DNA from: Candidatus Poribacteria bacterium | Lineage (GTDB): Bacteria > Poribacteria > WGA-4E > JAJDTR01 | Length of the DNA: 64,000 bases | Direction: 5' to 3' | Assembly: GCA_022827055.1 (NCBI GenBank) | Contig: JAJDTR010000140.1 | Span: forward strand, 1-64,000 | Shown here: in pieces, positions 1 through 64,000 of the stretch | How the letters are laid out: the number at the start of each line of letters is the position of its first letter | How positions within the stretch are numbered: the first letter of the stretch is position 1 | Notes under the pieces: generated by a model | The model's input: only the letters and a program-made list of their open reading frames with translations | The model's database searches: none | What the model was told of the DNA's origin: nothing | Made by a program: the position numbers and the translations under genes

Positions 1-1
1 C

Positions 2-241
2 AACAGTTCGACGCCCATCAAGGCCTATCGGAGCAAGCCCTTGACTCAGGAGGCGAAGCAATTCAACCGACGGTTGGCAACACGCAGGGTCGCCATTGAG
101 AATATCGTCAGACGATGTAAGATTTTTCGCATCACCAAAGACATCTATCGAGGCAAACATCGCAACTATGGGAAAACATGGAATGTGATTGCTGCCATTG
201 TTAACTGGCGATATTCCTCAACAAGTTGCCAAACGGCGTAG
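2..241 (+). CDS. transposase C-terminal fragment (IS5/DDE_Tnp_4-like)
   Basis: The frame is open from the window edge, so only the last 79 residues are seen; the TTG at 41 used by the ORF track is internal. The tail 'RRVAIENIVRRCKIFR' followed by a 'NWRY' end resembles the C-terminus of IS5/PIF-Harbinger-like DDE transposases, where the last catalytic Glu sits in a helix of this kind. Family members catalyse cut-and-paste transposition. Whether the gene is intact upstream cannot be seen. No terminal inverted repeat was recognised just downstream. Repeats of other families follow within 400 bp, so this end of the window is accessory DNA. The family call rests on remembered similarity of a short tail. 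Confidence 0.65.
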   Translation, partial: NSSTPIKAYRSKPLTQEAKQFNRRLATRRVAIENIVRRCKIFRITKDIYRGKHRNYGKTWNVIAAIVNWRYSSTSCQTA

Positions 242-340
242 TTATTCTAATCTCCAAGATTGTTGTAACTACACGGATCCATTTTGGAAAGATGTCTACT
301 TGACGCTGGTGAAAATTGTGTGTTTTCAAGCGTCTGGCGG

Positions 341-365
341 TAGGTGCGGTTGGAAACCGCACCTA
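341..365. repeat. perfect 11-bp hairpin repeat
   Basis: TAGGTGCGGTT and AACCGCACCTA form a perfect 11-bp stem around a 3-base loop. No T-run follows on either strand, so it is not a typical intrinsic terminator. It resembles the REP/MITE-like palindromes scattered in many large bacterial genomes. Confidence 0.75.
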
Positions 366-396
366 CAGGGAACGCATGTCGCGACCTGGAGATCGC

Positions 397-434
397 GGGA
401 TCTCTATCGCACTCATTATTCATTCGCTTGATCC
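397..434. repeat. 38-bp dispersed repeat, copy 1
   Basis: GGGATCTCTATCGCACTC and the following 20 bases match 60095-60132 at 35 of 38 positions. A more diverged copy lies at 48781-48817. All three are intergenic and near mobile or decayed DNA. Confidence 0.7.
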
Positions 435-607
435 TACAAAAGACGCAACTTCTGACAGCGCGGAGTATAAATCCAAGTTTGACAATTATAAGATTATCTG
501 CCCCACATACATGCTCGATCCGGTGGATTTTTTGAAGATACTGTATTGGTCAACGAGATGGTTTACACGTTGTATTGCTCCTACGGACTGGCAATCTCAT
601 TGGCCAA

Positions 608-631
608 GGCTTGGATTTGGCAATCCAAGCC
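608..631. repeat. 10-bp-stem hairpin repeat followed by CGAGCGG
   Basis: GGCTTGGATT and AATCCAAGCC pair around TGGC. CGAGCGG begins at the last stem base. A relative lies at 1617-1636 on the other side of the HEAT-repeat gene, with the same core (GGATT, 4-base loop, AATCC) and the same CGAGCGG just after it. Confidence 0.65.
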
Positions 632-717
632 GAGCGGGTAACGGCTTTGAGTGTCTAACATCTGTCTGACTATTACAATTTTTTGAAGATACTCAATCAA
701 GGCGATTGCGCTGAAGT

Positions 718-1497
718 TCAAATCTCGATCTTGGGACTTTTCTGGACCGCCTTTATGGCTTCGGTTGTGCCAAATTTCTTTAATGTTTGAAGGGTGTTGA
801 ACCGTACTTTCGGGTCTTGTTCGGTCTTCAACAGTTTTATGAGCGCGGCGACCGTAGACCGGGCAGGCGAACCCATTTCGCCCAATGCCCAAGCGGCATT
901 CATCCGAACCCGCGCCACGTCATCCACCAACGCCTTTACGAGAGCTGGACTAGCACCTTGAGTTACCTCGCCAAATTGCCCCAAAACACTTGCCGCTCGA
1001 GATCGCAATTGATCGGTATCGTTCTTCAATATCTCAACCAAACGAGATGTTATATTCACATCGGGAACGCCTATCTGGCCGAGGGCTTCGACGGTGCGCG
1101 AACGTGCCGCCTCGTCTTCAATTGAAAGCCGGGCTAAAAGAATACTGGTGACTCGCGGTGCTTCGCTCCTTAGCATCGGGCGATTTTCCACCGTACTGCG
1201 CCAACGCTGCTTCGTGAGGTAATCTCCAATCTGAGCTTGTTTCCATGTAGTTGGCCAGACCTCATGCGTTTCAATCGACTGTCCGTTGCACAATTCAAAG
1301 ACGCAATGTTGAATTTCAGACTTCTCCTGAGTGTAGATGTATTTTCCGATGACCACACCCGTCCAAATCTGTGTCCAGTGATGGAACCACCGTCGTAGCC
1401 ATTGATACCCCCATCTATAATGTCTGATGAACAGAAAAAGGAGTGCGCATATTGTAATGACGGCAAGCACTTGAGTTACAAATCCAAGAACTTTCAT
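718..1497 (-). CDS. membrane-anchored HEAT-repeat protein
   Basis: 259 residues. A hydrophobic helix (about residues 5-25) anchors the N-terminus. It is followed by a basic, Trp-rich stretch (HYRWGYQWLRRWFHHW) and a small region of unknown fold. From about residue 110 to the end come helical repeats such as 'ARSRTVEALGQIGVPD', 'LRSRAASVLGQFGE' and 'VRMNAAWALGEMGSPA', the classic HEAT/PBS-lyase-like pattern. Such repeats form an alpha-solenoid for protein contacts; no catalytic residues are visible. GAGGA lies about 9 bases before the ATG. Hairpin repeats flank the gene on both sides and it has no operon partner. Its specific role is unknown. Confidence 0.8.
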   Translation of the reverse strand: MKVLGFVTQVLAVITICALLFLFIRHYRWGYQWLRRWFHHWTQIWTGVVIGKYIYTQEKSEIQHCVFELCNGQSIETHEVWPTTWKQAQIGDYLTKQRWRSTVENRPMLRSEAPRVTSILLARLSIEDEAARSRTVEALGQIGVPDVNITSRLVEILKNDTDQLRSRAASVLGQFGEVTQGASPALVKALVDDVARVRMNAAWALGEMGSPARSTVAALIKLLKTEQDPKVRFNTLQTLKKFGTTEAIKAVQKSPKIEI

Positions 1498-1802
1498 ACC
1501 CTCATTTCCTCAATTGGCAGAGATCGAAACCAATCGCCTCGACAATAGTCCACATCCCGCTTGCCAACGGAGAGTTACATCTACGTTAAAGAATTGGCAA
1601 CTGTTTAGTCCACCGGTCTGGATTTGCCAATCCAGATCGAGCGGCCAGAGAACGCGCCGAGTATGGAAGTACAATGCTGATTCAGACAAATCGGGGGTTA
1701 CATGCCCAGAGCAGACATGCAATGAATTGTACTACTACGAACCAAACGATGCACTAAACAGCTACAAGAATTGAATCTTTGGTTTGTGATTCATGCGCCC
1801 GA
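1498..1802. other. gene-free stretch with one hairpin repeat
   Basis: Opposite-strand ORFs of 70 and 86 codons overlap here, and neither has recognisable features. The one notable element is the hairpin at 1617-1636. Confidence 0.55.
1617..1636. repeat. hairpin repeat related to 608-631
   Basis: TCTGGATT and AATCCAGA pair around TGCC, followed by TCGAGCGG. Loop size, core and downstream CGAGCGG match the 608-631 repeat, which suggests a dispersed family rather than chance. Confidence 0.6.
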
Positions 1803-3143
1803 TTACAACTGGTGGAAAGCATTCGTCACTGATGATATCAATCTGTCTACATGGCTATCGTCCATTGGCAGAGAGACATTCCCACCCTCTCTCCAGTGAA
1901 TCCTTTGATTGAGAAGTGCAAAAAACAGCCAATTGTGCATTAACCCATCATTTTGCGCGGATTCACGATAGTTGGACGGTACCTGCGGCATAAAGTGCAC
2001 CTTAAACAGCGATCCCGCTGTCGAGACCTGCGCTTCAACACCAACTTCATCAAATACTGCTTTCAATTCTTTTGCGAGCCGTCGAGTCAATCCTGCAATC
2101 TTGTCATAAGCGTCCGGCGTCATGATTCGGAGCGTCGCTAGTCCCGCAACCATGGCTAGTGGATTTGCATTGTAGGTGCCCGCATGATGAATCTTTGGGC
2201 CCGCCGTTGTTGGATCGTATAGCGCTAGAATATCCGCGCGTCCTCCGAAGGCTGCGCCCGGTACGCCGCCAGCGATGACTTTGGCGAGACATGTCAAATC
2301 AGGGTGTATATTGTACGTTTCTTGCGCTCCCCCGCGAGCGGCTCTGAAACTGATGATTTCATCGAAGATGAGCAGGATGTTCTCTCGCCTTGTCAACTCT
2401 CGTAATTTGGATAGAAAACCGTCTTTTGGGAGTGTGAAACCGGCTCCCGTCGATAACGGGTCAACTATGACCGCAGCCAATTCATCTGCATGCGCATTGA
2501 TAATCTGCTCGCACGATTCCGCGTCGTTAAATGGTAACACAATCACCCCTTCGCCCGTGGATTCCGTGATTCCCGCGGAGGACAGCACGGAATTCGGCCG
2601 CTCCGCCGGTCCAAGCGCATCGTTCAATGGTGGACAGTAACTGACCATTGCAAATTCGCTTGTGCCGTGATAAGCGCCTTCAAACTTGGCTATCTTGGGC
2701 TTGCCGGTAAATCCCTTTGCCGATCTAATGGCGTTCATTACGGCTTCAGTGCCCGAGCTGCAGAATCGAACTTGCTCGAGGGATGGTATCCGTTCCTTCA
2801 GAAGTTCAGCCATCTCGACCTCAAGCGCTGTAGGTCGTGAAAAGGCTGTACCTTTCGCGAGCTGCTCCTGGAGTGCGTCAACGACTTCGGGATGGGCGTG
2901 TCCCAATATAAGCGCTGTCGCCTGATTGACAAAATCCAGCAAGTAATGACCGTCCAAATCAATCAAATGGACGCCCTCACCGTGGCTGATATAGGGTGGA
3001 AAGGGGTGGAAATACAACCCGGTACGTGAGTTACTTCCGGGTAATGAGTGCTTGGCGCGTTCACACATCGCCCCTGAACGTGGGTTGTTTGCCGCGTATT
3101 CGGCGACTAGAGAATCCAACGATCTTTGCAACTCTTTTTTCAT
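1803..3143 (-). CDS. class III aminotransferase / glutamate-1-semialdehyde aminomutase-like
   Basis: 446 residues from the ATG at 3143, which is preceded by an AGAAGG-type ribosome site; the ORF track starts ten codons earlier. This is a PLP-dependent fold-type I enzyme. Visible features are the N-terminal 'LDLDGHYLLDFVNQATALILGHAHP', the phosphate-binding 'SSGTEAVMNAIR', 'DEIISFR' with the Asp contacting the pyridine nitrogen, and 'CLAKVIAGGVPGAAFGG' with the probable Schiff-base Lys. The 'GTYNANPLAM' segment is typical of the HemL-like branch. The genuine HemL reaction (tetrapyrrole precursor) is possible, but many paralogues are general omega-aminotransferases. It stands alone on the minus strand. 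The substrate is unassigned. Confidence 0.85.
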   Translation of the reverse strand: MKKELQRSLDSLVAEYAANNPRSGAMCERAKHSLPGSNSRTGLYFHPFPPYISHGEGVHLIDLDGHYLLDFVNQATALILGHAHPEVVDALQEQLAKGTAFSRPTALEVEMAELLKERIPSLEQVRFCSSGTEAVMNAIRSAKGFTGKPKIAKFEGAYHGTSEFAMVSYCPPLNDALGPAERPNSVLSSAGITESTGEGVIVLPFNDAESCEQIINAHADELAAVIVDPLSTGAGFTLPKDGFLSKLRELTRRENILLIFDEIISFRAARGGAQETYNIHPDLTCLAKVIAGGVPGAAFGGRADILALYDPTTAGPKIHHAGTYNANPLAMVAGLATLRIMTPDAYDKIAGLTRRLAKELKAVFDEVGVEAQVSTAGSLFKVHFMPQVPSNYRESAQNDGLMHNWLFFALLNQRIHWREGGNVSLPMDDSHVDRLISSVTNAFHQL

Positions 3144-3579
3144 TGTCTTGCCTTCTGCAGTATGGGTATCCAAGTCTTGATTTCGTGCAGGAAGGTACTA
3201 ACGAGCGATTATTGTGTTGCTTCCGTGAACAAGACCTGAATCCGGCAACTGGCGTGTGATGGTGAGGGAGCCACGGCACGCCGCAAGATTGCTCGCCTCA
3301 ACTCGCAATCCGGTTGATTCCCTAAACCAGCATCCGCTCCGATGTCTAGTGTTGGATGTTATTCCATTTGCCGGTTACGTTCAAGTGCAAAGTTCCTTTC
3401 GGGAAACGTCGAGTATTCATGCGGAAAAAGGATCCGAAGTGGGCAAGAAATCAAGAAAGGGGCACGAATGGCGGCAGTCAATCGCGAATGGAATGGGACG
3501 GGAAGGGATACTGAATCGCAAGGAAAATATTACACGATTAATCACTCTAGTCCGTTTGAACAGGTGAACACAGCAAGCC
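3144..3579. other. gene-free stretch, nothing recognised
   Basis: Several overlapping chance ORFs on both strands, none with recognisable motifs. It lies between two minus-strand genes and presumably contains the promoter of the aminotransferase gene, but no convincing -35/-10 pair was found. Confidence 0.5.
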
Positions 3580-4350
3580 TCATTTTTCTTTGCTGTCCTT
3601 CTTTCGGATGCGTGTTAGTGGTACAAACCGAACCGGCATAACTTGTCTTGTCGTGACCGTGCCGTCGAGTGCTTTTTCGACGATCAATAGATTCTGCACT
3701 TGGAACCGCCCGCCAACCGGAATCCCCATTCGGCCTCCAGGCTTGAGTTGACGTACGAGTGGAGGCGGAATGTGATCTGCGGCTGCCGTGACGATAATAG
3801 CATCGAAAGGCGCGTGTTCTTCCCACCCAAAATAGCCGTCGTCAATTCTCACGGTGATATTTTTGTAGTTAAGCCGTTTAAGACGAGCTTTCACCTGTTC
3901 ACCGAGTTCTTTGATAATCTCTATGCTATAGACATTGTCAACGATTTCCGCGAGAACTGCGGCTTGGTATCCGGATCCGGTGCCAATCTCAAGCACTTTA
4001 TGCTCTTTCTTGACTTTGAGCATCTCGGTCATGAATCCAACGATGTACGGTTGCGAAATGGTCTGATCGTACCCAATTGGAAGAGGCGAATCAGCATAGG
4101 CGCTAGATTTGTGCTTTTTAGGCACGAATTCGTGGCGCGGTACTCGCAGCATGGCGTCCAACACAACTTCGTCACGGACTCCCACGCGGCCAGCACGTAC
4201 GCCACGCCAGTCTATCTGTGTAGCAACCATTCGCTCACGTTGTTTCCGGTAAGGATCTGGTTCGGAATTCTTCGCGCGGTGTTGAGGAATGTTAGCCAAG
4301 AGTAGGCCAACGGTAGTAAATATTGCACATACTTGGATACTCGTCCTCAT
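3580..4350 (-). CDS. pcm: protein-L-isoaspartate O-methyltransferase, exported
   Basis: 256 residues from the ATG at 4350, which has AGGGAG about 8 bases upstream; the ORF-track start lies inside the preceding gene. It repairs isoaspartyl residues in aged proteins using S-adenosylmethionine. The PIMT signature is clear: 'MVATQI', 'RVPRHEFVP', 'PLPIGYDQTISQPYIVGFMTE', SAM-binding 'VLEIGTGSGYQAAVLAE', and 'APFDAIIVTAAADHIPPPLVRQLKPGGRMGIPVG'. The N-terminus 'MRTSIQVCAIFTTVGLLLANIPQHRA' reads as a cleavable signal peptide, so the enzyme is probably periplasmic, although most family members are cytosolic. The amidase gene ends 49 bases upstream, so the two may be co-transcribed, which fits an envelope role. 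Confidence 0.92.
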   Translation of the reverse strand: MRTSIQVCAIFTTVGLLLANIPQHRAKNSEPDPYRKQRERMVATQIDWRGVRAGRVGVRDEVVLDAMLRVPRHEFVPKKHKSSAYADSPLPIGYDQTISQPYIVGFMTEMLKVKKEHKVLEIGTGSGYQAAVLAEIVDNVYSIEIIKELGEQVKARLKRLNYKNITVRIDDGYFGWEEHAPFDAIIVTAAADHIPPPLVRQLKPGGRMGIPVGGRFQVQNLLIVEKALDGTVTTRQVMPVRFVPLTRIRKKDSKEK

Positions 4351-4399
4351 CGTATTACTCCCTAAATGGTGTAAGCGACATCGGGCAGGGTTTGAAGGG

Positions 4400-6076
4400 C
4401 TATTCATTGATTTCGCCATGGGCTTTTGCTGCGGTTACCGAGCTACTTGACACGTACCGGTCAATCCCGTTTGCAATTGCTTCCGCGATGCTTCGTTTGT
4501 ATGTTTTTTTCGTCAGTTTCTTTGCCTCTGCTCGATGAGACAAGAAACCTACCTCAACCAGAATCGCCGGAACCTTTGTGCCGATTAACACCACAAACGG
4601 CGCATGCTTCACTCCACGATCTTTTGCGTTTGTCGAGTCGACCAACTCCGACTGAACAAACTGAGCGAGCCGGTGACTTTCTTCACTCTTAGTCTCTTTG
4701 AGAATCCTTGTTACAAGTTTATCAAGTTCCTTGATACTAAATCCTGAGCCGCTATTTTCGCGGGCGGCTGTGCGTTGCGCCGTTTCATCGGAGGCAAGGG
4801 CAAGGTAGTAGGTTTCAACGCCTGAAGCACCGGTATTGGCGGCGGCGTTTGCGTGAATGCTAACGAAGAGGTCTGCTCCGTGTATAGTAGCTTTTCGAGT
4901 GCGTTCGCGGAGAGGGAGATAGGTGTCATTGTCGCGCGTCAGCCGCACATTGTAACCTCGACTTACCAGCAGGTTTCGCAGCATGAGCGAAAGTTCCAGT
5001 ACGACCATCTTCTCATGAACGTGTGATTTGCTTGTTGCGCCGGGGTCCTTGCCACCATGTCCGGGGTCGATAACAACTGTCTTAACTTCGAGCCCAAGTT
5101 GGCGCGGCAATGTGAGATTGCCGCCGAAGTTGGTCGGCGGGTTTTCTCCATGAACGTCCTGTTCCGGACGGCGCGTTTCAATCTTTTGCGGTTGGGTTGT
5201 CCGTTTTTCACTTGTCGGAGCGGCTACTTCAAGCTGGTTGTCGCTAGTTGGAAGGCTAGCAATTTCAACCTCATCGGAAAGCACTATTTGTGGGATAGAT
5301 TGCCCTTCCGTCCGAAACTTTTCTCCGTCAGTTTTGGGAGGAGGTGCGGCCATGAACGGTACAACCGGCAATTCGTCGGATTGTCGCCCCAGCGATCGCC
5401 GTACCGATGGCATGTTGGTCCCGAGTGAATCAATTCTCTCCCGTTCTGATTCACCTGATTCAGGAGTCAACCCTAACCGAAGATTTCGGATGCGTTCCTC
5501 TGCCCGGGTGCCAAGCTGCACATTGTTAGTTCGTCTAGCGACGAATTGATACATTGAAATTGCCACTGCCAGGTTTTTCTGTTTTTCATAGATTCGTGCC
5601 AAGTTAAACTGCGCCAGTTCGGACATAGAATGGTTGAAATGTTCGTTGGTTACTCTCTGATAGTGTATGGTTGCGCGGTTGTCGTCGCCGAGTTGAAAGT
5701 GGCAGGCGCCAAGCCAATAATGCGCATCAGCGACCAGAGGTGTATCAGTGTAGTTTGCCAGAAGTTTTTCGAGTGCGTCTATCGCATGTCGGATGTGCAC
5801 CGGATCCGTACCTTTTGATAGCCAAATCCAGCATGAACCGATCGCGTATTGGGCATCATCTGCCCATTCGCCGCTGGGATTGGCGGCGACAACAGTCTCA
5901 AATTCATTGATGAGTGCCATCCATTCGTCCTCCGATCCACCAACCTTCCTGTCGGTAAGTTGATGATGGCGATTTGAGGCGCTGTTGTACATTGCCGGCA
6001 CCAAATCGGCAGAGCGAAAACAGGATGACAGTGTTGTAACAAAGGAAAGAAGGATTGATATACACGATATTTTCAT
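4400..6076 (-). CDS. N-acetylmuramoyl-L-alanine amidase lipoprotein with TPR-like domain
   Basis: 558 residues. The N-terminus ends in a likely lipobox (LSSC near residue 19). A TPR/YbgF-like region (about 50-200; 'WADDAQYAIGSCWI', 'AHYWLGACHFQLGD') follows, then a low-complexity linker. The C-terminal Amidase_3 domain (about 335-550) carries 'VVIDPGHGGKDPG', 'HEKMVVLELS', 'LFVSIHANAAAN' and 'ILVEVGFLSHRAEA', which supply the expected Zn ligands His, Glu, His and the catalytic Glu. It cleaves the amide between MurNAc and L-Ala in peptidoglycan, in the periplasm. TPR plus amidase is not the usual AMIN plus amidase layout of AmiB/AmiC, so targeting may differ. The next gene downstream encodes the exported PIMT. 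No clear ribosome site precedes the ATG. Confidence 0.88.
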   Translation of the reverse strand: MKISCISILLSFVTTLSSCFRSADLVPAMYNSASNRHHQLTDRKVGGSEDEWMALINEFETVVAANPSGEWADDAQYAIGSCWIWLSKGTDPVHIRHAIDALEKLLANYTDTPLVADAHYWLGACHFQLGDDNRATIHYQRVTNEHFNHSMSELAQFNLARIYEKQKNLAVAISMYQFVARRTNNVQLGTRAEERIRNLRLGLTPESGESERERIDSLGTNMPSVRRSLGRQSDELPVVPFMAAPPPKTDGEKFRTEGQSIPQIVLSDEVEIASLPTSDNQLEVAAPTSEKRTTQPQKIETRRPEQDVHGENPPTNFGGNLTLPRQLGLEVKTVVIDPGHGGKDPGATSKSHVHEKMVVLELSLMLRNLLVSRGYNVRLTRDNDTYLPLRERTRKATIHGADLFVSIHANAAANTGASGVETYYLALASDETAQRTAARENSGSGFSIKELDKLVTRILKETKSEESHRLAQFVQSELVDSTNAKDRGVKHAPFVVLIGTKVPAILVEVGFLSHRAEAKKLTKKTYKRSIAEAIANGIDRYVSSSSVTAAKAHGEINE

Positions 6077-6590
6077 ATCCGTAACCGCATGATGCTGCGA
6101 CGATCCAAATCTAGCAACCTTGACAAACTAGCAGATTTTTGATAAAATCAATTCGGAAATGTAGAGACAAAACGTAGAAGCTGATTCGTTATGATTCTCT
6201 GTTAGCAAGCGGATAACTACCTCAGTCCTCAATGAGAATACTACAGACAATCTCCGGATTTCAAGTCCCCCGATTGAACGTGGCGTACTAGCACAGTAAT
6301 TGGAGGGCAAATGTTCATCGCATCACATTCAATGTCAATACCGGTAGCCTCGACTCGACTCCGAATTAGCCGCTTTAATATTCGTTCTCAAAGTGTTTGA
6401 GTAGCCCATTACTTCAATCTTTCGCATAGTTATTCGGTTTTGGTGTCGTTCATTCTTAAAACGACATTTCTCAACGGACCGGCTCTAGTATTTCAAACTG
6501 CCTCTAATCCTGCCGCGCCTCGGCTGCTTGTGTGCCATTCCATCATTTGATTTCATACGTTAACATGTGTTGCCTCATATCCTATCGCCT
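6077..6590. other. divergent intergenic region, nothing specific recognised
   Basis: About 510 bases separate the minus-strand amidase from the plus-strand helicase-like gene. It must hold divergent promoters, but no strong -35/-10 pair, hairpin or RNA gene was identified. A 60-codon minus ORF (6128-6310) has no recognisable features. Confidence 0.5.
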
Positions 6591-8174
6591 ATGAACCCAT
6601 CCAACGAAAGAACAAGGTACAGAGAACTTATCAAACGTGCCTCCAAGGAGTATTGTCAGCTAGTTGCTAGGAAAATCGGATTGTCCAGCCAGTTGCCCGT
6701 CCAGAGTCTCCGAGAAAAAATTCTCGAAAGAGTGCTTAACATCACTTGGCTGACAGAGAGGGTCACCCGCCTTAATTCCCACGAACGCTCTGTCTTAACC
6801 ACACTCACATTTCTATCCGGTTCACATGGAGTGACCGTCGATCTCTTTAACCGGAAACTCAAACAACTTTGTCGCGGTTGGTCGCGTGCCCCCGAACAGG
6901 TGCGACAGGTTTTACACGAATCAGGTTTGGTTTTCCATGTATCAACAGGCTATTTCCGACATGTTTATATAATTCCGGAAGACCTTCAATCGCTGTTGTT
7001 ACAGGTCTTTTCAGACGAGATAAATGCTGCGCTTGTTTCTCCGGAGGCAGTACCCAAAACTATTCGCAGCGATGGATTTGCGCTCATTCAGGACATGTTT
7101 ACATTCCTATCAACTGCGGCTAGGGACGGAATCCGGCTTACACAGCGATTCACGGTCCACAAACATGCCCAAAAACGGCTCCTCAACGCCTTTGAGGTTA
7201 CCGAAGACACGACAAAAATCTATGATCGCATTAACCCACCTGATGGAACTACAGATCGTCTGCATTTTATTCACCACTTCTGCCAGCATCATCAACTCGT
7301 TGACTTGGACGAATCCAACAGTCTAGAGTGCTCGCCATTAGGGCATGAATGGATCCAGAAATCTAACGCTGAAAAACTTTCAACGGTCTATGACTACTGG
7401 CTTGAATATGACGTGTTTCCTAGTCGTCCGCTCACAATAGCTCACCTTCTCTTACGGATTCTCACCAAAAACCGATGGGTCAAACTTTCATCAATCCTAG
7501 AACAGATACAAAGGTTTTCTGTAGAGGAGTCCTGGGAACAGACGCTTTACTCACACCTTGAACGCGGATTTACCAATTATCTGACTTACATGGGGTGTGT
7601 GAACTTTGCCGCTTGGGAGAATGATACGGCTATCCAGCTTACGGAGATAGGAAAGCGTCTTTTATCGGGAGAATCAATAGAGGATTATGAACGTGAGTCC
7701 TCCTTTGTCCTCCAGCCTAACTACGAGATTTTGGCGTCAAGCAACCTCGATCCCGAAATTCGTTGGAAACTCAATGCCATCGCAGAAATTCATCAAGCCC
7801 GTCAGGTAATCACCTATAAACTTACCTCCCAATCCATCTACAATAGCCTGCGCTCAGGTATGTTGGTGAACGAAATTCTCGAATTCTTGGAAACCTACTC
7901 CAAGACGAATGTTCCGCAAAATATCAAACTTTCGATTCAGGAGTGGGGAGCACGGTACGGACAGATCTATTTTATGGATGCGATGCTTCTTCGTTGTAAG
8001 AATGAACGCCTTGCTCAAGAACTGAAATCTAGCAAGCAGATCGCGAAACACATTCTTGGTGAAATCTCTCCTTCCGATCTCATCATCTCAAGGGAAAGAA
8101 TTGAAGAATTAAAGCGACTGCTTGAGAAGAGCGATTTTATGCCTCTAGCTGAGATTGTGACCCTTGAGAAATAA
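6591..8174 (+). CDS. helicase-associated C-terminal domain protein (XPB/Ssl2-like, Helicase_C_3)
   Basis: 527 residues from the ATG at 6591; an upstream in-frame TTG at 6567 is also possible and neither has a good ribosome site. The C-terminal half contains 'SSFVLQPNYEILASSNLDPE', 'VITYKLTSQSIYNSLRSGM' and 'NVPQNIKLSIQEWGARYG', the pattern of the Helicase_C_3 family. The N-terminal part is helical with winged-helix-like segments. No Walker A or DEAD-type motor is present in this ORF or next to it, so on its own it should not unwind DNA. Relatives often sit beside an XPB-type motor, so it may assist one encoded elsewhere. The family call is recalled; function is unproven. Confidence 0.65.
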   Translation: MNPSNERTRYRELIKRASKEYCQLVARKIGLSSQLPVQSLREKILERVLNITWLTERVTRLNSHERSVLTTLTFLSGSHGVTVDLFNRKLKQLCRGWSRAPEQVRQVLHESGLVFHVSTGYFRHVYIIPEDLQSLLLQVFSDEINAALVSPEAVPKTIRSDGFALIQDMFTFLSTAARDGIRLTQRFTVHKHAQKRLLNAFEVTEDTTKIYDRINPPDGTTDRLHFIHHFCQHHQLVDLDESNSLECSPLGHEWIQKSNAEKLSTVYDYWLEYDVFPSRPLTIAHLLLRILTKNRWVKLSSILEQIQRFSVEESWEQTLYSHLERGFTNYLTYMGCVNFAAWENDTAIQLTEIGKRLLSGESIEDYERESSFVLQPNYEILASSNLDPEIRWKLNAIAEIHQARQVITYKLTSQSIYNSLRSGMLVNEILEFLETYSKTNVPQNIKLSIQEWGARYGQIYFMDAMLLRCKNERLAQELKSSKQIAKHILGEISPSDLIISRERIEELKRLLEKSDFMPLAEIVTLEK

Positions 8175-8593
8175 CCTGCTGCCATTCTCAAACCCTGAGC
8201 CTCGTATCTCAAGACGGCTGTTTGCTTTAAGTTGTTTCAAAATATAGTAAATCGTACTCACGATTCCACGTCTAGGTATTTCTGCCAATGTGCTTGCCAA
8301 TGAGAGAAAAACGGGTGTGAGTAATCCGTTTAGAGTTGGAGCAAGATAGGCAATTGCGTCGGTTAAAGGACGCATTCGATTTCCTAATATCTGTCAACAA
8401 ACCTAGCCCCTTAATCCATCTTTAAACACGCTCTCTTTATAAAACAAACCCAAACTTCGGGAGTACCGTCGAAGGAAATGTAGGGTGGGCAACCATCCCA
8501 CTGTTACATCCGCACAACTCAGATACCGCTAACCACCACAAGTTTTGATTTTGCATGCATTTTTATTCCCACAAACTCCATAAGCTACACACC
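8175..8593. other. intergenic stretch, nothing specific recognised
   Basis: About 420 bases between two plus-strand genes. A minus-strand ORF (8145-8375) overlaps the 3' end of the preceding gene and was rejected. No clear terminator with a T-run and no strong promoter were seen. Confidence 0.45.
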
Positions 8594-11500
8594 ATGTTTA
8601 GTTCTATCCTGCGCGCCTACTGTTGCATGCTTCTATCTGCTATGCTTAACGTTGCATCACTGGCGCCGGCTAACGACAACGGCACATTATCGACCGATTC
8701 TCCCGAGATAACTATTCCGACCAGCTTGGAATCTCCAGACACAGAGTTCTTTATTACTTCTGAACAGCGACTCACCTTTGATAGTGTCTACACCATCGAG
8801 CTAGAGTTACCATTCACTGGAAATGTGGAGATAAACGCTGTTGATGGCGACAATATTGCCGTCAGACTTGAAAAGCACGGACGCGGATTGGACGAAGACG
8901 GCGTAAGAAAATACCTCGAAGCGGTAGAATTGTCAGTCTCAAAAACTGCTGAAGCGCTCTCGCTTGCGCCGAAACTACCCGCAGCTCCCAACTCAACAAC
9001 CGAACTAACGAGATTAGACTGCTTTGTCGAAACGCCAGCTGATGTCTCCCTTAAAATTCGAACACAGAACGGAAATATTCGGATCAGCCGAATTCGAGGA
9101 GATATTGAATTAAAAGCAGCAATCGGTGAGATTCACCTGAACGACACAATGGGTGGATATCAAGTTTTTTCCGGCGGAGGAGACATCCACTGTAAAATTC
9201 TTCTGACCGATCGAGCGAACCAGTTTGAAACCGCTTTAGGAGACATTAATCTTGTCGTGTTGGATGAGATTGCCGCTCCGACCGATTTGACCGCGATGGG
9301 CGGCGGAATTTCGCTACGACTTCCCAATTCGTTCCAAGCCGAGGTAGAGGTTCAAACCAAAAGCCAAGACCCGCGCGCAGTGTCCATAAACCTCCCCGTT
9401 GAAGTTGAAGGCTCATTCCAGGGGGACTCACTGCATGGTTCGATTAATGGAGGCGGTCCACTTTTCCGACTGACCGCGGACACCAAAGTCGAAATCCTCC
9501 CTCTTGAAGGCACATCTACCGACGCTGAAACCTCGGCTGAATCCGCAGATTTTGAGATTGAAGTAGACAGCGCTCAACAGGTGCCGAGAGCGCTGCAATC
9601 GCCGGTAATCGATGGCAATCTGTTTGAAAAAGCTTGGTCAAAAGCGGTGACGTTACACCCTTTTTATAATGCAGACGGGACAGCAGAACCTGACGAGCCC
9701 ACACAGGCATACCTTATGTGGGATGAACGGCACCTGTACATCGGAATCAAAGTCTATAGTCATGAAATGGGACAACTCCATATCTCGCAGACGGAGACAG
9801 GTTCGGCAGTTTGGCAGGACGATTCGATAGAGATCCTGGTCGATCCCAATCCGGAAACTAAGCTGTACTATCACCTAATCGTCAATCCAATCGGTACCAT
9901 ATTCAGCCAGATGGTCAAGGCAGATTATCCGCCGAATAATCGGTTCGCCCCAACGTTTACCGAATCCGACGCGAATCGCAAATCGGGTGCAAAGATATTT
10001 CGAAATTCACAGGTCGAACCGAACCGAAATCGGAACGCTAGTAATTCCTATCCCGATGCCGTGCAAGCCGAGGTCGAAACCCAAATCACATCTCGGTACT
10101 GGAGCATTGAAATTGCCTTGTTGCGCGATTTCTTGGAACCCGAATTAACGGGTAATTGGCGATTAAACCTGCTCCGCAGAGCTTATGAAAACCGCGAATT
10201 CAGTTATTGGATGCCGACCTACAACATGCAGACACCGTGGTGGCCCCATTACAGAGATCGAATGGGGAGGCTTCAATTCGCCGAGGCAGGCGAAGAATCG
10301 GCGTTGTTTGGAATTGACCAACAACTACAGATAGGGGAAATCGAGATAAAAGGAAACAGCGAAATATCCACGTTAGAAATCGTTCGGCAGATCCCGTTCC
10401 AGATTGGGGAAACGATCACTGGCAGCCAACTGTCGTGGCTGGTTGATGAACTTAATGAACACCCATGGCTTCGGAAGGCAAGACTAGACACGATTCCTCT
10501 CGATTCAGTTGAGGGCAAGGGCCACGTGTATTCTCATGAAATTGTTGGCAAGGATACAGCGGAATCGATTCAACATCTGAACGGGGCAGATACAACGATG
10601 GACGAGGAAAGCGCGTTGCTTCCACTCAGACTTGCTCTTCGTATCCATGTTACAGAATTTTCATCCGTGATACTCGAAAAATTGGAGTTCACGGGAAATT
10701 CGCACTATAAATCGTCCATGCTGAGAAAGTGGTTCGGGTTAAACCGCGGGCGGGTGTCCATCGAGGAGCTAAACACAAAATCTCAACTTATGGCAACACT
10801 TTACCGGAATAACGATTTCGTACTTGCAAGAATCAAAGAGAGGTTTGACCCACATAGGCTGGAATTTACCATTAACGAGGGACGCTTGGACGAAGTGCGT
10901 TTTACCGGAAACAAACGGATTAAACGTCACGAATTGACCCAAAATTTAAGGTTGCAAAAAGGTGATGTCTATAATGAATTACAAACTCAGAAGAAAATTA
11001 ACCGCATGCGAAAAGACCTCGGGAATCACAATGAATTCTTCAAGGATGTTCGGGATTGGGAGGTGAAGAGAGAATATGGAAGAAATGTGCTATTCATAAA
11101 TATTGAAGAGCATCCACCCATTCGCTACTCTGCCTTGCCGCGTGTGGGCTTCAGTCGTGTACACGGATTAATTTTGGGAGGCAGCGGTGTGGTGTCCACA
11201 GATGCATATGTCAAGGGACGATTCTCCGGCGGCGCGAGCCGCGGACTCTCCAGTTCAATCACGAATTTTCAGGTCGGCGCGGAAACATCGTGGTTTGACA
11301 CTCGTGAATTGCGCCTCGGCGGTTCATGGTACAAACTGACCGGAGTTGTTCATAGCACATCAACGTACGTGGGAGAGGGTATACTGTCATCAGCTCTATT
11401 GGGAACATCTATCGTCGATTACTATCAACGCCAAGGCTATCAGACATGGCTGGCTCAGAAATTGACGGCTTCTTCTGAGATTGCAGTCAGTTTTACCGAT

Positions 11501-12229
11501 GAACGGCATGAGAAGCTTTTTACAGTCACAGACTGGAGTCTGCTTTCGCGAGGTCTTCCCAAGCGAGGCAATGCCCGCATTGACGAGGGAACAATGCGTA
11601 GCTTCGAACTTTCGTATCATTTCGATACCAGAGATCACAAGTTTCATATCAGGCGTCCGTTTACGTCTATACCTTGGCCGAGTGAGCACACGACTCGAGG
11701 TTGGCGCAATTCCTTCTCGGTGGAGTATTCAAGTCACCGATTCAATAGCGACTTCGATTTTACCCTGTGCCGATTTGAGGCGGTAAGATACAACCGTTTG
11801 CCCAATGGTCACAATCTTGATTTTCGAATCATCGGTGCTCTTTCGGACTCTCCACTACCTAGGCAGCGGTTGCTATATGCAAATCTCAATAACATAATGC
11901 GCGGCTACCGCTACAATAGATTCATTGGCGATAACATGCTTGCCTTGAATGTTGAATACAGAGTTGTCCAGAGACTTAAGCACATCAGCAAGGGCAAAAC
12001 AGTAAACGGAGCAGTTTCAATCTTTCTTGATGCCGGTGATGCCTGGTTCCATCACGAACGATTTAGCCTTGCGCGCGCGAGGGCCTCAGTCGGAATGGGG
12101 TTTTCACTATTCACAAACGCAATGCCGTATGACGGCGCCCCGGATACCCTACGCGTTGAGATTGTCCGAGCATTAGAGAAAAGACGGCAGGTCACTCGTT
12201 ACATCTTGCGGCTCTCGCGGGATTTCTGA
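8594..12229 (+). CDS. multidomain outer membrane protein: DUF4097-like, CBM9-like, POTRA repeats, Omp85 barrel
   Basis: 1211 residues from the ATG at 8594, chosen because it begins the signal peptide 'MFSSILRAYCCMLLSAML'. In ORF-track numbering, residues about 80-310 are beta-rich with adhesin/DUF4097-like strands ('IRTQNGNIRISRIRGDIELKA'). Residues about 342-569 look like a family 9 carbohydrate-binding module ('VIDGNLFEKAWSKA', 'YLMWDERHLYIGIKV', 'WQDDSIEILVDP'). About 590-855 carry three POTRA-like units ('IGEIEIKGNSEISTLEIVRQI', 'LEKLEFTGNSHY', 'LDEVRFTGNKRIKRHEL'). The remainder is a BamA/TamA-type barrel with 'MRGYRYNRFIGDNM' (the RGY motif region) and a terminal Phe (LSRDF). Omp85 proteins insert or translocate proteins at the outer membrane. 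The N-terminal modules are unusual. The ordinary bamA is not in this window. Confidence 0.82.
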   Translation: MFSSILRAYCCMLLSAMLNVASLAPANDNGTLSTDSPEITIPTSLESPDTEFFITSEQRLTFDSVYTIELELPFTGNVEINAVDGDNIAVRLEKHGRGLDEDGVRKYLEAVELSVSKTAEALSLAPKLPAAPNSTTELTRLDCFVETPADVSLKIRTQNGNIRISRIRGDIELKAAIGEIHLNDTMGGYQVFSGGGDIHCKILLTDRANQFETALGDINLVVLDEIAAPTDLTAMGGGISLRLPNSFQAEVEVQTKSQDPRAVSINLPVEVEGSFQGDSLHGSINGGGPLFRLTADTKVEILPLEGTSTDAETSAESADFEIEVDSAQQVPRALQSPVIDGNLFEKAWSKAVTLHPFYNADGTAEPDEPTQAYLMWDERHLYIGIKVYSHEMGQLHISQTETGSAVWQDDSIEILVDPNPETKLYYHLIVNPIGTIFSQMVKADYPPNNRFAPTFTESDANRKSGAKIFRNSQVEPNRNRNASNSYPDAVQAEVETQITSRYWSIEIALLRDFLEPELTGNWRLNLLRRAYENREFSYWMPTYNMQTPWWPHYRDRMGRLQFAEAGEESALFGIDQQLQIGEIEIKGNSEISTLEIVRQIPFQIGETITGSQLSWLVDELNEHPWLRKARLDTIPLDSVEGKGHVYSHEIVGKDTAESIQHLNGADTTMDEESALLPLRLALRIHVTEFSSVILEKLEFTGNSHYKSSMLRKWFGLNRGRVSIEELNTKSQLMATLYRNNDFVLARIKERFDPHRLEFTINEGRLDEVRFTGNKRIKRHELTQNLRLQKGDVYNELQTQKKINRMRKDLGNHNEFFKDVRDWEVKREYGRNVLFINIEEHPPIRYSALPRVGFSRVHGLILGGSGVVSTDAYVKGRFSGGASRGLSSSITNFQVGAETSWFDTRELRLGGSWYKLTGVVHSTSTYVGEGILSSALLGTSIVDYYQRQGYQTWLAQKLTASSEIAVSFTDERHEKLFTVTDWSLLSRGLPKRGNARIDEGTMRSFELSYHFDTRDHKFHIRRPFTSIPWPSEHTTRGWRNSFSVEYSSHRFNSDFDFTLCRFEAVRYNRLPNGHNLDFRIIGALSDSPLPRQRLLYANLNNIMRGYRYNRFIGDNMLALNVEYRVVQRLKHISKGKTVNGAVSIFLDAGDAWFHHERFSLARARASVGMGFSLFTNAMPYDGAPDTLRVEIVRALEKRRQVTRYILRLSRDF

Positions 12230-12598
12230 GGAAATCCAAGGCTCGTTCCACCACATGATCCCGCCATAACGGGAGGGTGTCAGTCGGATTCCCAAATCCT
12301 GTCTGTCACAGTTTTCAATACTCATTGACCGCACCAACCACCATATCACCATTGTAGCCGCGCCCTTTTTTTATCGGACAACTGTTTTTCGAAACAATCT
12401 CCGCTGTGTTCAGCTAGCATCGTGAGCACCACACTGGCTCTGTATGGCGCAGGCAGTATACATTTTCCCGCTTGTGCGTAGCTAGGTTTTAGATACTTTT
12501 GACTTCCCTCCGGCTGTGCGCTATAATTAACGTTTGTAGAGTAATCATGCGCTATGTGGATTTCGAAACCGCGATATCTAGTTTTTTCAGTCTAACAT
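12230..12598. other. intergenic stretch with a strong promoter
   Basis: Apart from the promoter at 12499-12527, no features were recognised in these 369 bases. Confidence 0.55.
12499..12527 (+). promoter_or_regulatory. sigma70-type promoter for the GcvT-like gene
   Basis: TTGACT, a 17-base spacer and a consensus TATAAT. The start codon lies about 70 bases downstream, leaving a plausible leader. Confidence 0.75.
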
Positions 12599-13690
12599 AT
12601 GAAACGAACGCCTCTCTATGACGTGCATACTGCCCTTGGAGCGACATTCGCCACAAGCCACGGCGATTGGAATCTTGTCGCCCATTTTGCTAACCCCATC
12701 GAAGAACACCTCGCAGTGAGAAACGGAATCGGAATCATAGATCTTTCTCATCGCGGCAGATTTTGGTTGACGGGCGAAGACCGGGCCACATTCCTCCATC
12801 GAATTAACTCTAATGATGTGGAAGGACTGAAAGTCGGCGAGGGGAATTGCGCAATGATGCTGACCAATCGCGGGAAAATTATTTCAGATATGAAGGTGTG
12901 TGCATTCAAGGACGGCATCGGTGTTACCACCAACGCCGAGACAACTGAAATCTTATTCAAAGAATTAGACAAATATATCATCGCGGAGGATGTTGTCCTC
13001 GAAAATTGCACGGACAGGACGGGAGTAATCGCTATACACGGTCCCCAGTCAGGACATCTTGTTCACACTTGCCTGGGATTTGACGTTACTGAACTTAAGG
13101 AATTCCACTCTATCTGCCAAGAGGTGAATGGGAATTTGATTGCTTGTTTCCGGTCCGACGAAACCGGTGAGATTGGTTATGAAATTTACGTCGCAGCCGA
13201 GTCAATGGGATGGCTTTGGGACACTCTTCTGGCAAAAGGACGAGATTTTAATGCGAAACCGATTGGATTAACGGCGCTTAATTCTCTTCGTATTGAGGCC
13301 GGAATTCCCCGGTATGGCGCTGAACTTTCCGACTCGGTCATTCCGCTAGAAGCTGAGCTAGAACACGCCATTGATTTTGAGAAAGGCTGCTACATTGGTC
13401 AGGAAATTGTCGCACGTATGAAGTACCGTGGGCACCCGAATCGACTTCTGCGAGGGCTTGAAATTGAATGCGACACACCACCTGTAAAAAATGACTTAAT
13501 CGTCGATAGCGACAAGGAAATTGGTTGGATCACCAGTGCGGTCGCGTCGCCATCGCTTGACAAAACCATTGCTCTCGGTTATGTGCGAATGGCTTATACC
13601 GATGCTGGCAGCAACGTCAAGATTATGACAAGGGATAAGTCCGTCGATGCAACGGTAGAAGCGCTTCCGTTCTACAAGAGCGGGATGTGA
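12599..13690 (+). CDS. GcvT/YgfZ-family folate-binding protein (aminomethyltransferase-like)
   Basis: 363 residues. The aminomethyltransferase fold shows as 'VRNGIGIIDLSHRGRFWLTGEDR', 'FLHRINSNDVEGL', 'MLTNRGKIISDMKV', 'DETGEIGYEIYV', 'LNSLRIEAGIPRYGAEL', and the YgfZ-type signature 'KGCYIGQEIVARMKYRG' around the conserved Cys. True GcvT transfers the aminomethyl group from glycine to tetrahydrofolate. YgfZ/IbaG-type relatives bind folate and help Fe-S enzyme maintenance. The KGCYxGQE motif favours the latter, but the glycine-cleavage genes gcvH and gcvP are not visible to settle it. The gene has its own consensus promoter and is followed at once by ogt, probably in one transcript. Confidence 0.85.
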   Translation: MKRTPLYDVHTALGATFATSHGDWNLVAHFANPIEEHLAVRNGIGIIDLSHRGRFWLTGEDRATFLHRINSNDVEGLKVGEGNCAMMLTNRGKIISDMKVCAFKDGIGVTTNAETTEILFKELDKYIIAEDVVLENCTDRTGVIAIHGPQSGHLVHTCLGFDVTELKEFHSICQEVNGNLIACFRSDETGEIGYEIYVAAESMGWLWDTLLAKGRDFNAKPIGLTALNSLRIEAGIPRYGAELSDSVIPLEAELEHAIDFEKGCYIGQEIVARMKYRGHPNRLLRGLEIECDTPPVKNDLIVDSDKEIGWITSAVASPSLDKTIALGYVRMAYTDAGSNVKIMTRDKSVDATVEALPFYKSGM

Positions 13691-13770
13691 GCATTCGGAC
13701 TTCCATTCAGGCTATTAACGCTGCCTCCAACACCACCGTAGAATTAAGCCTTCCCTCGGAGGCCCAAATA

Positions 13771-14274
13771 ATGAAAAACTATACGTGTTTCAAGTCTCCA
13801 TTCGGCTGGGTGGGTGTTGCCAAATCCCCGCGCGGCATCTCGCGGGTGGTTTTTGGCAAATCGAATGAGGCGGACGTTGAAGATAGTCTGCTTTCGGGTA
13901 CGAAGGCGACGAAGTCTACAGAAGGCTTATCCGAAGTTGTTAATCTTCTTCAACGCTATTTCAGCGGCAAACCTGTTGAGTTTGACTTAAATCTTGATCT
14001 TCGGGCTGGCACGGAATTTCAGCAGTCGGTATGGAGAGCTACTTATCGTATTCCGTACGGTGAAGTCCGAAGTTACGGCTGGATAGCCAGAGAAATTGGC
14101 AAGCCACTTGCGACCCGAGCAGTTGGCAGCGCAGAAGGCGCCAATCCCTTGCCAATTATAATTCCCTGCCACCGTGTGCTTCGCAGTGATGGTAAACTCG
14201 GCGGTTATTCGGCTGGATTACACTGGAAACCGAAACTACTTGACCAAGAGCGAGCTAACAAGCAAAGAATGTGA
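13771..14274 (+). CDS. ogt: methylated-DNA-protein-cysteine S-methyltransferase
   Basis: 167 residues from the ATG at 13771, which has GGAGG exactly 8 bases upstream; the ORF track begins earlier at a GTG overlapping the previous gene. The enzyme removes O6-alkyl groups from guanine by irreversible transfer to its own cysteine. The active site 'IIIPCHRVLRSDGKLGGYSAG' is intact. The preceding 'TEFQQSVWRATYRIPYGEVRSYGWIA' contains the helix-turn-helix that enters the DNA minor groove. The N-terminal domain is short and lacks the Ada regulatory half. It lies 80 bases after the GcvT-like gene on the same strand. Confidence 0.95.
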   Translation: MKNYTCFKSPFGWVGVAKSPRGISRVVFGKSNEADVEDSLLSGTKATKSTEGLSEVVNLLQRYFSGKPVEFDLNLDLRAGTEFQQSVWRATYRIPYGEVRSYGWIAREIGKPLATRAVGSAEGANPLPIIIPCHRVLRSDGKLGGYSAGLHWKPKLLDQERANKQRM

Positions 14275-14367
14275 TCGCGACCTACCGAGACCGAGTATGA
14301 AGAGGTATGAGGAGCATTTCGACGCCTTAACCATGTTCATCATCAGCCTGAAAAAGACACTGCCGCA

Positions 14368-14838
14368 ATGAGAACGAGAGACAAAACACAAGCTCATCCG
14401 AATTTTGTTGAACAGTTTCGACAATTCCTCCAGAGCGGTGGTTTACGGCTTACATCGGAGCGGCTTGTTATTCTCGAACAGGTCTTTTCCTATGAAGGGC
14501 ACTTTCAAGCGGAGGATTTGTTGGTGCATATTCGTGAGAAAGGGTACTCGGCTTCCAGAGCGACAATCTACCGCACCTTGCCCCTTCTCGTCAGGAGTGG
14601 TCTCCTCACAGAGATTATTGATGCTCGGAAAAATACATACTACGAACACGTCCACGCACTCCAAGAACAGCAACACGCTCACCTCATCTGTCTTCGGTGC
14701 AACAAGATTATTGAGTTCACAAATCCCGAGATTGATAAACTTCAGAAGGAAATTTGTGACCTCAACCAATTCAAGCCTATCAAGTTTCGAAATGAAATAC
14801 TCGGCTACTGCGGCGAATGTCAAGCCGAGGACAGGTGA
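14368..14838 (+). CDS. Fur-family metal-responsive transcriptional regulator
   Basis: 156 residues. The winged-helix part has 'GLRLTSERLVILEQVFSYEGHFQAEDLLVHIREKGYSASRATIYRTLPLLVRSGLLTEI', the standard Fur DNA-recognition helix. The dimerisation half has 'YEHVHALQEQQHAHLICLRCNKIIEF' with the HxH and CxxC ligands, and a second CxxC near the end ('YCGECQAED') for structural Zn. Whether it is Fur, Zur, PerR or Mur cannot be told from sequence alone. It lies 93 bases after ogt and may be on that transcript. The gene downstream is convergent. No Fur box was identified in the window. Confidence 0.9.
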   Translation: MRTRDKTQAHPNFVEQFRQFLQSGGLRLTSERLVILEQVFSYEGHFQAEDLLVHIREKGYSASRATIYRTLPLLVRSGLLTEIIDARKNTYYEHVHALQEQQHAHLICLRCNKIIEFTNPEIDKLQKEICDLNQFKPIKFRNEILGYCGECQAEDR

Positions 14839-14939
14839 TGGCTACAATTGATGGACGCGTGGAGTGCCCACCTTAGGTATTCGTAATGTTATCCTCGGCA
14901 ATGCGCGCTCAGAGGATGAATCGATTCTTCCGACTGAAG

Positions 14940-16091
14940 CTAGGGGCGATAAGCAGCTTCAAGCGCGAGAATCGCATACGAAGTTACAAGGACCGGAAAA
15001 CTCTCCATCCACCGGCTTGACTCATTCACCCAATGTCCCTCGGGGTGCTGTTCAGATAGAAGTTTCTCGCCAAGTTCCCGGTACCAGTCGTGAGTCATAC
15101 CTTTACCATCCACGATGACAGGCTCGCCGTAAGCACTTAACGCCTTTGCCATGGTATGGTAATTATAGTAAAGCCCTTCTTGCCCCATCCCGTAATTCTC
15201 TTCAACGGTGAAGTGCTTTTTTATCCAATCGACCGCAGCTTGCACTCGTGAATCGTCCTTATCAACGTTGGCGTAGATGAAACTCAAAAGGCCTGCGTAC
15301 GTCATGCTCGCATAAGATCTTGGTTTGTCGCTTTCATCCCTGCCGGCTTTACTTTGGCCATCTGGAGCATAGATGAAACCTCCGTCATTGCCCGCCCAAC
15401 TCTCGCTGTTGGTTTCACTACTGTTCTGGCATTTTTGCAGAAATTTGATGGCTTTATCCCATACTTGTTGATCGTCAGAACCACTCTCTTTTAGCGCTTG
15501 GACAGCAAAATTCAGATTTGAGAGATCGTGAACGGTTTCGCGACTTCCGTAACCAATACCACCATAGTATACGCTCTCCGAATCTTGGACTTGCAGTCTC
15601 TTGATGAAATTTTGTGCTTTTGCGATTGCCAACTTATATTCAGGATTGCCCGTGGACGACAGTGCCATTAGTGAAACTGATGTATTGTAGTTGGGCAGGG
15701 CCGGCTGCTGATCCGCGTTATAGATTGCCCCATTTGGTTGTTGAAACTCCAACAAGGCTTGGAGCGCCTTCTGAACAAATGGGTGGTTGGTTTCCGCATA
15801 CCGGTTCTCGGGATGCCTTAAGAACGCGGTAACTGCCAACCCGGTCATTCCAGGGTGATGCTCGAATAGGCCATCATCTCCCTGTTTGGTTTTCAGCCAT
15901 TCAAGCCCGCGATTAATAGCCTTTAGTACATTTCGGTTTAAGTCTTCATAGGAAGCATCGGTACCTGGTTGCATCTGGTGACTTAATGACGATGCCTCGC
16001 TGTGCAAGAGGATTGACAGGTTCAGAACTAGCATGAGAAAAACGAATGCCAGAATCCAAGACATACGGGCAAGATGAATTCTTCTTATCAT
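14940..16091 (-). CDS. prenyltransferase/squalene oxidase-repeat protein, membrane-anchored or exported
   Basis: 383 residues from the ATG at 16091, with GGAGG about 10 bases upstream. A hydrophobic N-terminus ('ILAFVFLMLVLNLSILL') is a signal peptide or anchor. The rest is built of alpha/alpha-barrel repeats such as 'GLEWLKTKQGDDGLFEHHPGMTGLAVTAFL', 'ALQALLEFQQPNGAIYN' and 'SWAGNDGGFIYAPDGQ', the pattern of the squalene-cyclase/prenyltransferase-repeat superfamily. The DxDD acid motif of true squalene-hopene cyclases was not found, so a terpene-cyclase activity should not be assumed. Exported members occur widely in Planctomycetes and relatives with unknown function. It lies upstream of the cytochrome gene's end in the same direction, about 230 bases away. 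Confidence 0.8.
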   Translation of the reverse strand: MIRRIHLARMSWILAFVFLMLVLNLSILLHSEASSLSHQMQPGTDASYEDLNRNVLKAINRGLEWLKTKQGDDGLFEHHPGMTGLAVTAFLRHPENRYAETNHPFVQKALQALLEFQQPNGAIYNADQQPALPNYNTSVSLMALSSTGNPEYKLAIAKAQNFIKRLQVQDSESVYYGGIGYGSRETVHDLSNLNFAVQALKESGSDDQQVWDKAIKFLQKCQNSSETNSESWAGNDGGFIYAPDGQSKAGRDESDKPRSYASMTYAGLLSFIYANVDKDDSRVQAAVDWIKKHFTVEENYGMGQEGLYYNYHTMAKALSAYGEPVIVDGKGMTHDWYRELGEKLLSEQHPEGHWVNESSRWMESFPVLVTSYAILALEAAYRP

Positions 16092-16324
16092 TCTTTGTAA
16101 ACCTCCAAGTTTTAGGGCGCAATTTATTAAGTTAGCACAATACAACTGAGAAAACTCGTTTCAGTGCATGGTTTCTTCTTCGCAAATGCCGTGCCAGCAG
16201 TGCAAGTACCGTATCCATTCGGCGAAAGCACGGCACCGTCATAACCTTGACCAACTAATGTGCATTGCTGTCCATAAGTTGAACAAAATGACTTCAATTT
16301 CAATGATGTACGAGTTTTGATGTT

Positions 16325-18871
16325 TCACTCTTCGAACAAAGGCATTCTTTTGGACATTAGCAAATAGGGGCTATTCTCGGTGATTTCAAGTGCATGCTTG
16401 ATTGCCGTTTGCCCTTCTGAAGTCTTGGATTTGTACACTTCAAAGAAGTCGTTGTAAAAATGATCCGGATGTACATCAAGTCGAACTTCCAGGGATCTTG
16501 CATCATCGGTAAACTGTGCTTTGTATGTGTATACCCATGTTCCACCTGCCGGGATTCGTGTGTCAAATACCTCTTTATCCAATGACAGTGGTACGCGTCG
16601 CTGAATCACTCGGATTGCTTCGGTATTTGGAATAAGAGTTTCTGCCTCATTGAGTAATCGCACAGTAACAAAAATCGCCGGTGTCAGATATGTAGGTAAA
16701 TGGTGTCCCGCCCCCTGGTTCGTTAGACGAATTTCTGCTTCAATCGATTCTTGATAGTTCCTAATCTCCACATCCAACTTTAGCGCATTCTTCACACTGT
16801 CCGGATCATGAATACCACGCCACTGGTGGCGGCGGTTTGGCATATGACACGATTGACAAGTCTTCCCCTCCTTCGCATGCGGACTTTCTAGCCATTCATT
16901 ATAGGTATTTTCTAGCAGTTTGCCGTTTAGGGAGAATCCGTTTTCCTCGAACTGATGGCACGGCTTACAAAACGCAGAGTCACTATAGGCAGAAGAGACT
17001 ACCGCTCCGCCGTGATGCCCTTCCGCAAAAACACTTGCCGCAGCCGCATGCTCCGAGAATGGCGGACCAAAACGCTGGTGTGAGCGAACGTGGCATGCCG
17101 CACAGACTATTCCGTGAGATTGAAGTTCCGCATCATATTCCTTATTTGCAATATATTCACTGCCCCCACCGGACAGATTGGTTTGATTGTTGACGTCACT
17201 CTCGCGAGGCGGAAGAAACTCCACCTGTTCGGATAATGGGGCATGACATTTCTGGCAAGCGAGGATGGTTGCCGGACTCTGCTCGACAAGCTGACCGTGT
17301 ACCCCGGGTCCCATGGCGATGGCATGCCTGGATGTTTTCCAATCCTTAAGCTGTTGTTGATGACAAATCCCGCAAGCTTCCGGGCCGAGTCGCGATACCT
17401 CATTGTTATAGTAGTCGGGTGCTTTTTGTTGCGCAGGAATAGGTAACTCCCAAAACTGATTTAAAAACTGGCTGGGATCGCCCGACGCTTCACCAATTGG
17501 CTTGTGTTTCAAGGCATTGTGAATCTCATTTCGGCGAAGCGCCAAGATTGCAACTTTCATCAATTCAACATCCGATTCCGGCATGTCAATTCCCGGCACT
17601 TCAGTCTGAATGCCCTGATGTGTTTGAATCTGTCGAATGGAATTTTGGATATCGTTCTCCAGCAACTGATTTGTAATGTTGAATCCCATATATTTTCCAA
17701 TGCCGTGACATTGCGCACAACCTTTACTAATGAATAATTCGAACCCAGCCGCCGCCTTTGTGGCATCAATTTCGATCGGTTTTTTCATCTCGGATACATT
17801 CCCGTCCTTGAGTGCCGGATTTGAGGCGCGGCCGGTCAATTCGAGAGCCGCATCTCCCAGCAGATACTCAGTCAGATTCAAGACCTGTTGATCGGTAAAG
17901 TCATAACTAGGCATTTTTGTCTCGGGGTGGAGATTCGCCGGGTTTTTCAGATATGACATCAGCCATATTCGATTCACCTTTGTACTCACGTTGGCAAGTT
18001 CTGGTCCAATTGTCTCTCCTAGCCCCTGCAAGGCGTGGCAGCTCTGACATTCGTTCTCAACAAAAAGACGTTTTCCGGCTTCAGTATCTCCGACCCCTTC
18101 GATTGGTTGAAGTTGTTCTTCAAGTCGCAAGCTACTGAGGAACTCAACAATCGCCTCGCGCTCCGAATCAGTCATTTCAATTCGCGGCATCTTCGATTCT
18201 GGCAGATACACCGTCGGATCGCTTAGCCACTGATTCAGCCATGATTGCGTGACTTTATTCCCGATATAATCCAAGCGAGGAGCATAACGCCGAACGGGAA
18301 TTTCGGCCGGAAGATGGTGGCAGGTCACGCATCCGTATTTATTCAATACATACCGACCGCCGGAAAGATAGGGGGCATCTGGAATGGCAGGTTCGACATG
18401 ACATTTGCCGCATGATACCTCTATCTGGTGACCCTTCCAAAACGGAAATCCCTCTATCGACGTGTGCGCTTCCTTTTTGTTTGCAGCACTGCCGTTTCCA
18501 CCATGGCAAAGCACACAACCGAATGTTGCAGGGGCGTGACGATCTAGATGTTTGCCGGAGTGTGCGTCTTCGGGAGTCTGCTCCGTGAAATGACAATCAA
18601 GGCACTGTTCGACTGCCGGATTTATCCCGGCGGAGGAAATAACCTGTGCCCACATATTTGGTTGTGCCGGTATGCCCTCAATAGCCTTGTCATCCGCTGG
18701 AAGAACACGTACCGCTTGGACAAGCGGATGCACATCTTCTGGTGCAGATTGAGGTAGCATCTGACCATTCAAATGCGGCACGGGACCAAATGCAACACAA
18801 AAAATGAATGCGAAAAATCTGACGGTGAAAAATTGAAGTTTCACAAAAGGCAGTGAAGTACTCAACAACAC
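16325..18871 (-). CDS. 11-haem c-type cytochrome
   Basis: 848 residues with a GTG as the farthest start; no good ribosome site, so the start is uncertain. A hydrophobic signal ('FFAFIFCVAFGPVPHLNG') is followed by 11 CxxCH haem sites: CLDCH, CVLCH, CGKCH, CVTCH, CQSCH, CAQCH, CGICH, CQKCH, CAACH, CKPCH and CQSCH. The middle includes mono-haem cytochrome-c-like modules ('GKRLFVENECQSCHALQGLG', 'GFELFISKGCAQCHGIGKY'). The part after about residue 500 resembles cytochrome c554-type multihaem proteins ('CGICHQQQLKDWKTSRHAIAM'). A haem-free beta-rich C-terminal domain follows ('GAGHHLPTYLTPAIFVTVRL'). It should act in periplasmic electron transfer. The redox partner is unknown. A zinc-ribbon membrane protein gene ends 25 bases upstream. 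Confidence 0.88.
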   Translation of the reverse strand: MLLSTSLPFVKLQFFTVRFFAFIFCVAFGPVPHLNGQMLPQSAPEDVHPLVQAVRVLPADDKAIEGIPAQPNMWAQVISSAGINPAVEQCLDCHFTEQTPEDAHSGKHLDRHAPATFGCVLCHGGNGSAANKKEAHTSIEGFPFWKGHQIEVSCGKCHVEPAIPDAPYLSGGRYVLNKYGCVTCHHLPAEIPVRRYAPRLDYIGNKVTQSWLNQWLSDPTVYLPESKMPRIEMTDSEREAIVEFLSSLRLEEQLQPIEGVGDTEAGKRLFVENECQSCHALQGLGETIGPELANVSTKVNRIWLMSYLKNPANLHPETKMPSYDFTDQQVLNLTEYLLGDAALELTGRASNPALKDGNVSEMKKPIEIDATKAAAGFELFISKGCAQCHGIGKYMGFNITNQLLENDIQNSIRQIQTHQGIQTEVPGIDMPESDVELMKVAILALRRNEIHNALKHKPIGEASGDPSQFLNQFWELPIPAQQKAPDYYNNEVSRLGPEACGICHQQQLKDWKTSRHAIAMGPGVHGQLVEQSPATILACQKCHAPLSEQVEFLPPRESDVNNQTNLSGGGSEYIANKEYDAELQSHGIVCAACHVRSHQRFGPPFSEHAAAASVFAEGHHGGAVVSSAYSDSAFCKPCHQFEENGFSLNGKLLENTYNEWLESPHAKEGKTCQSCHMPNRRHQWRGIHDPDSVKNALKLDVEIRNYQESIEAEIRLTNQGAGHHLPTYLTPAIFVTVRLLNEAETLIPNTEAIRVIQRRVPLSLDKEVFDTRIPAGGTWVYTYKAQFTDDARSLEVRLDVHPDHFYNDFFEVYKSKTSEGQTAIKHALEITENSPYLLMSKRMPLFEE

Positions 18872-18896
18872 AAAGAGATTCGTCTATTAAACTATC

Positions 18897-19187
18897 CTAG
18901 GGGTTCCTTGGATCGTCGGGAGAAGAGGGAATAGAAAGGTTCGTTTTCGCCGGAATGTCCCAAGAAACGTGGCCGCACACCGGACACCGCAACTCAACTT
19001 CAACAAGGTTTCTAATCGCCCCTGTTTTAGTTGGCTTCCGCCGAGTCTCACATTGCGAACACCGTACATCACGGAATTCGTCGGCGTCGCTTCTTCCAAA
19101 GTAAAGCAGAATGCGGAACAGACCGTAAATCATAACCAGAACTACTGCACAGAACAGAATAAAGAGAAGAAACGGTAGGATTTCCAT
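18897..19187 (-). CDS. small membrane protein with CxxC pairs
   Basis: 96 residues from the ATG at 19187; the ORF track extends into the preceding gene. One transmembrane helix (about 4-28, 'LPFLLFILFCAVVLVMIYGLF') is followed by a cytosolic or periplasmic zinc-ribbon-like segment with 'CSQCETRR' and 'CPVCGHVSW'. The two CxxC pairs could bind one zinc. It begins 19 bases after the dienelactone hydrolase stop and ends 25 bases before the multihaem cytochrome, so the three are probably co-transcribed. I do not recognise the family. A role in cytochrome assembly is only a guess from position. Confidence 0.65.
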   Translation of the reverse strand: MEILPFLLFILFCAVVLVMIYGLFRILLYFGRSDADEFRDVRCSQCETRRKPTKTGAIRNLVEVELRCPVCGHVSWDIPAKTNLSIPSSPDDPRNP

Positions 19188-19206
19188 CTGTCGAGCGGTA
19201 AAGTTC

Positions 19207-19989
19207 CTACTGCACCGCAAAAAGCGCCTTGAAGAAGTCCTGCATATCCGTCCAAGATTTTTTATCCGCTGCCGCATTATATCTCAGCGGTCCGCCGCGT
19301 GTATCCGCAGCCGGATTAGTGAAGCCGTGGCTAGCCTCGGGATAGGCGATAAACTTAAAATCTACTTCGGCATTTTGCATCTCTTTCTTAAATGTGTCCA
19401 CTTGTTCTGACGTTATGAACGGATCGTCCGCACCATGGCACACCAAAATCTTGGCTTTCACCGTCCCACGTTTTGCAGGCGTCTGTGTTGACAGCGAACC
19501 GTGGAAACTGACCACTCCGTCAAGTTCATCAATGCCGAGACGAGCCATGTGTAGCACAATACCGCCGCCGAAGCAATAACCGATTGCGGCAATCTGTTTA
19601 GTATCAACGGTTGGGTGTTTCCTCAATAAATCCATGCCTGCCATGAAACGGGCTTTAGCAACTTCCATATTTTCCATCACCGAGCGAGCAAATTTGCCGG
19701 CGTCGTCGGGATGATCAGCGAGTTTGCCATCGCCGTACATGTCTACGGCAAGCGCCGTATATCCCAACCCAGCCAACATTCGAGCCCGGTTACGCACATA
19801 TTCGTTGTGGCCCCACCATTCGTGAACAACCAACACGCCTGGGCGTTTCGTTTTTATCTGGTCGTCATAAGCCAGATATCCTTTGAACACGATATTATCC
19901 ACCGTGTATTCGACCGTTTCCCCATGCGTATGGGCATAACCGCAGATTGCAATTGACAACATTAACAGCGAAGAAACGCACTTTTGCAA
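19207..19989 (-). CDS. dienelactone hydrolase family protein, exported
   Basis: 260 residues from a TTG at 19989, preferred because GGAGG lies 7 bases before it; the ATG at 20013 has only a crowded GGGGA. The alpha/beta hydrolase triad is visible: Cys in 'AIGYCFGGGIVL', Asp in 'CHGADDPFIT' and His in 'EASHGFTNPAAD'. 'VLVVHEWWGHNEYVRNRARMLAGLGY' is the family's oxyanion region. The N-terminus 'CVSSLLMLSIAICGYAHTHG' is a likely signal peptide, so it is probably periplasmic. Classical members open dienelactone in chloroaromatic breakdown, but exported relatives are mostly of unknown substrate. It is followed at once by the small CxxC protein. Confidence 0.88.
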   Translation of the reverse strand: MQKCVSSLLMLSIAICGYAHTHGETVEYTVDNIVFKGYLAYDDQIKTKRPGVLVVHEWWGHNEYVRNRARMLAGLGYTALAVDMYGDGKLADHPDDAGKFARSVMENMEVAKARFMAGMDLLRKHPTVDTKQIAAIGYCFGGGIVLHMARLGIDELDGVVSFHGSLSTQTPAKRGTVKAKILVCHGADDPFITSEQVDTFKKEMQNAEVDFKFIAYPEASHGFTNPAADTRGGPLRYNAAADKKSWTDMQDFFKALFAVQ

Positions 19990-20206
19990 TTTGAGTCCTC
20001 CAAAAATAATCATTGTCCCCGAGTAAATTTAGTACGATCTCGTTGAGAGGGGGTTGATTGCACCATGCTAGGGGAGCGAGTCACAACGTGATGGTCCAAC
20101 TGTCCAGAATCGTAAATTGTGGACGCTCAACCGCCGGAGTTTGGAAACAGGTTAGGTTTGAAATTATCGAATGTTCCAACAAAACATAGTCTGAGTTGAA
20201 ATATTA

Positions 20207-21664
20207 TCAGACCATGTTCGCTAGCTGGGCGGGCATGAACTTTGGATCCGCTTTAATTGCCTTAGCCAGCGCTGCCTTAGCCTTCGATTCGGCGCCATCT
20301 GTTCGATTCGCAAGTCCAATCGAGAAGTATGCTTGAGCAATCTGAGTGTCGGTCAGCGGGAGATTCAATGCACGGTGAATGTAAGCAAGCCCGGTCGCCG
20401 GATCGTCGCCGTTGCGGTACGCAATTGTAATCAGTGTTTGGCCAAGCAGTAACAGTGCCGGTGCATACTCGGGATCCAGTTCCAACGCAGTCTGGATGGC
20501 AGTTCTCGCCTCCGAGAAAAAATCTCCTTTTTCCAGTACGCTCGATACGATGCGCGACTCTTGGTTCAACGTCTTTGCCAATGCTGTCCATGAGGCAGGA
20601 TTTTCCGGATACTGGCGCGTAGCTTCGCGAAGCACCGCAATCCTCAAACCAATATCACCTCCCTCTCCCAGTTCCGCCGCTGCTTGACGATAACCCTCAA
20701 AACTATCAAGATTAGCGGTATTTTCTTCAACTTCGCGCGGGTCGGCGGACGGGACAACTGACGGCTTGAAGTGCTGCCAGCCCGGCTCGGGTGAATCAAT
20801 CAATCCACGGTATACACGCAGGGCGGCATAACGGGGCGTACCCCACACCTCGGCGATTCGAGCAATCCAATCGGGCAGATTACTCTCAAGATCCACAAGT
20901 AATTCGGATAATTCCATGCCGCTGTCAATCCGCTCGCGAACTTCTGATAGAAAATACTCTTCAATCTTAATCAGTAAATCGATTTCTGTGTCATGCGCCA
21001 ACGGTCCATGACCGGGAAGCACGTGATCGGGCTTGTGTGAGCGTAGTTCTTCTATCGTGTTAATCCAGTCTTGGTTTCCCATCAAGCCCTCGTTCATTAC
21101 GGGCTGACCGAAGATGGGGAAACTTCCGGTCATGATCGTATCACCGGAAACTATGCATCCTTCATTCGGAATAAGGACGGCAGTCGCATCATCCGTTTCT
21201 GCTTTACCAAGATGGACAAGCTGTAACGGTTGATTACCCAGATCAAGTTGGGTTTCAAGTTGGAAAGTCTCATCAGGTAAATAGGGATCATCGCCCAACT
21301 CAAAACCACGTGATCGGAGAAACGCTTTTTGACGAGGGGCTCGATTGACCATAAACCCCTTCGTCATCTCTCTTGAAATGACTTCCGCCCCCTCATCATG
21401 AAAAATGACATTGCCGTTCGTATGGTCCCAGTGGTAGTGGGTATTGATAGCATACAGAATCGGTTTATCCGTTATCCTCCGAACAGCTTGAAGCACCCGA
21501 CACGCCATACGCCGGTTAACCTGCGTATCAATTACAGCTACCCCTCTGTCACCAACAACAATGGACGAATTCACGATATTGCGAAAAAGGTAAACGCTAT
21601 CTGTTACCTTTTCAAGCGCGCCATATTGAAGCGGGGCGTACGGGTTGTTTTGGGCGGACTTCAT
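20207..21664 (-). CDS. metallo-beta-lactamase-fold hydrolase with C-terminal TPR-like domain
   Basis: 485 residues, GGGAGA six bases before the ATG. The N-terminal MBL domain (about 15-240) shows 'SSIVVGDRGVAVIDTQ', the dinuclear metal motif 'NTHYHWDHTNGN', 'IVSGDTIM' and 'VLPGHGPLAHD', matching SoxH/quinoprotein-relay-like MBL proteins. No signal peptide was seen. The C-terminal third has TPR-like helices ('AVLREATRQYPENPASWTALAKTL', 'ARTAIQTALELDPEYAPALLLLGQ', 'AKAALAKAIKADPKFMP'), probably for protein interaction. The substrate is not assignable. A gene for hemE ends 180 bases upstream on the same strand. Confidence 0.85.
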   Translation of the reverse strand: MKSAQNNPYAPLQYGALEKVTDSVYLFRNIVNSSIVVGDRGVAVIDTQVNRRMACRVLQAVRRITDKPILYAINTHYHWDHTNGNVIFHDEGAEVISREMTKGFMVNRAPRQKAFLRSRGFELGDDPYLPDETFQLETQLDLGNQPLQLVHLGKAETDDATAVLIPNEGCIVSGDTIMTGSFPIFGQPVMNEGLMGNQDWINTIEELRSHKPDHVLPGHGPLAHDTEIDLLIKIEEYFLSEVRERIDSGMELSELLVDLESNLPDWIARIAEVWGTPRYAALRVYRGLIDSPEPGWQHFKPSVVPSADPREVEENTANLDSFEGYRQAAAELGEGGDIGLRIAVLREATRQYPENPASWTALAKTLNQESRIVSSVLEKGDFFSEARTAIQTALELDPEYAPALLLLGQTLITIAYRNGDDPATGLAYIHRALNLPLTDTQIAQAYFSIGLANRTDGAESKAKAALAKAIKADPKFMPAQLANMV

Positions 21665-21844
21665 GAATCTTCTCCCAATGAAATCGCTTCTTTATTGAAT
21701 CGGCTAAACCAAACTGCCTATATTCCTGTAATTGGTATCATTAACGGTCTACGACCGATACTGATTCGCATCTCCGAATTGTTGCAACTGAAGACAAACA
21801 CAACAATGATTCTAGCACAAGATTTTGTACGAATTTCTCGGACG

Positions 21845-22939
21845 TCATTTGCTCCACGTGTGGGCTTTAGCCGCCTTCACGAAATGCTTCACATTTGCGA
21901 ATGGGGTGTCCCTATGAATTCCATGATTCAGATTAAGAATATGTCCGACTCGCCCAGCCTGTTGCAAACACTTGTCCACGGCCTCCGTGACATCGTCGGG
22001 AGTTCCGTCACGAAGAACGCGATTATCCACATTGCCTTGGACCGCAACCCTTCCCGCCGCATGTACCTGAGCTTCTTTAAGGTCTATGCACCTCCCTACA
22101 CTTAGCACGTCTGCGCCGCTTCTCAGCATCAAATCGAGATAAGGACACTCTTTGGCAAATAGGATAGAAGGTGCATCAGCACTCAGCGCTGCGAAAATCT
22201 GTTCATGGTACGGCTGAGCAAACGCTTCATACAATGGTCGTTCAATCCCATCCGCAATTGATTCGAACAGTTGCACAATTTGAACACCTTGTGAAATCTG
22301 AAAATTGAGGTACGTTATCGTCATTTCCGTTAAGCGCCGCAACAGTTCATGAAAGAGATGGGGCGATTCTCGCATCATCTGGAATACGACAGCCGCTTCG
22401 CTCGATAGTTTACTCTCTTGATTCATGGGACTCTTCCCCGTAATCATAAAGAATGCTAGCGTCAAGGGAGCTCCGGCAAAACCAATTAATGGGAGTTTGC
22501 CATCTAATGCTCGGCAAAGACCCCTGATTACTTCGCCCGTAAAACTCATCTGTGACGAAGGTTTATCAAGCGAACGTAATCCCGCAATCTGGCTAGCTGT
22601 CCGAATAGGAGTATTTAACACAGGGGCAGGATCAAAGCGAAAATGCACCCCCATAGGAGCTAGTGGGGTAAGTATATCGTGGTACATAATTATGGCGTCA
22701 ACCCCAATTCGTTTCGGCAAGAGTGAGATTTCGATCACCCACTCGACTTCCGTCGTGCTGAATGGTCCCGGAACTGTTTGAAACAAGCGCTCCAGAGGAA
22801 GGCCGATTCTTTTTCTGAGTTCCCGGTAAGCCGGATCTGAACGACCGGCTTGGCGCATCATCCACACAGGCACACGTTCAACCGGAAGACGTCTTACTGC
22901 TCGAAGCAGAAGGTTGTTTTCTCCCACGTGGTTGGACAA
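21845..22939 (-). CDS. hemE: uroporphyrinogen decarboxylase
   Basis: 364 residues from a TTG at 22939, three bases after the upstream gene's stop. It removes four carboxyls from uroporphyrinogen III to give coproporphyrinogen III in haem synthesis. The signature 'PVWMMRQAGRSDPAYRELR' carries the substrate-binding Arg residues. 'VDAIIMYHDILTPLAPMG' keeps the catalytic Asp. 'LPLIGFAGAPLTLA' and 'HILNLNHGIHRDTP' (conserved His) complete the fold. Length is typical. The usual Tyr after AGR is Ser here, a minor divergence. The nearby 11-haem cytochrome is a consumer of the pathway's product, though no operon link is visible. Confidence 0.93.
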   Translation of the reverse strand: MSNHVGENNLLLRAVRRLPVERVPVWMMRQAGRSDPAYRELRKRIGLPLERLFQTVPGPFSTTEVEWVIEISLLPKRIGVDAIIMYHDILTPLAPMGVHFRFDPAPVLNTPIRTASQIAGLRSLDKPSSQMSFTGEVIRGLCRALDGKLPLIGFAGAPLTLAFFMITGKSPMNQESKLSSEAAVVFQMMRESPHLFHELLRRLTEMTITYLNFQISQGVQIVQLFESIADGIERPLYEAFAQPYHEQIFAALSADAPSILFAKECPYLDLMLRSGADVLSVGRCIDLKEAQVHAAGRVAVQGNVDNRVLRDGTPDDVTEAVDKCLQQAGRVGHILNLNHGIHRDTPFANVKHFVKAAKAHTWSK

Positions 22940-22942
22940 TTT

Positions 22943-23467
22943 CTACTGTTTCCCTTCTCTTCCTTGTTCGTGGCGCTCAAGAAACCGTCTAAGTTTCGCA
23001 AAACTCTTCACGTTTTTCATGATACGGCCACTCTCCCGCTCTTCAAGATAGAGAAAAAATCCCATCAAATACAAGCTAATGAAAAATAGTATAAAGCCCG
23101 AGAAACATCTAAAAACGGCAAAGTAGTTTGCCTCGAGACGAAGGCGGGGAATGGAGCCATGATAGACATTCAACACACCATCGTCCCGTTTAAGTGTGTA
23201 GGTTCGTTGGTTATCTCTATCAAGTATCACCCACCAGTTGTTGCTATTTCCGCCGGGCGAACTGCTGAGATTGTCGGAAAGCGGAAACCCATTCTTCTGA
23301 AAAGTTTCTCGCAGCCCTTCCGATATCACATCGCCATTCAACTCCGGCGCGAACTGAGAATCTATGCTGAATTTCCACGTGATTGACGCAAAATCGCTCC
23401 AACCTGTAACGCCTACCGATAGAAATGCAATTGAGAGCGCGAAAATTATGAAGAATTGTATGCCCAT
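22943..23467 (-). CDS. hypothetical two-helix membrane protein upstream of hemE
   Basis: 174 residues, family not recognised. A hydrophobic N-terminal helix (about 4-22) and a second helix (about 114-138, 'YFAVFRCFSGFILFFISLYLMGFFLYL') bracket an extracytoplasmic domain with 'NNWWVILDRDNQRTYTLKRDDGVLNVYHG'. The C-terminus is short, charged and cytosolic. Its stop lies three bases before the hemE start, so translational coupling with hemE is likely. No ribosome site is evident before the ATG. No function can be assigned. Confidence 0.6.
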   Translation of the reverse strand: MGIQFFIIFALSIAFLSVGVTGWSDFASITWKFSIDSQFAPELNGDVISEGLRETFQKNGFPLSDNLSSSPGGNSNNWWVILDRDNQRTYTLKRDDGVLNVYHGSIPRLRLEANYFAVFRCFSGFILFFISLYLMGFFLYLEERESGRIMKNVKSFAKLRRFLERHEQGREGKQ

Positions 23468-24124
23468 AATTTACGTTATGCGGCGAACGGTTGCCACGAT
23501 CTCAGACCACACCCTCTTTTATCCAAGGTGACTTCTTCGCTGTAACCAGCACCGTATATCGCAAGAAATTCAGTGGCGGCCACAGATTCAGGCGAAACCC
23601 GCCAATTGATCGAGTTATCCAATGCGACGCCGGAACTTTCGCACCATCCTCCATTGCATTCCACCAAGCAATTAACAACAGCATATCGTTCCGGAGCATC
23701 GTGGTATTGATTCTACAAGCTTGTCTGCCATGAAGTCCAAATTTCAGGCACATGGGACTTTGATGAGATGTTTAGCGTAATTCAACTTTGTCCGTTCAGC
23801 GGCGCTAAGACATGGATGGCAGTTTTGTGGTGAGCCGTGTTGCAGAAACAGATACTTCGTACCGATGCGAAGGGCGTGATTCTCAGAATGCCCAATCTTA
23901 AGCCTGATTGTGAATCTTAACGGTTACACGAATCCACATTATTATATCACAATCAAGAGGGGGCTATAACGAAAAACTGCGGTGACCAACAATTGGAATT
24001 GTGTTGTCTCAGGGCAAGTTGCCGATGTGTTTTGCGTCGAGTTGGGGGCTCGCCGTTATGCTATTCAGTGGATCGTAAAGGAAAAATGATTGGCTTAATA
24101 TCCTAGACCACATAACCTATTGTA
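23468..24124. other. 657-base gene-free stretch, nothing recognised
   Basis: Both strands carry only short overlapping ORFs without motifs. The stretch lies between two minus-strand genes and may be decayed DNA. No hairpin, promoter or repeat shared with the rest of the window was found. Confidence 0.5.
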
Positions 24125-24964
24125 TTACATGAAATACTTTGTCTCCAAGAACAGGAATCTTCCACAAAACTCCCCTATGAAAACTGTGATCATGGCAACA
24201 TAAAGGAATCCAGTCGCGGCACGTGTTGCTCCAACGGCATCATGCTCCACGGCTTTGTTTCGCAGACAGTACCATATAATGATGTACATCAGAAATGAGC
24301 CACAAAACCCGATAAAGACACGCATTCCCAACACGACCTGCAAAAAGAAGCTGCCAGGTAGTCCCACAGATGATTTCGCACCTAAGGCATAATTCAGCAC
24401 AAAAAGGGAAGTTGAGAGCAGAAGCGCTATTAGAAAAACCTGATTGAATTTTTTCAGATGAATGACCGGAAGATCTGGCGTCACCAAATACCAGTGGCCA
24501 AACCACATGCCGCTATTTACTGCGCCAAGCAGAACGGCGGATACCAGAAATTGGAGGGGCAATAGGAATCTATCCGCCGGAAGACTGCTGTGCGGAAAAA
24601 AGGAATGGGAACTGTGCACAATCCAAATTATTCCGGTGACTGTTCCAACAAATAAGAGCACTCTGTTTGGAATCTCAGACTTCAGCCAAAGACTAACAGT
24701 GTAACTAAGGAAAATGAGAAACAAAACTAAAGTAAAAAGAACATCTTGATCATTCCACGCTAGGAAAAAATTCCGCCAAGACACGGTTTTACCGCTTATC
24801 GGAAGGTGCGCACATCGAGCGAATATGATGGATAGCAGGTAAATGCTCCCCATCAAGCGATAAAATCCGCGCCCTACCAATCCCTTCGGCACAAGAAGAA
24901 GCAAGGTAAAACCGCCAATTGCCAGTTGACTGAATACCAGATAAAAAATCGGAGTGAGAATCAT
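24125..24964 (-). CDS. conserved multi-spanning membrane protein with GHWYL motif
   Basis: 279 residues from the ATG at 24964; the ORF-track start at 25012 lies inside the rplL terminator and is unlikely. About eight hydrophobic helices are visible. A motif 'GMWFGHWYLVTPDLP' occurs near residue 160, and His residues ('IVHSSHSFFPHSS') lie in a preceding loop. The GHWYL motif recurs in uncharacterised membrane proteins as I recall, but no named family can be claimed. His-rich helices could coordinate haem or metal, which is speculation. It occupies the position after rplL where rpoB is usually found, but a terminator separates it. Confidence 0.65.
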   Translation of the reverse strand: MILTPIFYLVFSQLAIGGFTLLLLVPKGLVGRGFYRLMGSIYLLSIIFARCAHLPISGKTVSWRNFFLAWNDQDVLFTLVLFLIFLSYTVSLWLKSEIPNRVLLFVGTVTGIIWIVHSSHSFFPHSSLPADRFLLPLQFLVSAVLLGAVNSGMWFGHWYLVTPDLPVIHLKKFNQVFLIALLLSTSLFVLNYALGAKSSVGLPGSFFLQVVLGMRVFIGFCGSFLMYIIIWYCLRNKAVEHDAVGATRAATGFLYVAMITVFIGEFCGRFLFLETKYFM

Positions 24965-24986
24965 ATTGGGTTTTCTTCGGAAATAG

Positions 24987-25018
24987 AAAAACCCATTGTG
25001 GTAGACAACCACAATGGG
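24987..25018 (-). terminator. intrinsic terminator after rplL
   Basis: On the minus strand CCCATTGTGG, a 7-base loop and CCACAATGGG form a perfect 10-bp stem followed by TTTTT. It starts 28 bases past the rplL stop and should end the ribosomal-protein operon. Confidence 0.9.
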
Positions 25019-25045
25019 CCTGGAAAATTTGAGAACAGCTTGGAG

Positions 25046-25444
25046 TTATAGAATCTCGACGACTGCGCCAACTGCTTCCAACTGTTCTTTTATTTTGTCC
25101 GCTTCCTCCTGTGGGAGACCTTCTTTTATCACAGTCGGAGCGCTTTCGACCTTCTCTTTTGCTTCCTTGAGCCCAAGACCTGTCACCGCGCGCACCTCTT
25201 TGATAACAGGAATCTTTTGGGATCCGATCTCTTTCAACTGAATGTCGAACTCTGTCTTTGCTTCTTCCGGTGCCGCTTCAGCTTCGGCTGCGCCCGCCGC
25301 CGGGACACCTGCCATCATCGGCGCCGCCATCATCGGTGCAGAGGCACTCACGCCGAACTTATCTTCCAAAGCTTTCACCAATTCAGAAAGCTCCAAAACC
25401 GTCATGTTACTGATTGTTTCAATCATTTCATCAATGTTAGCCAT
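25046..25444 (-). CDS. rplL: 50S ribosomal protein L7/L12
   Basis: 132 residues from the ATG at 25444 behind a purine-rich GGAAAAGGAAA; the ORF-track start lies inside rplJ. The N-terminal dimerisation helices ('[29 protein letters not shown]'), the Ala/Met/Pro hinge and the C-terminal factor-binding domain ('KKIPVIK'-like '[26 protein letters not shown]') are all present. It forms the stalk that recruits and activates translation GTPases. It follows rplJ by 28 bases and is the last gene before a strong terminator, so the usual rplL-rpoB linkage is absent here. Confidence 0.97.
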
Positions 25445-25472
25445 TTTCCTTTTCCTTTCAAAATTAAAGTAA

Positions 25473-26039
25473 CTACGCCGATTCAGCCTCTTTTTTCTGA
25501 TCGGCAACTGCTTGTAGCGCCGTCGTAACCTGGCGTACTGTACCACTCAAGACACTGACAAAATCCGTCATTGGCGAACCTCTATGCAAAACAGAAACAA
25601 GCCCGGAAAGCGGTGCATTGATACCGACAACAGCTTGGGCAATCAACTGTTCCTTTGACGGCATGTCGACAAGCGCTTCAACTCCCGCAGCATCAATGAC
25701 CGTTTTGCCCAGAAGACCGCCTTTGATTTTCAAATGCTCATGTTCTTCGGCAAAGTCTGTCAAAATTTTTGAGCACGTTGCGGGGTCATCGCTCGTCGCG
25801 AGGGCGGTTGGACCAACCAAATGGTCGTCTAACCCCTCAATTCCCAGTTCTTGCGCAACAACCTTGACAAGTCGATTTTTGCAGACTTTATACTGAATAC
25901 CTGCACCGCGCAATTGCTGTCTAAGATCATTAACCTCAGCAACAGTCAATCCCTTGAAATCAGTCAGCAATACAACGTCAGCGCTCTGAATATGCTCTCG
26001 AATCATATCAACTTGCTGGATATTTGCTTGACTAGGCAT
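25473..26039 (-). CDS. rplJ: 50S ribosomal protein L10
   Basis: 188 residues, with a very strong GGAGGTGAG before the ATG. The RNA-binding N-terminal half has '[40 protein letters not shown]'. The C-terminal helix that carries L7/L12 dimers is present. L10 anchors the stalk to 23S rRNA and, in complex with L12, represses its own mRNA through the leader annotated just upstream. The operon order rplK-rplA-rplJ-rplL is canonical. Confidence 0.97.
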
Positions 26040-26080
26040 ATCTCACCTCCTTCCGTGAATCATTAAAAAGAATTTGAGAA

Positions 26081-26242
26081 CAAAAAAAGCCTCCAGTCAA
26101 CTGGAGGCTCTTACTCATGGATATGCACACAGATACTTTCCCCATTGCTCATGTGGGAAAAACCCATGCTCCACCGGTACTACGCCTCGGCAGGCTGAAA
26201 ATCTCATTTGAGCCGTTGGCACCTGCTGTCTTTGACCGTATC
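26081..26242 (-). ncRNA. L10 leader (ribosomal protein autoregulatory RNA)
   Basis: The minus strand between rplA and rplJ reads 'AAAGACAGCAGGTGCC', then 'CAGCCTGCCGAGGCG', matching the kink-turn and stem consensus I recall for the Rfam L10_leader. A hairpin GAGCATGGGTTTTTCCCACATG lies further on, then a terminator. The L10-(L12)n complex binds this structure. With the terminator before rplJ, control by premature termination is likely. Confidence 0.85.
26082..26108 (-). terminator. attenuator-type terminator in the rplJ leader
   Basis: GCCTCCAG, a 4-base loop and CTGGAGGC form a perfect stem followed by seven T on the minus strand. It lies between the L10-binding leader and the rplJ ribosome site, the position expected of an attenuator. 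Confidence 0.85.
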
Positions 26243-26271
26243 GAATTAATTAGTTTTTTAAATGTGTGCGA

Positions 26272-26973
26272 TCAACCGCTGAATTGCACTGGGTCTAGCC
26301 GAATTCCAGCGCCCATTGTTGATGAAACGGCAACACTCCTTAAATACCTCCCCTTCGCCGATGCAGGGCGAGCTCGCATTAAAGCATCCATTACCGTTTG
26401 AAGGTTTTCCTTAATTTGATTGGCTTCGAAGGATGTCTTTCCGATGGGAACATGTACAACCCCCGATTCCTTTTCCACGCGGTATTCAATCTGACCAGCC
26501 TTTATGCTATTGATAGTTTCCGCTATCTCCATCGTTACAGTCCCAGTCTTGGCATTCGGCATCAGCCCTCGCGGACCTAGGATACGACCTAATTTGGGCA
26601 TAATTGTCCTCATCAAATCGGGCGTTGCTACCGTAGCATCAAAATCTAGCCATCCTTCAACAATTTTGTCCACTAGGTCGTCCGTGCCGACTGCGTCCGC
26701 CCCAGCCTCTTCTGCTTCACGGGCTTTGTCTCCTTGAGCAAATACAATCACGCGTATCTGCTTGCCAGTACCATGAGGCAACGCAACAGTGCCGCGGATG
26801 TTCTGATCCGCATGACGCGGATCGACTCCAAGACGCGCAGCTAAGTCAACTGTTTCGTCAAACTTTGCCTTTGAAGATTGTTTCAGTAACTGTACACCTT
26901 CGTCTAAACTGTAAAGTTGAGACCTATCAATGAGATTAGCAATCTCGCGGTACCGCTTTCCGTTCTGTTTCAA
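26272..26973 (-). CDS. rplA: 50S ribosomal protein L1
   Basis: 233 residues from a TTG at 26973. The sequence GTGGAGGTTACATTG places GGAGG five bases before this TTG; the GTG at 26985 chosen by the ORF track overlaps the ribosome site itself. Family motifs are 'KFDETVDLAARLGVDPRHADQNIRGTVALPHGTGK', 'MPKLGRILGPRGLMPNAKTGTVT' and 'YRVEKESGVVHVPIGKTSF'. L1 forms the mobile stalk that moves the E-site tRNA and can repress the L11 operon. It follows rplK in the same operon. Confidence 0.97.
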   Translation of the reverse strand: MKQNGKRYREIANLIDRSQLYSLDEGVQLLKQSSKAKFDETVDLAARLGVDPRHADQNIRGTVALPHGTGKQIRVIVFAQGDKAREAEEAGADAVGTDDLVDKIVEGWLDFDATVATPDLMRTIMPKLGRILGPRGLMPNAKTGTVTMEIAETINSIKAGQIEYRVEKESGVVHVPIGKTSFEANQIKENLQTVMDALMRARPASAKGRYLRSVAVSSTMGAGIRLDPVQFSG

Positions 26974-27012
26974 TGTAACCTCCACCCGATTCCGGCTAGA
27001 TTCCGATCGGGA

Positions 27013-27435
27013 TTACTGGATTGTAATTCCCATACTACGAGCAGTTCCGGCAACCATCCGCATTGCAGCTTCAACATCGTTCGTGTTCAGGTCGACCAAT
27101 TTTTTCTGTGCAATTTCTCGCACCTGATCTTTTGTAATTGATGCAACTTTATTGCGGTTTGGTTCGCCAGATCCCTTAGCGATTCGTGCCGCTTGTTTCA
27201 ACAGTACGGCTGCTGGCGGTGATTTTACCTCAAAGGAGAATGATCGATCCGCGTAGCACGTGATATTCGTTGTAACAACCGTTCCAGATTGATCTTGGGT
27301 TTGAGCGTTAAACGACTTGATGAACTCTGGGATGTTAATCATGTACGGGGCAAGACTCGGACCGACTGGCGGGTTTGGAGTCGCTTGTCCCGAAACCAAT
27401 TGAAGTTTAACGATTCCTGCGATTTTCTTTGCCAT
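27013..27435 (-). CDS. rplK: 50S ribosomal protein L11
   Basis: 140 residues, full length, with AAGGA before the ATG. The C-terminal RNA-binding domain ('[27 protein letters not shown]', '[18 protein letters not shown]') is conventional. The N-terminal domain retains '[11 protein letters not shown]' with the two prolines important for thiopeptide contact. The following segment reads SLAPYMIN where most bacteria have ALGQHGVN, a noteworthy change in a normally invariant loop. L11 works in the GTPase-associated centre. It is preceded by nusG. Confidence 0.97.
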
Positions 27436-27498
27436 TTGGATTCCTTCAAAATGCAGGCGGAATAGCCTGATTTAACTGTTTCATCACCGGTTTAACTA

Positions 27499-28065
27499 CT
27501 AATGTTGTTCGACTTCAAGAAACCCGAGTTCGACAGGCGTCGCTCTACCAAAAATTGAAATGACCAAATGCAATCGCTGACGCTCCAAATCAATCGCTCT
27601 GATCTCACCACCAAATCCATTAAATGGTCCGTCAATCACTTTCACTTGATCGCCGACAACAAAATCTACAGTCGGCACCGGTTCGTCTTTCTCTTCGTCG
27701 CTTGACAAATTCAGAATATTTTTGACTTCGTCTTCATTGAGCGGGGTGGGATTTGAACCTGATGCGCCCACAAATCCCATGACTCCAGGCGTTTCCCGAA
27801 TTATATACCAACTACGACGTCCACCGTCCGCTTCAACCTCAGGTCCCAGTTCATGGCATGCCTGGATGAGAATGTAGCCGGGATACGAGGGGCGTTCCTG
27901 TACCCTTTTTTTGCCATCTTTAACAGAAGCAACTTCCTTCATCGGGACAATTACTTGCAAAATCTCATCGTGCAGCGCCAACGCGGACACGCGCTGTTCA
28001 AGGTTCATTTTCACCTTCTTCTCATGTCCCGAGTAAATATGAATAATGTACCAGTAGCCGTCCAT
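27499..28065 (-). CDS. nusG: transcription termination/antitermination protein NusG
   Basis: 188 residues. The NGN domain has 'WYIIHIYSGHEKKVKMNLEQRV', 'RPSYPGYILIQACH' and 'GVMGFVGASGSNPTPL'. The KOW domain has 'FVVGDQVKVIDGPFNGFGGEIRAIDLERQRLHLVISIFGRATPVELGF'. It binds RNA polymerase and couples it to Rho or the ribosome. It sits between secE and rplK, the standard order. The ribosome site is weak, consistent with coupling to secE 33 bases upstream. Confidence 0.97.
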   Translation of the reverse strand: MDGYWYIIHIYSGHEKKVKMNLEQRVSALALHDEILQVIVPMKEVASVKDGKKRVQERPSYPGYILIQACHELGPEVEADGGRRSWYIIRETPGVMGFVGASGSNPTPLNEDEVKNILNLSSDEEKDEPVPTVDFVVGDQVKVIDGPFNGFGGEIRAIDLERQRLHLVISIFGRATPVELGFLEVEQH

Positions 28066-28098
28066 AAAATTTGAGACTTCTTAGCTTGAATGTAGAAA

Positions 28099-28479
28099 TT
28101 ACTGAGTGAATATCCAGCGCAGCAGTGACATCCCGAAACCCATAGGAGGTTGATCAGGATCGTTGAAAAAATACGCTAAAAGCAGGACAAAAGCCAATGG
28201 AACAATCGAAATCAGGAGTGCTGTCCGCCAACGCTGTAGTATGACTCTAGAAATAAGGAAGACGGCAACGATTAACGGCACCATCACAACCGCCCCGTGC
28301 AAAGACCTCCAATTCGGAAATGTGGTATTCCCATCAACAAACCACAGGAACAGTCCCAAACACGCACATGCGACAAGCACCACGAGCGTATTGCTTTGTA
28401 CCTCTTTACGATCCGGCTTTGATACTTTTTGCCACTCAAGTTGTGTTTCTTGGATATACTTCTTGATTTGCGCTATCAT
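28099..28479 (-). CDS. secE: preprotein translocase subunit SecE with extra membrane helices
   Basis: 126 residues, about twice the usual 60-70. The N-terminus 'IKKYIQETQLEWQKVSKPDRKEVQSNTLVVLVACACLGLFLWFVDG' is a normal SecE: amphipathic helix, then the single essential transmembrane helix. The final 'GFGMSLLRWIFTQ' resembles the usual SecE tail. Between them lie about 60 extra residues with two further hydrophobic helices (about 62-85 and 88-105). SecE clamps SecY in the translocon. Its position, 22 bases after tRNA-Trp and before nusG, supports the identity. The insertion is unusual and its role unknown. Confidence 0.85.
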   Translation of the reverse strand: MIAQIKKYIQETQLEWQKVSKPDRKEVQSNTLVVLVACACLGLFLWFVDGNTTFPNWRSLHGAVVMVPLIVAVFLISRVILQRWRTALLISIVPLAFVLLLAYFFNDPDQPPMGFGMSLLRWIFTQ

Positions 28480-28501
28480 CGTGTAGTCTCAGTCAAAGAT
28501 A

Positions 28502-28575
28502 CAGGCCAGGAGGGATTCGAACCCCCAACATTCGGTTTTGGAGACCGACGCTCTAGCCGTTCGAGCTACTGGCCT
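28502..28575 (-). tRNA. trnW: tRNA-Trp (CCA anticodon)
   Basis: A full cloverleaf on the minus strand: acceptor AGGCCAG/CTGGCCT, D arm TAGCTCG, anticodon stem CGGT/ACCG around CTCCAAA, T loop TTCGAAT, discriminator G as expected for Trp. CCA is not encoded. It lies just before secE, the same tRNA-Trp-secE linkage as in E. coli. Confidence 0.96.
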
Positions 28576-28710
28576 TCAAGGTCGGTAAGCTAAATTGCAA
28601 CTCAATATGAATCTTGGACATTTGCCCTACTGCTCAGGTAGATTCACACAATGTAGAATATAACGAGCAGCGGAACCTAATTTGAGTTAAGATTGGAGTG
28701 CCGACGTAAA

Positions 28711-28863
28711 TTATGCGGTTTCCTTGTGAAGCGTATGTTTTCGACAAAACCTGCAGAATTTCTTTAAGGCGTGCCGCGCTTGCTGAGTTCTACGATTACG
28801 TGTCGTTACATAATTACGCCGCTTACATTCGTCACAAGCTAACGTCGCTACATCTCTAGGCAT
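28711..28863 (-). CDS. rpmG: 50S ribosomal protein L33
   Basis: 50 residues, too short for the ORF track. The minus strand reads [20 protein letters not shown], then [20 protein letters not shown] and [10 protein letters not shown] before TAA. Two CxxC pairs (CDEC and CRFC) make it the zinc-binding form of L33. Its place between tRNA-Thr and tRNA-Trp ahead of secE-nusG is the common bacterial arrangement after tuf, though tuf itself is not present here. Confidence 0.95.
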
Positions 28864-28919
28864 AGTCGTTTCTCACGGAATTTGGTTTTGGTCAGCATTG
28901 GGAATAACACTGCCAGGCA

Positions 28920-28994
<75 letters not shown>

Positions 28995-29015
28995 TCTGAA
29001 ACTGAACCAAGCGGA

Positions 29016-29045
29016 ATTGTACCACAAAGGTTGCTCCATCTGCAA
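29016..29045 (-). promoter_or_regulatory. promoter for the tRNA-Thr/rpmG/tRNA-Trp/secE cluster
   Basis: On the minus strand TTGCAG, an 18-base spacer and TACAAT, ending about 20 bases before the tRNA-Thr 5' end. Confidence 0.6.
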
Positions 29046-29062
29046 ACCGTTTTTGAAAAGGA

Positions 29063-29092
29063 AAAGAAAAAGCCCGTACGAAGACGGGCTTT
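29063..29092 (-). terminator. intrinsic terminator after the sorting-domain gene
   Basis: AAAGCCCGT and ACGGGCTTT pair around a 6-base loop. On the minus strand the stem runs straight into TTTTTCTTTTCC. It lies about 65 bases past the stop of the gene at 29158 and insulates it from the tRNA-Thr promoter. Confidence 0.85.
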
Positions 29093-29157
29093 AATAGAAA
29101 CGTTATGTGTCGATTTTTATGTAAGCAACACTCCAACCGCCGATCGGTCATCTGATA

Positions 29158-30954
29158 CTATTTTCCGATGACCATCTTCCGCATGGCGCTAAACTCGTTG
29201 GCCTTCATTGAGTAGAAGTATACTCCGCTAGTCACCAATTCTCCAGCATCGTTTCGTCCATCCCAGTGGGCGGCTTGAGGGTGCTCGACATACCTGCCCG
29301 CGTGACGGTGACCGATGTCAAGACGCCGCACAGGTTGTCCGAGAACGTCATAGATGAATATCGTTACGTTTGACGAGTTGGCAAGCTGATACGGAATCCA
29401 CGTTTCCGGGTTGAAAGGATTCGGATAATTTGGAAGTAGCATAGATTCAGAGGGAATTTCTCCACTGGTCACGAGCCATTGACGCAATAATTTTGCGGGA
29501 AGGAGCACACTCGGATCTGTTTCGGATAAATTCTCTAGTTCGGTCAGAGCAACACGTGTACGCATACCTGCATCGCGGTCCGTCAATCTCATGCTCAGGT
29601 GCTGCGGGGCTCCGAAGTCCTTGGAATTCAGCGAAATAAGCGGTGGCGCCGTCGCTACGGTAGCTTCACCGAAATGACTGGCAACGAGCACAAGGTCAAA
29701 GATGTTCACGGTTCCGTTTCTGTCAATGTCTCCGGAAAGCCCCTGCCCAGACTGACCAAATTGGGATGCGACTGTCACCAAGTCGAAAATATTCACTGAT
29801 CCGTTCTTGTCCACATCCCACGGCGGGTAGTCAATATAGGCGAACTGAATTGACGCCGAGTGGCTATCGGGATTTGTGACAATGACCTCAACGGCGCCCC
29901 TAGTTCCCGCCGGAACGGTGACGGAAAGTTCCGTGTCTGACACGACAACGACGTTGCTTGCTTCAATTCCGCCAAATGTGACGGCTGCGCCCTCTTGAAA
30001 ATTCTCGCCTAGAATTTGAACTGTTGACCCGCCTAACGCGAGGGCCTTATCCGGTATTATACTAGTCAATCGCGGAACATCAATATAGGTGAATTGAATC
30101 GATGCGGAAAGGCTATCGGGATTGGTGACCATGACATTAACGGCACCCCTAGTTCCCGCCGGAACGGTGACGGAGAGTTCTGTGTCTGATACAACAACGA
30201 CATTGCTTGCTTCAATTCCACCAAATGTGACAGTTACACCCTCTTGGAAATTTTCGCCTAGGATTTGAACTGTTGACCCGCCCGACGCGAGGGCATTATC
30301 CGGAATTATTTTAGTCAATCGCGGAACGTCAATATAGGTGAACCGAATCAATGCAGGAGGGCTATCAGGATTGGTGACCATCACATTAACAGCGCCCCTC
30401 GATCCCGCCGGAACAGTGACGGAGAGTTCTGTGTCTGACACAACAACGACGTTGCTTGCCTCAACCCCGCCAAATGTGACAGTTACACCCTCTTGGAAAT
30501 TTTCGCCTAGAATTTTAACTATTGACCCACCCGACGCAAGGGCATTGTCAGGACTTATGCTATCCAATTTTAGTCGCGGTATAATTTTTAGGTCAACATT
30601 TACAAACCCTTTGTCAAGATCTGCTTGCGCTATTCTTTTTGTTTCCTCGGCGGCAACAATGCCCATCTGTTTAACGCTGACTTTGATTTCATCATTGATG
30701 TCGGCTACGCTTTTACCAAAAAAGTCGATAAAGGTGGCGGCATAGGTGCCCGGCCCACTGTCACCGGTGAATTGCATGAGCATTAGGTTCTTTGCTTCAT
30801 TCGAAACAGTAACTTCGAGACCATTAAGCGGCGAATTTTCTTCGTCGGTCACGTGTCCGCTAACTATAAAGAAGCTAGCTGTGTTGCCAACCATCGGGAT
30901 ACTCAGCCCAAGTATAACTAGCCCTACGTAAAACCACCGAATCCCGTGTTTCAT
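29158..30954 (-). CDS. secreted TIG-repeat/dockerin protein with T9SS-type sorting tail
   Basis: 598 residues from the ATG at 30954, with AGGAAGG just upstream; the ORF-track ATG overlaps that site. A signal peptide ('FYVGLVILGLSIPMVGNTAS') is followed by a carboxypeptidase-regulatory-like beta domain. Three nearly identical IPT/TIG units come next ('GGSTVQILGENFQEGVTVTFGG'), then two dockerin-like EF-hand segments ('DVDKNGSVNIFDLVTVASQFG', 'DIDRNGTVNIFDLVLVASHFG'). The C-terminal domain has 'LLPNYPNPFNPETWIPYQLA', 'WDGRNDAGELVTSGVYFYSMKA' and ends 'MVIGK'. That tail is the Por-secretion/FlgD-Ig-like sorting type. TIG folds usually mediate binding. It is presumably a surface or secreted protein with Ca-binding dockerin repeats. 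The tail is the strongest taxonomic hint to Poribacteria. Confidence 0.88.
   Translation of the reverse strand: MKHGIRWFYVGLVILGLSIPMVGNTASFFIVSGHVTDEENSPLNGLEVTVSNEAKNLMLMQFTGDSGPGTYAATFIDFFGKSVADINDEIKVSVKQMGIVAAEETKRIAQADLDKGFVNVDLKIIPRLKLDSISPDNALASGGSIVKILGENFQEGVTVTFGGVEASNVVVVSDTELSVTVPAGSRGAVNVMVTNPDSPPALIRFTYIDVPRLTKIIPDNALASGGSTVQILGENFQEGVTVTFGGIEASNVVVVSDTELSVTVPAGTRGAVNVMVTNPDSLSASIQFTYIDVPRLTSIIPDKALALGGSTVQILGENFQEGAAVTFGGIEASNVVVVSDTELSVTVPAGTRGAVEVIVTNPDSHSASIQFAYIDYPPWDVDKNGSVNIFDLVTVASQFGQSGQGLSGDIDRNGTVNIFDLVLVASHFGEATVATAPPLISLNSKDFGAPQHLSMRLTDRDAGMRTRVALTELENLSETDPSVLLPAKLLRQWLVTSGEIPSESMLLPNYPNPFNPETWIPYQLANSSNVTIFIYDVLGQPVRRLDIGHRHAGRYVEHPQAAHWDGRNDAGELVTSGVYFYSMKANEFSAMRKMVIGK
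29832..30570 (-). repeat. three tandem 249-bp repeats coding the TIG domains
   Basis: The string CAATATAGG recurs at 29832, 30081 and 30330, exactly 249 bases apart, and long stretches around it are nearly identical. Each unit codes one 83-residue TIG domain. The first in protein order is the most diverged and has two extra residues at its start. Confidence 0.85.
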
Positions 30955-31231
30955 TTTGCCTTCCTTTCTCATTGAGCGTTTAATTGGGTTCGTACTTTTA
31001 TGCGAATTTCCTGACCGATGAAATCTAACCCCGTATCAAGTGACGAACCTCCGTCATCTCGATTGGCAGCGGGGTGTTTCAATAGTCACGATCTTAACAT
31101 TTGACCGCCCGGCAATACCGGCAATCTATGAGGTGTCGCCAGCAGTTCATTGATTGTGCGTTTCCCAATATCAACGAAGGATTGTTGGGATGGTTTCCCT
31201 TGAAAGTGCGACGAATCACACCGCCGAAAGT

Positions 31232-31504
31232 TTAGAGACCTCCGACTAGCCGTCTGAACCTTCTCCATGCTAACTTGCGTTTGAGAGCTGAGGTGTTGAT
31301 TTGATGGACAAACAGTTGCTTACCATCCATTTCCAATACCGGAATGATGTTCTTGTATTTTGTGAACAAACCCATATTTGTCGTGATATTAATCTCTTCC
31401 ACCTCAATTGAGGATTTCATTGCTATTTTTTCCAATTCGGCTTTAGCATCGTCACACAACGGGCAGTCGGGTTTTGTAAATAATCGAAGTTTGGTTGGAA
31501 GCAT
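31232..31504 (-). CDS. glutaredoxin-like thiol protein (CPLC)
   Basis: About 90 residues from the ATG at 31504; the ORF track's 31570 start adds 22 residues with no family look. 'LRLFTKPDCPLCDDAKAELEKIA' gives a thioredoxin-fold first strand and a CxxC active site. 'INITTNMGLFTKYKNIIPVLEMDGKQLF' supplies the cis-Pro strand (IPV) and the next hairpin. This matches the glutaredoxin/DUF836-like group of small thiol proteins. The substrate is unknown. It lies between the PorV-like gene and the sorting-domain gene in the same direction. Confidence 0.8.
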   Translation of the reverse strand: MLPTKLRLFTKPDCPLCDDAKAELEKIAMKSSIEVEEINITTNMGLFTKYKNIIPVLEMDGKQLFVHQINTSALKRKLAWRRFRRLVGGL

Positions 31505-31633
31505 CTTTCGGGATAAAGCCTGGGTGGGGACGTGCCCGTCGACATGCCTAGAATGCAAAACCGAGAACAAATTGACAATGTGCTAACGGTTGCATAGAAG
31601 GCGCAACAACTGAAAAGTGATGACTACGTCAAG

Positions 31634-32572
31634 CTAAAAGTTCGAAATCAGTGAAAATCTGTGCGTTGGGCCGAGTTTGCCAAATGAAACGAAGGCGTAG
31701 TCAATTTGAAAACTTTCAATCCTAAACCCAACGCCGCCTGTAACTCCAGAAGCAGTTCCCAAATCGTTTCCGCCAACTCGGTATTTATAGCCGGTACGCA
31801 AGTGAAGCAACTCTGAGACTGCAACCGCGACGCCGAACGCGGCGGTTATATTGTTGTCTGAAGGACGATTCACATCAGCGACGATCGTAAAGTTATCTTT
31901 AAGTAATTTGTATGCCCCTCCAACCTTTATGTTGAAAGGAAGGCTAAAGGATTCTTCGATATACTTGGCTTGGGTCCCTAGATGCTGTAGGTTAAATCCG
32001 AAGGAAAGCGGTTGGCTCGAAAGTGTGTATAATCCTCCTACGTCAAACGCAAGCGCTTGAGCGCTTTCCGTGTCTATCTCCTCACGCACCCATTTCGCGT
32101 TTGCTCCAAGAGCTAGGCTCGAGCCAATAGGACGAGCATACGAGAGAACTAGCGCCAGGTCATAGGGTCGAAATATTCGCGTTTCTTTGCCATTTGTGTC
32201 ACGCCCCTGTATTTCACCGAAGGACATGTAGATTACGCTTCCACCAATGACTCCTGCTCCGCCGATTGGCTGTACAAATCCAAGGAACTCGTGATTAATG
32301 CCTTCAAACCATTCGTTGTGCATTAACCCGAACTGTGGTCGGTGTATTTTGGCAAGTCCGGCGGGGTTCCAGTAGGACGCGTAGAGGTCATTTGCTTCGG
32401 CTACCTGCGATTCTCCCATACCAATTGCCTTGGCTCCGACGCCAATTTTCAAAAAGGTCATCGCACGTGTTCCGGTGTTTTGGTGAATCTCCGCAGCACC
32501 AGCGGTCATCGGTGAATAGAATAGGAAACCAAGTACAATTAGTAACCCTAACCACGGATTTTTTTCTAACAA
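31634..32572 (-). CDS. PorV/PorQ-family outer membrane protein (UPF0164-like)
   Basis: 312 residues. Signal peptide 'GLLIVLGFLFYSPMTAGAAE', then the family N-terminus 'TGTRAMTFLKIGVGAKAIGMGESQVAEANDLYASYWNPAGLAKI', typical of the PorV/PorQ branch of the FadL-like barrel superfamily. It is followed by alternating strands to a terminal Phe (SLISNF). In the type IX secretion system PorV shuttles cargo between the translocon and the sortase. UPF0164 relatives also occur outside T9SS genomes. Here it lies about 700 bases upstream of a gene whose product has a T9SS-type sorting tail, so a working partnership is plausible but unproven. Confidence 0.82.
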   Translation of the reverse strand: MLEKNPWLGLLIVLGFLFYSPMTAGAAEIHQNTGTRAMTFLKIGVGAKAIGMGESQVAEANDLYASYWNPAGLAKIHRPQFGLMHNEWFEGINHEFLGFVQPIGGAGVIGGSVIYMSFGEIQGRDTNGKETRIFRPYDLALVLSYARPIGSSLALGANAKWVREEIDTESAQALAFDVGGLYTLSSQPLSFGFNLQHLGTQAKYIEESFSLPFNIKVGGAYKLLKDNFTIVADVNRPSDNNITAAFGVAVAVSELLHLRTGYKYRVGGNDLGTASGVTGGVGFRIESFQIDYAFVSFGKLGPTHRFSLISNF

Positions 32573-33053
32573 GGCAAATCGCTCCCCTATGCTTGACTCC
32601 TCGGTATTAGATTGTCATTATAGCGTTTCGATGCAGTGTTGTCAATGCAATCTCAATCACGGAACAGGGGGAAACGCATCTAAATTTTCTGCATCACAAA
32701 ATAGAAAATCGGGCTAAGTTTGAGACAATATTTTGGGACTCGTAGGTTGGGTTGAACGGAAATTTGTTAGTAATCGCTAATCTTGTAACAGTTTTCGAGT
32801 GCCTATTTCGATTGAACGCGCCAAAATTTGAGTGAACCCAACAGTAATCGTAGGTTCTACCACTATGAGACCTTTTCTGCAATTAGATGCGTTTCCCCTG
32901 AATCACGGAAGGGTATAGATATTTAAAACAAAGGGACGTTGCTGACCGCATTCCATAATTGCTTTTGCAGACGAAATACGTCCAAAATGCAGATTTAGGC
33001 GTCTACACATCAGTGTAATAAAGGGTTATGTGCCAAGATTCTTGCAGAGGCAT
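32573..33053. other. intergenic stretch largely occupied by a MITE
   Basis: Half of these 481 bases is the element at 32665-32900. The remainder shows nothing recognisable, apart from presumably the promoter of the PorV-like gene. Confidence 0.6.
32665..32900. mobile_element. MITE A: 236-bp element with CAGGGG ends and 10-bp target duplication
   Basis: Left end CAGGGGGAAACGCATCTAA and right end (reversed) CAGGGGAAACGCATCTAA are the same apart from one extra G. The bases just outside both ends are AATCACGGAA (32655-32664 and 32901-32910), a perfect 10-bp target-site duplication. No transposase is coded, so it is non-autonomous. End sequence and duplication length recall the ISAs1 family. It has the same ends as the 59602-60628 element. 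Confidence 0.9.
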
Positions 33054-34463
33054 TCAACGGAAAAGGACTAAATATGACGTGGTGGCAGTGGTGGCAAGCG
33101 AGGCAACACTTAGAACAAATGACCAGTTAATATGAAATCGCTTTCCAACTTCTAGCGAATCACCAGGGTGTAACAAAGTCTTAGAACCTGCTGAATCTGC
33201 ATCATCCTCCCAGTTCAATATTATCTCTTCAATCGTTCCATTTTTTCGCCAAATTTTCACTTCCTCTCGCTTGGCGAGATCTTCAAAACCTCCAGCCTTC
33301 GAGATTCCTTCACGCGGGGTAATCGGTTCCCGGATGCGGTAGGGCCCCGGATTGCGCACGTAACCGAGCACATGAACCGGATCAATTTTGAAAGCACTAG
33401 GTACATACATTGTATCGCCATCTCTTAGATAATATCTATCATCTTCCGCTTCCGAGGTTTTCCAGAATTCCTCATCAAGATTTAGCTCAATCGTCTCACC
33501 ACTCCTTCGGACAATGACCACAGAACTGAGATCGGCAACATTTTCTAAACCCGCCGACGGTCCTCCTGCTTGCGCTAACGCATGGTCCACGCGAATCCTA
33601 CTGTGAAAGTACACTCTTTTCCCCGGCACCTTTACCTGTCCTTGTACTTCAGCCACGGCCAATGGCGGCACAAAAACTACATCCCGATCTCTCAAATAAA
33701 ATATGCCATCTTCATCACCCTCCACGGCATCTTTCCGGTCAGGATTGGCGAGATTCAATTCTATGCTATCGCCGTTCGCTTTGTATATTTTCACATTTTC
33801 AAGATTTGCCCTGCTGTCCGGGGTATCAAGGGGGCCGTCTGCCATTGCCATAGCGTGGTCAATCCTAATTTTGTCGCGAATCAGGAAGTTCCCAGGTTTC
33901 TTAACATGCCCGTGTATCTGTACAGAATCAAGTGCGGGAACAAACACGATGTCGCCATCCCCAATGAAAATTTCGCGGTATTCTTGACTAGCGGATAGGT
34001 CATAAATTTCAATGCTTTTGTCCACGCGAATAATCTTTACGTTTTGGCGATCCGCTCCCCCGGCCATCCCACCTGCTTTTGCTAATGCCTCATACAATCC
34101 AATTTTGTCGTGAAGCGTCAACGGAAAGCGATTTGGCACGGTTACCGCTCCCCATACCAAATAGCCTTTTCCTTGGACGGGATCGACAATAGCGACGGGG
34201 TCCTGAGTTCGCCCATATGTCCTAATTTGGCCCTGAATCAGGTCCGCCGCCTCTTGGAGGCTTTTGCCTGCGAATTCCAACCTCCCACCCAAGTAGATCA
34301 CATGCCCATCCCGTGTAACTTGTATGATACGACTGTATGATGGGTGATCCAAGACGACAATGGAGAGCGTATCTCCAGGTTCGATTCTATATGTGTCGCC
34401 GAGTGAAATAGACACAGGCAGAGCAAGAATAGTCAGAATCCAGATTAAACGCGAAGGTGTCAT
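33054..34463 (-). CDS. polysaccharide export protein with SLBB domains
   Basis: 469 residues from the ATG at 34463 (AAGGAG lies 13 bases off, a bit far). The ORF track starts within the upstream gene. Signal 'RLIWILTILALPVSISLG', then the Poly_export domain 'YRIEPGDTLSIVVLDHPSYSRIIQVTRDGHVIYLGG'. Four SLBB-type units follow ('VWGAVTVPNRFPL', 'IHGHVKKPGNFLI', 'VQGQVKVPGKRVYF', 'VLGYVRNPGPYRI'). The C-terminus has a hydrophobic helix ('SFVLSVASLATTATTSYLVLF'). Wza-like proteins form the outer-membrane conduit for capsule or exopolysaccharide; no lipobox is seen here. No glycosyltransferase or Wzc gene is nearby. The flippase-like gene upstream might be related. Confidence 0.87.
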   Translation of the reverse strand: MTPSRLIWILTILALPVSISLGDTYRIEPGDTLSIVVLDHPSYSRIIQVTRDGHVIYLGGRLEFAGKSLQEAADLIQGQIRTYGRTQDPVAIVDPVQGKGYLVWGAVTVPNRFPLTLHDKIGLYEALAKAGGMAGGADRQNVKIIRVDKSIEIYDLSASQEYREIFIGDGDIVFVPALDSVQIHGHVKKPGNFLIRDKIRIDHAMAMADGPLDTPDSRANLENVKIYKANGDSIELNLANPDRKDAVEGDEDGIFYLRDRDVVFVPPLAVAEVQGQVKVPGKRVYFHSRIRVDHALAQAGGPSAGLENVADLSSVVIVRRSGETIELNLDEEFWKTSEAEDDRYYLRDGDTMYVPSAFKIDPVHVLGYVRNPGPYRIREPITPREGISKAGGFEDLAKREEVKIWRKNGTIEEIILNWEDDADSAGSKTLLHPGDSLEVGKRFHINWSFVLSVASLATTATTSYLVLFR

Positions 34464-34488
34464 TAGTATGTACAGTCTCCTTATAAAT

Positions 34489-34852
34489 TCAGGTAGTATC
34501 GTCTTCTGCATCGAAATCTTCTGATTGATCCGCCGGTAGAGAAGCAAGATATAGTTCGATGAGTTCTTGAGCACTTCCGAAATCCTTCGGCTGGACAAGG
34601 ACGTCACCCCAGTCGGGCGAAAATTCACCTTGCACGCTGCCTATCGACGGCATCTCGTGTGACCGCAACACGGCTTCAATTCCGCCATTCTCCAAGACGC
34701 CTTTCAGGATATTACCCAAGATTTCACTTGATACGGATTGGACAATCTTCCAGTCAATGTATTCAACCCCTGTGTCTAGCGGTAATTCCCCGACGAGATT
34801 TGTTCCGCATCCCTTCTTTGAATACAGACCGGCATTCTGGGCAAAACGGCAT
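34489..34852 (-). pseudogene. frameshifted zinc-ribbon/DUF2007 gene
   Basis: The ATG at 34852, with AAAGG six bases upstream, opens 'MPFCPECRSVFKEGMR', the first half of the zinc ribbon usual in this family, but this frame stops soon after. A second frame continues with 'CGTNLVGELPLDTGVEYIDWKIVQ' and the DUF2007-like 'GNILKGVLENGGIEAVLRS' ... 'VLVQPKDFGSAQELIELYL'. The expected second CxxC is partly missing where the frames meet, at a TGCGGA string. This fits a small deletion between short direct repeats. It could be a true pseudogene, an assembly error, or a shortened gene starting at the TTG at 34719. Function of the family is uncertain (putative signal transduction). Confidence 0.7.
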
Positions 34853-35076
34853 TACACGCCTTTCATTATCTGTAACGAGCCAATCAAAAATACTGGATAC
34901 GGGAACACGACTTTGAATATACGGGATAACAACGCATATGTTTTACCCTATATGCGAATTATATCCGAGATTTTCGCCTTTGAAAAGGGCGAATTCATAA
35001 CGAGAATCGAAGTCACGCATTAAGTGGGGCATTACCCATCATCACGATATTTTGTTCGTATTTTTGCTTGACATCT

Positions 35077-36066
35077 TCATTTCGTGTCGTGATGGCGCGG
35101 TTTTTTAATCAGTCCATAGATACCAAGAGGTATGCAGTAGAGTAGGATGATGAGATGTAGACTAAATCCAGCCACGATGGCTAAATCTTTTTCCGTCCCG
35201 AAGCGCATTAACACCCACGCGAAGGGAAACTCCACCGTTCCAAAATTTCCAACACTCTGCACTGGCAACAGGTTAAAGATGCTGGTAAATGCCAAAGCAA
35301 AGGTTAAACGAACTACGGAAACATCAATCCCCATCTCACGTGCAAGGTAACACTGGAATCCGAAACGGATTGCTAGACCGAGGAGGGAATATCCCCAAAT
35401 CTTGGAGAAACGGCGGTCAAAACGGATATGCGTCAATTCATGAATGACATTTAGGCATTTGTCCACTAACCATGTAATAGGCCGCTTTTCGAAATGTAGT
35501 AATGGTTTGGCACAGTAGGAAGCGAATGCTATGCAAGCGTTGGGGGCAGTGCACGCCGTAAATAGCAGGATTGCCAACGCACACAACATCATTAGCGGTG
35601 CTACAAAGAGAATCGTGCGCGACAGTTCTCCAATGAGGCTAAAGCGGAGCAACCAACCGGTGCCCACCATAAAAGCCAACAGTAACATCAGATCGATGAC
35701 GCTCGCCAACATCAATGATGCGACACTCTTTGTTTCATCTACTCCTTCTCTTCGTTTCATCAAGTAGATATAGGAAAGATCTCCACTGCGCATCGGCAGT
35801 AGATTACCCCAGAAGGTATGCAACGCGAGGATTGGAGCAAGCTGCCTAACCGGAACGTCCAACTCAAGCAACTCACGAAAACGAAGGGCTTTCGACCAAA
35901 CAAGTAAGGAATACAGGACGAATCCAACAATGAGCGCCAATACCGGCGCTCGACCAAGTGTGTTCGGAATTTGTTGAATCGAGATTTCTCTTAAGAGGAA
36001 GTAACAAACGATGACCGCAATTGATGTTGGGAATAGTACTTTAGTGAGGAAAGTTCTTATTGTCAT
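35077..36066 (-). CDS. flippase-like membrane protein (LPG synthase TM family)
   Basis: 329 residues from the ATG at 36066. About eight transmembrane helices. 'KALRFRELLELDVPVRQLAPILALHTFWGNLLPMRSGDLSYIYLMKRREGV' and 'LTFALAFTSIFNLLPVQSVGNFGTVEFPFAWVLM' are the two conserved blocks of the lysylphosphatidylglycerol synthase transmembrane/YbhN family. Such proteins flip aminoacylated or glycosylated lipids; the catalytic synthase domain is absent. A second member lies at 55457-56509. Position near the SLBB export gene suggests a role in surface-glycan lipid handling, but this is inference. Confidence 0.85.
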   Translation of the reverse strand: MTIRTFLTKVLFPTSIAVIVCYFLLREISIQQIPNTLGRAPVLALIVGFVLYSLLVWSKALRFRELLELDVPVRQLAPILALHTFWGNLLPMRSGDLSYIYLMKRREGVDETKSVASLMLASVIDLMLLLAFMVGTGWLLRFSLIGELSRTILFVAPLMMLCALAILLFTACTAPNACIAFASYCAKPLLHFEKRPITWLVDKCLNVIHELTHIRFDRRFSKIWGYSLLGLAIRFGFQCYLAREMGIDVSVVRLTFALAFTSIFNLLPVQSVGNFGTVEFPFAWVLMRFGTEKDLAIVAGFSLHLIILLYCIPLGIYGLIKKPRHHDTK

Positions 36067-36418
36067 ACTAATGAGTGCTCGTCGGTACAAACCGTTAGCA
36101 AACCCATGCATCTAAATGGTTTGAATTTCGACGAGCTTTACTACCGAACACGACACCGGTTACACTCCTTGAATAATATCGGAAAATAGTTACTATCCTC
36201 ACTCTGCCAGTAATGTGAAGTAGCTTTCTCTCAAATCGCTCGGAGTATCCTGCCGTTGACAAACCGGCGTCCTCACAGGCGCATTTGAGAACCGTCTAGT
36301 GACGCGATTATATCACACCGCCAAACAAATGCAATGGAATTTAAGGATTGACGCACGTTACCAGCGGTGCTATTCTATTTGACAGCGAACTTACGAGCGA
36401 TTCCCTAGTCGTGGATTC
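36067..36418. other. divergent intergenic region with the mutS promoter
   Basis: Between the minus-strand flippase gene and plus-strand mutS. The only recognised element is the promoter at 36348-36376. Confidence 0.55.
36348..36376 (+). promoter_or_regulatory. sigma70-type promoter for mutS
   Basis: TTGACG, a 17-base spacer and TATTCT, about 50 bases before the start codon. Confidence 0.6.
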
Positions 36419-36424
36419 TTGCAG

Positions 36425-39109
36425 ATGTCACCGTCGAAAATGGCAAAACACCAACAAATCTCCCCGTTAATGGAGCAATATAAACGCCTGAAGGATCAAC
36501 ACGCCGACGCAATCCTGCTGTGCCGCGTTGGCGATTTCTATGAAGCGTTTTACGATGACGCGGAACTGATTTCGCGCGTGCTGGAAATCACACTTACTTC
36601 CAGAGATAAGGAAAGCCAAGGTGGACCGATTCCCATGGCGGGAGTGCCACACCACGCTCTCGACTCGTATCTATACAAGTTGGTCACGGCAGGCTATAAA
36701 GTGGCGATTTCAGAGCAGATGGAAGATCCGAAAGCGGCAAAGGGGATAGTCAAGCGAGACATCGTCCGAATCGTGACTCCCGGAACACTTACGGATCCCA
36801 AGGTGTTGGAGCAGAAGGCTAACAATTACTTGGTAGCAATCTATCAACTCAAAGACGTTTACGGTCTCGCCGCCGCCGATCTTTCGACAGGGGAATTTAC
36901 AGTGACCGAGTTGGCGGACGCGCCAAAACTCTGGGCGGAACTACATCGATTCGCCCCCAAGGAGTGTCTTTTCTCTGAATCATTCGACGATGGAGAAATG
37001 TTCGAGGGCCTCCGCACAAACTTAAAGGCTACAATCAATTTTCTACCCGAATGGCGTTTTGCTTTCGATAGTGCGCGAGTCGAGCTTCTCCAACATTTCA
37101 AGACACTCTCGCTTGATGGTTTCGGTTGCGAACATCTTCACGCCGCAATCTGTGCCGCGGGCGCCTTAATATATTACCTGCATGAAACCCAGAAGCAGGA
37201 GGTCGAACATATTCTCTCCCTTCACACCTACACTATCTCTAACTTCATGGTACTGGATGCCGACACTCAGCGAAATCTGGAATTGACATCGTCCCTTCGA
37301 GATGCTTCCTCCAGAGGCACGCTCTTGGAAGTTCTGGATGAAACCGTTACGCCTATGGGCGGACGCAAGTTACGTCAGTGTATCTTGCAGCCGCTATTGA
37401 ATCCGGCGGATGTCAACGCTCGGTTAGATGCAGTGGGTGAGTTAAAAGATTGCATCGGTTTGCAAGAAGAATTGCGCGAAGCATTAAACGGAATGTACGA
37501 CATTGAACGGTTAATCTCTCGGGTTAGCTTGGGATCCGCAAATGCACGCGATCTCATTGCATTGAAAAACTCACTACAACTGATTCCGACGGTCAAAGAG
37601 CAGCTACAATCCTGCGAAACCGCGCTGCTTAACTCCATGAATGAGGAACTAGATCCATTGACGGACCTGAGCGAGCTTATTGAGGTTGCGATACATCCGG
37701 AGCCACCCGCAACCGTGCGTGAAGGCGGCTTAATCCGTGACGGATATAGCGAGCAGTTAGATGAATTGCGGTCCATAACGGGCGAAGGTAAAGATTGGAT
37801 CGCATCGCTCCAAAAGAAGGAACGCGAGAAGACCGGAATCACCTCTCTCAAGATTGGGTTTAACCAAGTCTTCGGATACTACATAGAGGTCACCAAAGCA
37901 AATCTAAATCTCATTCCCGAAGACTATATCCGCAAACAAACATTGGTAAACGCAGAACGATTCATTACCCCGGAACTTAAGGAGCGCGAATCACGAATCC
38001 TGAACGCCGAAGATCAGATTCAAACGCTTGAATACGATCTTTTTTGTGAGATTCGCAGACGAGTCGCTCGAAAAACCGAAAGTATTCAGCGAGTCGCTTC
38101 TGTCATTGCAATGGTTGATGTCATTGCGGATTTGGCTTATACAGCCTCTAAATACGACTATTCAAAGCCGATTGTTGACGAGAGCGATGAAATCATCATC
38201 CGAAACGGCCGCCACCCCGTAGTCGAGCGACTGTTCACTCAAGAAGGATTTGTCCCGAATGACACGGAACTGAATTGCCGCGATCATCAGATGCACATTA
38301 TCACAGGACCAAATATGAGCGGGAAAAGTACCTATCTACGGCAAACTGCCCTTATCACGTTGTTGGCACAGATGGGTAGTTTCGTGCCAGCATCAGCGGC
38401 GAAAATTGGTATCGTGGACCGAATATTTACGCGCGTTGGGGCATCGGATAATCTCGTTATGGGGCAGAGCACTTTTCTTGTGGAAATGAACGAGACCGCC
38501 AATATACTAAACAACGCCACACGCAAGAGTCTTATAGTCCTTGACGAGATTGGTCGTGGTACGAGTACCTTCGACGGGTTAAGTATTGCATGGGCGGTCG
38601 CAGAATATATCCTTGACGAGAAGCGAATTGGCGCAAAAACCCAGTTTGCGACCCATTATCATGAACTGATCGAGTTAGCCGGGAAGTATAAGCCGGTCAA
38701 GAATTTCAACGTTGCCGTCCACGAGGATGGGCACGCTGTGACCTTTCTACGAAAAGTTATCAAGGGTGGAACCGATCAAAGTTACGGAATCCAAGTTGCC
38801 CGCCTGGCAGGTCTTCCGCACGCAGTCATTGAACGTGCTCAGCAGATTTTGGAAGTCCTTGAACAGCACAATCTCCGTGTAGAATCTGAAACATCAAATA
38901 ACTTACCAAGATCCAGCCCCAAAATGCCTCGTCCACGCAAACGCCTTTCAAGATCCGAGTTTCAGGGGGATGAACTTCAGCTTGCACTGTTTACCCCGAA
39001 AACCCACCCTATCATTGAGGAATTGCAGCAGCTCGACCTCAACCAACTATCGCCGCTCGACGCATTAAACCAGATTTACCAGTTGAAAGCGAAAGCCGAG
39101 AATTCCTAA
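36425..39109 (+). CDS. mutS: DNA mismatch repair protein MutS
   Basis: About 894 residues; ATGs at 36425 and 36440 are both possible, and there is no clear ribosome site. The mismatch-binding domain has 'LLCRVGDFYEAFYDDAELISRVLEITLTSRDK' with the FYE wedge motif. The ATPase has Walker A 'ITGPNMSGKSTYLRQTALI', 'VMGQSTFLVEMNETANIL', Walker B 'LIVLDEIGRGTSTFDGLSIAWAVAEYI' and 'TQFATHYHEL'. The C-terminal helix-turn-helix 'SYGIQVARLAGLPHAVIERAQQIL' completes the family layout. It recognises base mismatches and starts repair with MutL, which is not in this window. Length is typical of MutS1. It stands alone behind its own promoter. Confidence 0.97.
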   Translation: MSPSKMAKHQQISPLMEQYKRLKDQHADAILLCRVGDFYEAFYDDAELISRVLEITLTSRDKESQGGPIPMAGVPHHALDSYLYKLVTAGYKVAISEQMEDPKAAKGIVKRDIVRIVTPGTLTDPKVLEQKANNYLVAIYQLKDVYGLAAADLSTGEFTVTELADAPKLWAELHRFAPKECLFSESFDDGEMFEGLRTNLKATINFLPEWRFAFDSARVELLQHFKTLSLDGFGCEHLHAAICAAGALIYYLHETQKQEVEHILSLHTYTISNFMVLDADTQRNLELTSSLRDASSRGTLLEVLDETVTPMGGRKLRQCILQPLLNPADVNARLDAVGELKDCIGLQEELREALNGMYDIERLISRVSLGSANARDLIALKNSLQLIPTVKEQLQSCETALLNSMNEELDPLTDLSELIEVAIHPEPPATVREGGLIRDGYSEQLDELRSITGEGKDWIASLQKKEREKTGITSLKIGFNQVFGYYIEVTKANLNLIPEDYIRKQTLVNAERFITPELKERESRILNAEDQIQTLEYDLFCEIRRRVARKTESIQRVASVIAMVDVIADLAYTASKYDYSKPIVDESDEIIIRNGRHPVVERLFTQEGFVPNDTELNCRDHQMHIITGPNMSGKSTYLRQTALITLLAQMGSFVPASAAKIGIVDRIFTRVGASDNLVMGQSTFLVEMNETANILNNATRKSLIVLDEIGRGTSTFDGLSIAWAVAEYILDEKRIGAKTQFATHYHELIELAGKYKPVKNFNVAVHEDGHAVTFLRKVIKGGTDQSYGIQVARLAGLPHAVIERAQQILEVLEQHNLRVESETSNNLPRSSPKMPRPRKRLSRSEFQGDELQLALFTPKTHPIIEELQQLDLNQLSPLDALNQIYQLKAKAENS

Positions 39110-39510
39110 GGGCATTGCCCCAGTAAATTAGCGGGGAGCTAGGCAAAGATCGGCAAGGCTATGGCGGTAGAGCATTTCTATCACAGAGCTACCGTCCCGA
39201 ATTGCAACTGAATTATTTACCTGCGATGTAGCGATGTATCTGATTTCTAGTTGCTTCCACGAGAAATAGACGTTATGAATCAACTGGCTTATCGGATCCA
39301 AGATGAACCTAAGTGCAACACGCCGTGTTAGAACCACCTTACACCTACAATCGCCCATTAATTGAGGAGGATGTGATATCGGTTGTGCGGCAATGACGTG
39401 AAGACGATAAAAGTGAACGTTGTAGAAAACCGGCGTGGGAAGTTTCGAAGCGCCACAACTCACAATGACGGCGCTTCAAGACGTAACCTGCCAAACGACA
39501 GGAAATTCAG
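39110..39510. other. intergenic stretch, nothing recognised
   Basis: A 111-codon minus-strand ORF (39128-39463) fills most of this gap but has no recognisable features and no operon context. No repeat or terminator with a T-run was seen. Confidence 0.45.
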
Positions 39511-40854
39511 ATGTCGAAAAACACAATTTTCGATCGAATGCCCATGGATTTGGGTGACTCGCTTGTGCTTCGATTCGCAACCCCGGAAGATACCGAAGAA
39601 TTAGTTGATTTTAATGCGCGCTTGCATGAAGACCCATCCGCAGGTGTAGCCGTACGCGATCTGATGTCCGGAAAGCACCTGACGACTCATGCAGGCGATT
39701 TTACCGTCGTTGAAGATTTTAATGCGCGGAAGATAGTTTCATCCATGTGTTTAATCTCGCAGACTTGGAGCTATGGTGGAATTCCCTTCAAACTAGGTCG
39801 TCCGGAATTTGTCGCCACAGAGCCTGATTGCCGCAGGCGGGGCTTGGTGCGAAAACAGTTTGACGTGATTCACGCCGTCAGTGCCCAAAGAGGTGAACTA
39901 ATGCAAGGAATCACCGGCATCCCGTGGTACTACCGTCAGTTTGGCTACGAAATGGCGTTAGACCTCGAGGGCAACAGAATTCTGGATGGAGCACACGTCC
40001 CCACTCGAAAAAAAGGGCAACCCGAAACCTGCCGCCTCCGCGCCAGAAGCTCAGATGACAACATGTTTATTCGGGCGTTATACCAATATTCAACTGATCG
40101 CCACGTCATTGCATGCCCTCGTTCAACGTCAATGTGGGAATATGAATTCGATGGGCGCTCGGAAGGAAGCGGAGCCCAGTTCGAGTGGACAATTATAGAA
40201 GATCTCGCTGGAACACGGTTGGGCTACCTAGGAAGTTTCCCGAGACTCTGGGATTTTTCAGACAATGTCTGTTTTTGGGTATCGCAACTCTCGCTCAAAC
40301 CGGGTATTGGTTATCTTCACCTCATGCCGTCTTTGCTTCGAGCGTTATGGGCAAAAGCCAAAAAGACATCCGCCGTCGAAGACAACAAGAACAGGAAAGC
40401 CAAAGGGATCATCTTCACCCTCGGGCGAAACCACCAGGCATATACGGCTATGCCGAAAAACTTCCTGCGCAATGAGAACTCGTATGCTTGGTATATCCGA
40501 ATCCCGGATGTAATCGCATTTTTGAGGTATATCCAACCTGCCCTTGAAAAACACCTCGTCGGGACCGTGGCTGAAGCCTATACCGGAGAATTGAACCTCA
40601 ACTTCTATCGAAGCGGTTTGCACATGAAATTCGAGGCTGGGCGTATCTCGGACATTTCCGGATGGGTTCCCGAGTCGGTTGAAGATGGAGACGCTCAGTT
40701 TTCATGCATGACATTCTGGCAACTCCTTTGCGGTCGCTGTCGGACCAATGAGTTGACCTCACGATTTGCCGACTGCTCGGCTACCGATAGAGCGTCAGTC
40801 CTACTTGACTGTCTGTTTCCACCGTTCACCGGGGAAGTTTGGGCGATCGAATAA
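39511..40854 (+). CDS. GNAT-family N-acetyltransferase (Eis-like layout)
   Basis: 447 residues with an AGGAAA before the ATG. The first 160 residues are a GNAT domain: 'LVLRFATPEDTEELVDFNARLHED', then 'RPEFVATEPDCRRRGLVRKQFDVIHAVSAQRG' (the acetyl-CoA pyrophosphate loop, RRRGL) and 'GITGIPWYYRQFGYEMAL'. The remaining region is a second, diverged GNAT-like and sterol-carrier-like part, which resembles two-domain Eis/YitI-type acetyltransferases. Such enzymes acetylate amines of small molecules or proteins using acetyl-CoA. The substrate cannot be assigned. It lies between mutS and the kinase gene with no operon partner. Confidence 0.85.
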   Translation: MSKNTIFDRMPMDLGDSLVLRFATPEDTEELVDFNARLHEDPSAGVAVRDLMSGKHLTTHAGDFTVVEDFNARKIVSSMCLISQTWSYGGIPFKLGRPEFVATEPDCRRRGLVRKQFDVIHAVSAQRGELMQGITGIPWYYRQFGYEMALDLEGNRILDGAHVPTRKKGQPETCRLRARSSDDNMFIRALYQYSTDRHVIACPRSTSMWEYEFDGRSEGSGAQFEWTIIEDLAGTRLGYLGSFPRLWDFSDNVCFWVSQLSLKPGIGYLHLMPSLLRALWAKAKKTSAVEDNKNRKAKGIIFTLGRNHQAYTAMPKNFLRNENSYAWYIRIPDVIAFLRYIQPALEKHLVGTVAEAYTGELNLNFYRSGLHMKFEAGRISDISGWVPESVEDGDAQFSCMTFWQLLCGRCRTNELTSRFADCSATDRASVLLDCLFPPFTGEVWAIE

Positions 40855-40998
40855 GTTACCGCGCTGTCATTTCTCAAGATTTCTTCAAATAAAATACGTC
40901 GTAACAATCCTTAAAATTCATGCAGCAACCCGAGATCGCGGTATGGACGCTTGCTGCGTAGTTGAATGTATCTGTTCCTTAATTCAGGAAACGAGTTC

Positions 40999-41027
40999 TT
41001 GACTTTCTGTGCGTAATCTGATAGAAT
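40999..41027 (+). promoter_or_regulatory. sigma70-type promoter for the kinase/PorX operon
   Basis: TTGACT, a 17-base spacer and TAGAAT, 39 bases upstream of the kinase ATG. Confidence 0.65.
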
Positions 41028-41066
41028 ATTTGGTGAAATTGTCGAATTCTGGAGTTAGGAAAGCCC

Positions 41067-42653
41067 ATGTTTTTTCGGCGAAACAAGAATAACCCAGCCA
41101 CTTATATCGCTTCCAATTTTCTGCTCACCTACTTCATTGTTGGGCTCCTCATTCTGACGCTCGCATTTGTTTATTACACCAAACAGATTTTCCAATTGAA
41201 CCGCGATCTCAACGCGCAAGTCTCCCCATTGGCAGAATTGGCTTCCGAACTTCCGGTTATTAACGACATGAGATTAGCGGGTAAATTGGATGCAATCGTT
41301 AGAGAATTCCTATCAGCGAGTCGTCTCTCTTTCATTCTTACCGATGCCGAGACCGAGGAGGTAGTGATTGCGGTTGGAATTGACGAGTCAATCGACCGCA
41401 AAATTGGCGATCATGGTGCATCAGTGTTGTCCTCATCGGAAAAGCGAAAGGTGAGAACCGTCCTTGAGCGAATGAAGAAAAACACCGATGAACCGAAAGA
41501 GATACTGTATAGCCTAGAAGACCGGACACTATACGCATATCTCTATTATGGCGAAGGTGATGGGGCGGCGGTAACCCAAATCCCGTTTGTGCTCACAGAT
41601 GTGAATGACAAACCGCAAAAATGGCAGATATGGGGAGAATGGCAGACGGCTGAAAGTGCCGCTCAAGAGCAATACGCGAATGCAGAGAGGCTTGTCCAAT
41701 ACTCAAAAACACGCAATTTCTATGTGCCGCTCCAGACACATCCGGACCTGAAGAGAGGGTATTTTTATTACGGAAAAACACCTTATTACGGCCTTATCAT
41801 TATGCCGGTAGTTCTGGCACTCGTATTTATCACGTTCTTGGTGGTAGGACTTCTCAGTTACCAACGAATTCAATCCTTTGAGCGAGCCGCGATCTGGGGC
41901 GGACTGGCGAAAGAGACTGCACACCAACTGGGAACACCGATTTCCTCTTTAATGGGATGGATTGAATTACTTAGGGAGCGAGGTCGAGAAACTGCAGACG
42001 AGAGTATGAATGAAGTCTATTCGGACATACAAAATGACCTCGTCCGCCTACGGAAGATTGCAGACAGGCTCGGAACTATCGGTACTTATCCATCAAAATC
42101 GAAGGTTGATATCAACTCAATCATTGATGTTGTCGTTACATATTTTAGAAAGCGCGTACCCCAGCGAACCAAACAGATTGAAATTCGGTTAATGACGAAG
42201 GAACTCCCTCATATTCAAGCGAATGCGGATTTGTTGCAGTGGGTATTTGAAAACCTGATTAGAAATTCGCTTGATGCCATGGAGCAGGATGTCGGACTGA
42301 TCGAAATTGCACCAACATTTGATGCGGAAAAGCGGCAGATTGTCATTCATTACAGGGACAATGGGAGCGGGATTGAACGGAAAAACCGCCGGAAGATCTT
42401 CCAGCCCGGAATGACGACGAAGAAACACGGCTGGGGGCTTGGCTTGACGCTTGCCCAACGAATCATCAAAGAGTACCACCATGGACAGATTCGGTTGATT
42501 GAGAGCAATTCCGATGGTACGGTCTTCGAGTTGGTATTGCCTGTCGAATCGAGCGGAGCGGAGCGAGCCAGCGATGAACATGAGGCGAATCACCTGGGAC
42601 AGATTACAAGTTGGAAACTGAAAAGTATGAAGATGAATGAGGAGGATGTTTGA
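41067..42653 (+). CDS. membrane sensor histidine kinase partnered with PorX-like regulator
   Basis: 528 residues, GGAGTTAGGAAAG before the ATG. Two transmembrane helices (about 15-38 and 238-265) enclose a periplasmic domain. The H-box 'GGLAKETAHQLGTPISSLMGWIELL' carries the phospho-accepting His; the N box is 'ENLIRNSLDAM', the G1 box 'YRDNGSGI', and 'IFQPGMTTKKHGWGLGLTLAQRIIKEYHHG' holds the F and G2 boxes. This KETAHQLGTP/TTKKxGWGLGL type is the one I associate with kinases beside Bacteroidetes regulators. Its stop overlaps the PorX-like start by one base (TGATG), so the two are surely a cognate pair. The signal sensed is unknown. Confidence 0.92.
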   Translation: MFFRRNKNNPATYIASNFLLTYFIVGLLILTLAFVYYTKQIFQLNRDLNAQVSPLAELASELPVINDMRLAGKLDAIVREFLSASRLSFILTDAETEEVVIAVGIDESIDRKIGDHGASVLSSSEKRKVRTVLERMKKNTDEPKEILYSLEDRTLYAYLYYGEGDGAAVTQIPFVLTDVNDKPQKWQIWGEWQTAESAAQEQYANAERLVQYSKTRNFYVPLQTHPDLKRGYFYYGKTPYYGLIIMPVVLALVFITFLVVGLLSYQRIQSFERAAIWGGLAKETAHQLGTPISSLMGWIELLRERGRETADESMNEVYSDIQNDLVRLRKIADRLGTIGTYPSKSKVDINSIIDVVVTYFRKRVPQRTKQIEIRLMTKELPHIQANADLLQWVFENLIRNSLDAMEQDVGLIEIAPTFDAEKRQIVIHYRDNGSGIERKNRRKIFQPGMTTKKHGWGLGLTLAQRIIKEYHHGQIRLIESNSDGTVFELVLPVESSGAERASDEHEANHLGQITSWKLKSMKMNEEDV

Positions 42654-44212
42654 TGGCACATGCCGCGCGCAAAATCCTCTGGATCGACGACGAGATTGAG
42701 GCACTGAGACCTCACATACTTTATCTGAATGAAAAATCGTATGATGTTACTCCCGTTTCCAATGGTGATGACGCAATTTCGATGATTAAGGCTTCTCGGT
42801 ATGATGTTATTCTGCTAGATCAGATGATGCCGGGACAAGATGGAATGTCCGTACTTGCGCGCGTCCGCGAACTCGACTCAACGATACCACTTATTATGGT
42901 GACGCAATGCAGGGAGGACGCGCTCATAAATGAAGCGCTAGGAAAAAGGATCAGCGACTTTCTTGTCAAACCCATTGGGGGAGCCCAAATCGCTTCTACA
43001 CTCAAGCGTGTCTTAGATCAGACCAAGATTATCGAAGAACAGGTCCCACACAAATATACACAAGACTTCAATCAGATTCGTCTACTCAAGGATTCAGCCC
43101 CCGATTGGCGCAGTTGGGCTGAAATTTATTTGAAATTAGTCGAATGGGATCTTGAATTCGATTTACTAGGCGAAACCGGTCTTGAAGAAACACACTTGGA
43201 ACAGAAAAAAGAGTGTAACGCCCTATTTTCCGATTATGTTGCGGAGAATTACACTCGCTGGATTAGGGGAGAAGATTCCCCGATTCTTTCAGTTGATGTT
43301 CTCGATCGGTTTGTGATACCCCACCTTCGTAAGAATAAACAGGTGTACTTTATTGTTGTTGACTGTTTGCGGCTTGATCATTGGTTAGCGATTGAACCTT
43401 TGCTACAGCCGCATTACTATATTGATCGGAGTTGTTATTACTCAATTTTACCTAGCGCGACGCTTTATTCGCGCAATGCCCTTTTCAGTGGGCTCTTTCC
43501 GCTAGAGCTCTCCGAAAAGTTTCCTCAATACTGGCTGGAAAACTCGGAGGACCAAACAAGTACCAATCGGTTTGAGAAACAACTTCTGCAAGTGAAACTG
43601 CGGAATGCAGGGTTGCGGCTCAGGCCCGGCTTGAGGTATTTTAAGATTTTTGACGCCAAAGGTGGCAACGAATACATCCGACAGGTTTCATCTTTTGAGC
43701 GAATTAGTCTATCCGCGCTGATTGTAAATTTCATTGACATCTTGACCCATCAGCGCTCTCAATTGGACGTGCTTCAACAGATTGCTCCAGATGAATCCGC
43801 ATTTCGTTCTTTGGCGAAATCGTGGTTCGCACACTCAGCTCTATTCGAGATTTTGAAGATTATTGCCCCTCGAGATGCTGTTGTTGTGCTGACCACGGAC
43901 CACGGTTCCGTACTCGGCAATCGGCCGACAAAAGCGTTTGGAAATCGACAAACTTCGACAAGCCTTCGCTTCAAAGTCGGCACGGACTTGGCATGTGACG
44001 AAGGTCAAGCCGTCTATATCAAGCAGCCGAACACGTACAAACTGCCTGCAGAAAGTTCAAATAAGAACTACATTATTGCAAAAGACGATTATTATTTTGT
44101 TTATCCAAATCAATTCCACGAATATACTCGACAGTTTCGAGGAGGATTTCAGCATGGAGGTATCTCAATGGGAGAGTTGATTGTGCCGGTTGTTACAATG
44201 ACATCGCGTTGA
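42653..44212 (+). CDS. porX: PorX-type response regulator with PglZ domain
   Basis: 519 residues from the ATG at 42653, with GAGGAGG before it. The N-terminal receiver has 'KILWIDDEIEALRPHILYL', the phospho-Asp (about residue 56) in 'VILLDQMMPGQDGM', and 'FLVKPIGGAQI'. A linker with 'WAEIYLKLVEWDLEFD' follows. The PglZ/alkaline-phosphatase-fold domain shows 'VYFIVVDCLRLDHW', 'SILPSATLYSRNALFSGLFP', 'LSALIVNFIDILTHQRS', 'VVVLTTDHGSVLG' and 'QHGGISMGELIVPVV'. This whole architecture matches PorX, which controls type IX secretion genes in Bacteroidetes. The metal-ligand Asp/His residues of the domain appear intact. Only the family assignment is secure; the regulated genes are unknown. Confidence 0.9.
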   Translation: MAHAARKILWIDDEIEALRPHILYLNEKSYDVTPVSNGDDAISMIKASRYDVILLDQMMPGQDGMSVLARVRELDSTIPLIMVTQCREDALINEALGKRISDFLVKPIGGAQIASTLKRVLDQTKIIEEQVPHKYTQDFNQIRLLKDSAPDWRSWAEIYLKLVEWDLEFDLLGETGLEETHLEQKKECNALFSDYVAENYTRWIRGEDSPILSVDVLDRFVIPHLRKNKQVYFIVVDCLRLDHWLAIEPLLQPHYYIDRSCYYSILPSATLYSRNALFSGLFPLELSEKFPQYWLENSEDQTSTNRFEKQLLQVKLRNAGLRLRPGLRYFKIFDAKGGNEYIRQVSSFERISLSALIVNFIDILTHQRSQLDVLQQIAPDESAFRSLAKSWFAHSALFEILKIIAPRDAVVVLTTDHGSVLGNRPTKAFGNRQTSTSLRFKVGTDLACDEGQAVYIKQPNTYKLPAESSNKNYIIAKDDYYFVYPNQFHEYTRQFRGGFQHGGISMGELIVPVVTMTSR

Positions 44213-44744
44213 GAAGAAATCACTGAACCAATTTTTAGTGAAATCGTATATTCAGACCGTGCACATTAGGAGATTGTACGGTCGGAAGACTCCGGAAGAT
44301 TCACACCAACTGATTCCTCAAGTGGAACGTAACACATGCTACAACTCAGGCATCGTGGTTTTCGTCCTTGAACGGCTCACTGTATCAAGCATTTTGAGTG
44401 GTAGTACATGCCCGCCACCACTGCAACGGATGGAACATTTGGCTACGTCTATGAGTTCAAGATAGATGTTGTCTTGATGGGTACTAGGCAAGATTCTAGC
44501 CGAATCAAAAAAATGCTTGTAAATCATCTGTGCTGATTAGACAGAGTGGGATATGGAAATCGACGGTTTTCGCACACCCCTGCACCGAAACCGAACTTTT
44601 CACGTCAAAGAGCCATTCTACGATTGACAAATATTTGTTGAGACACATTCAATCGGGTGGTTGTATTCGTTGCCTCCAAAGACAGGCCTGTTGCGGATTG
44701 TGTAGCGACGGGTTCTATGCCCGTACTAGCATTAGGAGGCGACA
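44213..44744. other. 532-base gene-free stretch, nothing firm
   Basis: Between porX and rng, both on the plus strand. Short ORFs on both strands lack motifs. A TTGACA near 44627 has no acceptable -10 at the right distance. No hairpin with a T-run follows porX. Confidence 0.45.
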
Positions 44745-46298
44745 ATGCCAAAGGAAATTCTCATCTCTGATGATGAGTTTGAGACAAGATGTGCCATAAT
44801 TGAAGATGGCGATTTAAGCGAAATCTATGTTGAACGTAAAGATGATGAACATACTTTAGGAAATATCTATAAGGGGCGTGTCGAGAATGTGCTTCCCGGT
44901 ATGCAGAGCGCTTTCGTTGAAATTGGGCTGGAGAAACACGCCTTCCTCCACATTTCGGACATTAACTACGATATTGAAGAGATAGAAGAGGAGGCGGATA
45001 AGGACCTAACAAAACTCGATTTAGGTTCTGAAAAGCCTACTTCTCGAAAAGGCTCAAAAGGATTTCGGTATTCGATCAGCGAATTGGTTCACAAGAACCA
45101 AGAAATACTGGTGCAGGTTGTCAAGGAATCGCTGGGCACCAAAGGTCCGCGTGTCACAAGCTGCATTTCACTGCCCGGACGCTATGTTGTGTATCTCCCC
45201 ACTTCATCGAATATCGGTGTGTCGCGCCGGATAGAATCCGCGGAGGAACGGCAACGGCTTCGAGACATTTCCCAAAAACTGCGATCGGGGGTCGAAGGCG
45301 GCTTTATCGTCCGCACCGCCGCCGAGGGAAAAAGTGATGAAGCGTTCTCCACCGAAATCAAATACCTCGTAGACCTGTGGAAGGAAATCCGCGAACGCGG
45401 CGAACAAATGCCGGTTCGAAGTCTCGTGCGAGAAGATCTTGGCTTCGTCGGGCGGATCATTCGGGACTACTTTACAAACGATGTAACCAAGTTGGTATTC
45501 GACTCGAAGGAACGATACAAGGAAACAACAGAATACCTGTCATCGGGGCTGCCGGAACTCAACTCTCGCGTTAAGCTGTATGAAAAATCATCCCCTCTCT
45601 TCGAAGCCTATGGAGTAGAAAAGGAACTCAAGAAGGCATTAAGTGAGAAGATCTGGTTAAAATGCGGCGGACATATCGTTATTCAACAGACTGAAGCGAT
45701 GGTGTCCATCGATGTCAATACCGGACGATTTGTCGGTAAGGCGGATCCGGATAACACCATTCTGAGCGCCAATCTCGAAGCAGTCGAAGAAATCGTCCGA
45801 CAAATGCGGCTGAGGGATCTTGGCGGCATCATTGTTGTCGATTTTATCGACATGGATAAGCACGAGCACCGAAAAATGCTTTTCAAGACGCTGCAGGAGG
45901 CGCTGAAGAAGGATCGCTCCCGAACCAACATCCTGCACGTGTCGGAACTGGGCTTGGTGGAGATGACGAGACAACGTACACGTCCGAGCCTTTCGTCACT
46001 CCTCACCGAATCTTGCCCCTATTGCGACGGTCACGGAAGAATTCTATCCGTTGATACAATTACTATCTCGGTGCTGCGGTCGATAAAAAAAGCACACCTA
46101 AAGTCGCGGAAAAGGAAACTTCGAGTCATTGCGAACGAACTTATCGTGTCCCGGCTTCTTGATGAGGATTCGAACAAACTCAGCCAACTGGAGAAATCGA
46201 TGAACCTCAAAATCAAGATTGATGAGGACGCCGACCTGCACCTTGAGGATTATCAGATCCTGGCTGACGACACCAATCGTGAAATCTACCTGGATTAG
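44745..46298 (+). CDS. rng: ribonuclease G/E family
   Basis: 517 residues with TTAGGAGG before the ATG. The S1 domain has 'LGNIYKGRVENVLPGMQSAFVEIGLEKHAFLHISDI', with an acidic insert after it. The catalytic part has 'YEKSSPLFEAYGVEKELKKAL', 'IWLKCGGHIVIQQTEAMVSIDVNTGRFVGK' and 'LRDLGGIIVVDFIDM' (the two metal-binding Asp residues lie in SIDVN and FIDM). The zinc-link 'CPYCDGHGR' is also present. The short length without a degradosome scaffold points to RNase G rather than E. It matures 16S rRNA and degrades mRNA. It precedes rplU-rpmA, a very common order. Confidence 0.95.
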   Translation: MPKEILISDDEFETRCAIIEDGDLSEIYVERKDDEHTLGNIYKGRVENVLPGMQSAFVEIGLEKHAFLHISDINYDIEEIEEEADKDLTKLDLGSEKPTSRKGSKGFRYSISELVHKNQEILVQVVKESLGTKGPRVTSCISLPGRYVVYLPTSSNIGVSRRIESAEERQRLRDISQKLRSGVEGGFIVRTAAEGKSDEAFSTEIKYLVDLWKEIRERGEQMPVRSLVREDLGFVGRIIRDYFTNDVTKLVFDSKERYKETTEYLSSGLPELNSRVKLYEKSSPLFEAYGVEKELKKALSEKIWLKCGGHIVIQQTEAMVSIDVNTGRFVGKADPDNTILSANLEAVEEIVRQMRLRDLGGIIVVDFIDMDKHEHRKMLFKTLQEALKKDRSRTNILHVSELGLVEMTRQRTRPSLSSLLTESCPYCDGHGRILSVDTITISVLRSIKKAHLKSRKRKLRVIANELIVSRLLDEDSNKLSQLEKSMNLKIKIDEDADLHLEDYQILADDTNREIYLD

Positions 46299-46372
46299 CC
46301 AGTCGACGAACGCCTTTCGACCGACTCAATGATGGCGTTGGCGGGTGGTCACTGCGTAATGGCAAAATAATT

Positions 46373-46401
46373 TTGATACTGTACATCCATTATGATATAC
46401 T
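46373..46401 (+). promoter_or_regulatory. sigma70-type promoter for rplU-rpmA
   Basis: TTGATA, a 17-base spacer and TATACT, giving a leader of about 85 bases. The leader may house an L21-type control element, but none was recognised. Confidence 0.7.
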
Positions 46402-46491
46402 TTCTGTTTAGGTGAGTCGCTAGACGCAATCATTCAATATTCACCTCACGCAGACGAAGAGATCAAGATTATCTGATTCAGAGGAGAAAAA

Positions 46492-46845
46492 ATGTACGCT
46501 GTGTTTGCCGCGGGCGGGAAACAACATCGCGTTGAAGTCGGTTCGTTAATTGATGTTGAAAAAATCGAAGCGTCCGTGGGAGAAGAAATTACCTTTCCGG
46601 AAGTCCTGGCGATCGGAGACGACGCTGGCGAAATTCACGTGGGACAACCCCATGTCCCAAACGGCGCCGTCGTTGGTGAAATCGTTGAACAGGGCAAAGA
46701 AAAAAAGATTGTCGTATTCAAATCAAAGAGACGCAAAGGCTATAAGCGCAAACTCGGACATCGCCAAAGATTTACGAGACTAAAAATAACCGGAATCCAA
46801 GGCGTAGGCAGTCCACCAGATACGGAGGAAGAAGATGGCTCATAA
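46492..46845 (+). CDS. rplU: 50S ribosomal protein L21
   Basis: 117 residues with AGAGGAG before the ATG. '[43 protein letters not shown]' and '[32 protein letters not shown]' are the complete L21 pattern. It binds 23S rRNA domain V region and, with L27, is almost always encoded as a pair. The 3' end overlaps rpmA by 11 bases. Confidence 0.98.
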
Positions 46846-47101
46846 AAAGGGCGGCGGCAGTACCGGCAACGGACGTGACAGTATCGGAAAACGGCTCGGT
46901 GTCAAACGGTTTTCCGGGCACTACGTGACGGCGGGAAGCATCCTCGTTCGGCAGCGCGGCACGCACATCCACGCCGGAAACAATGTCGGCGTCGGGAGCG
47001 ATTACACGCTCTTCTCGACGATTGACGGCTATGTGTGGTTTGAACGGAAGGACAAAGTGCGCAGAAAGGTGAGCGTTTACCCCGAGCGACCGAATTTCTA
47101 A
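46835..47101 (+). CDS. rpmA: 50S ribosomal protein L27
   Basis: 88 residues. '[72 protein letters not shown]' is a full L27. The N-terminal Ala-His-Lys reaches into the peptidyl-transferase centre directly, with no N-terminal cleavage extension of the Firmicutes type. Start overlaps rplU, using the GGAGGAAGAAG within rplU as ribosome site. A terminator follows 30 bases after the stop. Confidence 0.98.
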
Positions 47102-47131
47102 TCTACGTTAAAACTCGAATTTTGATACATC

Positions 47132-47161
47132 AAAACCCCGTCCTATTGCGGGGTTTTTTTA
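47132..47161 (+). terminator. intrinsic terminator after rpmA
   Basis: AAAACCCCG and CGGGGTTTT pair around an 8-base loop, and the T-run continues for seven T in all. It ends the rplU-rpmA transcript and separates it from obg. Confidence 0.95.
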
Positions 47162-47361
47162 TTCCTATTGTCAGAGTTGTTTTGTAATAAGATTCTCAAA
47201 CTAGAGAAAAAGTCGTCAATTTTGTGGATAAGTGGTATAATTCGTAATAGAAAACTACTTTACTGAACTATTACGTACTTCATCAGACCAAGGCGGTACC
47301 TTTCTACTGGATTAACTCCCACGACATAGCAGAACCGCTGCCGTACCAAAGGAAATTTACC

Positions 47362-48096
47362 ATGAAGACATTAAATTACTTGAGTTTAGTAATCGGTACA
47401 TTAATTATTTTAACGCTCGCCGGCTGCGAAGCGGAAAGCGTGATACCGCTCTTGCATTCGCCGAAGGACAGAAGTATCCATGTGACAGGGAGCGGTTCAG
47501 TCACGGGAGAGCCGGATATAGCGACCCTGAATTTAGGTGTATCCGTTGAGAAAGAAACGGTTGCCGAGGCACGGGAGGCAGCCGCAGTCTCAATGACGGC
47601 GGTGCTAGACTCATTGAAAGCTAAAGACATTGCGGAAGACGACATTCAAACGGAGAACTTCAGTATCCGCCCGCAATACGACTACACTGAAAACGGGCGC
47701 GTTCTTCGTGGCTACCGCGTAAATAACACGATCAGCGCAAAGGTGCGAGAACTTCAACGACTCAGCGATATTATCGACGATGCCGCTGGAGCCGGGGGAG
47801 ACATTATCGTTGTGAACTCTGTCCAATTCATGATTGAGGACCCCACGGCGTTGCAGATGGAGGCACGTGCGTTAGCGGCCAAAGATGCTGAAGCGAAAGC
47901 GCAAACGTTGGCGGACGCACACGGAGTTAAGCTTGGAAAACCTGTGACTATCACGGAGGTTACCTCCGGAGGGATATCCCCAATCGTATTTGCCGAGAGC
48001 GTAGCTGCCGCTGATAGCCTCCGCACATCAAGCCCGATTGAAGCGGGTCAACTCACTGTCACTGTAGAGATAACCGTAGTCTACGAGTTTGAGTAG
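47362..48096 (+). CDS. SIMPL-domain (DUF541) lipoprotein
   Basis: 244 residues. The N-terminus 'LVIGTLIILTLAGCEAES' has an LAGC lipobox, so it is a lipid-anchored periplasmic or outer membrane protein. The SIMPL domain follows: 'IHVTGSGSVTGEPDIATLNLGVSVEKETVAEAREAA', 'DIQTENFSIRPQYDYTENGRVLRGYRVNNTI' and 'ARALAAKDAEAKAQTLADAHGVKLGKPVTITE'. The SIMPL/BP26-like fold has no known enzyme activity, and oligomeric channel-like assemblies are reported for the family. It lies in the segment that separates rpmA from obg and has no partner gene. AAAGGAA lies 6 bases before the ATG. Confidence 0.9.
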   Translation: MKTLNYLSLVIGTLIILTLAGCEAESVIPLLHSPKDRSIHVTGSGSVTGEPDIATLNLGVSVEKETVAEAREAAAVSMTAVLDSLKAKDIAEDDIQTENFSIRPQYDYTENGRVLRGYRVNNTISAKVRELQRLSDIIDDAAGAGGDIIVVNSVQFMIEDPTALQMEARALAAKDAEAKAQTLADAHGVKLGKPVTITEVTSGGISPIVFAESVAAADSLRTSSPIEAGQLTVTVEITVVYEFE

Positions 48097-48507
48097 GGTT
48101 AGTCCGATCTACGCACATGGTTTGAACTGAATAGTAGCGGTTGACTGAGAAAACTGCAAGAGGATATAAACCAACACCAACACTGAAACTACGCTACATC
48201 TTTGTGCCGGCGAGTCCCGTTCCAGTCGGTCTTTCATACCGGCTAGCGACACCTATTTATACGAGATTGATACCAGTAATACGCCTCAGCCCACTAGCTT
48301 TCATTTGCCGGTATAAGATATCTCCACATTTAACGCAAATAACGCAAAAAGTCGCGGCGAGTTTTCCAATCATTGCTCTGCCTCTGTAGCCACACCCCCT
48401 TGCTAACGTGTGTCCGTTATCCTACCAAGTGCCTGTCCTAACCTTGGAATACGGTTGGTATCGTGAACTGAAGTGGGCGCATCATTTCGGCCGACTCAAA
48501 TGAACCT
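48097..48507. other. intergenic stretch, nothing recognised
   Basis: An 82-codon plus ORF (48141-48389) has no recognisable features. A HicA toxin would be expected near the HicB gene that follows, but no HicA-like frame was found here or after it. Confidence 0.5.
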
Positions 48508-48723
48508 ATGCAGTACCTTGTCATTATTGAAAAAGGCGAGAACAGTTACGGTGCCTATGTACCGGACCTACCGGGCTGTGTTGCAGTAGGTAAAACGAAG
48601 ACTAAGGTGCACAGATTGATTGCGGAAGCGATTCAATTTCATATCGAAGGTTTGCGAGAAGATGGTGATGTCGTTACTCCTCCAACGTCAACAGCCGCAT
48701 TTATTGATGTCACTACGAGCTAA
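48508..48723 (+). CDS. orphan HicB-family antitoxin-like protein
   Basis: 71 residues. 'YLVIIEKGENSYGAYVPDLPGCVAVGKTKTKVHRLIAEAIQFHIEGLREDGDVVTPPT' is the partly degraded RNase-H-like fold of HicB proteins, including the PDLPGC motif. The C-terminal DNA-binding part of longer HicB proteins is absent, as in the short HicB group. HicB normally neutralises the HicA mRNA interferase encoded next to it. No hicA is visible, so it may be a relic or act in trans. Confidence 0.85.
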   Translation: MQYLVIIEKGENSYGAYVPDLPGCVAVGKTKTKVHRLIAEAIQFHIEGLREDGDVVTPPTSTAAFIDVTTS

Positions 48724-48780
48724 CAGAGGGTTGTGCGAGCCGAGAATAGCCAATCTGGTAACACAATGTAGGAATATCAA

Positions 48781-48817
48781 GGGATATCTATCGCGTTTTC
48801 TTCCACTCGCTTGATTG
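48781..48817. repeat. 38-bp dispersed repeat, diverged copy 3
   Basis: GGGATATCTATCGC, an 8-base variable part and CCACTCGCTTGAT match both halves of the 397-434 and 60095-60132 repeats; the middle is one base shorter. It lies where the body of a higB gene would be expected. Confidence 0.5.
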
Positions 48818-48861
48818 CTTCTACCGGGGTATTCAACAATCCATTTCAATCATCTCAAAAC

Positions 48862-48918
48862 TATGTTCGTCACACACTGACTCACGCAGAGTATGACAAA
48901 GGGAGATGGAAGAAATGA
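48862..48918 (+). pseudogene. HigB-toxin C-terminal remnant
   Basis: One frame reads 'YVRHTLTHAEYDKGRWKK' then TGA. The 'THAEYDK' string with a trailing basic tail is the C-terminal signature of HigB-type (RelE-like) toxins that precede HigA. The TGA overlaps the likely higA start as ATGA, the normal coupling of these pairs. Upstream in this frame no HigB sequence is recognisable, so the toxin has been truncated or replaced. Confidence 0.6.
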
Positions 48919-49313
48919 GCGTGGTTCCGGATGATATTCAATTACACTGGCGTGTTGTGCAGCCGCTTTTTTCCATTCGAAATGAAAACGAATACAATCT
49001 GGCAATTGAGCGGTTGAACGCACTTATTGACGAAATCGGCACCAATGAACAACATCCCTTGTATGAATTGCTTGATACGCTGGGAACAGTCATACACGCC
49101 TATGAAGAGAAGCATTACCCCATGCCGGAGTGCAGCGGCGTCGAGATATTTCAGCATTTGATGGAGGAGCATCAACTTGAGCACTCAGACTTTCCAGAGT
49201 TAGGAACATCAGACGTTATTTTGGAGATTCTTGATGGCAAGCGCGAGCTTACTGCCAAGCACCTTCACGCGTTAGCGACAAGATTTCATGTGTCGCCATC
49301 CGTGTTCGTGTGA
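48915..49313 (+). CDS. higA: HigA-like antitoxin / helix-turn-helix protein
   Basis: 132 residues from the ATG at 48915, which overlaps the toxin remnant's TGA; the ORF track uses 48906, three codons earlier. The N-terminal 'YNLAIERLNALIDEIGTNEQHPLYELLDTLGTVIHAYEEKHYPMPECSGVEIFQHLMEEHQL' is the HigA pattern found in HigBA modules. The C-terminal helix-turn-helix is 'GTSDVILEILDGKRELTAKHLHALATRFHVSPSVF'. HigA binds its own promoter and neutralises HigB. The toxin here is only a remnant, so this copy may survive as a regulator or as an anti-addiction gene. Confidence 0.85.
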   Translation: MSVVPDDIQLHWRVVQPLFSIRNENEYNLAIERLNALIDEIGTNEQHPLYELLDTLGTVIHAYEEKHYPMPECSGVEIFQHLMEEHQLEHSDFPELGTSDVILEILDGKRELTAKHLHALATRFHVSPSVFV

Positions 49314-49417
49314 ACTCTCTCAACATATTGACGCCTGGACAGCCGCCGAATCAAGAAAAAAGATGAATTCGGACAACTTTAAACCCTGGGTTTCCAAATA
49401 ACACGAATGTCAGACAG

Positions 49418-50710
49418 ATGAATATAGACACAGCTAGAATCGAGGCAAAGGGCGGCAAGGGAGGAAACGGCTGCATCAGTTTCCGACGGGAGAAATTTGT
49501 GCCCCGCGGCGGTCCTAACGGCGGCGACGGCGGAGGCGGCGGGAGTGTCGTTCTTGAAGCGGCGGAAGGGATGAGTACGTTAATTGACTTGAGACACAAC
49601 CCGCTTCAAGCCGCTGACGACGGCAAGCACGGCACGGGAAAAGAGATGCACGGGGCAGACGCCCCCGACCGAATCGTCCGAGTTCCCCGCGGTACCATTG
49701 TACGAAATGCCGAAGGAGGAGAGATTCTCGCCGACTTAACAGCCGCCAAGCAACGTATCGTCGTGGCACGCGGAGGCATAGGCGGAAAAGGAAACGCCCG
49801 ATTCAAAAGTAGTATCTTCCAGACACCGCGCGTGGCGGAAAAGGGAGAACCCGGCGAAGAGCGAGTCATCGAACTTGAAGTCAAGCTAATTGCGGATGTC
49901 GGGCTGGTCGGATACCCTAACGCCGGAAAGTCGACTCTGTTAGGACGGGTTTCATCGGCAAAACCGAAAATAGCTCCCTATCCATTCACTACGCTCGCTC
50001 CCAATCTCGGCGTCGTGAGAATAGACGCCGAACGCAACTTTGTAATGGCGGACATCCCGGGATTAATAGAAGGCGCGCACGAAGGAGCTGGGCTGGGCCA
50101 CGATTTCCTGCGGCATATTGAACGGACAAAGATGCTGGTTCACGTCATTGATGCGGCCGCGATTGACGGTCGGGACCCGATTGCCGACTATGAAAAACTT
50201 AACGCGGAACTTGAGGGGCACGACAAACGCTTGATCGAACTTCCACAGTTGATAGTATTGAACAAAATGGATGTGCCCGACGCCCAAACCAACTTGCCGC
50301 AAATCCAGCGTTACTTTGAAAAACGCAAACTTTTCCCGATTTCTGCTGTCACCGGTGAGGGTACCGGGGGGTTAATCCGTGCAACATATCACTGTTTGCA
50401 GGAGCTGAATGAAAAGAACAGAAATGATGAATTCCCATTTGAAGAATTGGAACTCTCACTTGCCAAACCGCGGGGGCGGTTTGAATTAACCCGGGACGGA
50501 AATCGTTTTGTCGTGGCTGGGGACGAACCTCGTCGTGCGGTTTTGATGACGGACATGGAAAACGATCAAGCGCTGATCCTGCTCCATCGTAAACTGAAAA
50601 AGATGGGACTTATGAATGCGCTGAACAAGGCAGGAATTAAGGAAGGAGATACGGTTCAGATTGATGAATTCGAGTTTGCGTACAGCACCAGTGGAATCGA
50701 CGTCGGATAG
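49418..50710 (+). CDS. obg: GTPase Obg/CgtA
   Basis: 430 residues. The glycine-rich Obg fold has 'AKGGKGGNGCISFRREKFVPRGGPNGGDGGGGGSVVL'. The G domain has G1 'VGYPNAGKSTLLGRVSSAKPKIAPYPFTTLAPNLG', G3 'ADIPGLIEGAHEGAGLGHDFLRHIER', G4 'VLNKMDVP' and G5 'ISAVTGEGTGGL'. The C-terminal OCT domain ('VVAGDEPRRAVLMTDMENDQALILLHRKLKKMGLMNALNKAGIKEGDTVQI') is present. Obg acts in 50S assembly and stress responses. It normally directly follows rplU-rpmA; here 2.3 kb of other genes intervene. proB begins before obg ends. Confidence 0.97.
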   Translation: MNIDTARIEAKGGKGGNGCISFRREKFVPRGGPNGGDGGGGGSVVLEAAEGMSTLIDLRHNPLQAADDGKHGTGKEMHGADAPDRIVRVPRGTIVRNAEGGEILADLTAAKQRIVVARGGIGGKGNARFKSSIFQTPRVAEKGEPGEERVIELEVKLIADVGLVGYPNAGKSTLLGRVSSAKPKIAPYPFTTLAPNLGVVRIDAERNFVMADIPGLIEGAHEGAGLGHDFLRHIERTKMLVHVIDAAAIDGRDPIADYEKLNAELEGHDKRLIELPQLIVLNKMDVPDAQTNLPQIQRYFEKRKLFPISAVTGEGTGGLIRATYHCLQELNEKNRNDEFPFEELELSLAKPRGRFELTRDGNRFVVAGDEPRRAVLMTDMENDQALILLHRKLKKMGLMNALNKAGIKEGDTVQIDEFEFAYSTSGIDVG

Positions 50711-51833
50711 TCACAGAGATCGACTATCCGACGTGAAGCGCGTCGTTGTAAAGGTCGGCAGTAGCACCATCTCGCGGGGATTTGAATTAAATGATGGCGC
50801 CCTAGATAGGCTAGTCGACGATTTAGCCCGCGTCAAGAGGTCGGGCAAAGAGGTCATCCTTGTTACATCGGGCGCTATTGCCGCCGGGGTGGGCACACTC
50901 GGCCTTTCAAGTCGTCCCCGGACGATTCCCGGATTGCAGGCGGCGGCAGCCGTAGGCCAGAGCCGGTTGATGCACGCCTATGAAGACCGATTCCAAGAGT
51001 ACGGCGAGATGGCGGCGATGATTCTCCTGACACAGGAGGATTTCAACAATCGCAAACGCTACATCCATATCACCAACACTCTTAACACGCTGCTGCAACT
51101 TGGCACAGTGCCCATCATCAACGAGAATGACACCGTAGCGGTGGAAGAGATTAAGGTCGGTGACAACGACACATTGTCAGCCCACGTCACCAACTTGGCA
51201 GATGCCGATCTGCTGGTTATTTTGTCTGATCAAACCGGTTTCTTCACGGCCGATCCACGTAAGCATTCACATTCGCAGTTTGTCGACGTTGTTCCCGTTA
51301 TTACGGAAGATATTAGGAAGGCTGCGGGCAGGGCGGGTTCCCAAGGCGGCACAGGCGGGATGATTACGAAGGTGCAAGCCGCAGAAATTGTCACGGGTTC
51401 TGGTGAGATGATGGTGCTGGCAGATGGGAAAGAACGCGATGTTGTCAGCCGTATTCTCAGCGGCGAAAACATTGGCACGCTCTTTCTGCCGCAAACGCAG
51501 AAATCGTCTCGAAAACGGTGGATTGCCTATTCGCGTCCGCCCAAGGGGAGACTGCTCGTAGATAATGGAGCACGAAATGCTCTCGTAGATCGCGGAAAAA
51601 GCCTACTCGCATCGGGAGTGCGCGGTGTGGAAGGCGAGTTTGAATACGGAGATACCGTCTCATGCCTTGATGAGAACCGGGATGAATTTGGCCGTGGGTT
51701 GGTGAATTATAACACCGAGGATATAGCTAAGATTATCGGAAAACGGACGAGCGAGATTGAAAGAATCCTTGGAGCACGCTATTATGATGAGGTGATTCAT
51801 CGAGACAATCTGGTGCTGATGGAGCAGACGTGA
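50664..51833 (+). CDS. proB: glutamate 5-kinase with PUA domain
   Basis: 389 residues if the ATG at 50664 is used, which overlaps obg by 47 bases; a GTG at 50733, shortly after the obg stop, would give a protein starting right at the conserved 'VKRVVVKVGSSTIS'. It phosphorylates glutamate at the gamma position, the first step of proline synthesis. The amino-acid-kinase motifs are 'VILVTSGAIAAGVGTLGL', 'GTVPIINENDTVAVEEIKVGDNDTLSAHVTNLADADLLVILSDQTGFFTADP' and 'GTGGMITKVQAAEI'. The C-terminal PUA domain ('GRLLVDNGARNALVDRGKSLLASGVRGVEGEFEYGDTVSC') is typical. proA follows after one small gene. Confidence 0.96.
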   Translation: MNSSLRTAPVESTSDSHRDRLSDVKRVVVKVGSSTISRGFELNDGALDRLVDDLARVKRSGKEVILVTSGAIAAGVGTLGLSSRPRTIPGLQAAAAVGQSRLMHAYEDRFQEYGEMAAMILLTQEDFNNRKRYIHITNTLNTLLQLGTVPIINENDTVAVEEIKVGDNDTLSAHVTNLADADLLVILSDQTGFFTADPRKHSHSQFVDVVPVITEDIRKAAGRAGSQGGTGGMITKVQAAEIVTGSGEMMVLADGKERDVVSRILSGENIGTLFLPQTQKSSRKRWIAYSRPPKGRLLVDNGARNALVDRGKSLLASGVRGVEGEFEYGDTVSCLDENRDEFGRGLVNYNTEDIAKIIGKRTSEIERILGARYYDEVIHRDNLVLMEQT

Positions 51834-51871
51834 AACATCGTAAGTAGTATATGTCGAAAGGGTACTGAATC

Positions 51872-52075
51872 ATGGAATCATTGACGATCCAAACGACGGA
51901 CTCCGAAGCCGCAATACGCCTCATTCGTTCCGGTCTCCTCAAAGAGGCTGCCTTTTTGCGTTTGGGTATCGAAAAGACGACACTGACTTTGGTAGAGTGG
52001 GAAGGTGAAATTGAAGTTCTATACCGCTTGGAAGAAAATGTGAAACAGATTGATGAATTGAAAGTATGCAAATAA
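51872..52075 (+). CDS. hypothetical 67-residue protein between proB and proA
   Basis: 67 residues, GAAAGGG before the ATG. 'SEAAIRLIRSGLLKEAAFLRLGIEKTTLTLVEWEGEIEVLYRLEENVKQIDELKV' predicts two helices and two strands, with no recognised motif. It lies in the gap between proB and proA, all on one strand, so it is likely co-transcribed with them. Spacing and ribosome site argue for a real gene, but its short length leaves doubt. A small regulatory partner of the proline pathway is only a guess. Confidence 0.5.
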   Translation: MESLTIQTTDSEAAIRLIRSGLLKEAAFLRLGIEKTTLTLVEWEGEIEVLYRLEENVKQIDELKVCK

Positions 52076-52159
52076 CGGATTACTTTGACCAATTTAATCT
52101 CGATTCGCGACGTTCCGAGCAATCAGATGTTGATAAAATCCCTATAAGGAGATAACTAG

Positions 52160-53422
52160 GTGAGTCAAACAATTCACGAAATGGTAGAATCCAAAGCACG
52201 AACCGCAAAGGCTGCGATGCGCCAACTTTCCAAGACATCCTCAGATGTGCGCAATCGCGCGCTCATCGCAATGGCGGAAAACATAATCCGGTTCAAGGAC
52301 AAAATTCGGGATGCGAATGAAGTTGATTTGAAAGCTGGACACGATACCGGGCTTGCCGGCCCCCTGATAAGTCGACTTGCGCTCGACGACAAAAAGATTG
52401 AAAGAATGGCGGACAACCTCAGGCAGGTTGCCGCATTGCCCGATCCAATCGGCGAGATTATGCACATGGGTGAACGCCCGAATGGGCTAAAGATTGGTAC
52501 GGTTCGCGTCCCGATCGGCGTCATCGGGGTTATCTACGAATCGCGCCCGGATGTCACGGTCGAGGTCTCCGCTTTGTGCGTCAAGTCGGGGAACGGTGTT
52601 ATCCTGCGAGGCGGATCGGAAGCCATCCATTCAAACACAGCGCTTGCCAACATATTGATTGAGACGGCAGAAAGGGAAGGCGTAGTAGGCGCAATACAAT
52701 TCGTCGAAATTACGGATCGGCAGGCGGTACGGGAGATGATCTCAATGTCCGACCACATCGACCTCATCGTACCGCGCGGCAGCCAAGAGTTCATCCGCCA
52801 AATCATGAAAAACTCCGATATTGCCGTCGTGGGGCATGCGGATGGAATCTGCCATGTGTACGTCGATGGGGCAGCCGACCTCAACATGGCTGAAAACATC
52901 TGCATTAATGCCAAGATAGGCTATAAAGTTGCCGTGTGCAATGCAATGGAAACACTGTTAGTTCATGCGTCAGTCGCGCCGAAATTCCTTCCGTCAATGT
53001 GTGAAAAATTTGAGGATGAAGGCGTGGTGCTGCGGGGGTGCGAGGAAACGCAGAAGTTGTATCCCAACGCTAAACCCGCAACCGAAGAAGATTGGCGAAC
53101 GGAGTATCTGGATGAGAAATTGTCGATTCGGGTTGTTCCCGACTTTGATCGGGCGGTGGATCACATCGAAACCTACGGCTCGCACCACTCCGACGCAATC
53201 GTCACCGAGAGTTACGCAAACTCGCAACGGTTTCTAAAAGAGGTCGATTCGGCGGCTGTGTATGTCAACGCGAGCACCTGTTTCACCGACGGTTATGAGT
53301 TTGGACTTGGCGCAGAGGTTGGCATCAGCACGCAGAAACTCCATTGTCGAGGGCCCATGGGGCTTGAAGGACTGACGAGTTACAAATACATCGTCTATGG
53401 AAACGGACAAGTGCGTACCTAA
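52160..53422 (+). CDS. proA: gamma-glutamyl phosphate reductase
   Basis: 420 residues from a GTG with AAGGAG about 10 bases upstream. It reduces gamma-glutamyl phosphate with NADPH to glutamate semialdehyde, the second proline step. Aldehyde-dehydrogenase-fold blocks are 'VPIGVIGVIYESRPDVTVEVSALCVKSGNGVILRGGSEAIHSN', 'IDLIVPRGSQEFIRQIMKNSDIAVVGHADGICHVYVD', and the active-site Cys region 'KIGYKVAVCNAMETLLVH'. The C-terminus 'GLGAEVGISTQKLHCRGPMGLEGLTSYKYI' is diagnostic. Length is usual. It closes the obg-proB-proA group; a set of hairpins follows. Confidence 0.97.
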   Translation: MSQTIHEMVESKARTAKAAMRQLSKTSSDVRNRALIAMAENIIRFKDKIRDANEVDLKAGHDTGLAGPLISRLALDDKKIERMADNLRQVAALPDPIGEIMHMGERPNGLKIGTVRVPIGVIGVIYESRPDVTVEVSALCVKSGNGVILRGGSEAIHSNTALANILIETAEREGVVGAIQFVEITDRQAVREMISMSDHIDLIVPRGSQEFIRQIMKNSDIAVVGHADGICHVYVDGAADLNMAENICINAKIGYKVAVCNAMETLLVHASVAPKFLPSMCEKFEDEGVVLRGCEETQKLYPNAKPATEEDWRTEYLDEKLSIRVVPDFDRAVDHIETYGSHHSDAIVTESYANSQRFLKEVDSAAVYVNASTCFTDGYEFGLGAEVGISTQKLHCRGPMGLEGLTSYKYIVYGNGQVRT

Positions 53423-53433
53423 GAAGGCTCGTT

Positions 53434-53538
53434 GAGAACCGTGGGGTTCTCGGTGGGAACTTCGCAAAAGATTGGCGATAGGGGCCAACAATCGTTGACC
53501 CCTGCACTGTAGAATTTGCCTGTGCTGAGGCAAATTCT
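53434..53538. repeat. three consecutive hairpins in the proA 3' region
   Basis: Stems are GAGAACC/GGTTCTC (53434-53451), AGGGGCCAAC/GTTGACCCCT with one mismatch (53480-53503), and the perfect 10-bp AGAATTTGCC/GGCAAATTCT (53511-53538). None has a following T-run. They lie between convergent genes and could slow both transcripts or be remains of REP-like repeats. Confidence 0.6.
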
Positions 53539-53585
53539 CATATCCCACATGCCGAGAGAATCTGAACAATGCACCTCTGGACCAG

Positions 53586-54494
53586 CTAATCCGCTCGCCC
53601 ACCGGACATCTGCTCCAGCGCCAGCGTCAGTGCGTGTGTTCCAAGGCGGCCATACCCTTGGGCTTGCACGGAAACGTACAGTTGATGGACGAGGGCAAGC
53701 CCCGGAAGGCTTAATCCCATCTTCTTGGACTCATCAAGAGCGATTCCCATGTCTTTGATAAAATGCTCGACGAAGAAGCCTGGGTCGAAATTGCGCTTGA
53801 GAACCCGCGGTGCCAAGTTGTCAAGTGTCCAACAGGCAGCGGCACCCCCGCCAATCGACGATAACATCGTCTCCAGATCCAATCCCGCTTTGTGACCGTA
53901 GAGAAGGGACTCACAGACCCCAATCATAGTTCCCGCCACAACAATCTGGTTGCACATCTTTGTGTGCTGACCAGCGCCTGCTACTCCTTGATGCACGATG
54001 CTTTTTCCCATCGCTTCAAAAAGAGGCATAATCGATTCAACGGCGTCCTCGTCACCGCCGACCATAATTGATAGACGGGCTTCTCGCGCACCGACATCTC
54101 CGCCCGACACGGGAGCGTCAACAGACGCTATCCCCTGTGCCTTGGCTTGGTCGTAAATTTCCTTCGCCAACGAAGGTTCGGTCGTCGTCATGTCAACAAT
54201 AATACTGCCAGACTTCGCCCCCTTGAGGATACCATTTTCGCCCAAATATACGTCGCGAACGTCCGGCGGAAAGCCGACAATTGTGAAGATAACATCGGAC
54301 ACGGCGGCGACCTCGCGTGAGGAATCCGCCCATGCGGCACCGGCGTCAAGCAATGGTTGCGTTCGTTCCTTCGTACGGTTGTACACAGTTGCCGAATATC
54401 CGGAATCCATAAGATGCTGGCACATCCAACGCCCCATTACGCCGGTGCCTACCCATCCGATTTTGGTTTCGCCGGGTGCTACAGTGATACTCAT
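53586..54494 (-). CDS. NAD(P)-dependent beta-hydroxyacid dehydrogenase (3-hydroxyisobutyrate dehydrogenase/tartronate semialdehyde reductase-like)
   Basis: 302 residues with AAAGGAG before the ATG. Rossmann domain: '[31 protein letters not shown]' with GxGxMG and an NRT that favours NADP. Substrate loop: '[24 protein letters not shown]'. The catalytic Lys lies in '[25 protein letters not shown]'. '[26 protein letters not shown]' lines the active site. The family reduces or oxidises small beta-hydroxyacids such as tartronate semialdehyde or 3-hydroxyisobutyrate. The exact substrate is open. It has no operon partner; proA is convergent. Confidence 0.92.
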
Positions 54495-54749
54495 AATTTG
54501 TCTCCTTTGAGGTTCATATTTTCAAGATGTGGGTTACCATGAGATGCCAATTCGACTTTTGGGCAAGAATGCGGCATAGCGTGAACTTTACCACTCACAT
54601 GCTATAAATTATATCCTATTCCATCCCACCGCGATTTACTCACGTCAGACTATCTTGCATGTTAGGTCGTACGCATTTGCACTCTATTAAGGGAACGCAA
54701 ATCGGCGTTCCATTCATTGCGCAAATTCAAACTTGGGCGCAACATTAAA

Positions 54750-55378
54750 TCAAAGCCAGCCGTTATCTGAGTACCAACGGGCGGTCTTTTTGATTCTCTT
54801 TTCGATCGGAAATTTGGCACAATAGCCAATTTCCTTTTCTGCCTTGATGCTGTCGCGAAGTCCGTAAACCGCGGGCGGATGATTGTTATAGACAACCGAT
54901 CTACATACTCGCGGGCGATCGTCTCGCCCATGAGTTTACTTTTTCCATAATCTGTCAGCGGCTGAGGTGGCATGTCCTCGGATATCTGCTTGCCATCCGG
55001 GCTTGAGCCGCTTGTCGCCAAGCTGCTGCAGTAGAGGAAGCGAGTTATGCCGCAATCCTCTGCCAAACACGCCTCAATCAAGCGCTTTGTCGCTCTTGCA
55101 TTCGCCCAGTCGTATTCATCAGCATTGATCGCCTTGGTCAAACCGGCAAGGTGAAAGACGATGTCAACGCCCCGCAGCGATGGTATTGGCAAATCAGGAT
55201 TGACAAGGTCAGCGGTTACTAGTTGAATTTGCGGCGATCCCCCGTCAAGGAACCGTTGCAGCCACCGCAGATTGCTCGTTTTCCGGACCGTGCACGTTAC
55301 CTGATAACCAAAATCCGCTAGCAGTTCCACCAAATGGCTGCCTATGAAGTCGGTGCCACCAGCCACAAAAGCACGCAT
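54750..55378 (-). pseudogene. broken NAD-dependent epimerase/dehydratase
   Basis: The first 170 residues are an extended short-chain dehydrogenase: 'MRAFVAGGTDFIGSHLVELLADFGYQVTCTVRK' (GxxxxIG cofactor loop with Asp for Phe at one site), 'VDIVFHLAGLTKA', and 'YGKSKLMGETIARE' (YxxxK). The frame is then lost near 'TIIRP'. In a neighbouring frame the same DNA reads 'VYGLRDSIKAEKEIGYCAKFPIEKRIKKTARWYSDNGWL' and stop, the canonical C-terminus of the family. About 100 residues between the VYGxRD site and the C-terminal helix are missing, so there is both an internal deletion and a frameshift. The ORF-track end at 54662 is a frameshift tail. Originally a nucleotide-sugar or similar epimerase. Confidence 0.8.
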
Positions 55379-55456
55379 AGTGAATTCACCTCAAAGTTGC
55401 ATTCTTGGTGATATGTCGCCGTCCAGTTAGGAAGACGTGTTAACTGGTTTCTTCGT

Positions 55457-56509
55457 CTACGTTTCCTTGTCAGATTGCCAATCCAGGTCCTTCGCAAGTT
55501 GGGAAACCAGAACAATGCCTCCAACGACAACACCGCAATAGGTGGTGAAAAACCGAGTCAATAACGAATACAATCCGCCCGTATGTCCAACCAATAGGTT
55601 CCCCATAAAGATAACGGTCAAGACTTCAGCAATTCCGCTTGCACCCGGGCTGGGCGCAAACAGTGTGACGAAGTGTAAAATGGATTGTATTGCGATTACA
55701 TGCCAGAAAGGCGCGTCTCCCCCCAACGCTCGAACGATGACATATCCACCCGTGAATCGACTTGCATAAATCCCCGCTGTGCACAAGAAACTGGCGACAC
55801 AAACTAATTTGTGATCAGTAATGAACATTCGCGTGTACGTTGCGTGTTCCGTGATGAGTTTGTCAAGCGTCGTAACCAGTCGATTGAGCACCTTTGTGGC
55901 GAAGTGGAACCCTCGTCGATCAGGAAATCGTATAAGTGTCAGCGGAATGAGGAAAACTTTCGGCTTCACTGCCATGAGGAGAAAAAACGAAAGGAAAAGC
56001 GCGAACATCAGGAGAGTATATCGACTAACAAGCGTGATACCCTTGGGAACGAAGTCTGGCGCTTGCCACGCTACGTAAGCGGCGGAAAGGAAAAGGAATA
56101 TAAGTGTTCCGGTGAAAGAGATAATCCCCGCAGTAATACAGCCAGCTACCGGCACTCCAACGCGACTGCAAATGTATATGTGACCCACACCGCCAGTTTG
56201 AAAAGGTGTGATGCCTCCCACGCAGATAGTTGCCAAATTCGCGCGAATACTATCAAGGAAGCTGAGTCGAGTTGTCATCTCCCGACAGAAGAGGTGGATA
56301 CGTGCTCCCCCAAACAACCAATCCACGAGCATGCAAAGTGCAGCCAAGAGAATAAATTCCACCCGCATCGACAGAATGTGGGTGCCAATATCTTGAGTTC
56401 CACTCCACAAAAAACTGGCACATAGTCCGACAACCGTGCAAAGCCCGAAAAATACGAATCCGCGCGTGAAATTTTTTCGGCTAAGGGATCGACTCAAGAA
56501 CTCTTGCAT
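55457..56509 (-). CDS. flippase-like membrane protein (LPG synthase TM family), second copy
   Basis: 350 residues with about eight helices. The diagnostic blocks are 'RANLATICVGGITPFQTGGVGHIYICSRVGVPVAGCI' and 'SILHFVTLFAPSPGASGIAEVLTVIFMG', as in glycosyltransferase-associated flippase-like proteins of this superfamily. It shares the domain but little direct identity with the 35077-36066 protein, so the two are distant paralogues. Probably flips a modified lipid across the inner membrane. The broken epimerase lies about 80 bases downstream on the same strand, hinting at a former glycolipid operon. Confidence 0.85.
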   Translation of the reverse strand: MQEFLSRSLSRKNFTRGFVFFGLCTVVGLCASFLWSGTQDIGTHILSMRVEFILLAALCMLVDWLFGGARIHLFCREMTTRLSFLDSIRANLATICVGGITPFQTGGVGHIYICSRVGVPVAGCITAGIISFTGTLIFLFLSAAYVAWQAPDFVPKGITLVSRYTLLMFALFLSFFLLMAVKPKVFLIPLTLIRFPDRRGFHFATKVLNRLVTTLDKLITEHATYTRMFITDHKLVCVASFLCTAGIYASRFTGGYVIVRALGGDAPFWHVIAIQSILHFVTLFAPSPGASGIAEVLTVIFMGNLLVGHTGGLYSLLTRFFTTYCGVVVGGIVLVSQLAKDLDWQSDKET

Positions 56510-56639
56510 TGACCACTCAATGGGCTCCTTCCAGACATATCGCTGCCTCCGAATTTGCTCGACTTATGCTCCTGAATCAATCTTGAACATGGGAACCAGT
56601 TCCCCAAGACACTTGATTTTGCCAATAATTCCTCCGTCA

Positions 56640-57479
56640 CTAAACAATTTCCAGGTCCAGACTAATATCTAGCGGTATCGCTGAGTGTGTTAGTGCGCCG
56701 ACGGAAATGAGGTCCACACCCGTACTGGCGACCGCTTCAACCTTGTCTAACGTCATCCCTCCCGACGCTTCAGTGATGGCTCTGCCAGCGACCTTCGCGA
56801 CAGCAGCCTCCATTAAGTTGACCGGCATGTTGTCGAACAATAAAATATCGGCTTTGGCTTGCAGGGCTTCTTCAACCTGATCCAAGGTTTCCACTTCAAT
56901 CTCAATCTTTGAGGTATGCGGTGCGGCAGATCGAGCTCGTTCCATAGCTTGAGCAACACCTCCGGCGGCAATAATATGGTTGTCCTTTATCAGAATTCCG
57001 TCGTAAAGGCCAAACCGATGATTATACCCACCGCCAACTCGGACGGCATATTTTTGGATAGTCCGCCAACCTGCGGTTGTTTTACGAGTGTCTACGATTT
57101 TAACAGGATAACCTTTGGTGGCAGTGACAAACTGTGAGGTTAATGTCGCCGTACCCGATAGACGCTGGAGGAAGTTGAGAACGATACGCTCAGCAGTGAG
57201 AATCGATGTTGCGGCACCTTCTGCGCTCGCTATTGGTGTCATGCTTTGTACGGACTCGCCGTCTTTGACAAGTGTTCGAAACTGGAGAAACGGGTCAATT
57301 TTTCCAAAAACCCGTTTCGCAATCGGCAATCCGGCTATGACACCACCGTTTTGCACAACAATAGTCCCTTTCGCATTCGCGGTGTTTTCGATTGTAGATT
57401 GAGTGGTAATATCGCCTGAGCCGACATCCTCTACGAGCGCCAACTCAATCAGCGGGTCGATTAACCGAAAGTTCAACAT
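56640..57479 (-). CDS. nadC: nicotinate-nucleotide pyrophosphorylase (carboxylating)
   Basis: 279 residues. It joins quinolinate and PRPP to nicotinate mononucleotide with release of CO2, in NAD synthesis. Family blocks: 'LVEDVGSGDITTQSTI', 'AERIVLNFLQRLSGTATLTSQFV', 'VKIVDTRKTTAGWRTIQKYAVRVGGGYNHRFGLYDGILIKDNHI' with the quinolinate-binding Arg and Lys residues, 'KIEIEVETLDQVEEAL', and 'ITEASGGMTLDKVEAVASTGVDLISVGALTHSA'. Length is typical. nadA and nadB are not in the window. The gene stands alone on the minus strand. Confidence 0.96.
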   Translation of the reverse strand: MLNFRLIDPLIELALVEDVGSGDITTQSTIENTANAKGTIVVQNGGVIAGLPIAKRVFGKIDPFLQFRTLVKDGESVQSMTPIASAEGAATSILTAERIVLNFLQRLSGTATLTSQFVTATKGYPVKIVDTRKTTAGWRTIQKYAVRVGGGYNHRFGLYDGILIKDNHIIAAGGVAQAMERARSAAPHTSKIEIEVETLDQVEEALQAKADILLFDNMPVNLMEAAVAKVAGRAITEASGGMTLDKVEAVASTGVDLISVGALTHSAIPLDISLDLEIV

Positions 57480-57747
57480 GTGTGTGTATTCTATCCAACG
57501 AATTCGCCGTTAAGTTGGTTAATGTTAAAAGAAAGGAGAAATCCGGACATGCGATGCCCATAGGATTCAGCCGCAGTTTTCCTCTGCGACTCGCTACACC
57601 TTACGGCTATGGATACCAACAATCCATGACACTTGGAGAATTTCCAGACGAAAATTTCTCACTCCTCCGCCTGCCAAGAACCCCGCGGACAGCGTCTATC
57701 CCCATTTTCACACGTCGAAATCACTGTAATCCGCCCCATGGGAGTAC

Positions 57748-59529
57748 TCAAAAGTTCCAAACCAAAGGTGTGATGAGTACTGCCACAGTACCCACTAACC
57801 CGTCTAGTGGAAGCCCGATTCTCAGATAGTCACTGAAACGATAGCCTCCAGGACCGTAAACCATCAAATTGGTCTGATACCCCAGCGGTGTGGCAAAACT
57901 TGCCGACGCCGCCACCATTGTCACGATGACAAAAGGCATAAAGTCCACGCCAAGGTTATCAGCCGTCGCGATTGCAACCGGGAAAACGAGCACAGCCGCC
58001 GCAACATTGGTTAGAGTTTCGGTGAACAACAGGGTGATGACATACACCACAGCCAACACGAGCAACGGCTTCTGGCCCGCCATTGCTATCAGCGATCGGG
58101 CAATCACACCAGCTATTCCAGTGTTCTGCATTGCGTGTCCAATTCCAATCGATGCTGCAATGACTAACAAGACTTGCAAATTGATGCTGCGTCTCGCGCT
58201 TGCCACCGAGCAGCAACCGGTCAGAAGCATGAGTCCGGCCGCAAGAAGCGCGGCGTTGAGCATGAGTTCGGGCTGAATGATGACAATTGCAACCATCCCT
58301 GTCAGAAATACCGATGCAATCAAGGCGTGGCTATGGCGCCGTGGGTGAGAATCTTCGACTTGGCTTACCAAGAAAAAGTCGCGTGAATTTCGCTGCTGCG
58401 CTCCAAACGATGGGTGTGTTTCCAATAGGAGGGTGTCGCCAGCCCTCAACACAATATCCCCAATCTTCCGACGAATGCGCTCGCCATTCCGAGCGACCGC
58501 AATAACCACAGCGTTGTAGGTTGAGCGAAATTGTCCCTCGCGAATAGTTTGGCTAACAATCGGGCACGTGTTCGAGACGACAGCTTCAATAAGGCAGCGC
58601 TCGGACCTTGGCGTGTCAAGTTTGAAAATCTGATTTGTGGCGGGGGTTAAGCCGGGCACTTTTTGCAATTCGACAACCGATTCGACAATCCCGACAAAGA
58701 TGAGGCGATCATTCGCTCGAAGTCGTTCCGTAGGTGAAACAGCAGCCATCACTTGACCGTCACGGTCAATTTCCATCAAGTAAAGTCCTTCGAGATGCCG
58801 TAATCCCGCTTGTTCGATTGTTTGGCCCGCAAGAGAACTACCATCTTCGACAAGCATTTCAACCGTGTACTCTCGCGAATCGTCTGATCGACGAAGTACC
58901 GGGTGCCTTTCGGGCAATAACCACCGGCTAAATACGACCGTGTATAGTATCCCTATCAACGCACAGGGTAACCCGACCTTCGTTATGTCGAACATCCCGA
59001 GGCTCTGTTTCCCCCACTCCACCAGCAAGCCATTGACCACTAAATTGGTGCTTGTGCCTATGAGGGTACACATGCCTCCCAGAATTGCGGCATAGCTAAG
59101 CGGTATCAACAGTTTGGACACCGATAAGCGATTCTGTTTTGCCCATTCGTCAACCGCCGGCAAGAGTGTCGCGACAACCGGAGTGTTATTCAAGAACGCG
59201 CTAGTGGCCGCGACAGGAAACACAATGCGAAGAAGTGCCGCCGAGAGCGATTTGGGGCGTCCTAGCAAATGGCGGACAATCAGGTTAATAACACCGGTCT
59301 CACGTAACGCGGCGGCAACAACGAAAAGCACGCCGACCGTGATCATTCCAGGGTTGGCAAACCCCGAAAAGGCTTCGACAGGAGTGAGAATCCCTGTTGT
59401 CAGCAAGAGGACCAAGCCGCCAAGTAGGATTGCATCCGGACTGATACGTGTGAAAATCAAGAAATTGAGCACTATTGCTACGACAGCCAGTGTTATCCAA
59501 GCGTCCCAGCCCAATGTGTCCCAGCCCAT
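57748..59529 (-). CDS. SLC13-family (DASS) permease with central TrkA-C domains
   Basis: 593 residues from the ATG at 59529, with GAGGA about 9 bases upstream; the longer ORF-track start runs into the neighbouring mobile element. The N-terminal membrane half ('AFSGFANPGMITVGVLFVVAAALRETGVINLIVRHLLGRP', 'SAFLNNTPVVATLLPAVDEWAKQ', 'LGGMCTLIGTSTNLVVNGLL') and C-terminal half ('LFTETLTNVAAAVLVFPVAIATA', 'SFATPLGYQTNLMVYGPGGYRFSDYLRIG') give the ion-transporter fold with two SNT-like motifs. Two TrkA-C (RCK_C) cytosolic domains lie between (about 230-440). Such proteins import sulfate, carboxylates or other anions with Na. The substrate is unknown. Confidence 0.9.
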   Translation of the reverse strand: MGWDTLGWDAWITLAVVAIVLNFLIFTRISPDAILLGGLVLLLTTGILTPVEAFSGFANPGMITVGVLFVVAAALRETGVINLIVRHLLGRPKSLSAALLRIVFPVAATSAFLNNTPVVATLLPAVDEWAKQNRLSVSKLLIPLSYAAILGGMCTLIGTSTNLVVNGLLVEWGKQSLGMFDITKVGLPCALIGILYTVVFSRWLLPERHPVLRRSDDSREYTVEMLVEDGSSLAGQTIEQAGLRHLEGLYLMEIDRDGQVMAAVSPTERLRANDRLIFVGIVESVVELQKVPGLTPATNQIFKLDTPRSERCLIEAVVSNTCPIVSQTIREGQFRSTYNAVVIAVARNGERIRRKIGDIVLRAGDTLLLETHPSFGAQQRNSRDFFLVSQVEDSHPRRHSHALIASVFLTGMVAIVIIQPELMLNAALLAAGLMLLTGCCSVASARRSINLQVLLVIAASIGIGHAMQNTGIAGVIARSLIAMAGQKPLLVLAVVYVITLLFTETLTNVAAAVLVFPVAIATADNLGVDFMPFVIVTMVAASASFATPLGYQTNLMVYGPGGYRFSDYLRIGLPLDGLVGTVAVLITPLVWNF

Positions 59530-59826
59530 ACCAAGTCCTCGGAGGTGATGCGTAGGTGAGAGCATAGCACTTGAGCCTTGCCTTGTCAAGGAGTTTTGAG
59601 GCAGGGGAAACGCACCTAAAACCACTCAATCGCTCCGGCGTTGAGACTAACCATGGCGGTTGTTTTCAACTTCATCAGTGGCTCATCTCTACAGCAACAT
59701 CAGAGCGAAATGTGTATAACATCAGTAGATGTTCTCATTCCTATAAATCGCCATTAGTCGCTTGAGAGTTCGAAAATGTGGAAAAATGTTGATCTGTCAC
59801 CTTTTTTGGGCGTTTTCGGCTGAACT

Positions 59827-59870
59827 TGTACCTAATTTTTATGTAAAAAAGGACGTCAAAAATAGGTACA
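59827..59870. repeat. hairpin inside element B
   Basis: TGTACCTA plus TTTTT pairs with AAAAA plus TAGGTACA around an 18-base centre, with one unpaired A. It may mark a further decayed small element within element B. Confidence 0.55.
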
Positions 59871-60094
59871 AAAATGTGAACGTAGGCTTTATTTCGAGGG
59901 CGTGTTCACATGGTTTGATTCAACACTTTCCTTTGATAGCGCGGGTTCATCTGTGGTCAAATGTGAACAAGATGTTAACAGAAAAAAAGTTCTACGTCGC
60001 TAAGAGCTTGTTTGAAAAATCGGTAGCAAAGCCATTTTTTGGTAATTTGTAGGAAATTCCTTCATGTATTTGATGTTGGCTGCTACATACCTGT

Positions 60095-60132
60095 GGGATC
60101 TCTATCGCACTCGTTATCCACTCGCTTGATCC
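60095..60132. repeat. 38-bp dispersed repeat, copy 2
   Basis: Matches 397-434 at 35 of 38 positions. It lies inside element B, so it moved with the element or inserted into it. Confidence 0.7.
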
Positions 60133-60251
60133 CCGCTGGGGCTTAGGTGCACGGGGTTCTGACATTTCTACACACCTTCCGCCCCGCTGGGGCTTTTAAA
60201 GGCTGGTGCGCAGTTCGCACCCTACAAATGTACTTTTCAAACAGGTTCTAA

Positions 60252-60471
60252 GCTCGACTTTGTACAAAAGTACAACGGTTGGGCTGTACGGAAAGCCTTA
60301 CGACACCAAACCCGTAGGCGGGGCATCTTGCCCCGCCGTGATGGTACTGGAAACCACCAGCGACTTTTTCACAGGTCAACCAATAAAGCCAGATGGTTAA
60401 AATCTCAGACGCTTTTCTGGAACACTCAATTGACAACCTTTGTTATGCCACTTACATGTACAAAGTCGAGC
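60252..60471. mobile_element. element C: 220-bp MITE nested in element B
   Basis: GCTCGACTTTGTACA at the left end and TGTACAAAGTCGAGC at the right are perfect 15-bp inverted repeats. TAA flanks both sides (60249-60251 and 60472-60474), a 3-bp target duplication as in some IS5-group and PIF-Harbinger elements. No protein is coded. Confidence 0.8.
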
Positions 60472-61170
60472 TAAGGTCACTTTTGGGTGCGTGGGAAGCC
60501 AAAGCACCGACTCATTGGAACACAGATAATCTAGGGGGTAGCGTATCACTCCGCCGCTCATCTGTTCGTTCCTTATTATACTATACACGTGTAAAGTATT
60601 CAATGCAAAGTCAGATGCGTTTCCCCTGAGTTTTGAGGGAATCAACCTTGCGTTTCAACCCCCTTTCTGGTAAACTTTCCGCTCATGTGTTTTGGCATGC
60701 TCAAAGCATGATTGAGTAATTGGCGGCGAAGCCTTTCTTGGTCATTCCAAGAGATATTTTATTTGCTTTCTTGGTTCCCATGATACACTTTGGAGATTAA
60801 AGAGCAATCGGAGACTTGATAATGCCCAATTGCTTCGATTTGAGAATCGAATATGGGTCTCGCACTTGGAGTCCGAGACTCGTAGTGTAACGTCGGGTTT
60901 CACGATAGCTGTCTGGCGCGACCATCAAATTGAAGAACAGTGACATAGTGTGATTTTGGGATTGATAACGTATGCTATCGACTGTTCAACCGACCCAAAA
61001 AACTAATCACGCATCCATTCCTTGATTCCCGAGGGCTACTAAATTTTTGCGTCCATTGCTTAAGTTCCGACCAACTTGCGTTACACACTTATCTGAGTGC
61101 CGAACCCCGCAACTACGTATAGACGACATTCCAAGAACCGACTCCCTTCTCTCGTTCTTCATCTCCATTT

Positions 61171-62622
61171 ATGACTCCTAAGAATTCGTTTACGCGTTTT
61201 ATCTTTATTCTGATTGACGGCTCGCCGTATCAAATATTTAAAGATCTGGTCAGCGATGGCACCTTACCAAACATAAAAAGATATGTGATAGATCGGGGCT
61301 CGTTCAAGAAGGCTGTTTCGACATTTCCATCAGCAACAGGTCCCGCTTTTATTCCCTTCTTTATGGGGCTTTTTCCAGGCACCGCGAACGTGCCCGGCCT
61401 TCGTTGGATATCAAAAAGACTGTTCCAAAATCCTCATCGATTCCGGAGTCCGGGGATATGCAGCTACATGGGAATGGATGGGCTTTCCTTTACGGAAGAC
61501 TTGCCGCACAAACCTACTCTGTTTAATTTCTTTTCACCGGTAAGTAATATCTACAACCTATTGACCCGTGGTTGCCCATCGTCCCGAAACCGTACCCGCT
61601 GGATCAAGCCGTTAGCCTACACCTATGCGCATTTTTCTCATCGTTGGAAGTTCGTGAATGCTATCGCGTCAAAAAAGCTATTGAATGCGGTCAAAGGAGG
61701 CGACGAGTTCGTGATGTGTCTCTACCCCGGAGTGGATACGTTCTCCCACCTGTCGCATACGACGTCCGCCTGCGTCCTTGATACGTATAGGGAGATAGAC
61801 AAAACGGTCGGAGACGTTTGTCGGATTCTGCAAGAATCAAACGACTTCGAGAATACACTGATAATGATAACCAGTGATCATGGAATGAGTAATACTCACA
61901 CTCATATTGATATCCCACGTTATTTGGAAAATGCGGGTTTGCGCTGTCTCCACTATCCGCTGCTTTGGAGACAACAAGCTGAATCAGCCAGCATGGTTTC
62001 GGGGAACGGGATGACACACGTCTATTTCAAAAGGGACAATGAAGAGTCAAGCGCGACAGGAAAATCGCAGAAAGGCTGGGGTGAGCGCCTGTCAATGGAG
62101 CGAATCAGTGGTATGGGCGTTATTGATCCGCTACTGGATATTGAAGGACTTGATTTTGTTGCGGGACAAAGCAAAGACAAGAGCATTCTCGTGAAGAAGA
62201 AGACAGGTCAAGGGAAAATCACCTGTCTAAATGAGTCCCTCTCATATGAATTTCGAGGGATTGATCCTCTAGGATACGGGACGTTCTATGAGAATTTGTC
62301 GTATCGTGAGGCGCTCGCTAAAACTTACGATACCGAGTATCCGGACGGACTAGTACAACTGTGGCAGATTTTCCAAGGCGATCGCACGGGAGATTTGGTA
62401 CTAAGCGCCCAACCCGGTTATGACCTACGCGCACGATATGAATATCCCGAACATCACGCCACCCATGGCGCACTGCATGCGCAACAGATGTTGGTACCGC
62501 TCGCAATGAACGTTCCCATTGAGACGGAATACATTCGCACCGTCGACCTGTTTCCGACCGTCTTGAGTTACTTCGGGCACATGGTCGATCTAAGCCAGAT
62601 TGACGGACTGATTGTTCGCTAA
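61171..62622 (+). CDS. alkaline phosphatase-superfamily / nucleotide pyrophosphatase-phosphodiesterase-like protein
   Basis: 483 residues. 'FIFILIDGSPYQIFKDLVSDGTLPNIKRYVIDRGSFKKAVSTFPSATGPAFIPFFMGLFPG' places the metal Asp and the nucleophile in the usual spacing (the nucleophile Thr/Ser is in 'PSATGPA'). 'PGVDTFSHLSHTTS' and 'LIMITSDHGMSNTHTHIDIPRYLENAGL' supply the second metal site (DHG), and 'EHHATHGALHAQQMLVPLAMN' the last His. Type I phosphodiesterases of this kind hydrolyse phosphodiesters or sulfate/phosphoglycol groups. No signal peptide is apparent, so it is probably cytosolic or membrane-associated. The M32 peptidase gene follows by 85 bases. Confidence 0.86.
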   Translation: MTPKNSFTRFIFILIDGSPYQIFKDLVSDGTLPNIKRYVIDRGSFKKAVSTFPSATGPAFIPFFMGLFPGTANVPGLRWISKRLFQNPHRFRSPGICSYMGMDGLSFTEDLPHKPTLFNFFSPVSNIYNLLTRGCPSSRNRTRWIKPLAYTYAHFSHRWKFVNAIASKKLLNAVKGGDEFVMCLYPGVDTFSHLSHTTSACVLDTYREIDKTVGDVCRILQESNDFENTLIMITSDHGMSNTHTHIDIPRYLENAGLRCLHYPLLWRQQAESASMVSGNGMTHVYFKRDNEESSATGKSQKGWGERLSMERISGMGVIDPLLDIEGLDFVAGQSKDKSILVKKKTGQGKITCLNESLSYEFRGIDPLGYGTFYENLSYREALAKTYDTEYPDGLVQLWQIFQGDRTGDLVLSAQPGYDLRARYEYPEHHATHGALHAQQMLVPLAMNVPIETEYIRTVDLFPTVLSYFGHMVDLSQIDGLIVR

Positions 62623-62707
62623 TCTACCTCGTTTGGCAATCTATGGGCCTATCCCAGGGACAAATTTTCTGCCAATTGAGTTGAAAATCTGTAGGGGAGC
62701 AAATCTA

Positions 62708-64000
62708 TTGGAAGCGAAATTAAAAGAACTCAAAACCTACCTTGTTGAAGTTGACGACCTACACTCCGCCGCAGCTCTGTTATATTGGGATCAGTCAACC
62801 TATATGCCATCCGGGGGCGCCGCCGCACGCGCGCGCCAAACCGCAACCCTCAGCCGTCTCGCCCATGAGAAGTTCACGGCGCCGGCACTCGGAAGACTCC
62901 TTGATATACTTCAGCCGTACGAAGAACAACTGCCGTATGACTCGGACGACGCAAGCCTCATTCGCGTGACACGACGCGAATATGAACGAGCGATTAAGGT
63001 GCCGCCGGCATTTATGCAAAAACTGTATAGCCACGCCTCCGAATCTTATCAAGTATGGACCGAGGCTAGACCGGCTAATGACTTCACGATGGTGAAGCCG
63101 TATCTTGAAGAAACGCTCACGATGAGTCGTCAGTTAGCCGAATTCTTTCCGGGATACGAGCACATCGCCGATCCACTGATTGACTTTAGCGACTACGGTA
63201 TGAAAGCTTCGGACGTGCGGCGCATTTTTTCCGAATTACGTACTCGGCTCGTGCCCATCGTCGATGCAATTACCGTGCAATCTCCCGCGGATGACTCCTG
63301 CCTGCATCAAACGTTTTCGGAAGAACAGCAATTGAAGTTTGGTATCGAGACTATCAAATGCCTTGGCTACGACTTTGAACGCGGACGACAGGACAAGACG
63401 CATCACCCATTCATGACGAAATTCTCTCTCGGTGATGTTCGCATTACGACTCGTTCAAAAGAGGATGATTTAAGTGATGCACTCTTCAGTACGATGCATG
63501 AAGCCGGGCACGGGATGTACGAACAGGGAATCCGAATGGAATTCGACGGGACGCCGCTTGCCAATGGCACGTCTTCGGGAGTCCACGAAAGCCAGTCACG
63601 CCTCTGGGAGAATGTCGTTGGGCGGAGCAGGAGATTCTGGAGCTGTTTCTATCCCAAGCTCCAAGCTGAATTTACTAATCAACTTGGCACCGTATCCTTG
63701 GAGACTTTTTATCGTGCAATTAACAAAGTTGAGAAATCGCTCATCCGCACTGACGCCGACGAAGTAACTTATAATCTACATGTACTGCTCCGATTTGATC
63801 TAGAGTTGGATCTGCTTGAGGGAACCCTAACAGTGGCGGACTTGCCCGAATCGTGGCGGGAGCGTTTTCAAACAGATTTTGGGATTGTCCCTCCGGATGA
63901 CCGGGACGGGGTCCTCCAGGATGTCCATTGGTACAGCGGACCAATTGGTGGAGCGTTTCAAGGATACACCCTGGGTAACATCCTTGGCGCACAGTTTTTC
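62708..64000 (+). CDS. carboxypeptidase Taq (M32), cut by window end
   Basis: The frame opens with a TTG at 62708 behind GGGGAG (8 bases) and stays open for 431 codons to the edge, about 70 short of the usual 500; the ORF track omits it for lack of a stop. M32 features are the N-terminal 'LHSAAALLYWDQSTYMPSGGAAARARQTATLSRLAHE', 'RITTRSKEDDLSDALFSTMHEAGHGMYEQG' with the HExxH zinc site (HEAGH), and 'GTSSGVHESQSRLWENVVGRSRRFW' with the third zinc ligand Glu. It also has 'IRTDADEVTYNLHVLLRFDLELDLLEG'. It removes C-terminal amino acids from peptides in the cytosol. Confidence 0.95.
   Translation, partial: MEAKLKELKTYLVEVDDLHSAAALLYWDQSTYMPSGGAAARARQTATLSRLAHEKFTAPALGRLLDILQPYEEQLPYDSDDASLIRVTRREYERAIKVPPAFMQKLYSHASESYQVWTEARPANDFTMVKPYLEETLTMSRQLAEFFPGYEHIADPLIDFSDYGMKASDVRRIFSELRTRLVPIVDAITVQSPADDSCLHQTFSEEQQLKFGIETIKCLGYDFERGRQDKTHHPFMTKFSLGDVRITTRSKEDDLSDALFSTMHEAGHGMYEQGIRMEFDGTPLANGTSSGVHESQSRLWENVVGRSRRFWSCFYPKLQAEFTNQLGTVSLETFYRAINKVEKSLIRTDADEVTYNLHVLLRFDLELDLLEGTLTVADLPESWRERFQTDFGIVPPDDRDGVLQDVHWYSGPIGGAFQGYTLGNILGAQFF

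Follow-up and report, generated by a model that had tools for sequence, protein, structure and literature searches.

A toastrack-CBM9-POTRA-Omp85 protein of Poribacteria, a new architecture within the Omp85 superfamily

Wherever bacteria have an outer membrane, Omp85 proteins build or cross it, and the adaptation of this machinery can be read from the new arms that they carry. Poribacteria, from which the protein described here comes, are largely uncultivated, often sponge-associated bacteria. The sections of the 2014 survey by Heinz and Lithgow that are cited here describe ten Omp85/TpsB subfamilies, including BamA-like, patatin, WD40, metallo, lipo, and noNterm types (PMC4104836); a toastrack or CBM9 type is not described in these sections, and the words carbohydrate and DUF occur nowhere in the paper. 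According to the same sections, BamA-like proteins always accompany BamA, and assembly is the conservative guess for their role.

The window, a stretch of 64,000 nucleotides from a Candidatus Poribacteria bacterium, carries an open frame of 1211 codons at positions 8594 to 12229 (+). Pfam searches and homologues divided the 1211-residue product into a signal peptide, a toastrack (DUF4097), a CBM9-like module, three POTRAs, and an Omp85 barrel. The earlier note, made from the sequence alone, had named the same four kinds of domain in the same order; the identities were borne out by Pfam, two AlphaFold models, and Foldseek, and Pfam showed the order to be correct. The signal peptide (residues 1 to 26; 8594 to 8671, +), in which no lipobox was seen, was assigned by reading the sequence and not by a predictor. 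The start at 8594 would give an ordinary signal peptide, and an in-frame ATG at 8555, 39 bases upstream, is a possible alternative start.

The toastrack, of the beta-helix type, occupies residues about 50 to 305 (8741 to 9508, +) and matched PF13349 with 25.1 bits at residues 153 to 259 (hmmscan; cut-off, 22.9). The CBM9-like module of about 240 residues (about 327 to 566; 9572 to 10291, +) matched CBM9_1 (PF06452) with 40.2 bits at residues 339 to 457 (hmmscan; cut-off, 23.4) and, by profile, the CBM9 structure 1i82 (E value, 1.5e-9). An AlphaFold model of the mature protein, built on 42 sequences, had a mean pLDDT of 80 and a pTM of 0.50, at which the relative domain orientation is unreliable; as a whole, it matched BamA, TamA, and Toc75 by Foldseek. 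A second AlphaFold model covered residues 46 to 570 alone and was compared with the PDB by Foldseek. In both models, the block pLDDT of the toastrack and CBM9 modules was mostly 80 to 95. The best PDB match of the second model was the toastrack 4qrk (E value, 5.4e-8), the CBM9 modules 7nwn, 7nwo, and 1i82 were matched with target TM-scores of 0.70 to 0.74 (0.74 for 7nwo and 0.70 for 1i82), and further putative adhesins ranked after the toastrack and CBM9 matches. No POTRA appeared among the PDB matches of this model; thus, the outcome that the earlier note had named as speaking against it, an N-terminal part of about 570 residues that is POTRA-like or unrelated to CBM9 and DUF4097, did not occur. 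The candidate explanation that this part consists of additional POTRAs was ruled out by the toastrack and CBM9 matches.

Both 4qrk and 4opw have been cited as examples of the toastrack; the proposal is that this fold docks proteins and serves as a platform on which signaling complexes assemble (PMC11237479). The earlier note had suggested that the added modules could bind glycans and couple them to protein or glycan export; the toastrack of this literature is a proposed docking fold, not a glycan-export module. LiaG and other toastrack proteins share the fold with the poribacterial protein, as judged from the match to 4qrk; they serve membrane-stress signaling, and an intracellular location is argued for them (PMC11237479), whereas the poribacterial toastrack is exported as part of an outer-membrane barrel protein. 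In genome G010, tandem genes for stand-alone toastrack proteins (L066:5178-8893), one of which also has a SHOCT-like domain, resemble toastrack stress-signaling loci.

Three POTRA stretches (68.5 bits, Pfam) lie N-terminal to the barrel, and all three were also delimited in the AlphaFold model. POTRA 1 (residues about 576 to 688; 10319 to 10657, +) has a POTRA_1 match at 580 to 632 and a low-confidence insert at 638 to 674; POTRA 2 spans residues about 691 to 761 (10664 to 10876, +), and POTRA 3, the best PF07244 stretch, residues 766 to 839 (10889 to 11110, +). The Omp85 barrel, delimited by AlphaFold, profile, and Foldseek, covers residues about 843 to 1211 (11120 to 12226, +), with 16 transmembrane strands counted from the model. 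Its Pfam match lay at the cut-off of 24 (23.6 bits by hmmscan and 25.6 bits in the genome search), and the POTRA-plus-barrel profile matched solved BamA and TamA with a best E value of 7e-39. The arginine of the loop-6 RGY motif (residues 1103 to 1105; 11900 to 11908, +) was conserved in 39 of 42 homologues, and the aspartate of FLDAG, the FxDxG motif of the barrel (residues 1144 to 1148; 12023 to 12037, +), in 41 of 42. With the predicted 16-stranded barrel, both motifs, and the N-terminal POTRAs all present, the protein is, by motif and model, a member of the Omp85 superfamily.

Compared with BamA, which it matches in profile and fold, the protein shares the POTRAs, the 16-stranded barrel, and the RGY and FxDxG motifs; however, it has three POTRAs where BamA has five, and it adds the toastrack and CBM9 module. 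The view that typical BamA and TamA lack these modules was supported. With the BamA equivalog TIGR03303 (NCBIfam), whose cut-off is 297 bits, the protein scored 45, and a conventional bamA, which the earlier note had proposed to look for, was found elsewhere in the genome: on contig C141 (L079:9829-12450), with four POTRA stretches, an Omp85 match of 132.7 bits, and an adjoining Skp/OmpH-like gene, read from the sequence. On these two grounds, the candidate identification of the protein as the genome's BamA was rejected. TamA is expected to have a TamB partner, and no PF04357 match, the one TamB family model searched, was found in this 92% complete genome. The patatin of PlpD, a type Vd protein of the order patatin-POTRA-barrel, is N-terminal. 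PlpD and the poribacterial protein both join a non-POTRA module to POTRA and barrel, but PlpD has a patatin and a single POTRA, whereas the poribacterial protein has no patatin by Pfam and has three POTRAs, and its release at the surface would be hypothetical. The WD40-Omp85 proteins in the cited sections of PMC4104836 likewise carry a foreign N-terminal fold on the barrel, a beta-propeller in contrast to toastrack and CBM9. The BamA-like subfamily, as described in those sections, has one to three POTRAs and is present besides BamA, as here, but toastrack and CBM9 are absent from that description. Because the defining features of BamA, TamA, and PlpD were tested and not found, the protein is set apart from all three. 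It is a new architecture inside the known Omp85 superfamily; in the literature library searched, no paper paired DUF4097 with Omp85, CBM9 with POTRA and the outer membrane, or Poribacteria with Omp85, and no earlier description of the toastrack-CBM9-Omp85 combination was found. Judged by title and abstract, the two papers in which BamA, POTRA, and a carbohydrate-binding module occur together do not describe it either.

The poribacterial host genome (5.57 Mb) has five Omp85 genes; the other three encode a WD40-type-looking protein (L004), a long multi-POTRA protein, and a 644-residue protein. LpxC was found, so that lipid A synthesis is likely in this host; the LptD model had no match in the genome and was positive in only 2 of 14 controls.

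The occurrence of the architecture in relatives, which the earlier note had suggested looking for, was examined with a toastrack-plus-CBM9 profile, and a frame was counted when it covered nearly all of both modules. Such a frame was present in 72 of 85 poribacterial genomes, from seven of ten families (f1, f2, f4, f6, f8, f9, and f10), with one copy per genome among the matches listed. Among the matches listed for 302 genomes outside the phylum, none was found; because these genomes are a sample and weaker matches extend beyond those listed, rare cases outside Poribacteria may exist. A toastrack query matched 83 of the 85 phylum genomes, with some matches to other toastrack proteins. The domain order was the same across the phylum; within the taxonomic order, homologues showed 33 to 76% identity to the window protein, and a homologue from Candidatus Poribacteria was 75% identical. 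Outside Poribacteria, large frames that contain CBM9 (1224, 1088, 948, and 613 residues, and others) gave no toastrack or POTRA-barrel match with three domain profiles, and those scanned with Pfam were glycosidases, a phosphoesterase, a DUF5916 protein, or CBM9 alone. DUF5916 is a barrel, and CBM9-DUF5916 proteins of the same phylum (L092) likewise carry a CBM9_1 module N-terminal to another domain; unlike the protein described here, they have no POTRA, Omp85, or toastrack. As read from these genomes, the fusion is a phylum-wide trait of Poribacteria. Nearly the whole phylum keeps one Omp85 copy bearing a fold of glycan-binding type, and a single, near-universal copy fits a core function in the envelope better than a niche one.

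CBM9 modules grip chain ends with an aromatic clamp, of which Trp71 is one half, and the CBM9 of one known enzyme has none of the expected binding residues (PMC8280721); CBM9-like folds need not bind sugars. In the profile alignment, W407 and E413 (9812 to 9832, +) stood opposite the first and last residues of WEQDSVE in TmCBM9-2; the tryptophan of this stretch is Trp71 by our own chain numbering, and the glutamate lies six residues further on. W407 was conserved in 36, E413 in 35, and N431 in all of 42 homologues. Candidate second clamp aromatics are Y538-W539 and W549-W550-P551-H552 (10205 to 10249, +), with W539 conserved in 40/42 and W550 in 36/42 homologues. W539 or the WWPH at 549 to 552 is a plausible counterpart of Trp175; the alignment tool left W539, W549, and W550 unpaired with 1i82 and so does not assign the residue. 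Families f7 and f5 have a shortened, eroded CBM9 region from which the clamp residues are gone; the first-clamp tryptophan is kept elsewhere. Because the clamp residues are conserved there, competence for glycan binding is plausible in most families, f7 and f5 excepted.

The homologues of family f3 (three genomes) have 651 to 695 residues, with a short linker between toastrack and barrel, and domain profiles detected neither CBM9 nor POTRA in these proteins. In the barrel tree, in which the placement of long-branch rows (f7, BamA, and other paralogues) is uncertain, f3 was nested inside the full-length clade of f1, f2, f4, and f6 (supports, 91/84 and 93/93); therefore, CBM9 and POTRAs were probably lost in f3 and the short form is probably not ancestral. 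The toastrack-barrel pair is the predicted core of the protein, CBM9 and POTRAs being dispensable in at least one family because f3 dropped both. The loss of the clamp in f7 and f5 and of the whole module in f3 likewise means that the CBM9 module is not indispensable. The f3 form thereby serves as a natural experiment that bears on which parts the protein needs.

In the three f3 genomes (L057:3-6758, L058:7978-14001, and L059:8032-9759), a large repeat protein is encoded convergently to the gene of the short toastrack-barrel form; it has a T9SS-like C-terminal tail (NYPNPFNPETWIPF...) and is Big_9/cadherin-like in L057. The genome of the window (G000) has 79 matches to the Por-secretion tail TIGR04183, one of them at 29167 to 29427 (-) of the window, and one SprA_N-like match at C27:12402-12713, in a 2185-residue frame; according to a paper of 2014, Poribacteria have no structural Por genes (PMC3909097).

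Upstream of the Omp85 gene are genes for a helicase-domain protein and an Amidase_3 protein (other strand), and downstream is a gene for a GcvT-like protein, which is retained only in f1 and f2. An operon-type functional partner was rejected, as no neighbor gene was constant across relatives. Amidase_3 and squalene-cyclase-like genes near the Omp85 gene lie at 4403 to 6076 (-) and 14943 to 16145 (-). Both an amidase and a squalene-cyclase-like gene stand beside the Omp85 gene of a distant f7 homologue (L053); this one case weakly hints at an old neighborhood that included a peptidoglycan amidase.

Our main reading, with a probability of roughly 0.42, is that the protein is an accessory BamA-like assembly or translocation factor working beside the canonical BamA. 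Its POTRAs and barrel would act on client proteins that are to be inserted into the outer membrane or moved across it, and its arm would stay periplasmic, by analogy with BamA and TamA. There, the toastrack may be where a partner or client docks, and the CBM9 module may clamp a glycan end, of a peptidoglycan strand or an envelope polysaccharide, and so keep the machine close to the wall or to glycosylated cargo. If CBM9 does bind a wall or surface glycan, the protein would physically link outer-membrane protein assembly to that glycan. The architecture is well supported; the ligand, topology, and client are what we infer. For the assembly or translocation half, the argument comes from knowledge of the family, and for the putative glycan step, solely from conservation of the clamp. 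Several findings count against this accessory role: the gene neighbors give no clear functional link, the clamp is gone in f7 and f5, and the toastrack is exported here, whereas PSP-type toastracks are argued to be cytoplasmic (PMC11237479). Moreover, f3 has no POTRAs; therefore, POTRA-based handling cannot be the whole function.

The losses in f7, f5, and f3 would also fit a CBM9-like module that is a structural spacer or protein binder, with the toastrack as the sole functional extra on a long-armed BamA-like factor. Heme-carrying subunits have this fold as well (ethylbenzene dehydrogenase and Nxr were among the lower Foldseek matches), and the known enzyme CBM9 without the expected residues (PMC8280721) points the same way; however, the conservation of W407, E413, and the C-terminal WWPH is more than a spacer needs, and we consider this alternative possible but doubtful. 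Self-secretion by the logic of PlpD, in which the barrel would send its own toastrack-CBM9 part to the surface to bind host or environmental glycans, would agree with the order of extra domain, POTRA, and barrel, which resembles PlpD in the cited sections of PMC4104836, and with solved entries among the Foldseek matches in which exported toastracks are annotated as putative adhesins. It is unlikely, given three POTRAs rather than one, no patatin, no cleavage-site evidence, a near-universal single copy that includes deep families, and the POTRA-free f3 form. We hold it quite improbable that the protein replaces TamA as a second assembly factor whose extra modules take part of TamB's periplasmic role: three POTRAs, TamA among the profile and fold matches, and the missing TamB match favor it, but that absence rests on one family model, toastrack-CBM9 is not TamB-like, and the paralogues C17 and C89 could equally be the TamA counterpart. 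A fusion created by misassembly, or a frame open by chance, is barely conceivable and was rejected, since the identical order in a single frame recurs in independent assemblies of 72 genomes and G+C is even along the gene (0.476 to 0.494). This recurrence across the phylum, together with toastrack and CBM9 folds that match solved structures, means that the architecture is not due to chance.

In Poribacteria, a second clade of Omp85 paralogues carries an N-terminal DUF4252 (L090:2975-5557 in G024, L060:7038-9140 in G018, and L082:1767-3668), followed by CBM9 in L090; the barrel tree separated this clade from the toastrack-CBM9 Omp85 proteins (100/99). L090 and L060 adjoin genes for an ECF-type sigma factor and a zf-HC2 anti-sigma factor. 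We speculate, as a rather unlikely case, that a new Omp85 subfamily is characteristic of Poribacteria in which the toastrack docks cargo or partners, CBM9 reads glycan ends, and an envelope glycan is thereby coupled to, or gates, insertion or export at the outer membrane, the DUF4252-CBM9-Omp85 protein at the ECF sigma locus being a stress-regulated sister system. Further Omp85 barrels of 680 to 834 residues occur as neighboring copies in L086, L088, and L091, and DUF4159 proteins lie beside Omp85 barrels in L088 and L060.
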